A stretch of DNA of 38,793 bases from Dokdonella sp. (GTDB lineage: Bacteria; Pseudomonadota; Gammaproteobacteria; Xanthomonadales; Rhodanobacteraceae), in NCBI RefSeq assembly GCF_019634845.1, contig NZ_JAHCAQ010000022.1, forward strand, positions 1 through 38,793, written 5' to 3'. How positions within the stretch are numbered: position 1 is the stretch's first letter; the number at the start of each line of letters is the position of its first letter. Below the pieces are notes generated by a model. The model made no database searches, was not told the DNA's origin, and worked only from the letters and a program-made list of their open reading frames with translations. The position numbers and the translations under genes are program-made. Shown one piece after another: positions 1 through 38,793 of the stretch.

Positions 1-321
1 GTGCTCAAGCAGCCCTTGATCTGCTCGCAGTCCACGGCCGATGAACCATGGCGCATGACCGTGCAGCGCGTGTTCGAAAACGCGCTGCAGGAGCGAGAGC
101 AAACGGTGGAGACATTCGATGTGGCGATGACGCTGGTTGCCGCCGGGTACGGGATCGCCATTGCGCCTGCCGCGAGACTGGCGAGCTACCTACGCCGAGG
201 CATCGCCGTGCGGCCGCTGGCCGGCGCACCAACGATCGTGATGGCTTACCTGCTCCGCCGCAACGCTTCCTTGTCGGACACCCAGGCAAGATTCGCCCGC
301 CGCGCGCGCTTGGTGTCCTGA
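1..321 (+). CDS. LysR-family regulator, C-terminal fragment (5' end outside window)
   Basis: The frame is open from the first base and stops with TGA at 319-321, so only about 106 C-terminal residues are visible. The segment VAAGYGIAIAPAARL followed by a hydrophobic strand and a short basic tail is typical of the end of the LysR substrate-binding domain (second alpha/beta subdomain). The DNA-binding helix-turn-helix would lie to the left, outside the window. The GTG at position 1 is not a credible start. It converges on the integrase gene with only 47 bp between their stops, so it is probably cargo of the integrated element. The ligand and targets cannot be inferred. Family assignment is fairly secure; function is unknown. 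Confidence 0.75.
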   Translation: MLKQPLICSQSTADEPWRMTVQRVFENALQEREQTVETFDVAMTLVAAGYGIAIAPAARLASYLRRGIAVRPLAGAPTIVMAYLLRRNASLSDTQARFARRARLVS

Positions 322-368
322 CGGACGCGCGGGGATCGCGGTTTCGCCACGATCCCGCATTCCTGCTG

Positions 369-2222
369 CTAGGCGACCCCGACTCGCGGCGGGGTCCATT
401 CGCTTTCCTTCACGGCTGTGCTCACGGCCATGACGAGCTTGTCGAGATTGCCGGCCGTCACGCCCTCCAGTGCCGAACGCCCCCGCAGCATCGAGCGCGG
501 CTGTAGCAGTGCATGGTAGATCTGCCAAGGGTCCGCACCCCTGGTTAGCTTCAGGACGGACTGGATCAGCTCGTGCTTGAGTGGGTCGAGGTGCCAGTCC
601 GGCACGCGCTGGCCGCGGTTGCCTACGTTCAACGCCAGCAAGTTGCCCGCCTTGATCTCGTAGCTGATCCACCTGCGGGATTTGCCTGCCATCTTGGCAA
701 ACGCAGCGACGGGAAGGTTGTGCGGCGCTTCGAAGACATCGAACAGTTCCATCCTCTCGCGCTGAATGTCCGAAGGCACCAGCGGCGCGGCCGATCGAGG
801 GGGCGGAACCGCCGGCAGCCGATGTGCGGCGGCAGAAACCAACGGCATGGCGTCGCCCGGCTTCGTCACGAGCAGGATTGGCGAAGCGGCAACCGGCGCG
901 GAGGGCGCGCTTGCGGTTTGCTCACTCGGAAACGCGGGCACGCCTTCCAGATGCACGGTGAGCGGCATGCTGGCCGCCTCGACCTGGTTCTGCTCGAAGA
1001 GGTCGAGCCGATCGGCCCAGTCCTGCATCATGCGGCGACGCTGCTCCACGTACTCGGCATGGTTGTAGGTCGCGCTGACCTTGTTGGGATCGACATGCGA
1101 GAGCTGTGCATCCACCCAGACCTTCGGGTAGCCGATCTCGTTGAGCGCGGTGGACATCGTGCCGCGAATACCGTGTCCGGTCAGGCGTTCCTGATAGCCC
1201 ATGCGCTTGAGCGCACCATTGAGCGTGTTCTCGCTGATGCGCTTCTTCAAGTCGCTGTCGTGCCGGAACAGGTGGCGCTGGGCCGGCTTGAACTCATCCA
1301 GCAGGTGCCGGACGATCTCCATGGCCTGAATCGACAGCGGCACGATGTAGGGCGGGATGTCCTTCGCCTGCTGCCGCTTCTTGCGCATATCCAACTGGAG
1401 TTGCTTCACGACGTCGGGCGGGATGATCCACAACCCACGGTCCAGATCGAATTGATCCGGCGTCGCCTGTCGCAGCTCTCCGGTTCGCACGCCGGTCAGC
1501 AGCAATAGCCGCAGCCCGAGCTGGGTCTGCCGCCTGCCGCGATAGCTGCGCAGCCGCTGCAACAGCTTCGGCAGCTCGGCCATGCGCAGGAACGGGTTGT
1601 GGTTGACGGGTGGCAGCGGCAGCGCCACCACATCGAGATCGGCGGCGGGGTTCTGCTCCAGGCCCGGCACGATCACCAGCGCGTAGCGGAACAGTTGGTT
1701 GAACCACGTTCTGACTTTCTCGGCGACGGAGAGCGCCTTGCGCTTCTCGATCTTGGCGATCACCTCCAACAGGTCGGGACGCTTGATCTCATAGATCGAC
1801 CGCTTGCCCAAGGCGGGCAGCACATCCTTGTCGAAGATGCGCGGAAGTATCGAGAGGGTCGTCTGCCGGCCTTCCTTGAGGCTGAGCCCGCGATGCTTGA
1901 GCCACTTGCGATACACCGCCTCGAAGGTGTTTTCGTCGGCGAGCCGGACAGCGGTGCGCTTCTGCTTGCGGTGAACGCGAGGATTGGTGCCTTTGGCCAG
2001 CAGGGCGCGCGCTTCGTCGCGCAGGCTGCGGGCCTCGCGAAGCGTCACCTCCGGGTAGGTGCCGAGCGACATCCGCTTCTGCTTGCCCGCCCAGTAGTAG
2101 CGGAAGTGCCAAGTCCTGCCCCCTGCAGCCGTGACGGCCAGGGAGAGGCCATCCAAGTCAGGGAGGGTGTATGCCTTGCCAGTTGCCTTGGCCTGTCGAA
2201 CGGCCAGGTCTGAGAGTGCCAT
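369..2222 (-). CDS. P4-type tyrosine integrase with extra C-terminal domain
   Basis: A 617-residue site-specific recombinase expected to insert and excise the element at the neighbouring tRNA gene. The N-terminus (MALSDLAVRQAKATGK, then LPDLDGLSLAV) is the DUF4102 arm-binding domain. A core-binding domain follows at about 95-195 and the catalytic domain at about 210-405. Visible catalytic residues are R246 (TGVRTGELR), H350 and R353 (GHGIRG), H376 (LSHVD) and Y386 (ATYNHAEY). I chose the start at 2222 because AGGAG lies 7 nt upstream; an in-frame ATG at 2240 adds six residues. Relatives are usually about 400 residues. Here a proline/alanine-rich linker (about 425-485) leads to a further domain (about 488-606) containing DPWQIYHALLQPRSMLRGRS, which resembles the DUF2384 (Xre/MbcA/ParS antitoxin C-terminal) pattern. 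That last match is by eye only. Confidence 0.93.
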   Translation of the reverse strand: MALSDLAVRQAKATGKAYTLPDLDGLSLAVTAAGGRTWHFRYYWAGKQKRMSLGTYPEVTLREARSLRDEARALLAKGTNPRVHRKQKRTAVRLADENTFEAVYRKWLKHRGLSLKEGRQTTLSILPRIFDKDVLPALGKRSIYEIKRPDLLEVIAKIEKRKALSVAEKVRTWFNQLFRYALVIVPGLEQNPAADLDVVALPLPPVNHNPFLRMAELPKLLQRLRSYRGRRQTQLGLRLLLLTGVRTGELRQATPDQFDLDRGLWIIPPDVVKQLQLDMRKKRQQAKDIPPYIVPLSIQAMEIVRHLLDEFKPAQRHLFRHDSDLKKRISENTLNGALKRMGYQERLTGHGIRGTMSTALNEIGYPKVWVDAQLSHVDPNKVSATYNHAEYVEQRRRMMQDWADRLDLFEQNQVEAASMPLTVHLEGVPAFPSEQTASAPSAPVAASPILLVTKPGDAMPLVSAAAHRLPAVPPPRSAAPLVPSDIQRERMELFDVFEAPHNLPVAAFAKMAGKSRRWISYEIKAGNLLALNVGNRGQRVPDWHLDPLKHELIQSVLKLTRGADPWQIYHALLQPRSMLRGRSALEGVTAGNLDKLVMAVSTAVKESEWTPPRVGVA

Positions 2223-2316
2223 GCTCTTGCTCCTGAACATGAGTCAGGAACCAGATGCTGGTCACGTCGACCTCGCCCCTCCATCAACAATCCGGAATCA
2301 GCCGCGCCCGCAAAAA

Positions 2317-2446
2317 TGGACTTGTTTGTGGACTTAAAAGTCCCGGCTGTAGGCGGATCGCAGTGGACTACGGCAGAACGTCAAAGAGAGGAAAAGTCCT
2401 TGTGTGGCAACGACTTGCAGACTCTCTTGGACTTCTGCGGAAGTCC
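2317..2446. repeat. Five GGACTT motifs between integrase and tRNA; candidate integrase arm-type sites
   Basis: The non-coding gap between the integrase and tRNA-Gly contains GGACTT at 2318-2323, 2330-2335 and 2429-2434, and its inverse AAGTCC at 2338-2343 and 2441-2446. The first two direct copies are 12 bp apart and both are preceded by T. The last pair forms an inverted repeat around CTGCGG. Repeated short motifs flanking the core are what arm-type sites of DUF4102 integrases look like, and the position next to the integrase and the tRNA 3' end fits. The role is inferred from position and repetition only. Confidence 0.45.
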
Positions 2447-2460
2447 GCAGAATGATGCGG

Positions 2461-2534
2461 TGGAGCGGGCGATGGGAATCGAACCCACGTCAGCGGCTTG
2501 GGAAGCCGCAGCTCTACCATTGAGCTACGCCCGC
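2461..2534 (-). tRNA. tRNA-Gly (anticodon CCC)
   Basis: The minus strand folds as a complete cloverleaf of 74 nt including an encoded CCA. The acceptor arms are GCGGGCG and CGCCCGC, the D-arm begins GCTCAATGGTAGAGC, the anticodon stem is GCGGC/GCCGC around loop TTCCCAA (anticodon CCC, reading GGG), and the T-arm contains GGTTCGATTCC. The discriminator base is T, followed by CCA. Its 3' end faces the integrase gene, the usual arrangement when a tRNA 3' end is the attachment site of an integrative element. The gene is intact on this side. The matching att copy should lie to the left, outside the window. Confidence 0.96.
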
Positions 2535-2792
2535 GAGCGAGCCCTGGAGCGGCGGCAGCCGGTGCCAAGGCGCGTGCAGGGTAGCGGCGCGCGGCGACGC
2601 GGGCAAGCACTGGGCGTGCGGTGTGAACCGGAGCACAGCGCAACTGCAAGCCACTGCAAACTTGTGGTACCGGCAAGCCATCGTTCAGGCGCGCGACGCG
2701 GATACTGGCGGCGCCTGTCAGTCCCGGTGGTCGTATCCTGGGCACGGCCCGCCGCGACGGGGACTGGCGTAGGCGCGAGGAGGAGCAAGGCG

Positions 2793-5267
2793 ATGTTGAA
2801 GACACGATCCGGTTCGCGCACCTGGGGTGCCGCGGTACTCGCATTGCTGCTCGGCGCAGCAGTCACCGGGCAGGCGCTGGCGCAAGCGGACAACGACGTG
2901 GTCGATCCGCCCGACCGGGTGGCACGACTGAGTTTCCTCGGCGGCGCGGTGAGCTTCCAGCCGGCCGGCGGCAAGGATTGGGTGCAGGCCTCATTGAACC
3001 GTCCGTTGATGGCCGGCGATTCGCTGCACACCGATCGCAACGCGCGCACCGAACTGCAACTGGGTGGCGCCACCGTGCGCATCGACGACCGCAGCTCGCT
3101 CAACCTGCTCAACCTCAACAACGATCTCGCGCAATTCGAGCTCAGCGAAGGCGTGCTGAGCCTGAGCGTGCGCAGCATCGCGCGGGGCCAGAGCTACGAG
3201 ATCGACACGCCGACGTTGGCATTCGTGACCACGATGCCGGGCCTGTACCGCATCGACATCGCCCCCGACGGACGCTCGACCATGGTCACGGTGTTCGAGG
3301 GCAACGCCGACGTTTACGGCGAGAACAATGCCAGCTACAGCGTGCGGGCCGGCAATTCCTACCGCTTCAACGACAGTGCGCTGCGCGACTACGAGATTCT
3401 CGACCTGCCGCGCGCCGACGATTTCGACAACTGGGTGGCATCGCGCCAGCGTGCCTACTCGCGTTCGGTATCGCGTCAGTACGTCGCCGACGACATGATC
3501 GGCGCCTACGACCTTGACGAATACGGTTCGTGGTCGACCGCGCGCGACTACGGCGCCGTGTGGTACCCGACGCAAGTCGCGGTGGGCTGGGCGCCGTACC
3601 GCAGCGGTTACTGGTCTTGGGTCGGCCCGTGGGGCTGGACCTGGATCGACAATTCGCCATGGGGTTTCGCGCCGTTCCACTACGGCCGCTGGGTCTATAT
3701 CGGCAACCGTTGGGGCTGGTGCCCGGGCCCGCGCCATGTGCGCGCGATCTATGCGCCGGCGATGGTGGCCTTCGTGGGCGGCCACGGCTGGGGCGCGAGC
3801 GTGTCGCTGGGTGGCCCGATCGGCTGGTTCCCGCTCGGCCCGCGTGATGTCTACGTGCCGTGGTACCACAGCTCGCACCGTTACTTCACCAACATCAACG
3901 TGCACAACACGACGATCATCAACAACGTGCGCATCACCAACGTCTACAACGACTATTCGCGTGGCCGCCCGGTGCCCGGCACCGACTACATGTGGCGCAA
4001 CAACCGTGCGGCGCTGACCGCGGTGTCGCGCGACACCTTCGTCGGTGCGCGCCCGGTGATGGCCGGTCGCGTCGATGTCAATGCCCGGCAGTGGAGCAAC
4101 GCCAACGTCGTCAGCCGCCTCGGCGTGGCGCCGACCGAAGGCAGCTTCGTCTCGGCTACGGCGCGCCGCGTCGACGAGCGTCCGCAAGCCGCGGTGCTGG
4201 AACGCCCGATCATTGCGCGCACCGCCCCCGCGCCGCGGGTGGCGCCGATCGGCGAACGCATCCAGGCCATCGAACGCAACGGCGGGCAACCGCTGGCACG
4301 CCCGCTGGACGCTGCCACGACGGCGCGCGGTCAAGCCGATGCCACGCGCGGCGTGGCAGCGCGGGTGCGCGTGGTCGACAGCACCGAGGCCCGGCCGCAG
4401 GCCCTGACGCGTGGCACGCCCGCCATGGCCGGCGATCGCACCACCGGCCCCGCCGGGCGCGGCGTGACACCGGCCGAGCGCGGCCTCACGCCCACCGAGC
4501 GCAACACGGCGCCGGTGGAGCGCGGCTCCATGCCCGCCGAACGCAGCGTAACCCCCATGGAGCGCGGCAGCACGCCGGTCGTGCGCGGCGCGACCCCGCT
4601 GCAGCGCGGCGACGCCGAATCGCCGGTGACGCCGCGTGACGAGAGCCGGGGCGCGCGCGGTAATGAGCGCGCCTTGCCGTCCTCGCGTTTCGCGCCGTCG
4701 CGTGGCAACGCCGAACCCGCGACGCTGCCGCAGAATCGCGATGGCAACCGGGCGCTGGAGCGCACGCGCACGCTCGATTCCGCTGCGTCGCCGACACCCG
4801 GCAACGTCCGCTCGCGCAGCAACGACGCGCCCGTGCAGCAGCGCGAGGACAGCCAGTCCGGGCTGCGCTCGCGCGGCTATGCGCCTGCGCAGCAGGAGCG
4901 CTCGATGGAGCAGCCCGCGACCCGCTCGCGCGGCTACGAGGCACCGCAACAGCAACGCGACGACAGCCAGCCGGCGTTCCGCTCTCGCGGCTACGAGGCA
5001 CCGCAACAGCAGCGTGAGGTGAGCCAGCCGACGTTCCGCCAGCGCAGCTACGAAGCGCCGCAACAGCGCGCGATGGAGCAGCCTGCCGTGCGCTCGCGCG
5101 GCTACGAGGCGCCGCAACCGGCCGCACAACCACGCGTCGAGGCACCACGGGAAATGCGCCAGGCGTCGCCACCGCGCGAGTCGGCCCCGGCACGCGAATC
5201 GGCGCCGGCGCGCCGCGGCAACCGCGACGAATCCGACAGTGGTGGGCGCAGCTACGAGCGCCGCTGA
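2793..5267 (+). CDS. Secreted FecR-domain protein with Trp-rich region and repetitive basic tail
   Basis: Encodes 824 residues. The start is supported by a GAGGAGGAG ribosome site just upstream. A signal peptide is visible (hydrophobic 12-28, cleavage near ALA-QA at 30-31). Residues about 43-150 form a FecR-like beta domain (GDSLHTDRNARTELQLGG, then a strand-rich stretch ending VFEGNADVYGE). Residues about 250-316 are rich in Trp, Gly and Tyr (WVGPWGWTWIDNSPWG), as in DUF6600-type proteins. The remainder is low-complexity: about 9-residue units of the form TPxERG near 555-605, then five 18-19-residue units starting RSRGYEAPQQQ near 692-775. No enzyme motif is seen. It is probably exported to the periplasm or cell surface; unlike classical FecR it shows no cytoplasmic N-domain or central membrane anchor. 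Function is unknown. Confidence 0.85.
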   Translation: MLKTRSGSRTWGAAVLALLLGAAVTGQALAQADNDVVDPPDRVARLSFLGGAVSFQPAGGKDWVQASLNRPLMAGDSLHTDRNARTELQLGGATVRIDDRSSLNLLNLNNDLAQFELSEGVLSLSVRSIARGQSYEIDTPTLAFVTTMPGLYRIDIAPDGRSTMVTVFEGNADVYGENNASYSVRAGNSYRFNDSALRDYEILDLPRADDFDNWVASRQRAYSRSVSRQYVADDMIGAYDLDEYGSWSTARDYGAVWYPTQVAVGWAPYRSGYWSWVGPWGWTWIDNSPWGFAPFHYGRWVYIGNRWGWCPGPRHVRAIYAPAMVAFVGGHGWGASVSLGGPIGWFPLGPRDVYVPWYHSSHRYFTNINVHNTTIINNVRITNVYNDYSRGRPVPGTDYMWRNNRAALTAVSRDTFVGARPVMAGRVDVNARQWSNANVVSRLGVAPTEGSFVSATARRVDERPQAAVLERPIIARTAPAPRVAPIGERIQAIERNGGQPLARPLDAATTARGQADATRGVAARVRVVDSTEARPQALTRGTPAMAGDRTTGPAGRGVTPAERGLTPTERNTAPVERGSMPAERSVTPMERGSTPVVRGATPLQRGDAESPVTPRDESRGARGNERALPSSRFAPSRGNAEPATLPQNRDGNRALERTRTLDSAASPTPGNVRSRSNDAPVQQREDSQSGLRSRGYAPAQQERSMEQPATRSRGYEAPQQQRDDSQPAFRSRGYEAPQQQREVSQPTFRQRSYEAPQQRAMEQPAVRSRGYEAPQPAAQPRVEAPREMRQASPPRESAPARESAPARRGNRDESDSGGRSYERR

Positions 5268-5297
5268 TCCCACGCGATCTGGCGCAAACCTGATTCG

Positions 5298-5325
5298 ATG
5301 CCGCGCACTGCGCGGCATCTTTTTT
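5298..5325 (+). terminator. Rho-independent terminator after the FecR-domain gene
   Basis: A perfect 9-bp stem, ATGCCGCGC (5298-5306) and GCGCGGCAT (5310-5318) around loop ACT, is followed by C and six T residues (5320-5325). It begins 30 bp after the stop codon of the FecR-domain gene, so that transcript should end here. The 293 bp between this terminator and the trmB start show no further gene. Confidence 0.9.
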
Positions 5326-5618
5326 GGTCGAACCGTCGGCAAGCGGGCGCTGGCGACCCACTCCGAGCTGACCGCCGCGACGCGACCGGCTGTCTCGATG
5401 ACCGCCCGGGATGCGATCATTGGCGCACTGTCACGCCGTTGCGAGCGAGCCGACCCTGCCGATGCCGGAGCCCTTTGCCAGTCACCACCGCATTGTCGGC
5501 GTCGTGTTCCAACCCTGGCGCGCCGCGACCGTCACCGGCGCCCGGCGCAGACCTTGTGCGTCGGCAGACGGTGCGGCATGGCCGAGCGCCGCGCGGCCGC
5601 ACGGGCGGGAGAGCTCGC

Positions 5619-6293
5619 ATGCGTGAACGGCCGATCCGCAGCTTCGTGCTGCGACAGGGACGCTTCACCCCCGCCCAGCAGCGCGCCTTCGACCAGCACT
5701 GGGCCCGCTACGGGCTCGAGATCACCGGCCGGCCACGCGACATGGACGCGGTGTTCGGGCGCCAGGCGCCGCGCGTGCTCGAGATCGGCTTCGGCAACGG
5801 CGAGCAGCTCCTGCACTCGGCACAGGCCGAGCCCGCGCATGACTTCATCGGCGTGGAGGTGCATCGCCCCGGCGTGGGCCGGCTCATGAATGCGCTGGCC
5901 GCGGCCGATATCGGCAACGTGCGCCTGTACAACCACGACGCGGTCGAGGTGCTCACGCACGAGATCGCAGCCGATTCGCTGGCCGAGGTACGCATCTATT
6001 TCCCCGACCCCTGGCACAAGAAGCGCCACCACAAGCGTCGCCTGATCCAACCGGATTTCCTCGAACTGCTCGCCACGCGCGTGGCGCGCGGTGGTCGCTT
6101 GCATCTGGCAACCGACTGGGCCGAGTATGCCGAGCACATGCAGCAGGTGCTGGGCGAGGCGCCCGCGTGGCGGGCGAGCGCCGCCCATGCCGATCCGGCG
6201 ACGCGACCGCCCTGGCGCGTGCAGACGCACTTCGAGCGCCGCGGCCTGCGCCTGGGCCACGGCACCTGGGACTTCGTCCATGAACGCATCTGA
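5619..6293 (+). CDS. trmB: tRNA (guanine-N7-)-methyltransferase TrmB
   Basis: A 224-residue SAM-dependent methyltransferase that makes m7G46 in the variable loop of tRNAs. The SAM-binding loop is [11 protein letters not shown] (about residues 50-60). The family signature [14 protein letters not shown] lies near residue 130 and is followed by RLIQPDF and [10 protein letters not shown], all standard for TrmB. Length is normal for the family. The ATG at 5619 is preceded by GGGAGAG. An in-frame extension further upstream exists but carries no family homology. The downstream permease gene starts 41 bp after the stop, so co-transcription is possible. Confidence 0.95.
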
Positions 6294-6334
6294 GGACCAC
6301 TGATGCGCCACGGCCACAAGCGGAACCGCCCCGA

Positions 6335-8182
6335 ATGGAAGCCGGCCTGAGCCTCACCACCAACATGACCCTGGTGTTCGCGTTGCTCGCGTTCACCGTG
6401 GTGATGCTGGTTCTGGAATGGATCCGCACCGACCTCATCGCCCTGCTCGTGATCGTGGTGATCGGGGTGACGCGCCTGATACCGGTGGAGCAGTTGTTCG
6501 ACGGCTTCGCCGGCAATGCGGTGATCTCGCTGATCGCGGTGATGATCATGGGCGCCGGCCTCGACCGTACCGGCGTGCTCGGCATGGCTGCCGCGTTCAT
6601 CCTGCGCCTGGCCGGCGGTGTCGAGGCGCGTGTGTCGCTGCTCATCAACGCGATGGCCGGCAGTCTGTCGAGCCTGATCCAGAGCCAGGCCCTGTCGGCG
6701 CTGTTCCTGCCGGTGGTGAGCCGCATCAGCTCACGCACCGGCTTGCCGCTCAAGCGCCTGCTGCTGCCGATGGCGTTCATGATCCTGTGCGGCACCAACA
6801 TGACGATGGTGTCCAACTCGCCGCTGATCCTGCTCAACGACCTCATCGCCAGCGCCAACCGCAACCTGCCGCCGGGCGCGCAGACAATCCAGAGTTTCAG
6901 CCTGTTCGCGATCGCCCCGATCGGCATTCCGCTGCTGTTGACCGGCCTGCTCTACTTCGCGCTGTTCACCCGCAAGCTGTTCCCGAGTGACGACGAGGAA
7001 CGGCAGATGGTGACCCCGGGGCGCACCGAGACCTACTTCGCCGAGACCTACGGCATCGCCGGCGAGGTGGCCGAACTCACGGTCACCACCGACAGCCCGC
7101 TGGTGGGCATGAACGTGAGCGAGATCGAACAACTGCACAACGCCCCCCTGATCCTGGCGCTCAAGACCGGCAACGAGGCGCGCATGGCGCCGCCGGGCGA
7201 CCAGATGATCTGGGTCGGCAGCGTGCTCGGCGTGCTTGGCAAGCGCGAAGCCGTGGCCGAGTTCGCCAACACCCAGCTGTGCCAGATGTCGTCACGGCTG
7301 CGCAATTTCGCCGACCTGTTCAATCCGACCCGCGCCGGCATCTCCGAAGTGGTGCTGCCGCCGAGTTCACCGTGGATCAAGCAGGCCGTCGGCGACCTGC
7401 GCCTGCGCAAGACGCGTGGCATCTCGGTGCTGGCGGTCAATCGCGGCGATCAGGTGTTCCGCGAGGACGTGCGCCAGGTGTCGCTGCGCGCCGGTGACAC
7501 GCTGGTCCTGCACAGCTTCTGGCGCGACCTGACCCAGGCCGCCGAATCACACGATTTCGTCGTCGTCACCGACTACCCCAAAGACGAGCAGCGCCCGGCC
7601 AAGATCTGGTATGCGGTGGCGTTCTTCGCGTTGGCCATGGGACTGGGCCTGTTCACCGACCTCAAGCTGTCGGTGGCGATGCTGTGCGGCGCGGTCGGCA
7701 TGCTGCTGGCCGGCGTGCTCGACATGGACGAGGCCTACGGCGCGATCAACTGGAAAACCATCTTCACGCTGGCCTGCCTGATCCCGCTCGGCGCGGCGAT
7801 GGACTCGACCGGTGCGGCGGCGTGGCTGGCGCAGGAGGTGATGCGCTACATCGGCCACTGGCCACAGTGGAGCCTGCAACTGGTGGTGGCCGTGCTGGCA
7901 TTGATGTTCTCGCAGGTCATCTCCAACGTCGGCGCGGCGGTGATGATGGTGCCGATGGCGATCAACGTGGCGCTCGCCTCGGGTGGCAACCCGGCGCTGT
8001 ACGCGCTGGTGGTCGCGATCTCGACCTCGAACACGTTCATCCTGCCCAGCGCCAGCCCGGTGCTGATGATCATCGCCGGACCGGGCGGCTACCGCAGCCG
8101 CGACTTCCTGCGCGTGGGCCTGCCGCTGACCGTGCTGATGCTGGCGACGCTGCTGGTCAGCATCAACCTGCTGTTCCGCTGA
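6335..8182 (+). CDS. SLC13-type permease with two RCK_C (TrkA-C) domains
   Basis: A 615-residue inner-membrane transporter of the divalent anion:Na+ symporter (DASS/SLC13, citT/arsB-like) superfamily, related to E. coli YfbS-type proteins. Several membrane helices occupy about 8-210 and again about 425-615. Between them is a cytoplasmic stretch with two TrkA-C-like units (one around ELTVTTDSPLVGMNVSEIEQ, the second around VVLPPSSPWIKQAVGDLRLR), each the usual 70-80 residues. These domains often bind regulatory ligands. The conserved NMTMVSNSPLILLND and SNTFILPSASPV segments match the two inverted-repeat hairpin/unwound helix regions. The substrate cannot be told from sequence; sulfate, other anions or organic acids are possible. 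Start at 6335 is the first in-frame ATG; 6365 is an alternative. Confidence 0.88.
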   Translation: MEAGLSLTTNMTLVFALLAFTVVMLVLEWIRTDLIALLVIVVIGVTRLIPVEQLFDGFAGNAVISLIAVMIMGAGLDRTGVLGMAAAFILRLAGGVEARVSLLINAMAGSLSSLIQSQALSALFLPVVSRISSRTGLPLKRLLLPMAFMILCGTNMTMVSNSPLILLNDLIASANRNLPPGAQTIQSFSLFAIAPIGIPLLLTGLLYFALFTRKLFPSDDEERQMVTPGRTETYFAETYGIAGEVAELTVTTDSPLVGMNVSEIEQLHNAPLILALKTGNEARMAPPGDQMIWVGSVLGVLGKREAVAEFANTQLCQMSSRLRNFADLFNPTRAGISEVVLPPSSPWIKQAVGDLRLRKTRGISVLAVNRGDQVFREDVRQVSLRAGDTLVLHSFWRDLTQAAESHDFVVVTDYPKDEQRPAKIWYAVAFFALAMGLGLFTDLKLSVAMLCGAVGMLLAGVLDMDEAYGAINWKTIFTLACLIPLGAAMDSTGAAAWLAQEVMRYIGHWPQWSLQLVVAVLALMFSQVISNVGAAVMMVPMAINVALASGGNPALYALVVAISTSNTFILPSASPVLMIIAGPGGYRSRDFLRVGLPLTVLMLATLLVSINLLFR

Positions 8183-8195
8183 GGGTGCGCCCGCC

Positions 8196-8528
8196 TCAGC
8201 GCGCGTACACCAGGCCGTCGCTCACATGCACTGCGACCGTGGCCAGTGATGACCCGCAGCAGGGCCCGGACACGCACACGCCATCGCCGCTGCGGAACGT
8301 CGCGCCGTGTGCGGCGCACGTGATGTGCTGGTCACGCACGATGAAGCGACCCGGCGCGTAATCGAGCCGCCGTCCCTGGTGCGGACATTCGTTGTGGTAG
8401 GCGACGACACCGTCGCCGTCGCGCATGAGGATCAGGTCGAACCCGCCGGTGGCACTGTCGACATGCACCGACAGCGCCCCTTGGGCCGGAATCTCGTCAA
8501 GCCGACACAGCGGCGTGGATGCGGTCAT
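8196..8528 (-). CDS. Small Rieske [2Fe-2S] protein
   Basis: A 110-residue soluble Rieske-domain protein. Cluster ligands are clear: C48-P-H50 and C71-x2-H74 (CPHQGRRLDYAPG and ITCAAHGATF), with the terminal GPC segment common in this fold. The size suits a stand-alone ferredoxin of the type that feeds oxygenases or nitrite-reductase-like enzymes. No oxygenase gene is adjacent, so its partner is unknown. The ATG at 8528 gives the family-length product; longer upstream readings lack homology. It converges with the permease gene (13 bp between stops) and is divergent from the small membrane protein gene. Confidence 0.88.
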   Translation of the reverse strand: MTASTPLCRLDEIPAQGALSVHVDSATGGFDLILMRDGDGVVAYHNECPHQGRRLDYAPGRFIVRDQHITCAAHGATFRSGDGVCVSGPCCGSSLATVAVHVSDGLVYAR

Positions 8529-8616
8529 GCCAACTTTCAGCACTTGTGGGCGGCCTCGGGCACCCCTATGGTGCCTGTTCCCGCAACTTGCGATTCTGGC
8601 ACAGGCAGCACCCGCG

Positions 8617-8889
8617 ATGTTCCATACCAGCTTGCGCTTTGCCCGTCCGCGCCATCCGCTGGCGCGACTGGCCGTGCTCGTGATCGGCGTGCTCGCGGTG
8701 GGCGTCGCGCTCATGCTCGGCGCAATCGTGCTCGCGCTGCTGCTGGCCGGCGGCGCGCTGTGGTTCGCCTGGCGCAAGCTGCGCGACGGCATGCGCGGCA
8801 GCACCGCGCCGCCGGTCGCCACCAGCAGCGTGATCGACGGCGAATTCAAGGTGCTGCCACAGGGTTTCGATCGCCACCGCGCCCGCTGA
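8617..8889 (+). CDS. Small membrane protein, hypothetical
   Basis: Encodes 90 residues. A basic N-terminus (RFARPRHPLARL) precedes one long hydrophobic stretch (about 18-50) that could be one or two membrane helices, followed by a basic, polar tail that includes VIDGEFKVL. No enzymatic motif is seen and I do not recognise the family. Coding is supported by the codon bias (G/C in third positions) and by its divergent position 88 bp from the Rieske gene with no competing ORF. The start ATG has no strong Shine-Dalgarno sequence. Confidence 0.6.
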   Translation: MFHTSLRFARPRHPLARLAVLVIGVLAVGVALMLGAIVLALLLAGGALWFAWRKLRDGMRGSTAPPVATSSVIDGEFKVLPQGFDRHRAR

Positions 8890-8991
8890 GCGACGCCGCG
8901 AGCGGACCGCATCGGTGGGCCACGCGCCGCTGCCATCCAGTGCCGTCATCGGCGGCGACACCGCACCCTGCCTGCAGTCCGTCCCATCCAG

Positions 8992-9978
8992 ATGAACGAC
9001 ACCGCCGACCGCGACCCTGCCGCGCCCAGCCCTGCCCCACGCTGGCGGCGCCCATCGTTGCTGGTGCCGGCGGCGCTGCTGGCCTTGTACCTGGTGTGGG
9101 GCTCGACCTACCTGGCGATCCGCATCGCACTGGTGAGCTGGCCGCCGTTCCTGCTCGCCGGCGTGCGCTTCCTCGGCGCGGGCCTCGCGCTGTTCGCCTT
9201 CCTGCGCTGGCGCGGCATGCCGGCGCCGACCGCGCGGCAGTGGCGCAACTGCGCGCTGAGCGGAGCCATGCTGCTGGGGCTCGGCAATGGCCTGGTCTGC
9301 TACGCGGAGCAGGTCGTCGCCTCGGGCCTGGCTGCGGTGGCGGTCGCCAGCATGCCGCTGTTCGCGGCGATCTTCGGTGGCATCTGGGGCCAGTGGCCAC
9401 ATCGCCACGAATGGCTCGGCCTCGCGGTCGGTTTCGCCGGCGTCATCGTGCTCAACTTCGGCAGCGGCATGGCCGGCGCGCCACTGGGCGCGCTCGCGTT
9501 GGTGGTGGCAGCGGCGGCATGGGCGTTCGGCTCGATCTGGAGCAAGCAGCGCGACATGCCGGCGCCGGCAATGAACACGGCCGCGCAGATGCTCACTGCC
9601 GGCGTATTGCTGTTGTTGTTCGCCGCCGTGATCGGCGAGCGCTGGCCGGTCGCGGCGCCGCTGGCAGCCAACCTCGCCCTGCTGTACCTGGCCGTGTTCG
9701 GCTCGATCATCGGGTTCAGCGCCTATCTCTACCTGCTCGGCCACGTGCGGCCCGCGTTGGCCACGAGCTATGCCTACGTCAATCCGCCAGTGGCCGTGCT
9801 GATCGGCGCACTGTTCGGCGGCGAGACCGTGCACGGCGGCGATCTCGTCGCGATGGCGATCATCCTCGCCGGCGTGGCCATCCTCGCGCTCACGCGCGGA
9901 CGCGGCGTCACAACTCCCGCAGCGCCGTCGTCACCGGCAGGCGCGCGGCCTGCAGCGCCGGAAACAGTCCGCCGATGA
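8992..9978 (+). CDS. yedA: EamA-family drug/metabolite exporter, YedA-like
   Basis: A 328-residue inner-membrane protein with ten predicted helices in two EamA repeats. LYLVWGSTYLAIRIAL in the first helix, GLVCYAEQVVASGLAAVAVA in the third to fourth, and PALATSYAYVNPPVAVLIG near the end are characteristic of the YedA/DMT group, which exports small metabolites or amino-acid-like compounds. After the tenth helix, the last about 24 residues (from GVTTPAAP) are an Ala/Pro-rich tail. That tail is encoded in DNA that also encodes, on the other strand, the end of the ABC permease gene (overlap 9908-9978). The exported substrate is not known. Confidence 0.88.
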   Translation: MNDTADRDPAAPSPAPRWRRPSLLVPAALLALYLVWGSTYLAIRIALVSWPPFLLAGVRFLGAGLALFAFLRWRGMPAPTARQWRNCALSGAMLLGLGNGLVCYAEQVVASGLAAVAVASMPLFAAIFGGIWGQWPHRHEWLGLAVGFAGVIVLNFGSGMAGAPLGALALVVAAAAWAFGSIWSKQRDMPAPAMNTAAQMLTAGVLLLLFAAVIGERWPVAAPLAANLALLYLAVFGSIIGFSAYLYLLGHVRPALATSYAYVNPPVAVLIGALFGGETVHGGDLVAMAIILAGVAILALTRGRGVTTPAAPSSPAGARPAAPETVRR

Positions 9979-11218
9979 AGCCGATCACGAGCGCCCACTT
10001 GAGGCCCGTCAGGACGAGCGCCGGCGACACGCGGAATGCGAACACGACCTGGCTGAAATTCTGGCTCAGCGTCGACACCGTGTAGTTGTCGAACAGGAGC
10101 CACGCCACCGCCGCACCCAGCAAGCCGCCGGCGAGCGCCAGCAGCATCGTTTCCAGCATCACCGATACCACCACCGGCAGGCCGCGGAAGCCGATCGCGC
10201 GCAAGGTGGCGATTTCGCGCGCGCGCGCGGCAACGGCGGCATACATCGTGTTGAGCGCGCCGAAGATCGCGCCGATCGCCATGATCGCGCCGACCACGCT
10301 GCCGACGATGCGGAGCAGCCGGCTCAGCCCTTCGGACTGCTTGCTGAAGTACGCACGCGTGGTCTCGGCATCGACCTTGAGCTGCGGATTGGCCGCCAGC
10401 GCGGCCTTGAAGCCGTCCAACGCATCGGCGTTGACGAGCTTGACCGTGACATCGGTGACGCTGTTGCCGCGACGATAGGTCGAAGCGACGATGTCGGCGT
10501 CGGCCCATACCTCGGAGTCGAACGCATCGCCCGCGCGGAACGTGCCGACCACGGTCCAGACCTGGTTGTTGAGGCGGATCTGCGCCCCCAGCTCCAGTCC
10601 CTGGAACTGCTCGGCGGCGCCCTTGCCGACCACGAGTTCGCGCAGACCCGGCTCGAAGTAGCGCCCGGCGGTGATCTCGACCTGCGGGCGCAGCTCGCGC
10701 ACTTGCGGTCCGACGCCGCGGATCTGCACGTTGGCATCGAGGCCGCTGCCCTGGCGCGGCAGCGAGGCCACCACCACGAGCTCGGGTGAAGCGATCGGCC
10801 GACCCTGTGCGTCCTTGAGGATGCCGGGCGCCTGCTCGATCTGCACCACGGCATCGTGCAGCAGCACCGAATTGAGCTCGGCATTGGCGCCGGCACGCGT
10901 GACCAGCACGGTATCGTCGCTGCCGGTTTCCGCCAGCGTGGCACGGAAGCCCTCACCCATCGCGAGCAATGCCACCAGCACGCCGACCACGCCGGCGATG
11001 CCGACCACGACCACCGACGACGAACCCAGCCGCTGACCCAGCGTGGACAGGCCCACCCGCGTGACGGCCCAGGTCTGCTGGCCGCGATGACTCAGCACCA
11101 TCCACAGTGCCAACACGATCGCCAGCGCGAGCAGTGCCGGCCACGGCAGCATGGCCAGCGGCACGGCCGTCGCGAGCAGCGCGAGCGTGATGGCGAGGTT
11201 TGGCAGCAGTTTGCGCAT
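9908..11218 (-). CDS. ABC transporter permease, FtsX/MacB type (second permease)
   Basis: A 436-residue membrane protein with the MacB_PCD plus FtsX layout. One or two helices lie near the N-terminus (about 8-45), another at about 70-90 (SSSVVVVGIAGVVGVLVALL), then a large periplasmic domain (about 95-310). Three C-terminal helices follow, with the FtsX signature AREIATLRAIGFR. It is the last gene of a four-gene operon (adaptor, ATPase, permease, permease), 11 bp after the preceding permease. Such split MacAB or DevBCA-like systems export peptides, lipids or drugs, or act as mechanotransmission complexes; the cargo here is unknown. Its 3' end overlaps the convergent yedA-like gene by 71 bp. 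Confidence 0.9.
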   Translation of the reverse strand: MRKLLPNLAITLALLATAVPLAMLPWPALLALAIVLALWMVLSHRGQQTWAVTRVGLSTLGQRLGSSSVVVVGIAGVVGVLVALLAMGEGFRATLAETGSDDTVLVTRAGANAELNSVLLHDAVVQIEQAPGILKDAQGRPIASPELVVVASLPRQGSGLDANVQIRGVGPQVRELRPQVEITAGRYFEPGLRELVVGKGAAEQFQGLELGAQIRLNNQVWTVVGTFRAGDAFDSEVWADADIVASTYRRGNSVTDVTVKLVNADALDGFKAALAANPQLKVDAETTRAYFSKQSEGLSRLLRIVGSVVGAIMAIGAIFGALNTMYAAVAARAREIATLRAIGFRGLPVVVSVMLETMLLALAGGLLGAAVAWLLFDNYTVSTLSQNFSQVVFAFRVSPALVLTGLKWALVIGFIGGLFPALQAARLPVTTALREL

Positions 11219-11229
11219 GACAGTCTCCC

Positions 11230-12390
11230 TCAACGTCCAGCCAGCGCATCGACGATGCGCAGGCGCATGCCGCGCAGCGCCGGCAGCGCGCCGACCACGA
11301 GTCCGATGCCGATCATCATGGCGATGCCGAACAGCCAGGTCGCCAGCCGCACCTGATCGGGCAGCAGGCCGCGCACCTGGGTGCTCATCACCGGCACGAT
11401 GAGCGCCGCGAGCGCGATGCCGATGAGGCCGCCGAGCAGGATCAGCAGCACCGACTCGGCGAGCACCAGGCCGAGCACGCTGCGGTTGGAGAAGCCGATC
11501 GTCTTGAGCACCGCGAGCTCGGGAATGCGCTCGCGCACGGCCTGCGCCATGGTGTTGCCGGTGAGCAGGATCAGCGTGAAGAACACCGCGCTCATGATGC
11601 CGGCGACGATGAGGCCGATGTCGGCGAACTGGCTCACGAAGGCGCGGTTGAACGCGTTCTCGCTCTGCGTCTTGGTCTCGTGGTCGGAGTTGGCCGAGAT
11701 CGCGTCGATCGCGTGCGCGACCGCGTCGGCCTGGTTCACATCGGCGAGCTGGGCCACGTAGAAGCCGATGCGGCCACGGTCGAACGGCCGCGACTCGTCG
11801 AGGTATTTCCAGCGGAAGAACAGGATCGACTCGCGGTTCTTCTCCTTGCGGTCCCGCGCATGGAAGATGCCGACGAGGTCGAAGGTCCAGGTGTTGCTGC
11901 CGTCGCGCTGCGGGAAGATCGTCGCCTGCAGCGGGATCTTGTCGCCGATCTTCCAGCCGAAGCGCTGCGCCAGCTCGGCACCGACGATGGCGCCGGTGCG
12001 CGTGTTGCGAAACGCGGCGCGCTGGTCCGCGGGCATCTCGTACTCGTCGAACAGGTCGAGGAAGTTGTCGCTGACGGCTTCGTTGGGAAAGAAGTTCCTG
12101 GGATCCTGATAGATGCCACCGAACCAGTTGCCGTAGGCCACCTCCTTGACGCCCGGCACGGCCTCGATGCGCGGCAACAGGCTCTGCGGCAGCGACACGG
12201 TCATGCTGATCCGGGACATCACCAGCAGCCGATCGACACCGGCCACGCTGTTGCCGGCGTCGCCAAACGCGGCGCGCACCGAGTCGAGCAGGCCGAACAG
12301 CAGGAACGCGGCCATCACCGAGGCCAGCGTGAATATCGTGCGTGCCTTGCGGCGGAACAACGCGGCCCAGATGAGATGGAGGTATTTCAT
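11230..12390 (-). CDS. ABC transporter permease, FtsX/MacB type (first permease)
   Basis: A 386-residue permease starting MKYLHLIWAALFRRKARTIFT, typical for the FtsX-like family, with one N-terminal helix (about 18-38), a periplasmic MacB_PCD domain (about 50-255) and three C-terminal helices. RERIPELAVLKTIGFSNRSV is the conserved cytoplasmic coupling segment. It presumably pairs with the downstream permease as a heterodimer served by the single ATPase gene upstream. A longer reading from 12435 adds 15 residues with no homology, so 12390 is preferred. The 135-bp gap to the ATPase gene holds no other ORF that I can support. Confidence 0.9.
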   Translation of the reverse strand: MKYLHLIWAALFRRKARTIFTLASVMAAFLLFGLLDSVRAAFGDAGNSVAGVDRLLVMSRISMTVSLPQSLLPRIEAVPGVKEVAYGNWFGGIYQDPRNFFPNEAVSDNFLDLFDEYEMPADQRAAFRNTRTGAIVGAELAQRFGWKIGDKIPLQATIFPQRDGSNTWTFDLVGIFHARDRKEKNRESILFFRWKYLDESRPFDRGRIGFYVAQLADVNQADAVAHAIDAISANSDHETKTQSENAFNRAFVSQFADIGLIVAGIMSAVFFTLILLTGNTMAQAVRERIPELAVLKTIGFSNRSVLGLVLAESVLLILLGGLIGIALAALIVPVMSTQVRGLLPDQVRLATWLFGIAMMIGIGLVVGALPALRGMRLRIVDALAGR

Positions 12391-12525
12391 GGGATGGGCT
12401 CGATGGTGGTGGAGGAACGGGCCGGCGCCTGCCACGATCGCGCGGGCGGGACGCCGGCAGCGCCATCGGCAATGCTCCTGCGCCGACCGTCGGTGGTGAC
12501 CGCATGCTGCACGGACATGGCGGCG

Positions 12526-13215
<690 letters not shown>

Positions 13216-13248
13216 CTCGGTTCCTCGCTGTGCGCCCGCCGGCGCGTG

Positions 13249-14481
13249 CTATTTGCGTGCTGCCTCGACGCGCGCGCCATCGCCGAGGTCGGCGCCCGGC
13301 TTGCGCACCACGCGCGTACCGGCGGCGACGCCCTCGACCAGGCGCTGGTCGGCCTGGGCCCGTCCCGGCGTCACCGCGCGCTGCCGCACCCGTCCGTCCT
13401 CGACGACGAACACGACGCTGCGTCCGTCGCGCTGCACGATCGCATCGGTCGGCACCAGCACGCCGCTCGGTGGCGGCGCCGCGCCCGCGCCGTCCTTGTC
13501 GTCCTCGAGGAAGGACACGCGCACGCCCATGTCGGGCACGATCCGCGCGTCCTTCTCGTTGAAACCGATGCGCACCTTGACCGTGGCCTTGCCGCGGTCG
13601 GCGGCCGGGATGATCGCGATCACGTGCGCGGGGATCTTCCAGTCGGGATAGGCGTCGAGCACGGCTTCGACCGGCTGGCCCGCGACCACGCGCTGGATGT
13701 AGGCCTCGTTGACGTCGACCTCGATCTCGAGCGAATCCATGTCGACGATCGTGCCCACGCCGGTGCGCGTGAAGCCGCCGCCGGCCGACAGCGGCGAGAC
13801 GATCTCGCCGACCTGGGCGGCCTTGGCGGTGATGACGCCCGCGAACGGCGCGCGCACCGTGCAGTAGTCGAGCTGCACCTGCGCCGCGTTGACGTTGGCC
13901 TGCGCCACCTCGACCTGGCGCGCCTGCGCCTGCACCAGCGCGCGCTGGCTCGCGACCTGGGTACGCGCGAGCTCCACCGCCTGGCGCGAGACGAGCTGGC
14001 GGCCGAGGAGTTCGGTCGCGCGCCGCTCGTCGCGTTCGTTCTGCGCGAGCTGGGCGCGCGCCTGCTCGAGCTGCGCCTGCGCGGCGCGCAGTCCGGCTTG
14101 CGCCTGCGCGAGCATCGCCTTCTGCGCGGCGTCCTCGAGCGTGGCCAATACCTGCCCCGCCGCGACGCGCTCGCCCTCCTCGATCAGCACCTGGGTCAGC
14201 GTGCCCGTGATCTGCGCCGATACCGTGGCCTGCCGCCGCGCGGTCACGTAGCCGGTCGCCTGCAGTACGGCCATGCTGGCGGCCCCACCCGCCTGTGGCG
14301 CAGTCGCGACGGCCGTTTCGACCACCAGCGCGCGCGTGCCGCGCAACAGCCACCAACCGCCCGCCGCCACGAGGAGCGCGACCCCCACGGCGAGCGCAAT
14401 CCAACGACCGCGCGACGCTCCCGTCGCGGTTGGCGCCGAGCGGTCGATACGCAGTTCCTTGAGCAGTTGCGACTGGTCCAT
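13249..14481 (-). CDS. Periplasmic adaptor (HlyD/MacA family) of the ABC export system
   Basis: A 410-residue membrane-fusion protein. A short cytoplasmic N-terminus is followed by one membrane helix (about 28-48), then split lipoyl halves (around GYVTARRQATVSAQITG and VRAPFAGVITAKAAQVGEIV). Between them is an Ala/Gln-rich alpha-helical hairpin (about 120-200). A beta-barrel and membrane-proximal domain follow, including VLVPTDAIVQRDGRSVVFVV. It would link the inner-membrane permeases to an outer-membrane channel; no TolC gene is present in the window, so a shared TolC is likely. I chose the ATG at 14481; 14520 is an alternative adding 13 residues. Neither has a good ribosome site. Confidence 0.9.
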   Translation of the reverse strand: MDQSQLLKELRIDRSAPTATGASRGRWIALAVGVALLVAAGGWWLLRGTRALVVETAVATAPQAGGAASMAVLQATGYVTARRQATVSAQITGTLTQVLIEEGERVAAGQVLATLEDAAQKAMLAQAQAGLRAAQAQLEQARAQLAQNERDERRATELLGRQLVSRQAVELARTQVASQRALVQAQARQVEVAQANVNAAQVQLDYCTVRAPFAGVITAKAAQVGEIVSPLSAGGGFTRTGVGTIVDMDSLEIEVDVNEAYIQRVVAGQPVEAVLDAYPDWKIPAHVIAIIPAADRGKATVKVRIGFNEKDARIVPDMGVRVSFLEDDKDGAGAAPPPSGVLVPTDAIVQRDGRSVVFVVEDGRVRQRAVTPGRAQADQRLVEGVAAGTRVVRKPGADLGDGARVEAARK

Positions 14482-14767
14482 GGCAGGCAGGAGATCAGGG
14501 CGAATCCCTGATTCTCGCATGCTGCGGCAAACGCAACGCGTCAGGGACTCGCGCTCATCATGGATCGCTCATGACGAATGTCATCCGGATTCCCAGAGCA
14601 CGACTGGAAGGGCGATGCGCGTTGCCTGGTCTTTCGATGGCGTTCGGCGACGATCGTGCGCACGGCCGTGCGAGTCCGTCGCTGTGCCATGCGGACGGCT
14701 TTAGCTCGGTGCCCAGCAGGAGAGTGCGGAAAAGCGAGCCCAGGCGAGTCGTCTGGCTCAAGTATGG

Positions 14768-15286
14768 TCAGCGCCTTTGCAGGTCAGCAATGAACGCTTG
14801 CGTGTCGTCCGGACTGACGATGACATCGTACGCACCGGTCGTAGGAACAAGCACGGCTCGCCCGGCAGTTTGCAGCACAAAGACCTTTCGTCCGCCGCGC
14901 GGTTGGAACCAGCCGAGCAAGAACCCAGGCAATCCCACGCCGTTGACTCGGATGCCGAGCGCCTTGCGCAACTCTGCCGAGTCTAACGTCACGATCGCTT
15001 CGCCCCGAATGGCGGATCGTGCAATCGTCTCTTTGTAGAGTCCACCGCCGACCGTCAACTGTGTCTCCTCCGTAACGATCTTCACCATGATCAATTGAGC
15101 GAGCAGAAAAATCGTAAGCGGGAGAGTCAGCACCCCAATCACCGCCGGAATCTTGAAGTTGACGCTTCCCGTGGCCAAATACAGCGCCAAGAGAACGGTT
15201 GCAAACGGCAAGACCGAAACTAAAACGACAATGACTAGAATCGGCTTGAAGTTGAATGATGATATGGTGTATAGCGTCGCGCTCAT
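14768..15286 (-). CDS. Membrane protein with bacterial PH-like domain, third gene of the radical SAM operon
   Basis: Encodes 172 residues. Two hydrophobic helices (about 15-38 and 46-68) anchor the N-terminus. The remainder (about 70-172) is a beta-rich domain ending DDTQAFIADLQRR, which resembles the short bacterial pleckstrin-homology domains (bPH type) that follow paired helices. That assignment is by pattern only. It starts 19 bp after the stop of the Tat-signal protein gene, with an AGG ribosome site, so it belongs to the same minus-strand operon. Codon use is less GC-rich than in the flanking genes. Role unknown; a membrane partner, immunity or scaffold function for the operon product is possible. 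Confidence 0.75.
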   Translation of the reverse strand: MSATLYTISSFNFKPILVIVVLVSVLPFATVLLALYLATGSVNFKIPAVIGVLTLPLTIFLLAQLIMVKIVTEETQLTVGGGLYKETIARSAIRGEAIVTLDSAELRKALGIRVNGVGLPGFLLGWFQPRGGRKVFVLQTAGRAVLVPTTGAYDVIVSPDDTQAFIADLQRR

Positions 15287-15305
15287 GACTACCGTACCTT
15301 TTGAT

Positions 15306-16406
15306 TCAAACCCGGTCCAGTCCCAAGCATTTCCAAGAATACCGAGTCACGACGTCGATGATGTTTGGCAACACGTCCTGCGAGACCGGTAGTAGATTGA
15401 CGTTGCGCATCGCTGTCAGAACCGCATGAACTTCCAACTGGACCGCTTGCTTGGCGCTATACACTTGCAGTCCCGCGTCGTCGGTCAGGACGGCCAATCG
15501 CACCGCGCGCTCGGCGTTGCGCATGGCCGCCGGATCAAGCTTCACGAATTCGCCGGTGAACGATGAGGAAACCAACCCGGCATCCGTTCCAAACCGATTG
15601 GACTCTGGATTGGTTCCGCCGACCACGATCGCGGTTTTCACCGCGGCGCTGATGAACACAGCCGCAAGTATGCCGACCGTGGCCGCGATGACCACGGACA
15701 CATAGGCAACGACCGTCGCCGCGATGCCAACCGCCACCACGCACAACGCCACCGCCGTACACATCGGCTGCGGCCCGGCTCCAATGTGCTCGACCAAGAC
15801 CTGGCTGAGGCTCACGATATCGTCGTCGCTTAGCACCGTGTCGCCGCTGTCGATCGACGCGAGCAACGCTCGCTGCTTCGTCTGTTCGACGTACGGCTGG
15901 ATCGCCGCAATCGACATCTGAATCTCCTCGATGTTTTCGCGGAAGATCTGCTCGACATGGGACTGGAGTGCCGAGGGATCGGTCGAGGTGAATACGCCGG
16001 CATCGATGAGCTGACTGAACACCGAGACATAGTCGCTCTTCGCAAGTGCGGTTTTCACCGCGGGATCCGCAATCGCCCGGAGAAGTACCACCGTCTCCGT
16101 GGCGAGGGTTCGATCTGATGCGTCCAATCCAATGGAGCCCAGATATCCCGTTGGGTCTTTGTGGAAGGCGGTGCTCTCCGATGGATTAGTAAGGACGTTC
16201 TCCCACAGCTTGGCGACCTTCGACAACCCATCCCAAAGCTCACTTGGTACCTTTGCCTTGGAAAGAGGGAGCTTGAACTTGTCCAAGTCCGAGATGTCGC
16301 GTGGTTGGACGCTCGCCGGCGTGCCGTAAAGCCGACCTGCCGTTCCCACCGCCAAAGGCGCGCCGAGCGCCGCGACGCCACCTTTGAGAAATTTTCTGCG
16401 TTTCAT
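15306..16406 (-). CDS. Tat-signal protein with long hydrophobic segment; candidate substrate of the radical SAM enzyme
   Basis: Encodes 366 residues. The N-terminus MKRRKFLKGG followed by an Ala/Gly/Leu stretch (11-24) fits a twin-arginine export signal. Residues about 50-205 look alpha-helical and soluble, with LWENVLTNPSESTAF at 68-81. Residues about 216-263 form a striking Val/Ala/Ile-rich hydrophobic block containing C216 and C222; a polar stretch starts with GGTNPESNRFG. The C-terminus has WKCLGLDRV with C360, the only other cysteine. Its ATG overlaps the radical SAM stop codon (ATGA), so the two are translationally coupled. I do not recognise the family. A modified, exported protein or a large RiPP-like precursor are possibilities suggested by context, not shown. 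Confidence 0.75.
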   Translation of the reverse strand: MKRRKFLKGGVAALGAPLAVGTAGRLYGTPASVQPRDISDLDKFKLPLSKAKVPSELWDGLSKVAKLWENVLTNPSESTAFHKDPTGYLGSIGLDASDRTLATETVVLLRAIADPAVKTALAKSDYVSVFSQLIDAGVFTSTDPSALQSHVEQIFRENIEEIQMSIAAIQPYVEQTKQRALLASIDSGDTVLSDDDIVSLSQVLVEHIGAGPQPMCTAVALCVVAVGIAATVVAYVSVVIAATVGILAAVFISAAVKTAIVVGGTNPESNRFGTDAGLVSSSFTGEFVKLDPAAMRNAERAVRLAVLTDDAGLQVYSAKQAVQLEVHAVLTAMRNVNLLPVSQDVLPNIIDVVTRYSWKCLGLDRV

Positions 16407-17491
16407 GCCTCTACCTCCATTGACACCAACGCTGTAACCGTTTTGCCCGGCAATGGAACGTGCTCGAGTTCCTTTTGTTTTCTTACGGCTTCCAAAGAGA
16501 AACGGGTCATAATTTCCGTAACGAATTCGGAATAGCGTTCAACCAAGGCCTCGCGGACGTGTTGATTCTGATGAAGAATCACGCACGCTTGGCAAATATG
16601 GACGACGCCTTTGAGCAGGCCGTTGGCGTCATCGCCAAGCAATCGCTTGATGATCATGTAGGGCCCGTCGACGTGAATCCAATACTTCAGAAAATCATCA
16701 ATCTGCGAGCGGTAGAGGTCGCGCATCGTCGAGGCTTCATCGATGTGACCGAGCCGCATCTCAGGGATGTGCTCAAGGGTCAGTCCGCAGCAGGCCGACA
16801 GGTTGCTGTGCGGCGTCACGACGACCGTTTCAAAAATCTGGCTGCACCCATCTTCCAATGAATCGTGCGCGTTGGGCATCTTGCGTTGTTGGGCGTCCTC
16901 ATTAAAGGGCATCCAGCTATTGGATTGGATCTTCAGCAGGCGCGTTTGGAGCGCGTCTCGAATCACCGGGTGGTTGACGATGTCGCGCAGGCAGTTCGCC
17001 TCGGCCGGATCAGTTTCGACTGTGATGAGCGTGGAGATACCCGACTTCGTCAACGCGAACGCCGCGTTCGCGACACTAGTGATGGGGACCCACTCCTGAT
17101 GGTCGGCACCGGTGCTGATGTTGATTTCCGTGAGACCCGACAACTTCAAGCGGTTCGCAGTCGCAAATGCGTGATCTGCACTCTTTCCCCACGACCCGTT
17201 CGTTACGATCCGCGTCATGAGGCCCAACGACGTCGCCAATTCAACCGCGACGTACAAGTCCTCTTTGAGAAGAAACGCCTCACCGCCGCTGAAGACGACC
17301 AGCCTCAAGCCCGGAAAGCTGTCTTTCGCTTCGTGAATGCGTTCGAGAATTTGGCCGCGACTCAACCGGCCGACAACGTTCGGGGACGATTCGAAGCAAC
17401 ACTGCCGACATGCGGCCGTGCACTGGTACGTCGTCAGGATTGTCAGTGTGTGCGGAAACGAGCGTTCCATCAGAGCATCGAGCGTGTCCAT
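16403..17491 (-). CDS. Radical SAM enzyme with probable auxiliary iron-sulfur cluster
   Basis: Encodes 362 residues. The 4Fe-4S/SAM motif is C24-x3-C28-x2-C31 (CTAACRQCC), the SAM-binding GGE-type motif is FSGGEAFLL at 68-75, and the strand-rich partial TIM barrel follows. Further cysteines at C216, C234/C235, C300 and C303 (SACCGL and HICQAC) are placed like ligands of a SPASM/twitch-type auxiliary cluster, as in enzymes that modify peptides or proteins. The start at 17491 is decided by AGGAG exactly 7 nt upstream; a TTG-initiated extension to 17584 is unlikely. It is the first gene of a three-gene operon and overlaps the Tat-signal gene by 4 nt. The lower GC suggests lateral acquisition. 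The substrate is not known. Confidence 0.88.
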   Translation of the reverse strand: MDTLDALMERSFPHTLTILTTYQCTAACRQCCFESSPNVVGRLSRGQILERIHEAKDSFPGLRLVVFSGGEAFLLKEDLYVAVELATSLGLMTRIVTNGSWGKSADHAFATANRLKLSGLTEINISTGADHQEWVPITSVANAAFALTKSGISTLITVETDPAEANCLRDIVNHPVIRDALQTRLLKIQSNSWMPFNEDAQQRKMPNAHDSLEDGCSQIFETVVVTPHSNLSACCGLTLEHIPEMRLGHIDEASTMRDLYRSQIDDFLKYWIHVDGPYMIIKRLLGDDANGLLKGVVHICQACVILHQNQHVREALVERYSEFVTEIMTRFSLEAVRKQKELEHVPLPGKTVTALVSMEVEA

Positions 17492-17584
17492 CACTCCTCT
17501 CCTATAACGACGTCTAATCTGAACACACAAACGAACGGTTTGAATAGCTCTAGCCATCCAGACGTCGCCGAGTTTCTTTCGCAA

Positions 17585-18218
17585 TAACGTTTAGCCGGAT
17601 CGGTGATTCAATACTGGTATTAACGTCACCGTACTGATCGGCACAACTGTTCCCACCGCAGCAAGGTGTTGAACCAAAATAGCCCCTTGCATCTTCTCAA
17701 CTCAGCGAGTCCAGTACTGGCCAAGGTTCGCGTTAGCAAAATCACCCACTTGCGTCGTCGATCCGCGTGCGATCCACCCCTTGGTCACGCTATCAGGCTG
17801 TCTCTCTCAACAGCCTGATAGTGGTCATTTTCACCGAGGCGCGCACGTGTCCTCGGCCGCTGGTCGTCACGCGAATCGCTTGCTAGACGATCCACTTTGC
17901 ATGGCAGGAGAACCATGACTACGTGACTGCGGCGTGTCAACCGAGAACGCACAAAAATGTGACCAAGTCAGCAAAATCAGCGCGCTTCTTGATGCCCCGC
18001 ATTCTCCGAATGCGCCCCGCGGCGGACAACCGCGCGGCCGATGTCCGCGCGCAAAGCCGACGCCGGGGATCGTCAGCATCATGCCGCGCCACGGATCGGC
18101 GCGTGGAGCGCGACGCTGCGTCAACGTTGCTTGATTCTTCAAATCCGATTCGAACGCGGATCAAACGACCTTGGCCGGATGCTGTCGCGGGATGCCACTG
18201 TCGCCTACACTTGCGCGC
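17585..18218. other. Non-coding stretch upstream of the radical SAM operon
   Basis: No gene can be supported in these 634 bases. Short open frames exist on both strands (for example 17867-18142 minus and 17923-18222 plus), but they lack ribosome sites and have unremarkable composition. The left half is clearly lower in GC than the chromosome; the right half (from about 18000) returns to high GC, which places the right edge of the foreign-looking segment near there. The main structure is the perfect inverted repeat at 17790-17821. The promoter of the radical SAM operon should lie in 17500-17800, but I see no convincing -35/-10 pair. Confidence 0.6.
17790..17821. repeat. Perfect 12-bp inverted repeat (stem-loop or operator)
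   Basis: CTATCAGGCTGT (17790-17801) and ACAGCCTGATAG (17810-17821) are exact inverse complements separated by CTCTCTCA. There is no T-run directly after either arm on its own strand, so it is not a typical intrinsic terminator. It stands about 300 bp before the radical SAM start, where an operator or a structured leader would sit. Confidence 0.6.
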
Positions 18219-18917
18219 ATGAGCGCCTACGCCTTCCCTCCACCACCGCACCCGAGCCTCGCGATCGCCGGCAGCGACGCGCGCCTGGCCGTGCACCGCA
18301 TCTACTGCATCGGCCGCAACTACGCCGAGCATGCGCGCGAGATGGGCGCGCCGGTCGAGCGTGGCCAGCCGCTGTTCTTCATGAAGCCCGCCGATGCGCT
18401 CGTCGCCGATGAGGGCCACGGCATCGAGGTGCCGTATCCGCCCGCGACGCAGGAGCTTCACCACGAGGTCGAGATGATCGTCGCGCTCGCCCGCGGTGGG
18501 CGCGACATTGCGCGCGAGCACGCACTCGACTGCGTGCATGGTTACGGGGTCGGCCTCGATCTCACGCGCCGCGACCTGCAGGCGATCGCCAAGACCAAGG
18601 GCCAGCCCTGGGACGCAGCCAAGGGTTTCGATGCCTCGGCGCCGGCTTCGGTGTTGGTGCCGGTGGCGCGCTGCGGCCATCCGCAGGCCGCCGCGCTCAC
18701 GCTCGCGATCAACGGCGAGCAGCGCCAGCATGGCGACATCGCCGACATGCTGTTCGACGTCGCCGCGATCATCCACGAGCTGTCGCTGCTGTGGACGCTG
18801 GCGCCGGGCGATCTCATCTACACCGGCACCCCGGCCGGAGTCGGCCCGCTCGTCCGCGGCGATCGACTCGAGGCGAGCCTCACCGGCATCGCCGGCCTGC
18901 ACGCACACATCACCTGA
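18219..18917 (+). CDS. Fumarylacetoacetate hydrolase (FAH) family protein
   Basis: A 232-residue enzyme of the FAH superfamily, which hydrolyses or decarboxylates 2-oxo acid type compounds using a bound divalent metal. IYCIGRNYAEHAREMG near the N-terminus, the metal-binding HHEVEMIVAL, GYGVGLDLTRRDLQ, and GDLIYTGTPAGVGPL near the C-terminus are the family landmarks. The length fits the short bacterial members (YcgM/acylpyruvase-like). Start chosen at the ATG at 18219; the upstream in-frame extension is non-homologous. The substrate is not fixed by sequence; acylpyruvate hydrolase or oxaloacetate decarboxylase activity are typical for close relatives. Confidence 0.88.
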   Translation: MSAYAFPPPPHPSLAIAGSDARLAVHRIYCIGRNYAEHAREMGAPVERGQPLFFMKPADALVADEGHGIEVPYPPATQELHHEVEMIVALARGGRDIAREHALDCVHGYGVGLDLTRRDLQAIAKTKGQPWDAAKGFDASAPASVLVPVARCGHPQAAALTLAINGEQRQHGDIADMLFDVAAIIHELSLLWTLAPGDLIYTGTPAGVGPLVRGDRLEASLTGIAGLHAHIT

Positions 18918-19019
18918 ACGGCGGTGGCAAACAATGGTGTCGCGTGCTGACGGCATGGCGCGCGCCGGCGCACAATCAGCCGCCGTGTTGACCTGCCATA
19001 CCCTGAACGGAGATCACCG

Positions 19020-19415
19020 ATGAGCCTGTTTACCGAATTCAAGGAATTCGCCGCGCGCGGCAATGCCATCGACCTCGCCGTCGGCGTAGTGATCGGCGCC
19101 GCCTTCGGCAAGATCGTCACCTCACTGGTCGACCAGATCATCATGCCGCCGATCGGTCTGCTGATCGGCGGCGTGGATTTCTCGGCCTACAAGTGGATCC
19201 TCAAGGAAGCGGTCGACGGCAAGGGCGAGGTCGCGATCCAGTTTGGCGCCTTCCTCAACACGATCATCCAGTTCACGATCATCGCCTTCGCGATCTTCAT
19301 CGTGGTCAAACTCATGAACACGGCGCTGCGCAAGAAGGCGGCCGAACCGGCCGCACCGCCACCCGAAGTTGCCCTGCTCAGCGAGATCCGCGACCTGCTC
19401 AAGCAGGGCAAGTAG
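19020..19415 (+). CDS. mscL: Large-conductance mechanosensitive channel MscL
   Basis: A 131-residue inner-membrane channel that opens under high membrane tension to release solutes on osmotic downshock. It begins [27 protein letters not shown] (amphipathic helix plus first membrane helix with its glycine-rich face). A periplasmic loop follows (about 50-70), then the second helix ([21 protein letters not shown]). The C-terminal helical bundle ends with [24 protein letters not shown] precedes the ATG as the ribosome site. It starts 102 bp after the FAH-family gene and seems to be independently transcribed. Confidence 0.97.
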
Positions 19416-19523
19416 CCGTCTGGACGGCCTGTGCGGCCAATGGCTGCACAGGCATGACCTTTGGCCCAAAGCGGGCCGGCCCGCTGCGCGCATAATCGGC
19501 GTTCCGCCACGAGGGACTCCGCC

Positions 19524-20954
19524 ATGCGCCGCTTGCTGCCGCTCGCCCTGCTTCTGCTCGCTCCGCCGCTCGCACTTGCCGCCGGCAAGGACACGGTGAT
19601 CCCCGACGCGGCGCTCGCGACCGCCACGCAGTTGCGCGAGGCCGGGCTCAAGGACGAGGTCGCGCTCGCCTTCACGCGCGACCTGACCACGCAGGTCGGA
19701 CCACGTCTGGCCGGCAGCGAGGCCGATCTCAAGGCCCGCGAATGGACCGTGGCACGCTTCAAGGCACTTGGCTTCGACAAGGTCTGGACCGAGCCGGTGA
19801 CGTTTCCAAAGTGGCAGCGCCGCAGCGAACGGGCCGCAATCCTCGCGCCCTACCCGCAGCCGCTGGCGGCCACCGCGCTCGGCTATTCGCCGGCCACGCC
19901 GGCCGGTGGCCTCAGCGCCGAGGTGGTCGGCTTCGATACGCTCGAGGCGCTCAAGAACGCCGACCCGGCCAGTGTGCGCGGCAGGATCGTCTATGTCGGC
20001 GCGCGCATGCACGCCAAGCGCAGCGGCGAGGATTACGGCATCGGCTCGAGCGTGCGCACGTTTGGCCCGGCGCTCGCATCGGGCAAGGGTGCCGTCGCAT
20101 TCCTGCTGCGCAGCGCCGGCACCGACCAGGACCGCCTGCCGCACACCGGCGTGACCCATTTCGGCGACGACGTCACCCCGATCCCGGCGGCAGCGCTGGC
20201 GGCCCCCGACGCCGACCAGGTCGAGCGCATCCTTGCCGGCGGCAAGCCGCTCAAGGTCGAACTGCAACTGGATTGCGGCTTCGATGGCCAGTACACGGGC
20301 GCCAACGTCATCGGCGAATTCACCGGCAGCAAGCGGCCCGACGAGTACTACCTCATGGGTGGGCACCTGGATTCGTGGGACCTGGGCACCGGCGCCATCG
20401 ACGACGCCGCCGGCGTGGCCATCGCCACCGCAGCCGCCAGGCTCATCGCCGACCTGCCGCTGCGCCCGGCACGCAGCATCCGCGTGGTCGCCTTCGCCAA
20501 CGAGGAGTCGGGTCTGTACGGCGCCAAGGCCTACGCCGAAGCACATCGCAAGGAGATCGCCAAGATCGTGCTCGGCAGCGAATCGGACCTCGGCGCCGAC
20601 CGCATCTACCTCGCCACCGCGAGCGTCAAGCCCGAGGCGCGCGCGGCGATCGCGCAGATCGCCAAAACGCTCGAACCGCTCGGCGTCGCCTACGACGCCA
20701 GCCAGCCCGGCAGCGGCGGCTCGGACCTGTCGGCGATCCACAAGGTCGGCATGGCCGGTCTGTCGCTGCACCAGGACGCCACCCGCTATTTCGACCTGCA
20801 TCACACGGCCAACGACACCTTCGACAAGATCGACCCCGCCAACCTGCGCCAGAACGTCGCCGTGTATGCAGTGGTGGCCTACCTCGCCGCGCAGGCCCAG
20901 GGTGACTTCGGCTCGCGACCGGGCGCTTTCGCCAACGACAAGCCGCGGGACTGA
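19524..20954 (+). CDS. Exported M28-family metallopeptidase
   Basis: A 476-residue zinc peptidase with a signal peptide (MRRLLPLALLLLAPPLALAA, cleavage near residue 20). A protease-associated (PA) domain is likely at about 120-255. The M28 catalytic domain shows H281-x-D283 (GGHLDSWD), D293 in GAIDDAAG, E327-E328 in ANEESGLYGA, and H426/H427 in DLHHTANDTFD near the C-terminus. Members with this layout are aminopeptidases or carboxypeptidases Q-like acting in the periplasm or outside the cell. A 7-bp inverted repeat (20945-20963) spans the stop codon. The gene converges on the TrmH-family gene across 1.3 kb of repeats. Confidence 0.92.
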   Translation: MRRLLPLALLLLAPPLALAAGKDTVIPDAALATATQLREAGLKDEVALAFTRDLTTQVGPRLAGSEADLKAREWTVARFKALGFDKVWTEPVTFPKWQRRSERAAILAPYPQPLAATALGYSPATPAGGLSAEVVGFDTLEALKNADPASVRGRIVYVGARMHAKRSGEDYGIGSSVRTFGPALASGKGAVAFLLRSAGTDQDRLPHTGVTHFGDDVTPIPAAALAAPDADQVERILAGGKPLKVELQLDCGFDGQYTGANVIGEFTGSKRPDEYYLMGGHLDSWDLGTGAIDDAAGVAIATAAARLIADLPLRPARSIRVVAFANEESGLYGAKAYAEAHRKEIAKIVLGSESDLGADRIYLATASVKPEARAAIAQIAKTLEPLGVAYDASQPGSGGSDLSAIHKVGMAGLSLHQDATRYFDLHHTANDTFDKIDPANLRQNVAVYAVVAYLAAQAQGDFGSRPGAFANDKPRD

Positions 20955-20994
20955 GCGTCCCGCCGCTCACCGCTGGCGCACGGGTCCTGGGGGT

Positions 20995-21055
20995 TTCGCT
21001 GATCGTCGGCTTCGTTGCGGAAGCCGACTCACGTTTGTGGTGGGTTCGATTCGTG
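20995..21055 (+). repeat. Degenerate copy of the repeat head
   Basis: The segment around TTGCGGAAGCCGACTCACG followed by GTGGTGGGTTCG matches the start of the large repeats downstream (TTGCGAAAACCGACTCACG, then TGGTGGGTTCG) with several substitutions. It is therefore an older or diverged copy of the same element, in direct orientation. Confidence 0.6.
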
Positions 21056-21072
21056 CCGCTCAGGCGGTTTGT

Positions 21073-21166
21073 GCCGGTTGGCTTGGGCGCTGATTCGATC
21101 GTTGGCTTCTTTGCGAAAACCGACTCACGTCCCTGGTGGGTTCGTCCCGCATCCCTGCGGGCCGGT
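21073..21166 (+). repeat. Left arm of a 94-bp inverted repeat bounding the array
   Basis: This segment (starting GCCGGTTGGCTTGGGCGC, ending GCGGGCCGGT) is the inverse complement of 22140-22233 with a single mismatch over 94 bp. The match stops at both ends exactly where the flanking sequence becomes unrelated. It contains the head of the first direct repeat (from 21115). Confidence 0.9.
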
Positions 21167-21460
21167 GTCTTTCTCTTGCTTGCCCAAGAGAAAGTCACCA
21201 AAGAGAAGGGCAGCCCTCACGGCGTCGCCTTGCGCACCTCCTGTGCGCAAGGTCCACTCCCGGCGGCCGGTTGCGCCGACAGCACCTCCGTGTGCTGACG
21301 GCGCAATGAGCGCGATCCCTCGCGCTCCCCCTGCGGGCCGCTTCGGCCGCCGTCCGTCGCCGCCGACGGGCCCGGGGAAAAGCAGCGCGCTCCTGCGCGC
21401 CCAAGTCCGCGCTGTGACGTCGCCCAGACCGTGGCCCGCGAATCCCGGCTGCGTCTTCGC
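21115..21460 (+). repeat. Direct repeat unit 1 (346 bp)
   Basis: Begins GAAAACCGACTCACGTCC and runs to the start of the next copy at 21461. It holds several stem-loops: CTTTCTCTTG/CAAGAGAAAG (21169-21194), an inverted repeat around the CTTGCGCAC/GTGCGCAAG element, and a short CAGCAC/GTGCTG pair. Unit 2 is nearly identical, differing at scattered single bases. Translation of any frame gives only low-complexity Arg/Pro-rich products, so it does not look coding. Confidence 0.9.
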
Positions 21461-21808
21461 GAAAACCGACTCACGTCCCTGGTGGGTTCGTCCCGCATCC
21501 CTGCGGGCCGGTGTCTTTCTCTTGCTTGCCCAAGAGAAAGTCACCAAAGAGAAGGGCAGCCCTCGCGGCGCCGCCTTGCGCACCTCCTGTGCGCAAGGTC
21601 CACCCCCGGCGGCCGGTTGCGCCGACAGCACCTCCCTGTGCTGACGGCGCAATGAGCGCGATCCCTCGCGCTCCCCCTGCGGGCCGCTTCGGCCGCCGTC
21701 CGTCGCCGCCGACGGGCCCGGGGGGAAAAGCAGCGCGCTCCTGCGCGCCCAAGCCCGCGCTGTGACGTCGCCCAGACCGCGCTCCGCGAATCCCGGCTGC
21801 GTCTTCGC
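21461..21808 (+). repeat. Direct repeat unit 2 (348 bp)
   Basis: A second, nearly identical copy of the unit starting at 21115. It is 2 bp longer because the G-run before AAAAGCAGC has six rather than four G residues. The same set of hairpins is present, shifted by 346 bp (for example 21515-21540). Confidence 0.9.
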
Positions 21809-21893
21809 GAAAACCGACTCACGTCCGTGGTGGGTTCGTCCCGCATCCCTGCGGGCCGGGGGAAAAGCAGCGCGCTCCTGCGCGCCCAAGCCC
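21809..21893 (+). repeat. Direct repeat unit 3, internally deleted (85 bp)
   Basis: Carries the head of the unit (to GCGGGCCGG) joined directly to its tail (GGGAAAAGCAGC to CAAGCCC), so about 260 internal bases are missing. Its head has the CCGTGG variant found also in the inverted arm at 22140-22233, whereas units 1 and 2 have CCCTGG. Confidence 0.85.
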
Positions 21894-22106
21894 ACACCGT
21901 GAGTACACCCACTGTCCTTGCATGCTGGCCATATTCCCCTTTGGCCACGGCGCGGGGGCGAAGGGCAGGCCCGCAGGGGCGGCGCGAGGGATCGCGCCGC
22001 GTTTGCCGTCAGTGCACGGATGCACTGTCGGCAAACCCCCGTAGCGCCCGCGCGCAGTCGCGCGCCGCCGGCGCGCGACCGTGGCCGGTGGGGTGCCCTT
22101 TCTTTT

Positions 22107-22142
22107 GGTTCCTTTTCTTTGGGCATGCAAAGAAAAGGAACC
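22107..22142. repeat. Perfect 15-bp stem-loop beside the right repeat arm
   Basis: GGTTCCTTTTCTTTG (22107-22121) and CAAAGAAAAGGAACC (22128-22142) pair perfectly around GGCATG. It occupies the place that the CTTTCTCTTG hairpin has in the direct units, so it is probably the diverged equivalent in the inverted copy. Between convergent genes it could also act as a bidirectional terminator. Confidence 0.75.
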
Positions 22143-22233
22143 GGCCCGCAGGGATGCGGGACGAACCCACCACGGACGTGAGTCGGTTTTCGCAAAGAAG
22201 CCAACGATCGAATCAGCGCCCAAGCCAACCGGC
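22140..22233 (-). repeat. Right arm of the 94-bp inverted repeat
   Basis: Inverse complement of 21073-21166 with one mismatch. The two arms face each other across about 970 bp that hold the direct units and a further GC-rich stretch (21894-22106) in which I see no gene. The TrmH-family gene ends 45 bp to the right. Confidence 0.9.
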
Positions 22234-22277
22234 GCATGCCGCCACCAACGCAGCGGCAGCGAACACCCCTCACCCAC

Positions 22278-23126
22278 TCAGCCCAAGGCAACGTGCGTGC
22301 GCCAGTATTCGCCGAGCACGACAGCGACACTCGCCGCGACGTTGAGGCTCTCGACCGTGCCGCTGCCGGGAATCGTCAGGCGCAGGTCGGCGGCGTCGAT
22401 GAGCGCTTGGCTCATGCCTTCGCCTTCGGCGCCGAACACCAGCACCAGGCGCGCCGGCAGCGGCGTGGCGTACAGTGCTGCGCCGTCACGCGGCACGGTT
22501 GCCGCGATCGCATAGCCCTGCGCGCGCAACGCAGCGAGCGCAGGCGCGGCGGCATCGGCGTGCGCCAGTGGCACGATCTCGGCCGCGCCTTCGGCGACGC
22601 GCGCGGCGGCACCCGAGACTTCGATGGCGGGTGGCGTGACCACACCGCAGACGCCAAAGTGCGCGGCACTGCGCAGCAGCGCGCCGAGATTGTGCGGATT
22701 GCCGACGCCATCGAGCCACAGCAGCAGGGCCGGCGCAGGGTTGGGCGGCGTGGCGGCGAGCAGGTCGCTCAGCGTCAGCGGCGCGCTGCGCACGAGGTCG
22801 AAGCACACGCCCTCGTGGTGGCGCGAGGCCGTGAGCCGGTCGAGATCGGCCGCCTCGACCACGCGGTAGCCAAGCCGGTGGCTCACGCACCAGGCCAGTA
22901 CCTGCTGCAGCGCCGGAATGCGCGCTTGCACGAGGTAGACCTTGCGCAAGGCCGTCGGCCGGTGCGCGAACGCCGCCAGGCAGGCGTTGAGGCCATACAG
23001 GCGTGTTTCGGCATTGCGCTCGCCGGCGCGCGGCATTGGCTCGCCCTCGGGCACGCGCGGGCGCGCGCCCGAGGGCCGTTGTTGCCACGGCGAAGCGGCG
23101 GCCGGGGTGGGTCGATCACGTTTCAT
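22278..23126 (-). CDS. SpoU/TrmH-family RNA 2'-O-methyltransferase
   Basis: A 282-residue SPOUT methyltransferase. After a basic, proline-rich N-terminus comes a substrate-binding domain (LYGLNACLAAFAHRP). The SPOUT knot follows with motif 1 LDGVGNPHNLGALLRSAAHFG, motif 2 LVFGAEGEGMS and motif 3 IPGSGTVESLNVAASVAVV, which carry the catalytic Asn/Arg and the SAM-binding trefoil knot. It resembles RlmB and YfiF; the extended N-terminus favours the YfiF-like group, whose target is not firmly known. Its ATG (23126) lies inside the end of the acetyltransferase gene (11-nt overlap), so expression is coupled. Confidence 0.9.
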   Translation of the reverse strand: MKRDRPTPAAASPWQQRPSGARPRVPEGEPMPRAGERNAETRLYGLNACLAAFAHRPTALRKVYLVQARIPALQQVLAWCVSHRLGYRVVEAADLDRLTASRHHEGVCFDLVRSAPLTLSDLLAATPPNPAPALLLWLDGVGNPHNLGALLRSAAHFGVCGVVTPPAIEVSGAAARVAEGAAEIVPLAHADAAAPALAALRAQGYAIAATVPRDGAALYATPLPARLVLVFGAEGEGMSQALIDAADLRLTIPGSGTVESLNVAASVAVVLGEYWRTHVALG

Positions 23127-23682
23127 GCAGGTCAGCCAATTCGCGCCGCGTGCGCGCATACAGGTGAATGTCGAGCAGCCGACCATGCTTGACGACGGCT
23201 GACTTGGCCACGCCCTCATGCTCGAAGCCGCAATGCTCGAGCACGCGCATCGAGGCCGGGTTGCCTTCGTACACGCTGGCCTGCACGCGATGCAGCGCGA
23301 ACGCATCCATCGCCCGCGGCACGAAGGCGCCGAGCACTTCGCGCATGAGGCCGCGGTTCCACAACCGCTGTGCGAGCCAGTAGCCGAGTTCGGCACTGTG
23401 GCGGTGCACGTCGCGGCCCAGATGCAGGCTCACGCCGCCAACCGCATCGCCAGCAACCTCGAGCGCCCAGGCGCGGTCGCGCGGGTCGGCGTTGCGCGCG
23501 GCATGCTCGAGCCAGCCGCGGCCATCCTCGCCGGTGTACGGATAGGGGAAACGGTCGCGCAAGCCGCGCGACACGCTCTCGTCGTTGGCGCTGGCGACGA
23601 GGCTGGCGAGGTCATCGAGTCGCCACGCACGCAGGCGCGCGCGTCCGCAGTCGAGTTCCGGCAGTGGCCAGCGCGTGCTCAT
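23116..23682 (-). CDS. GNAT-family N-acetyltransferase, RimJ/RimL-like
   Basis: A 188-residue acetyl-CoA-dependent acetyltransferase. LRAWRLDDLASLVASANDE at the N-terminus, ELGYWLAQRLWNRGLMREV (the acetyl-CoA pyrophosphate loop region, here with RGLM) and VQASVYEGNPASMRVLEHCGF are the standard RimJ/RimL landmarks. Such enzymes acetylate protein N-termini or small amines. It overlaps the methyltransferase gene downstream by 11 nt, hinting at a joint role in translation-related modification, though this is inference. Confidence 0.9.
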   Translation of the reverse strand: MSTRWPLPELDCGRARLRAWRLDDLASLVASANDESVSRGLRDRFPYPYTGEDGRGWLEHAARNADPRDRAWALEVAGDAVGGVSLHLGRDVHRHSAELGYWLAQRLWNRGLMREVLGAFVPRAMDAFALHRVQASVYEGNPASMRVLEHCGFEHEGVAKSAVVKHGRLLDIHLYARTRRELADLHET

Positions 23683-23718
23683 GCGCGGATGCTACACGAG
23701 CCGGACCCGTCGTCGACG

Positions 23719-25248
23719 TCACTCCGCGACCGCGGCGGCCGCGGCCATGTGCCGCGGCGGACGCAGCAGCGCCAACAGCGGGATCGCGGCCAACGTCAGC
23801 AGCATCATGAGGTGGAAGTCGTTGAGGAAGGCGATGCCGCCGGCCTGGCGCGTGACTTCGGCGTTGAGGGCGGCCAGGCCGGAATGACCGCCCGTCTGCA
23901 GCGCATCGCGCAGCAGGCCGGCATTGCTGCCGAACGGCGTGAGCCGCGCCGCGATCTCGGCGTGGTTGACCTGCGTATTGCGCGACAACAGCGCCATCAC
24001 GATCGAGATGCCGACGCTGGAGCCGATGTTGCGGGTCAAGCTGTAGATGCCGGCCGCCTCGGTGCGTACCGCCATTGGCAAGGTCGAGTAGGCCACGGTC
24101 GAGATCGGCACGAACACGAGACCGATGCCGATGCCCTGCAGGATGCCGGTCTCGATGATGAGCGACTGCGGCACGTCGAGGTTGAAGCCGGTCATCTGCC
24201 ACAACGACAGCGCGGTCAGCAGCATGCCGACCGCGGCGACGAGGCGCGCGTCGGCGCCGCGCGCGAGCAGTCGGCCGACCACCAGCATCGCCAGCAACGT
24301 GCCGACGCCGCGTGGCGCCAGCAACACGCCGGTGGCGATGACCGGATAGCCCATCAGGTTCTGCATGTACGGCGGCAACAGCGCCATCGTCGCGAACAGC
24401 ACGATGCCGACCACGAAGATGAGGATGTTGCTGGCGAGGAAGTTGCGGTCGGCGAACAGACCCAGATCGACGAACGGCGTGCGGCTGAACTTCCAGTGCA
24501 CCGCGTACAGGTAGAAGCCCAGGCAGGCCAGCGCGAGTTCGATGCGGATCTCGCTCGAGTTCCACCAGTCGAGCAGCTCGCCGCGGTCGAGGAACAGTTG
24601 CAGCGCGCCGACGCCGACGGCGAGGAAGGCAAAGCCACGCCAGTCGAAGCGCGTGCGACGGGTGTCGTCGCTGGGCAGGCTGGCCGCCACGCCGAGCAGG
24701 GCGAGGATGCCGACCGGCACGTTGATGAAAAACACCCAGTGCCAGCTCCAGGTCTCGGTCAACCAGCCACCGAGCGGTGGACCGAGAATCGGCCCGACCA
24801 TGACACCCATGCCCCACAGCGCCATCGCCGAGCCGTGCTTCTCGCGCGGATAGACGTCGAGCAGGGTCGATTGCGACAGCGGCACCAGCGAGGCGCCAAA
24901 CAGCCCTTGCAGCAGGCGAAACGCGACCATCGCGCCGATGCCGGTGGCGAGTCCGCACAGTACCGAGGCGATGGTGAAGCCGGCGATCGCGATCAGCAGC
25001 AGGCGGCGCCGGCCCATGATCGAGGCCAGCCAGCCGGTGGCGGGTGTGGCGATCGCGGCGGCGACGATGTAGGAGGTGAGCACCCAGGCGATCTGGTCCT
25101 GGGTCGCGGCGAGGCTGCCCTGCATGTTCGGCAGGGCGACGTTGGCGATCGTGGTGTCGAGCGCCTGCATGAGCGTGGTCAGCATCACCGACACGACCAG
25201 CAGGCCGCGATTGGCGACCTCGCGATGGCTGACAGGCGCGGCGCTCAT
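23719..25248 (-). CDS. emrB: DHA2-family multidrug MFS transporter EmrB
   Basis: A 509-residue, 14-helix proton-driven exporter. LMQALDTTIANVALPNMQ in helix 1 is motif D1, GWLASIMGRRRLLL is motif A, and GPILGPPLGGWLTETWSWHWVFFIN is the motif C region of the drug-exporter family. With the EmrA-like adaptor upstream and an outer-membrane channel it would form a tripartite pump for hydrophobic drugs or uncouplers. It is the last gene of the marR-emrA operon and starts 12 bp after the stop of the small ORF. Confidence 0.95.
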   Translation of the reverse strand: MSAAPVSHREVANRGLLVVSVMLTTLMQALDTTIANVALPNMQGSLAATQDQIAWVLTSYIVAAAIATPATGWLASIMGRRRLLLIAIAGFTIASVLCGLATGIGAMVAFRLLQGLFGASLVPLSQSTLLDVYPREKHGSAMALWGMGVMVGPILGPPLGGWLTETWSWHWVFFINVPVGILALLGVAASLPSDDTRRTRFDWRGFAFLAVGVGALQLFLDRGELLDWWNSSEIRIELALACLGFYLYAVHWKFSRTPFVDLGLFADRNFLASNILIFVVGIVLFATMALLPPYMQNLMGYPVIATGVLLAPRGVGTLLAMLVVGRLLARGADARLVAAVGMLLTALSLWQMTGFNLDVPQSLIIETGILQGIGIGLVFVPISTVAYSTLPMAVRTEAAGIYSLTRNIGSSVGISIVMALLSRNTQVNHAEIAARLTPFGSNAGLLRDALQTGGHSGLAALNAEVTRQAGGIAFLNDFHLMMLLTLAAIPLLALLRPPRHMAAAAAVAE

Positions 25249-25260
25249 CGGGGGTGACGC

Positions 25261-25455
25261 TTACAGCGTGGCGCCGTAACTCGTGTAGGCGTTGCGCGAC
25301 AGGCGCTGCGCGATCTCGGTGTAGACCGGCATCAGGGTGCCGATGTCCTCGGCGTTGTCGAACAGCGGCCGTTGCGCCTTGCGCGACGCGCTGGCGGCAT
25401 CGGTGTCACGCGCGGCGGCCGGAACTGCCGTTAACGCGGTGAAGATGGCGAACAT
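25261..25455 (-). CDS. Small putatively exported protein between emrA and emrB
   Basis: Encodes 64 residues. A GGAG ribosome site lies 6 nt before the ATG. The first about 15 residues are hydrophobic and end in Ala-rich VPAAARD, suggesting a signal peptide, followed by a charged segment with QRPLFDNAEDIGTLMPVYTEIAQRLSRN. It fills the gap between emrA (stop 44 bp upstream) and emrB (12 bp downstream), which supports translation. I do not recognise it. It could be a small accessory of the pump or a degenerate remnant. Confidence 0.6.
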   Translation of the reverse strand: MFAIFTALTAVPAAARDTDAASASRKAQRPLFDNAEDIGTLMPVYTEIAQRLSRNAYTSYGATL

Positions 25456-25499
25456 GGAAGGCTCCAACAGTGGAATGGCGGAAACGTGCGCAGCGCCGT

Positions 25500-26609
25500 T
25501 CAGTGGCCGGCCTGCGCGACGCGTTGCGCCGCCTCGGTCGAACCACGCCAACGGCCGAGCACGGAATTGGCTTCGCCGGTATCGATCGACACCACCGCGC
25601 TCATGCCGGCACGCAGGATCATGCCGTGATCTTGTGCACTTTCGATGGAGAGGCGCACCGGAATGCGCTGCACGATCTTGACCCAGTTGCCGGTCGCATT
25701 CTGTGCCGGCAGCAGCGCGAACTCGGCGCTCGAGGCGGGGCTGATCGAAGCCACGCGCGCCTGCCACTTGCGCCCGGGAAAGGTGTCCACCTCGATCGTC
25801 GCCGGCTGGCCCACGCGCACATGGGTGAGGTCGGTTTCCTTGAAGTTGGCGTCGATCCACGGTGTATCGGCCACCAACGGCATCGCTGCCTGGCCGGCGG
25901 CGAGGAAATCGCCCGCCAGCAGCGTGGTCTTGCCGATCGTGCCGTCCATCGGCGCGCGCACGGTCGCGTGTTCGAGGTCGAGCCGGGCGGCCGCCAGCTG
26001 CGCCTGCGCGAGCTTGTAGGCAGCCAGATCCTCGTCGGGTGTCTGCGGCAGGCCGCCAAGCAGGTTCTGCGCCTTGGTCGCGGCGGCGCGGTTCGATTCG
26101 AGCTTGGCCCGCGCCGCGGCCAGCGTGTTGGCCGCATCATCGAGCGACTGCTGCGCGACGAGGCCGCGTGCGCGCAGCTCGTGCATGCGGGCGAACTGCT
26201 GTTGCTTGTAGCCCAGGTCGGCCTGCGCCGAGCGCACGTCGGCCTGCGCCGCCTCATAACCGTTGCGCGCCGCATTGAGCATGCTGCGCACGGACTCGGC
26301 CTGCGCCTGCGCGCGCGCGAGCGCGATCTGCAACGGCTCGGGGTCGATGCGGAACAGGAGGTCGCCGCGCTTGACCGCCTGGTTTTCGCGCACGTCGACT
26401 TCGACCACGCGGCCACCGATCTGCGCCGCGATCGTCACGCGGTCGGCCTGCACGTAGGCATTGTCGGTCGAGGCATAGCGCCCCGAACCCAGGTACAGCC
26501 AGCCGCCGATGCCGAGCACGAGCGCCGGGCCGGCGGTCCACGACAGGATACGCAGCCAATTGCGTGGGGCGCCGCCCTGGGCGTCGTCGGTTTCGGTCGA
26601 TGCGTTCAT
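25500..26609 (-). CDS. emrA: EmrA-like membrane fusion protein (HlyD family)
   Basis: A 369-residue periplasmic adaptor. One membrane helix lies at about 22-42, followed by STDNAYVQADRVTIAAQIGGRV, the EmrA hallmark at the first lipoyl half. An Ala/Gln-rich helical hairpin (about 90-195) precedes the second lipoyl half (ATVRAPMDGTIGKTTLLAGDFL) and a beta-barrel domain. It would connect EmrB to an outer-membrane channel. The ATG overlaps the stop codon of marR (ATGA), showing translational coupling. Confidence 0.94.
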   Translation of the reverse strand: MNASTETDDAQGGAPRNWLRILSWTAGPALVLGIGGWLYLGSGRYASTDNAYVQADRVTIAAQIGGRVVEVDVRENQAVKRGDLLFRIDPEPLQIALARAQAQAESVRSMLNAARNGYEAAQADVRSAQADLGYKQQQFARMHELRARGLVAQQSLDDAANTLAAARAKLESNRAAATKAQNLLGGLPQTPDEDLAAYKLAQAQLAAARLDLEHATVRAPMDGTIGKTTLLAGDFLAAGQAAMPLVADTPWIDANFKETDLTHVRVGQPATIEVDTFPGRKWQARVASISPASSAEFALLPAQNATGNWVKIVQRIPVRLSIESAQDHGMILRAGMSAVVSIDTGEANSVLGRWRGSTEAAQRVAQAGH

Positions 26610-27079
26610 GACGCCCTGCGCTGGTTCGAGTCGGCGCCGATGTTCTGGTCGAGCGCGACGAGGTTGCCCTTGAGCTGCGCGAGTGCGCGCAGCATGGCCT
26701 TGAAGTCGTCACCATCGACATGGCGCAGCGCATCCTCGCGCAGGCCCGCGCCGATCACTTCCATCTGCGCGATCACGCCGTCGGCCTTGCCGGTGAGATG
26801 CAGGCACCAGCGGCGCCGATCGGCCGGATCGGCGCGGCGCTCGACATAGCCAGCCTTCTGCAGGCGATCGATCACGCGGCCGACCGGGATCGGCTCCATG
26901 TCGAGATGGTCGGCGAGCTCGGCCTGGCTGAGGCCGGGGCGATGCTCGATCACCTTGAGCGCCCGCCACTGCGCGCGCGTGAGCTGCAAGTGCGTGGCGC
27001 GGCGGTCGAAGTGCTTGCGCAGCAGGCGCGTCACGTCGTGCAGCAGATAGGCGAACGTGTTGTCTTGGGTCTGGATCAT
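26606..27079 (-). CDS. MarR-family transcriptional regulator of the emr operon
   Basis: A 157-residue winged-helix dimeric repressor. LTRAQWRALKVIEHRPGLSQ followed by ELADHLDMEPIPVGRVIDRL is the DNA-binding core, and KAGYVERRADPADRRRWCLHLT the wing. As first gene of marR-emrA-(small ORF)-emrB it probably represses the operon and is released by pump substrates. The start codon lies only about 12 nt after the -10 element, so the transcript is nearly leaderless and has no Shine-Dalgarno sequence. It resembles EmrR/MprA in context, but the similarity is by arrangement. Confidence 0.92.
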   Translation of the reverse strand: MIQTQDNTFAYLLHDVTRLLRKHFDRRATHLQLTRAQWRALKVIEHRPGLSQAELADHLDMEPIPVGRVIDRLQKAGYVERRADPADRRRWCLHLTGKADGVIAQMEVIGAGLREDALRHVDGDDFKAMLRALAQLKGNLVALDQNIGADSNQRRAS

Positions 27080-27090
27080 GGTGGCCGCGA

Positions 27091-27119
27091 ATATTATGTC
27101 CTAGGCAACCATTTATCAA
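27091..27119 (-). promoter_or_regulatory. Sigma-70 promoter of the marR-emrAB operon
   Basis: On the minus strand, TTGATA (27119-27114) is followed after 17 bp by TAATAT (27096-27091), close to the TTGACA/TATAAT consensus with ideal spacing. The spacer contains the palindrome CCTAGG (27100-27105), a common core of MarR-type operators. The predicted start would be about 6 nt before the ATG. Confidence 0.6.
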
Positions 27120-27131
27120 TACTCGCGAGTA
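27120..27131. promoter_or_regulatory. 12-bp perfect palindrome upstream of the marR promoter
   Basis: TACTCGCGAGTA is fully self-complementary and abuts the -35 element of the marR promoter. It may be an operator for the MarR protein or for another dimeric regulator acting on marR or on the divergent cysJ side. No binding data can be inferred from one site. Confidence 0.4.
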
Positions 27132-27343
27132 CATGTTTTCTGCGGCGCAACATGCCGGTTCAGAATGCAGACAGCCCGCAGGGCAACGCGCCGCCGCATG
27201 GCGGCCGATCGCGCCATGTCACACCGCCGGGCCGGCGCCGGCTCCGCGCAATTCCGCCGCGACCGGCCACTGCCCGGGCTGCATATGCGCATGCCGCGAC
27301 GTCCTTTCCGTGCCTTCCAAGCTCCCGACTAGGATTCCGTCAT

Positions 27344-27359
27344 GGACGTCTGGACGTCC
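27344..27359 (+). promoter_or_regulatory. Tandem met-box-like site before cysJ
   Basis: GGACGTCT (27344-27351) and GGACGTCC (27352-27359) lie head to tail with an exact 8-bp period. The MetJ met box consensus is AGACGTCT, and met boxes occur as tandem 8-mers; the matches here are 7/8 and 6/8. The site ends 17 bp before the chosen cysJ start. A related pair lies before cysG. The regulator in this organism is not identified. Confidence 0.5.
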
Positions 27360-27376
27360 ATATGGAGCCCGTTTGC

Positions 27377-29191
27377 ATGTCTGCCGTCGCCGCGCTGCCG
27401 CCGTTGCCCCTACCCGAGACCCGCGCCACGGCGTTGCTGCCGCTGCTCGAAGGCCTGGACGCCAGCGCGCTGTGGTGGCTGTCGGGTTATGCCGCCGCGC
27501 TGGCGCGCGGTGCCGCGCCGGCAGCCGGCGGCGCTGCGGCGGCGCCACTTGCCGCGGCGGCGCCGCAAGCGCGCCTGACGATCCTCTACGGCAGCCAGAC
27601 CGGCAACGCGCGCCGCATCGCCGAACGACTCGCGGGCGCTGCCGAAGCGGCCGGCCTGGCCGTGCGCGTGCTGCGCAGCGGCGCCTATCCGCAGCGCGAG
27701 CTCAGGCAGGAGCGCCTGCTCGTGGTCGTGATCAGCACCCACGGCGATGGCGACCCGCCCGACGACGCACGCGGCTTCCTCGACTTCCTCGGCAGCAAGC
27801 GCGCGCCGCGCCTGCCCGAACTGCACTACGCGGTACTGGCACTGGGCGATTCGAGCTACCCGCAGTTCTGCCTGACCGGTCGCCGCGTCGATGCACGATT
27901 GCGCGAACTCGGCGCGACCGCGTTGCAGGCGCTGGGCGAGGCCGATCTCGACATCGACACGGTGGCGACGCCGTGGCTCGGCCGCACGCTCGACCTTGCG
28001 CGCGAGCACCTGAAGCCGACGCCGCCACCGGTGGCAAACGTGACGCCGCTGCGCACCACGGCGGCGCCGACACCGGCCGCATGGACACGCGAGCGACCGT
28101 TCGCGGCGGCGCTGCTCGCCAACCAGCGCATCGTCGGCCGCGACAGCACGCGCGACGTGCGCCACATCGAACTGTCGCTCGAGGGCGCCCAGCTCGACTA
28201 CGAACCAGGCGATGCGCTCGGCGTATGGCCGACCAATCCGGCCTGGCTCGTCGACGCGCTGCTGGCCACACTCAAGCTCGACGGCGCGCAGACCGTCAAC
28301 CATGACGGCCGTAGCCAGCCGCTGCGCGAGTGGCTCACGCGCGAGCGCGAACTGACCCGCCTGGCACGGCCGCTGGTCGCGGCGCAGGCCGAGCGCGCGC
28401 GCAGCGCCGAACTGGCGCGCCTGCTCGAAGCGGACCAGCGCGAGCAACTGGCGCGCCTGCTCGCCAGCCGCCAGCCGCTCGACCTGCTGCGTGCCTGGCC
28501 AGCCACCTGGTCGGCCGACGATCTCGTCGCCACGCTGCGTCCACTCGCACCACGCCTGTACTCGATCGCCTCCAGCCGCAAGGCGGTCGGCGAGGAAGTG
28601 CACCTGACCGTCGGCGTGGTCGACTACACATTCGACGGCGAGCGCCGCGTCGGCGCTGCATCGCAGTGCCTCGCGCAGCTCGACGACACGGCGCCGCTGC
28701 CGGTGTACGTCGAGCCCGACGAGCGCTTCCGTCTGCCTGCCGACCCTGCGCGTGACATCATCATGATCGGTCCCGGTACCGGCGTGGCGCCGTTCCGCGC
28801 CTTCGTGCAAGAGCGCCGCGAGACCGGCGCGAGCGGTCGCAACTGGCTCGTGTTCGGCAATCGCCACTTCCGCAGCGAGTTCCTCTACCAGAGCGAATGG
28901 CAGGAGGCGCTGCGCACAGGCAGTCTCGACCGTCTCGACCTCGCCTTCTCACGCGATGGCGCCAAGTGCCACGTGCAGGACCGTCTGCGCGAGCACGGGC
29001 GTGAACTGCACGCGCGCCTCGCAGGCGGTGCCTACCTGTACGTGTGCGGCGATGCGAGCCGCATGGCGCGCGACGTGCACGCCGCGCTCGTCGAGATCGT
29101 GGCTGCCCACGGCGGCGTCGACAGCGAACGCGCCGCGGAGCAGCTGGCCGAATTGGCCGAATCGGGGCGCTATGTGCGCGACGTCTACTGA
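27377..29191 (+). CDS. cysJ: Sulfite reductase flavoprotein (alpha) subunit CysJ
   Basis: A 604-residue diflavin reductase that passes electrons from NADPH through FAD and FMN to CysI. An Ala-rich N-terminus precedes the flavodoxin domain (LTILYGSQTGNARRIAERL, then STHGDGDPPDDA and LALGDSSYPQFC). The FAD domain has RLYSIASSRK, and the NADPH domain has IGPGTGVAPFRAFVQERR, LVFGNRHF and YLYVCGDASRMARDV. The C-terminus GRYVRDVY is typical. Start at 27377 has GGAG 9 nt upstream; an ATG at 27362 is an alternative adding five residues. First gene of cysJIH. Confidence 0.96.
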   Translation: MSAVAALPPLPLPETRATALLPLLEGLDASALWWLSGYAAALARGAAPAAGGAAAAPLAAAAPQARLTILYGSQTGNARRIAERLAGAAEAAGLAVRVLRSGAYPQRELRQERLLVVVISTHGDGDPPDDARGFLDFLGSKRAPRLPELHYAVLALGDSSYPQFCLTGRRVDARLRELGATALQALGEADLDIDTVATPWLGRTLDLAREHLKPTPPPVANVTPLRTTAAPTPAAWTRERPFAAALLANQRIVGRDSTRDVRHIELSLEGAQLDYEPGDALGVWPTNPAWLVDALLATLKLDGAQTVNHDGRSQPLREWLTRERELTRLARPLVAAQAERARSAELARLLEADQREQLARLLASRQPLDLLRAWPATWSADDLVATLRPLAPRLYSIASSRKAVGEEVHLTVGVVDYTFDGERRVGAASQCLAQLDDTAPLPVYVEPDERFRLPADPARDIIMIGPGTGVAPFRAFVQERRETGASGRNWLVFGNRHFRSEFLYQSEWQEALRTGSLDRLDLAFSRDGAKCHVQDRLREHGRELHARLAGGAYLYVCGDASRMARDVHAALVEIVAAHGGVDSERAAEQLAELAESGRYVRDVY

Positions 29192-29197
29192 CCACAA

Positions 29198-29219
29198 GCC
29201 GGCGCCGATCGGCGCCGGC
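29198..29219. repeat. 22-bp perfect palindrome between cysJ and cysI
   Basis: GCCGGCGCCGA followed by its exact inverse TCGGCGCCGGC lies 7 bp after the cysJ stop. It can form a very stable hairpin in mRNA, which may attenuate or protect the downstream cysI message. A related imperfect GC-rich element occurs before cysG around 32960-32982. Confidence 0.6.
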
Positions 29220-29296
29220 CTGGCCTGTCGGTGCGCCTGCGTTCCGCCTGGCCGGCGCCGCACTGGCGTCGTTTCCATCCGCAGCGAGCCTTCGTC

Positions 29297-30982
29297 ATGA
29301 CCCGCCAGCTTTCCGAAGTCGAACACATCAAGGCCGCCAGCCGCCTGCTGCGCGGCAGCCTCGTCGAGTCGCTGGCCGATCCGGTCACCGGCGCGATCAG
29401 CCACGCCGACAATCGCCTGCTCAAGTTCCACGGCAGCTACCAGCAGGACGATCGCGACCTGCGCGAGGAGCGTCGCCTGCAGAAGCTCGAACCGGCCTAT
29501 TCGTTCATGATCCGCGCGCGTCTGCCCGGCGGCGTGGTCACGCCGCAGCAATGGCTCGCCTTCGACGCGATCGCGCGCGAGTACGCCGGCGGCAGCCTGC
29601 GCATCACCACGCGCCAGACCTTCCAGCTGCATGGCGTGCTCAAGCACCGGCTCAAGGCCACGATCGCCGCGATCAACGCCAACCTGTCGAGCACGATCGC
29701 GGCCTGCGGCGACGTCAACCGCAACGTGGTGGCCTCGGTCAATCCGGTGGAGTCGGCCGCGCACGCCATCGCCTGGGACTGGGCGCGGCGCCTGTCGGAG
29801 CAGTTCCTGCCCAGGACGCGCGCCTACCACGAGATCTGGCTCGACGAGCAGCAGGTCGCCGGCAGCGAGGAGAGCGAGCCGCTGTACGGCCCCACCTACC
29901 TGCCGCGCAAATTCAAGATCGGTGTCGCCATCCCGCCGACCAACGACATTGACGTGTTGGCGCAGGACCTCGGCCTCATCGCGATCGTCGAGCAGGGCGA
30001 ACTGGCTGGCTTCAACGTCGCGGTCGGCGGCGGCATGGGTGCGAGCGCAGGCGATGCGAGCACCTACCCGCGCCTGGGCACGCTGATCGGCTTCGTGCCG
30101 CCCGAGCGCGTGCTCGCGCTGGCCGAGCAGGTGATCGCGATCCAACGCGACTGGGGCGATCGCTGCGAACGCAGGCATGCGCGCCTCAAGTACACGCTCG
30201 ATCGCCGCGGTGTCGACACGTTCGTCACCGAGCTCGAACAGCGCCTGGGTTTTGCGCTGGCGCCAGTACGCCCGTTCCGGTTCGACCACAACGGCGACCG
30301 CTACGGCTGGCTCGAAGGCAGCGATGGCCGCTGGCATCTGACGCTCGCGGTCGAGTCCGGTCGCATCACCGACCGACCCGGCGCGACCTGGCTCACCGGC
30401 ATGCGCGAGATCGCCCAGGTCCATCGCGGCGATATCCGCCTCACCTGCAACCAGAACCTCATCATCGCCAACGTCGAGACCGGCGAGCGCAAACGCATCG
30501 ACGCGCTGGTGCGCGCGCATGGCCTGGACCGGTGGCGCCGCAGCAGCGGCATCCGTCGCCACGCGATCGCCTGCGTCGCACTGCCAACCTGTGGCTTGGC
30601 GATGGCCGAAGCCGAGCGTTACCTGCCGACCTTGCTCGACCGTCTCGACGCCCTGCTCGCCGCGCATGGCCTCAGCGAGGCGCCGATCGGTCTGCGCCTG
30701 TCGGGCTGCCCGAACGGCTGCGCGCGACCGTATCTGGGCGAGATCGCGCTGATCGGCCGCGCGCCGGGCCGCTACGACCTGCGCCTGGGTGCCGACGTCG
30801 GCGGGCGCCGCCTCAATCGCCTGCATCGCGAGAACATCGCCGAGGACGCGATCCTCGCCGAACTCGACGCGCTGTTCGCGCGCTACGCAGCGCAGCGTAC
30901 GGCGGGCGAGGGATTTGGCGACTTCCTCGTGCGCAGCGGCGTGGTCGAGGGCGCAGCGGCCGTTGCGCAGGCCCAAGCATGA
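29297..30982 (+). CDS. cysI: Sulfite reductase hemoprotein (beta) subunit CysI
   Basis: A 561-residue siroheme/4Fe-4S enzyme that reduces sulfite to sulfide with six electrons. The cluster and siroheme ligands are C426 and C432 ([10 protein letters not shown]) with C471 and C475 ([11 protein letters not shown]). Siroheme-binding basic residues are seen in [14 protein letters not shown] and [14 protein letters not shown]. Length is normal. The ATG at 29297 follows a 105-bp spacer with a palindrome; an in-frame upstream extension is not homologous. Its stop overlaps the cysH start (ATGA). Confidence 0.97.
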
Positions 30983-31701
30983 AACGGCCCGACCTCGACC
31001 ACGCTGCCAACGACCCGACGGTGCTGGCCGCGCTCAACGCACGCATGGCCGGGCTCGACGCCGAGCAGCGCCTGGACTGGATGCTGCGCATGCTGCCCCA
31101 GCCGCAGGTGCTGTCATCGAGCTTCGGCGCGCAGGCCGCCGCCATGCTGCATCTCCTGGCCACGCGCGCGCCCGACATGCCGGTGATCCTCATCGACACC
31201 GGCTACCTGTTTGCCGAGACCTATCGCTTCGCCGACGCGCTCACCGCGCGGCTCGGACTCAATCTCAAGGTCTATCGACCCTCGCTTGGCGCCGCCTGGC
31301 TCGAAGCGCGCCACGGCCGCCTGTGGGAGCAGGGTGTGGATGGGATCGAACGCTACAACCACCTCGCCAAGATCGAACCGATGCAGCGCGCGCTGGGCGA
31401 ACTCGGCGCGCAGACCTGGTACTCGGGCCTGCGCCGCAGTCAGGCCCGCAGTCGCGCCGGGCGCGAATTCCTCGAGCGCCGCAACGGGCGCTGGAAGGCA
31501 CACCCGATCGCCGACTGGAGCGATCGCGACATCGGCCACTACCTCGCCCGCCACGACCTGCCCTATCACCCGCTGTGGGACGAGGGCTATGTGTCGATCG
31601 GTGACGTGCACACGACGCAGCGGCTGGAACCCGGCATGGCGGCCGAGGACACGCGCTTCTTCGGTCTCAAGCGCGAATGCGGCCTGCACCTGGAGATCTG
31701 A
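30979..31701 (+). CDS. cysH: PAPS reductase CysH
   Basis: A 240-residue thioredoxin-dependent phosphoadenosine phosphosulfate reductase. The P-loop-like [16 protein letters not shown] (about 44-59), [16 protein letters not shown], and the C-terminal KRECGLH with catalytic C234 are diagnostic. The paired cysteines that bind a 4Fe-4S cluster in APS reductases are absent, so the substrate should be PAPS rather than APS. Translation is coupled to cysI through a 4-nt overlap. The enzymes making PAPS (cysDN, cysC) are not in this window. Confidence 0.96.
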
Positions 31702-31747
31702 ACCGCTGCCACCGGTCCACCACCGCGGGCAGCGGCGCGAGGGTGGA

Positions 31748-32734
31748 TCAGGCCGCCAGCCGCGCCGCGTCGAGATCGCGCCAGCGCGGCGGTTCGGGCC
31801 ATTGTTCGGCGGCGATGCCGTGATCGAACGCGCGCCGCACGTCGCGGCGGTCAAGCTGCGGCGCCAGCCGCGCGATGAACTCGAGGGCGTAGTCTCGCAG
31901 CACGCGGTCGCGGCGCAGCACGATCCAGGTGGTGCAGGTCGGCAGCGGGCCGTCGATCGGCAGCGCCGCGAGTTCGCGTTCGTCCGCATCGAGCGCCATC
32001 TCGGCGAGGATGCCGACGCCGAGGCCGGCGCCGACATAGGTGCGGATGAGATCGGCGTCGCGCGCGGTGAATGCGAGCTTGAACTCGAGGCCGGCGGCAT
32101 CGAACGCGCGCCGCAGCGAGGACTCGGGCTTGAGCGAGGACTCGTAGCTGACGAGCGGATAGGCCGCCAGATCAGCCAGCGTCGGCGCATGACCGAGCCG
32201 GGTCAAGGCGTGACCGCGCGGCACCAGTGCGACGCGATCCCAGCGATACACCGGCAGCGCGAGCCCTTCGGGTCGGCTGCCTGCGGTGGACATCACCGCG
32301 AGGTCGGTTTCGCCACGGTCGAGCAACTCGAGGATCTCGGCGTCGCCGCCCGGCTGCAGATGCACGCCAACGTCGGGAAAGCGCTTGCGCAGTCCCGCGA
32401 TCGCCTTCGGCAGCGCGTAGCGCGCCTGGGTGTGGGTGGTGGCGATGCGCAGGTCGCCATGCGCCTCGCTGCGCAGGTTGGCGGCCAGGGCGCGGATATT
32501 GGCCGCCTCGACCACGATGATGCGGGCGCGCTCGATGACCTTGGCGCCAGCGGCGGTGACGGCGTCGAGACTCTTGCCGCGGCGCGTGAACAACGTGAAG
32601 CCGAGTTCTTCCTCGAGCTGCTTGAGCTGCTTGCTGAGGCCGGGTTGGGTGGCGTGCACGCGTTCGGCGGCAAGCGTGATGTTGAGGCCTGAATCGGCGA
32701 TGGCGATGAGATAACGCAGTTGGGCGAGAGTCAT
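31748..32734 (-). CDS. cysB: CysB-type LysR regulator of sulfur assimilation
   Basis: A 328-residue LysR protein. The N-terminal helix-turn-helix (LAQLRYLIAIADSGLNITLAAE, then THE-like HATQPGLSKQLKQLEEELGF) and the linker ATTHTQARYALPKAI match the CysB/Cbl subgroup very closely. CysB activates cys genes with N-acetylserine or O-acetylserine as inducer and is antagonised by sulfide or thiosulfate. It sits convergent to cysH (46 bp between stops) and divergent from cysG, placing it inside the pathway cluster. The ORF stays open far upstream of 32734, but the family start and the HTH fix this ATG. Confidence 0.93.
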   Translation of the reverse strand: MTLAQLRYLIAIADSGLNITLAAERVHATQPGLSKQLKQLEEELGFTLFTRRGKSLDAVTAAGAKVIERARIIVVEAANIRALAANLRSEAHGDLRIATTHTQARYALPKAIAGLRKRFPDVGVHLQPGGDAEILELLDRGETDLAVMSTAGSRPEGLALPVYRWDRVALVPRGHALTRLGHAPTLADLAAYPLVSYESSLKPESSLRRAFDAAGLEFKLAFTARDADLIRTYVGAGLGVGILAEMALDADERELAALPIDGPLPTCTTWIVLRRDRVLRDYALEFIARLAPQLDRRDVRRAFDHGIAAEQWPEPPRWRDLDAARLAA

Positions 32735-32894
32735 GAGGTGGGATCCGGCAGGGGTCGCAATCGGGCATGGCTGCGGCAGGACGTCGCGCGACGACAACAC
32801 ATTCGTTTGCTGGTTGCGTGGTTCATCGTGTCTGCCTGGCAGTGACCGGGCGGCCTGAAGCCGGTGTGCTGGCCAGCATATCTGCAATCCGTTT

Positions 32895-32910
32895 GGACGT
32901 CCAGACGTCT
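32895..32910 (+). promoter_or_regulatory. Tandem met-box-like site in the cysB-cysG gap
   Basis: GGACGTCC (32895-32902) is followed immediately by AGACGTCT (32903-32910), the second being an exact match to the MetJ met-box consensus. The arrangement and 8-bp period equal those of the site before cysJ. It lies about 160 bp from the cysB start and 140 bp from the cysG start in the 315-bp divergent region, which otherwise holds no gene. Confidence 0.5.
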
Positions 32911-33049
32911 GACTGACGTATTCGGCCAGACCGCTCTGGCACGCCAGCGCATCATTACCGGCCGGCATATCGGCGCCGGCCGCGGTCATTTGCACCGACC
33001 ATGGCACCGGCGCAGCATCGGACGCCCAGCCATCCACACGGCCAAACCG

Positions 33050-34477
33050 ATGTCGCTGTTCCCGTTGTTCGCCGACCTCAACGACCGCGCCGTCCTCGTG
33101 ATCGGGGCCGGCGAGGTGGCCGCGCGCAAGGTCGCGCTGCTGCTGGCGGCCGGTGCCCGCGTGGCCGTCACCGCGGCGCGGCTGGGCAGCGACGTCGCCG
33201 CCCTCGTGCGCGCGGGCCGCGTGCAGCATCTGGCCGACGCCTACGCAGCGGCGCAGCTCGACGCGGTCTGGCTCGTGGTGGTCGCCAGCGACGATCAGCG
33301 ACTGAACCGCCGCGTGGCCGCCGATGCGGCTGCGCGGCGCGTGCTGGCCAACGTGGTCGACGATGCCGCGTTGTCGACGTTCCACGTGCCGGCCGTGGTT
33401 CGACGCGAACCGCTGCAGGTGGCGATTTCCTCCGGCGGCGGCGCGCCGATGCTGACGCGCTGGCTGCGCCAGCGGCTGGAAACGCTGCTCGACACGGCGC
33501 TCGGCCCGCTCGCCGCGCTGCTGCAGCACCAGCGCGAACGCATCCGCGAACGCCTGCCAGAACCGGCCACGCGGCGCCGCTTCTACGCCAACCTGCTCGA
33601 CGGCCCGCTGCTGGCGCAACTGCGCCGCGCCCAGACCGCAGCGGCCGAACGCACGTTCGAGCGCAGCCTGCTTGGCCACGCCGCCGACACGCGCGGCAGC
33701 GTGGCACTGGTCGGCGCCGGCGCCGGCGACCCGGGTCTGCTCACGCTCAATGCGCTGCGCGCGCTCAACGAGGCCGACGTGATCCTGCATGACCGCCTCG
33801 TTGCGCCGGAGATCCTCGAGCTGGCGCGGCGCGACGCGGCGCGCATCGCCGTCGGCAAGGAAGCCGGGCGCCACTCCACCACCCAGGACCAGATCCACGC
33901 GCTGCTGCTGGCCCACGTGCGCGCCGGCCGGCGCGTGGTGCGGCTCAAGGGCGGCGACCCGTTCGTATTCGGCCGCGGCGGCGAAGAACTCGAATTCCTG
34001 CGCGCGCATGGCGTCGCCTTCGAGGTCGTGCCTGGCATCACCGCAGCACTGGCCTGCGCCGCCTATGCCGGCGTGCCGCTCACCCATCGCGAACATGCGC
34101 GCTCGGTGCGGCTGGTGACCGCGCACTGCCGCGACTCGCTCGATGCGCTGGACTGGACCGCGCTGGCGCAGGAACGCCAGACGCTGGCGATCTACATGGG
34201 CGTGGCGGAACTGGCCACGCTGCGCGAGCGCCTGCTGGCGCATGGCCGTGCCGCGGCGACGCCGTTTGCGCTCATCGAGAACGGCTCGCGCTGCGACCAG
34301 CGCGTGATCACGGGGGCACTGGAGGAACTGCCGCGGCTCGCGCGTGCGCATGCGGTGGTGTCGCCAGCCCTGCTGATCCTCGGCGAAGTCGCCGCGCTCG
34401 CACCGACCCTGCATTGGTTCGGCACCCCGCCACTCACTCCGGCCAGCCCGATTCGGGCCTGGCCCGACGCCGCCTGA
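33050..34477 (+). CDS. cysG: Siroheme synthase CysG (trifunctional)
   Basis: A 475-residue fusion enzyme that converts uroporphyrinogen III to siroheme, the cofactor of CysI. The N-terminal dehydrogenase/ferrochelatase has the NAD loop [16 protein letters not shown], the NVVDD aspartate and the SSGGGAP serine region expected for the active site. The C-terminal uroporphyrinogen methyltransferase (about 220-460) has [30 protein letters not shown] and [20 protein letters not shown]. Slightly longer than the E. coli protein (457) because of a Pro-rich tail. An in-frame extension upstream (to 32864) is non-homologous. cysK follows after 20 bp. Confidence 0.95.
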
Positions 34478-34497
34478 CACCGCCACGGAGACCCGCC

Positions 34498-35475
34498 ATG
34501 ATCTACTCGAACATCCTCGATGCCATCGGCCGCACGCCGATCGTCAAACTGCACCGCATCGCCCCCCGGCATGTCGACCTGTACGTCAAGGTCGAGGCAT
34601 TCAATCCGGGTGGCTCGGTCAAGGATCGCCTCGCGCTCGGCATCGTGCTCGATGCCGAAGCGCGTGGCCTGCTCAAGCCCGGCGACACCATCGTGGAGGC
34701 GACCTCGGGCAACACCGGCGTGGCGCTGGCAATGGTTGCCGCGGCGCGCGGCTACAAGTTCGTCGCGGTGATGACCGAAACCTTCTCGCTCGAACGACGC
34801 AAGCTCATCCGCGCCTATGGCGGCAAGGTCATCCTCACCGCCGCGGCCGAGCGCGGCGTCGGCATGGTGCGCAAAGCCGAGGAACTGGCCCGCCGGCACG
34901 GCTGGTTCCTCGCCAGCCAGTTCGAGAACGAGGCCAACCCGGCCTACCATCGCAGCACCACCGGCGCCGAGATCATCGCCGACTTCGCCGGCAAGCGCCT
35001 GGACTACTTCGTCAGCGGCTGGGGCACCGGCGGCACGCTCACGGGCGTCGGCGAAGTGCTGCGGCTGGCGCGACCCGAAGTCAGGATCGTGGCGGCCGAG
35101 CCGGCCGCGGCGCCACTGCTCTCGGGCCAGGCGTGGAGTCCGCACAAGATCCAGGGCTGGACCCCCGACTTCCTGCCCGGCGTGCTGTCGCGCACGGTGG
35201 CCCACCAGGTCGAAACCATCGACGACGTGCTCGCACGCGATACGGCGCGGCGCCTGGCCGCCGAGGAAGGCGTGTTCGTGGGACTGTCCTCGGGCGCGAC
35301 CGCAGCGGCCGCGCTGCGCGTGGCGCAGCATGCGCCCGAAGGCTCGGTGCTGCTGGCAATGCTGCCCGACACCGGCGAGCGCTATCTGTCGACCTTCCTG
35401 TTCGAAGGCTTCAACGAAGGCTCCGACGACGAATGGCTGGCTGCGCTCGAGGCGCCCAGGCAGGACGCGGCCTGA
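34498..35475 (+). CDS. cysK: Cysteine synthase (O-acetylserine sulfhydrylase)
   Basis: A 325-residue PLP enzyme that makes cysteine from O-acetylserine and sulfide, the product of CysJI. The PLP lysine is in NPGGSVKDRLA (about residue 42), the substrate loop is TSGNTGVALAM, the phosphate loop GWGTGGTLTGVGE, and the C-terminal half has GLSSGAT and GERYLSTFLFEG as in CysK. CysM is less likely given that last motif. GGAGAC precedes the ATG. It follows cysG by 20 bp, so both are probably one transcript. Confidence 0.96.
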   Translation: MIYSNILDAIGRTPIVKLHRIAPRHVDLYVKVEAFNPGGSVKDRLALGIVLDAEARGLLKPGDTIVEATSGNTGVALAMVAAARGYKFVAVMTETFSLERRKLIRAYGGKVILTAAAERGVGMVRKAEELARRHGWFLASQFENEANPAYHRSTTGAEIIADFAGKRLDYFVSGWGTGGTLTGVGEVLRLARPEVRIVAAEPAAAPLLSGQAWSPHKIQGWTPDFLPGVLSRTVAHQVETIDDVLARDTARRLAAEEGVFVGLSSGATAAAALRVAQHAPEGSVLLAMLPDTGERYLSTFLFEGFNEGSDDEWLAALEAPRQDAA

Positions 35476-35520
35476 GACGCCGCGCCGAACTGCGCGCCAG
35501 CGCCATGGCGCCGCAACAAC

Positions 35521-35582
35521 AACGGGCGCCAGCGGCGCCCGTTGCAGACCACTCCGCAGCGCCGCGCCGACATGGCGCGGCG
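35521..35582. terminator. Two stem-loops between convergent cysK and fba
   Basis: AACGGGCGCC/GGCGCCCGTT (35521-35543, loop AGC) and CGCCGCGCC/GGCGCGGCG (35560-35582, loop GACAT) are perfect 10- and 9-bp stems. On the minus strand the first is followed by GTTGTTGTTG, a moderately U-rich tail, so it may end the aldolase transcript. There is no clear T-run on the plus strand. Confidence 0.5.
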
Positions 35583-35589
35583 CGGACGC

Positions 35590-36600
35590 TCAGGCCGACT
35601 TCTTCCACTGCCCCAGCGCGGCCAGGCCGTTGTCGCGCGCACGCGCGAACACGGTCTTCTGCGCGTCGGCGAAATTGGCCTGCATGTCCTTGGCCCACAG
35701 CTTGAGCGCGGCGCTCTGCATCGCGCGGCCGTAGGAGAACGACAGCGGCCACGGATGCGGGCCCATCTGGTTCATCGCATTGAGGTGCGCGGTGGCCTGC
35801 TCGTCGCTCTGGCCACCCGACAGGAACACGATGCCGGGCAGATTGGCCGGCACCGATGCTTTGAGGCAGCGGATCGTCGCCTCGGCCACTTCCTCGACGT
35901 CGGCCTGATCGGGGCAATCCTTGCCCGACACCACCATGCTCGCCTTGAGGATCGTGCCTTCGAGCAGCACGTTGTGCTCGTACAGCGCACCGAACAGCGA
36001 GCGCAGCGTGGCTTCGGTGACTTCGTAGCAGACGTCGATGTCATGGTCGCCGTCCATCAGCACTTCGGGCTCGACCATCGGCACGATGCCCGCTTCCTGG
36101 CACAGCGCGGCGTAGCGCGCGAGGGCGTGCGAATTGGCCTCGATGCAGGTGCCGCTGGGCGTGTCTTCGCCGATCGTGATGACCGCACGCCACTTGGCGA
36201 ACTTGGCGCCGAGCTTGGCGTACTCGGCCAGGCGCTCGCGCAGGCCGTCGAGCCCTTCGGTGACGAGCTCACCGGGGAAGCCGGCCAGCGCCTTGGCGCC
36301 GAGGTCGACCTTGATCCCGGGCAGGATGCCGGCCTCGCTCATGAGGCGGGTGAACGGCACGCCGGCCTTGGTCGCCTGGCGGATCGTCTCGTCGTAGAGG
36401 ATCGCGCCCGAAATGTGCTCGGACAGCCTCGGCGCCGTGAGCAGCATCTCGCGGTAGGCGCGGCGGTTTTCCTCGGTGTTGGGCACGTTGACCGAATCGA
36501 ACCGCTTCTTGATCGTGCCGGTGGATTCGTCGATCGCGATGATGCCCTTGCCGGGAGCGACCATGGCCTGGGCAATGCTTTCGAGCTCTTCGATACTCAT
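35590..36600 (-). CDS. Fructose-bisphosphate aldolase, class I
   Basis: A 336-residue Schiff-base aldolase of glycolysis/gluconeogenesis, splitting fructose 1,6-bisphosphate to two triose phosphates. PGKGIIAIDESTGTIKKRF near the N-terminus, KFAKWRAV, MVEPEVLMDGDHD, EGTILKASMV with the likely Schiff-base lysine K219, and FLSGGQSDEQAT are all class I signatures of the eukaryotic-like type. CGGAG lies 6 nt before the ATG at 36600; the adjacent ATG at 36603 is too close to it. It converges on cysK. Upstream (36601-36827) no other gene is seen. Confidence 0.96.
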   Translation of the reverse strand: MSIEELESIAQAMVAPGKGIIAIDESTGTIKKRFDSVNVPNTEENRRAYREMLLTAPRLSEHISGAILYDETIRQATKAGVPFTRLMSEAGILPGIKVDLGAKALAGFPGELVTEGLDGLRERLAEYAKLGAKFAKWRAVITIGEDTPSGTCIEANSHALARYAALCQEAGIVPMVEPEVLMDGDHDIDVCYEVTEATLRSLFGALYEHNVLLEGTILKASMVVSGKDCPDQADVEEVAEATIRCLKASVPANLPGIVFLSGGQSDEQATAHLNAMNQMGPHPWPLSFSYGRAMQSAALKLWAKDMQANFADAQKTVFARARDNGLAALGQWKKSA

Positions 36601-36827
36601 CATGGACTCCGTACAAGGAAATTCGCGCCCACCGGCGCCGGGAAGAACCGCCAATTGTAGCCCAGCACACCACCCGGGTTCAGCTTCCGGGGCACGCCTG
36701 CCGGCTGGCGCCGAACCCGGCTCGATACGCGCGAGCAGCGCGCCGCGTTCGCCCGTCGCGTCGGCGAATCAGTCACTTGTGGCCACTACCTGACCCCGCC
36801 CGCGGTGGCGCGGCCGATCCGACCGAG

Positions 36828-38793
36828 TCAGCGCGCGGTGCTGCGGCGCTTCGCCACGCCACCGTGCGCGGGCGGCAGGCGCAGCGCCTCGACATCCAGC
36901 CCCTGCAACGTGCCCTGGTCGTCGGCGACCCACAGCCGGTGGCGCGCCGCGTCGTAGTCGGCGGCGGTGAGTGCGCCCAGTGCGCTGTCGAACCCGACCG
37001 CGCCGAACCAGCGTGGCTCGCCATTGGCATCGCGCGAGAACACGTAGCGCACGATCGCGCCGCTGCCGGCCGCAAATGCGGCGCCACCGCTGCCATCACC
37101 GGTCAAGCCGTAGAACTGCAGGCCGAACGCGGGAATCTCGTACAGCGCGCGCGCGCGCCAGTCCCATGCGTACATGCGCGTGGGCGCGGTGCCCTGCACG
37201 AGCGTGAGCTCGACGCGCGGCAGGTCGACCACGTGGTAGCCGCCCCAGCTCTCGATCGGCAGCTGCTGCAGCTTCCAGCCCGCCGCCTCGCGCTCGGCCA
37301 GCAGCACGAGGTGGTTCCAGGTCCCCACCAGCGCGCGATTCGCGCCCGCATCGACGACGAAGGCATGCAGGCTCAGTCCGGCAGCGCCGCCGAGCCTGCG
37401 CAGGTCGACCGTCTCCTCCTCCTCGAGCGTCGGCCAGCGCCAGCGCTTGAGCGTGCCATCGGATGAACTCGACCACAGCGAATCGCCCTGCAACTGCAAC
37501 TGGTTGACGAGGTAGTCATGGCCGTGTGTGCGCCACTGCACCGTCATCGCCGGCAGGTTCCAGATCGCCACCGTGCGGTCGTCCGAGGCACTGGCCAGGT
37601 GCGCGCCGTCACCAGCCAGCGCGGTCACGCCATCGGCGTGCAGGCGATGCTCGTCGAGTGCGCCTTCACGCAGCCGATGCACGAGGCCGTCGCGCGTGCC
37701 CGCGTACACGTCGCCGCTGGCGGCATCCGCATGCAGGGCCCACACCTCCTGCCCACCCAGCGCGTGGCGCGCCGCGATCGGGAGGTTGCCGTAGGCGAAG
37801 CGCGTGAGGCGATGGGCAGCCGTGTCGAGCAGCAGCACGCCGTCGCCATCGGCATTCAGCGCGCCCGGTTCCGGCGCCACCTCGGCATGGCGCTCGGCCA
37901 GCCATTCGTTGTCACGCCACAGCGCCAGCCCGCTCTCGCCGGCGGCCAGCAACGTCGGATAGTCGGGCAGCCACGCCAGCGACTGCGCGCCGCGCGCGAG
38001 CGACAGCGTGCGCGGCGGTGCCGCATCGTCGAGCGCAAAGACGCGGATCTCGGGGCCGAAGCCCGCCACCGCGACGCGCGGCGGGGCGTCGAGCAGGCGC
38101 AGTTCGCGCACCTGCGCCGCGTCGAGTGGCTGCTCGCTCGCCAGCGTCGCGTCGGCACTGCGATAGACGCGCAGGTGCCGCGCGCCCGGCGCGGCGAGCA
38201 CGATCCAGTCGCGCCCGAGCACGACGGTGCCGGCGCCGCCTCCGCCCGCCAGCCTGCCGAGCGGCTTGAGCTGGGCCGAGTCGACGCGATAGGCCATCCG
38301 GTCATCGCCCTGCGTGACGAGCAGCGTGCGCGCATCGGGCGCGATCTGGAGCGGCGCATTGCGCGGAAAATCGCGCGGCAGGCGCGCGAGCACCTTGCTG
38401 TCGCCCTTGAGCGGATCGAGCGCGAGCAGTTCATCGCCGTCGAGCAGCGCGAGGCGACCTTCCTCAAGCGTGCCGAGCAGGCGCCGGCCCGGCGGCAGGC
38501 TCACGCGGCTCGGCGGCGTCTTGCCCGCCAGCGACTGCAGGTACCAGCCATTGGGTGCGCCCAGCACCACGGTGTCGCCGGTACGGGTGAGGATCGCACG
38601 CGCATCGACCGGCACGTCGAGCGCGGCGCCGCTCGGCTGCAGCCAGCGCGCATCGGCGACGGCCGCCGCAGGTGCGGTCGCCGCGGCCTGCGGCGCCGCT
38701 CCGCGTCCACGCAGTTGCCACCAGACGCCACCGAGGATGAGCACGGCGAGCACGGTCAACACGCTGCCGCGCGGCAGGCCCGGCGCCAGCGCG
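36828..38793 (-). CDS. Membrane-anchored WD40/beta-propeller-like protein (5' end outside window)
   Basis: At least 655 residues are visible and the frame remains open to the last base, so the start lies beyond the window; the GTG at 38762 is probably internal. One membrane helix (VLTVLAVLILGGVWWQL) is followed by an Ala-rich linker and a large beta-rich domain. Clear WD40-type units occur in the middle (VTALAGDGAHLASASDDRTVAIWNL and LWSSSSDGTLKRWRW); the rest is repetitive beta-blade sequence. It is presumably anchored with the propeller on the periplasmic side or in the cytoplasm; orientation cannot be decided. No catalytic motif is seen. It may be part of a larger operon upstream. Confidence 0.8.
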   Translation of the reverse strand, partial: ALAPGLPRGSVLTVLAVLILGGVWWQLRGRGAAPQAAATAPAAAVADARWLQPSGAALDVPVDARAILTRTGDTVVLGAPNGWYLQSLAGKTPPSRVSLPPGRRLLGTLEEGRLALLDGDELLALDPLKGDSKVLARLPRDFPRNAPLQIAPDARTLLVTQGDDRMAYRVDSAQLKPLGRLAGGGGAGTVVLGRDWIVLAAPGARHLRVYRSADATLASEQPLDAAQVRELRLLDAPPRVAVAGFGPEIRVFALDDAAPPRTLSLARGAQSLAWLPDYPTLLAAGESGLALWRDNEWLAERHAEVAPEPGALNADGDGVLLLDTAAHRLTRFAYGNLPIAARHALGGQEVWALHADAASGDVYAGTRDGLVHRLREGALDEHRLHADGVTALAGDGAHLASASDDRTVAIWNLPAMTVQWRTHGHDYLVNQLQLQGDSLWSSSSDGTLKRWRWPTLEEEETVDLRRLGGAAGLSLHAFVVDAGANRALVGTWNHLVLLAEREAAGWKLQQLPIESWGGYHVVDLPRVELTLVQGTAPTRMYAWDWRARALYEIPAFGLQFYGLTGDGSGGAAFAAGSGAIVRYVFSRDANGEPRWFGAVGFDSALGALTAADYDAARHRLWVADDQGTLQGLDVEALRLPPAHGGVAKRRSTAR

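What the first reader, a model, noticed from the sequence alone, without database searches (positions are those of the whole stretch)
14768..17491. Uncharacterised radical SAM / Tat-substrate / membrane PH-domain operon
Three co-directional genes form a tight unit: a radical SAM enzyme with extra cysteines placed like an auxiliary cluster, a 366-residue protein with a twin-arginine signal that overlaps it by 4 nt, and a two-helix membrane protein with a PH-like domain 19 nt further on. Enzymes of this kind are known to modify peptides or proteins made by adjacent genes. I recognise neither partner family, and no peptidase, ABC exporter or immunity gene of a known RiPP class is obvious within the operon, although a MacAB-like export system lies just downstream (9908-14481, same strand). 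Base composition differs from the surroundings. A new protein-maturation or RiPP-like system is a reasonable hypothesis, not a conclusion.
Basis: partly seen in the sequence, partly recalled or inferred. Interest (0 to 1): 0.8.

Follow-up and report, generated by a model that had tools for sequence, protein, structure and literature searches.

The report
Predicted peptide-flipping toxin operon
Three linked genes probably make, export and protect against a membrane-active protein whose oily stretch is remodelled (amino acids flipped to mirror form) by an enzyme related to one that matures a known Bacillus antibiotic peptide; nothing about it has been tested at the bench.

The parts
16403..17491 (-). 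EpeE/YydG-like radical SAM enzyme, 362 aa; predicted peptide epimerase
17399..17422 (-). C24-x3-C28-x2-C31 radical SAM cluster motif, followed by CFESSP (EpeE: CFSSSP)
16844..16846 (-). C216, predicted auxiliary-cluster ligand (aligns with EpeE C206)
   Evidence: invariant in 14 of 14 rows
16787..16792 (-). C234-C235 pair; aligns with EpeE C222-C223, C223 being EpeE's proposed H-atom donor
   Evidence: invariant in 14 of 14 rows incl. EpeE; role of Cys223 from PMC8326336 passages
16583..16594 (-). C300-x2-C303, predicted further cluster ligands
   Evidence: invariant in 7 of 7 close relatives; at least 90% in the wider alignment, whose EpeE row stops short of it
15306..16406 (-). 366-aa predicted substrate/precursor protein with RR signal
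   Evidence: conserved partner of the rSAM
16311..16406 (-). twin-arginine-type signal (RRKFLK...) and following RLYGTPAS block, residues 1-32
   Evidence: R3, R4, R25, G28, P30, S32 invariant in 8 of 8
16125..16166 (-). leader-like motif F-x3-P-x3-L-x3-G-L (residues 81-94)
   Evidence: strict pattern in 9 of 17 partner proteins, 0.04 expected from shuffles (pattern chosen after inspection; absent from 4 of 9 trio-type members)
15615..15761 (-). predicted core: residues 216-264, V/I/A/G/T-rich, Leu-poor hydrophobic segment, starting C-x5-C
14768..15286 (-). two-helix membrane protein with bacterial PH domain; predicted immunity/tolerance protein
   Evidence: PF10882 residues 69-172 E 4.7e-9; 7 of 8 members of A8 match at E up to 1
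14771..15082 (-). bPH_5 domain of the membrane protein
14521..18170 (.). extent of the inserted stretch (outer limits): MacA-like gene on one side, FAH-family gene (longest ORF) on the other

Best explanation
A horizontally moving, epipeptide-like toxin operon. Step 1 (inferred): the EpeE-like radical SAM enzyme binds the precursor in the cytoplasm, probably through its helical leader region, and abstracts Calpha hydrogens from Val/Ile/Ala residues of the hydrophobic core (about residues 216-264); Cys235 returns a hydrogen from the other face, giving D-residues. Step 2 (inferred from the RR signal): the modified protein leaves by the Tat route. Step 3 (inferred): the core acts on membranes of competing bacteria. 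Step 4 (inferred): the membrane PH protein protects the producer, taking the place that SdpI proteins may hold in two remote relatives. Shown here by computation: the conserved trio, the enzyme's EpeE-like fold with the donor Cys pair, co-occurrence of enzyme and precursor, the insertion, and PH genes that stand alone. My separate estimates: enzyme acts on the Tat protein 0.8; reaction is epimerisation 0.6; product is membrane-active and antibacterial 0.5; PH protein is immunity 0.45.
Against: No substrate, product or activity is shown. rSAM scores 63.8 bits against the YydG cut-off of 300. EpeE Asp210 has no conserved acidic counterpart: residue 221 is E/E/D/D/N/N/S and 222 T or N in 7 relatives. 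The AlphaFold model of the Tat protein is poor (pLDDT 54, core under 50) and has no PDB match at E 0.001. The window protein is under Pfam's Tat cut-off. The broad PH family is widespread (192 of 297 genomes), so a PH gene alone is no sign of immunity, and in EntDD14 the PH proteins serve transport while other proteins are the immunity candidates. An SdpI, DUF1648, DUF3784 or PH gene was seen in 5 of 9 plasmid clusters (SdpI itself in 2); none was recognised in Streptomyces, Rhizobium, E. mundtii or L. lactis. No partner protein was recognised beside the Rhizobium enzyme. No dedicated peptidase is in the trio. G135's PH gene is itself shortened. The Collinsella enzyme as annotated starts after the CxxxCxxC motif.
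Confidence: 0.55

Rival explanations
1. Same partners, different radical chemistry: the enzyme makes a thioether or carbon-carbon crosslink (sactionine-like or other) in the Tat protein, for example through C216/C222 of the core.
Against: The core Cys pair is present in 2 of 9 Tat proteins examined, while the enzyme's own Cys pair is invariant; EpeE stands well above the next fold match.
Confidence: 0.2
2. The Tat protein is a self-directed cell-envelope protein (sensor, enzyme subunit or structural protein) that needs a radical-installed modification; the PH protein helps it insert or assemble. No toxin is involved.
For: Large helical N- and C-terminal parts conserved beyond the core; Tat export suits a protein folded before export; PH membrane proteins are common in the family (192 of 297).
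Against: Patchy presence (8 of 297; 6 of 398 including the window's own genome and two remote enzymes), low GC, prophage and plasmid carriage, SdpI genes in two remote clusters, stand-alone PH genes.
Confidence: 0.2
3. The PH protein is a transport or processing partner rather than immunity, as DdE/DdF are for enterocin DD14; the rest as in the best explanation.
For: PMC8657885 abstract: deletion of either PH gene stops export.
Against: A Tat signal needs no extra transporter (established knowledge); close PH relatives occur without Tat or rSAM matches in G088 and G309.
Confidence: 0.25
4. The radical SAM enzyme is a prokaryotic viperin-like nucleotide enzyme of anti-phage defence.
For: PADLOC pVip E 2e-8 on residues 20-101; NCBIfam viperin model 7.5e-7 on residues 21-103.
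Against: Matches confined to the radical SAM core; EpeE fits over the whole length including the auxiliary-cluster domain.
Confidence: 0.03

Closest known systems
Epipeptide system epeXEPAB / yydFGHIJ (EpeE/YydG epimerase)
   Same: Radical SAM enzyme of the same overall fold with auxiliary-cluster Cys and the catalytic Cys pair; found on mobile DNA
   Different: Precursor would be a 366-aa RR-signal protein, not a peptide of about 50 aa; no membrane peptidase or ABC transporter in the trio; PH protein instead; rSAM 20% identical to the EpeE stretch
Polytheonamide/aeronamide proteusins (PoyD/AerD-type epimerases)
   Same: Works-like only: V/A/G-rich core of about 40-55 residues; three remote relatives have alternating Asn and a methyltransferase
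   Different: [quoted passage not shown] the window has no methyltransferase in the trio
SDP toxin SdpC with SdpI immunity
   Same: Weak SdpC profile hits (5 of 8 members, best E 0.42); SdpI genes in two remote clusters
   Different: Not significant; no SdpI in the window trio; SdpA/SdpB were not searched for
Enterocin DD14-type leaderless bacteriocins
   Same: Small two-helix membrane PH protein (DdE, 135 aa) in a membrane-active bacteriocin operon
   Different: DdE's domain is called bPH2; leaderless, unmodified peptides; no radical SAM among the ten genes tabulated

Membership tests
Epipeptide (EpeX/EpeE) system | Radical SAM enzyme with EpeE fold and auxiliary cluster | tested here: met
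   [not shown]
Epipeptide (EpeX/EpeE) system | Donor Cys223 equivalent | tested here: met
   C235, invariant in 14 of 14
Epipeptide (EpeX/EpeE) system | Enzyme over the TIGR04078 YydG cut-off | tested here: not met
   63.8 bits against 300; 7 of 7 relatives match the model, best E 9e-23
Epipeptide (EpeX/EpeE) system | Short YydF-type precursor | tested here: inconclusive
   ORFs of 25 aa or more in the 900 nt upstream of rSAM in 8 loci: only two short matches among Xanthomonas, at the rSAM end; a diverged peptide could be missed
Epipeptide (EpeX/EpeE) system | Peptidase EpeP and ABC transporter EpeAB | tested here: not met
   Not in the trio; neighbouring ORFs of L009 and L012 read by eye show neither within the operon; MacA-like gene is ancestral
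Epipeptide (EpeX/EpeE) system | D-amino acids in the product | not testable with these tools
   needs mass spectrometry
SDP toxin family (TIGR04032) | Score over the model cut-off | tested here: not met
   9.8 bits against 99.2; best E 0.42 among 8 members
SDP toxin family (TIGR04032) | SdpI immunity gene beside it | tested here: not met
   PH protein in the window; SdpI only in the Thermus and Klebsiella clusters
Proteusin / polytheonamide type | PoyD-type epimerase (radical SAM cluster only) | tested here: not met
   auxiliary Cys conserved and EpeE-like fold over the whole length; PoyD-type described as lacking the second cluster (PMC8326336 passages)
Proteusin / polytheonamide type | Nitrile-hydratase-like leader | tested here: inconclusive
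   no such hit for the window protein; the Streptomyces partner has an NHLP-related hit, E 0.0012, under cut-off
Proteusin / polytheonamide type | D/L-alternating beta-helical core | not testable with these tools
   V/I parity in the window core 15 vs 5 (p 0.016) but lag test z -0.08
Bacterial PH domain bPH_5 (PF10882) | Score over gathering cut-off | tested here: met
   36.7 against 22.5

The most novel reading that the evidence does not exclude
EpeE-type epimerases head a cross-phylum family of channel-forming toxins. The enzyme flips alternate residues along a 40-55-residue segment embedded in a much larger protein, so that the segment folds as a D/L beta-helical pore like gramicidin or polytheonamide; in the window's clade the pore is delivered as a Tat-exported protein with PH-type immunity, elsewhere as Asn-alternating, methylated segments with SdpI-type immunity. 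This would be polytheonamide-like chemistry reached by a different enzyme family.
Probability: 0.25. Interest if true: 0.92.

Novelty: new variant of a known kind. Interest (0 to 1): 0.72.

Why it matters
Epipeptides are described from Gram-positives (PMC8326336 passages) with a precursor of about 50 residues. A Gram-negative version with a 366-residue Tat-signal precursor and a membrane PH protein would widen the known substrates of peptide epimerases from peptides to exported proteins, suggest a function for some bacterial PH proteins, and link EpeE-like enzymes to SdpI genes and to alternating-Asn segments that look like channel cores. It is small (three genes, 2.7 kb), so directly testable.

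Tried and rejected
MacAB as exporter: rejected. SdpC homology: weak hits repeated but never significant; an SdpC search of 200 genomes gave one weak hit, E 1.9e-4, whose ORFs read as unrelated; kept only as a works-like lead. A separate small precursor upstream: none conserved. Deposited phages: no match at E 1e-10; IMG/VR gave 7 loci, one with only residues 12-61. Structure of the Tat protein: low confidence, no PDB match at E 0.001. Alternation in the cores: lag test over 17 segments Stouffer 3.25 against -0.29 for 14 controls for bulky residues, but 2.67 against 1.46 for V/I, the window itself -0.08 and 0.34, and rows are related; V/I parity is below 0.05 only for window and Eleftheria among 14, uncorrected, and over all 14 Stouffer is 1.81 against -0.56; bulky and small residues show no parity overall. 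Lag-2 shuffle test for Asn: Thermus 0/5000, Klebsiella 425/5000, Collinsella 693/5000. Viperin/defence: core-only match. PHROGs: no match at E 0.001 for the three window proteins. Pfam, NCBIfam: no family for the Tat protein above cut-off. The first genome-contig scan with the single sequence found nothing; the second used patterns from four close sequences and so reaches close kin only. Repeats around the insertion: no clear flanking repeat noted.

Tree: the trio clade has 100/99 support, Eleftheria beside the window 94/98; the YydG row and several others are very long branches, so their places are unsure.

Print: searches (20 of 60 papers listed; 15 of 20; 12 of 38; 15 of 54; 12 of 14; 12 of 77) listed no paper that, by title or start of abstract, describes this trio; most subscription papers are not held, and a look-up by the DOI I recalled for the EpeE structure paper found nothing.

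Full report
OBSERVATION. The three ORFs are intact and lie at the stated coordinates. The rSAM gene overlaps the Tat-protein gene by 4 nt, and the PH gene starts 19 nt after it. Trio G+C is 57.2% against 69.4% for the flanks of the window; in 8 of 8 loci measured the trio is poorer in G+C than its flanks.

INSERTION. The 11 of 15 congeners that are at least 99% complete were searched with the MacA-like protein; 11 of 11 have it. In 9 of 11 the FAH-family gene lies 0.1-0.7 kb upstream of it, and no trio protein is detected in any of the 11 loci held; in 2 (L080, L085) no FAH gene was found in the held flank. Whether a small gene lies between the two in some of them was not examined. In the window the same two genes stand about 3.65 kb apart with the trio between. 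So the trio was most likely inserted, and the MacAB genes are old neighbours. The Tat protein was not found in any of the 15 congeners.

DISTRIBUTION AND SYNTENY. Among 398 genomes of the order, 6 have an rSAM match at E 1e-20: the window's own, G071, G255 and G348 of the trio type, and two remote ones, G218 and G132 (L007, L008). A profile scan of one genome per species, with patterns taken from four close sequences, confirmed 7 loci: one Luteimonas, two Stenotrophomonas, four Xanthomonas. With G348 this makes 8 distinct loci outside the window. In a sample of 297 genomes of the neighbouring family, 8 have the rSAM at E 1e-40 and the same 8 have a full-length Tat gene. The other 5 Tat matches are fragments or marginal: G285, G095 and G135 keep only the last 52-67 profile positions; G837 and G342 score E about 5e-4. 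Among 398 genomes of the phylum the Tat profile found only the window, G071 and the G095 fragment. G943 and G908 carry another PH protein in third place (G943: PF06713 E 1.7e-25, PF10882 1.6e-5; G908 gene seen). In G908 the rSAM is split into two frames, and ORFs that I recall as transposases lie in and around the operon. In L032 (a Xanthomonas-type genome) the trio sits between a phage tail gene (phrog_52, E 6.5e-152) and a regulator gene with weak phage-regulator matches; the same neighbours are seen in L091 and L093 from IMG/VR.

REMOTE RELATIVES. tblastn of the window enzyme against 72,556 plasmids gives 9 records at E 1e-10. Eleftheria terrae (Burkholderiales) has rSAM, a 368-aa MKRR... 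protein and a PH protein (Pfam bPH_5 only 17.6 bits against 22.5; BLASTP to the window protein over 54 residues, E 3e-10): the same trio. In Thermus, Klebsiella and Collinsella a protein next to the enzyme carries an Asn-rich segment in which Asn keeps one parity: 17 of 17, 10 of 10 and 12 of 14 in the densest 45 residues (shuffle results for lag 2 are in Tried and rejected); each cluster has a methyltransferase. The Rhizobium cluster also has a methyltransferase, but no such partner was recognised among its ORFs. Thermus has an SdpI gene right after the enzyme and Klebsiella one two genes upstream (PF13630), Collinsella a DUF1648 gene, Halocatena a DUF3784 gene; that the last two families resemble SdpI is recalled. 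No such gene was recognised in the Streptomyces, Rhizobium, E. mundtii or L. lactis clusters. SdpI belongs to the autoimmunity of SDP (PMC13343845, passages). N-methyl-Asn, epimerisation at every second residue and channel formation are features of polytheonamides (PMC11285071 passages; PMC8326336 passages). The motif F/Y-x3-P-x3-[LIVF]-x3-[GN]-[ILVF] occurs in 9 of 17 partner proteins (0.04 expected from shuffles): 6 of 10 of the trio type and 3 of 7 remote ones; it is in none of 9 control proteins of the window. I chose it after seeing several of the proteins. The Streptomyces, Halocatena, E. mundtii and L. lactis partners lack it but have a V/A-rich segment. A search with the Thermus enzyme reaches annotated YydG proteins; one aligned to it over 314 columns, has the CC pair and a C-x2-C near its end and stands beside an annotated YydF gene.

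THE TAT PROTEIN. Conserved: RR at 3-4, an R-x2-G-x-P-x-S block, the hydrophobic core and a C-terminal helical part. IniB_NTERM matches 5 of 8 members (best E 0.0018) and SdpC 5 of 8 (best 0.42), both weak. The pooled core is 5.9% Leu against 17.2% in TM segments of the partner PH proteins (26/444 vs 89/518, Fisher p 4e-8; rows are related, so p is optimistic). In pairwise alignment to the window protein the core is more identical than the rest in 8 of 9 cases and less in L013. I read this as a substrate segment rather than an ordinary membrane helix. Tests for alternation in the window core disagree: V/I parity 15 vs 5 (p 0.016), lag test z -0.08.

THE PH PROTEIN. Two helices and a bPH_5 domain. 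Its broad family is common (192 of 297 genomes), so only close members matter: matches at E below 1e-35 are in 6 of the 8 rSAM genomes, in G285 (Tat fragment, no rSAM match) and in G088 and G309 (no Tat or rSAM match). G095 keeps a complete PH gene beside its Tat fragment (E 2.4e-25), while in G135 the PH gene is shortened too. This pattern fits a retained immunity gene, without proving it. In enterocin DD14, PH proteins DdE/DdF are needed for export and their loss lets the bacteriocin harm the producer (PMC8657885 abstract).

MECHANISM AND LIMITS. Most likely: cytoplasmic epimerisation of the core by the EpeE-like enzyme, Tat export, membrane action, PH-based protection. Every functional step is inferred. 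The main weaknesses are a low-confidence Tat-protein model, the distance to YydG, and the doubtful role of a common PH family.

NOVELTY. It works like an epipeptide system but fails membership on peptidase, transporter and model cut-off, and no short precursor was found; hence a new variant of a known kind.

Noticed in passing
L097 2599-6074, L104 3859-7078, L103 3415-7176: Thermus, Klebsiella and Collinsella plasmid clusters: EpeE-like rSAM, methyltransferase, SdpI or DUF1648 gene and a protein with alternating Asn; look like polytheonamide-like channel clusters with another epimerase type.
   Followed up: partly
L007 1504-3934; L008 3-3934: Two genomes of the order have a remote rSAM relative between a methyltransferase-like gene and a second radical SAM gene; the gene names are my reading of the translations.
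   Followed up: no
L031 1150-7083: G908: three near-identical ORFs, recalled as transposases, in and around the operon; rSAM split into two frames.
   Followed up: no
L034 4979-5458; L045 879-1358: A 159-aa probable membrane protein upstream of the Tat-gene remnant in G095 and G135; family not searched.
   Followed up: no
window 17788-17823: 14-pair stem-loop with terminator-like tail between the FAH gene and the trio; the scan's count (3) is not above shuffles (mean 3.6).
   Followed up: no
L104 8793-10990: Beside the Klebsiella cluster: annotated toxin-activating lysine acyltransferase, HlyD-type adaptor and peptidase-domain ABC transporter.
   Followed up: no
window 4001-5000: G+C peaks at 75% with AT skew 0.19; cause not examined.
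   Followed up: no
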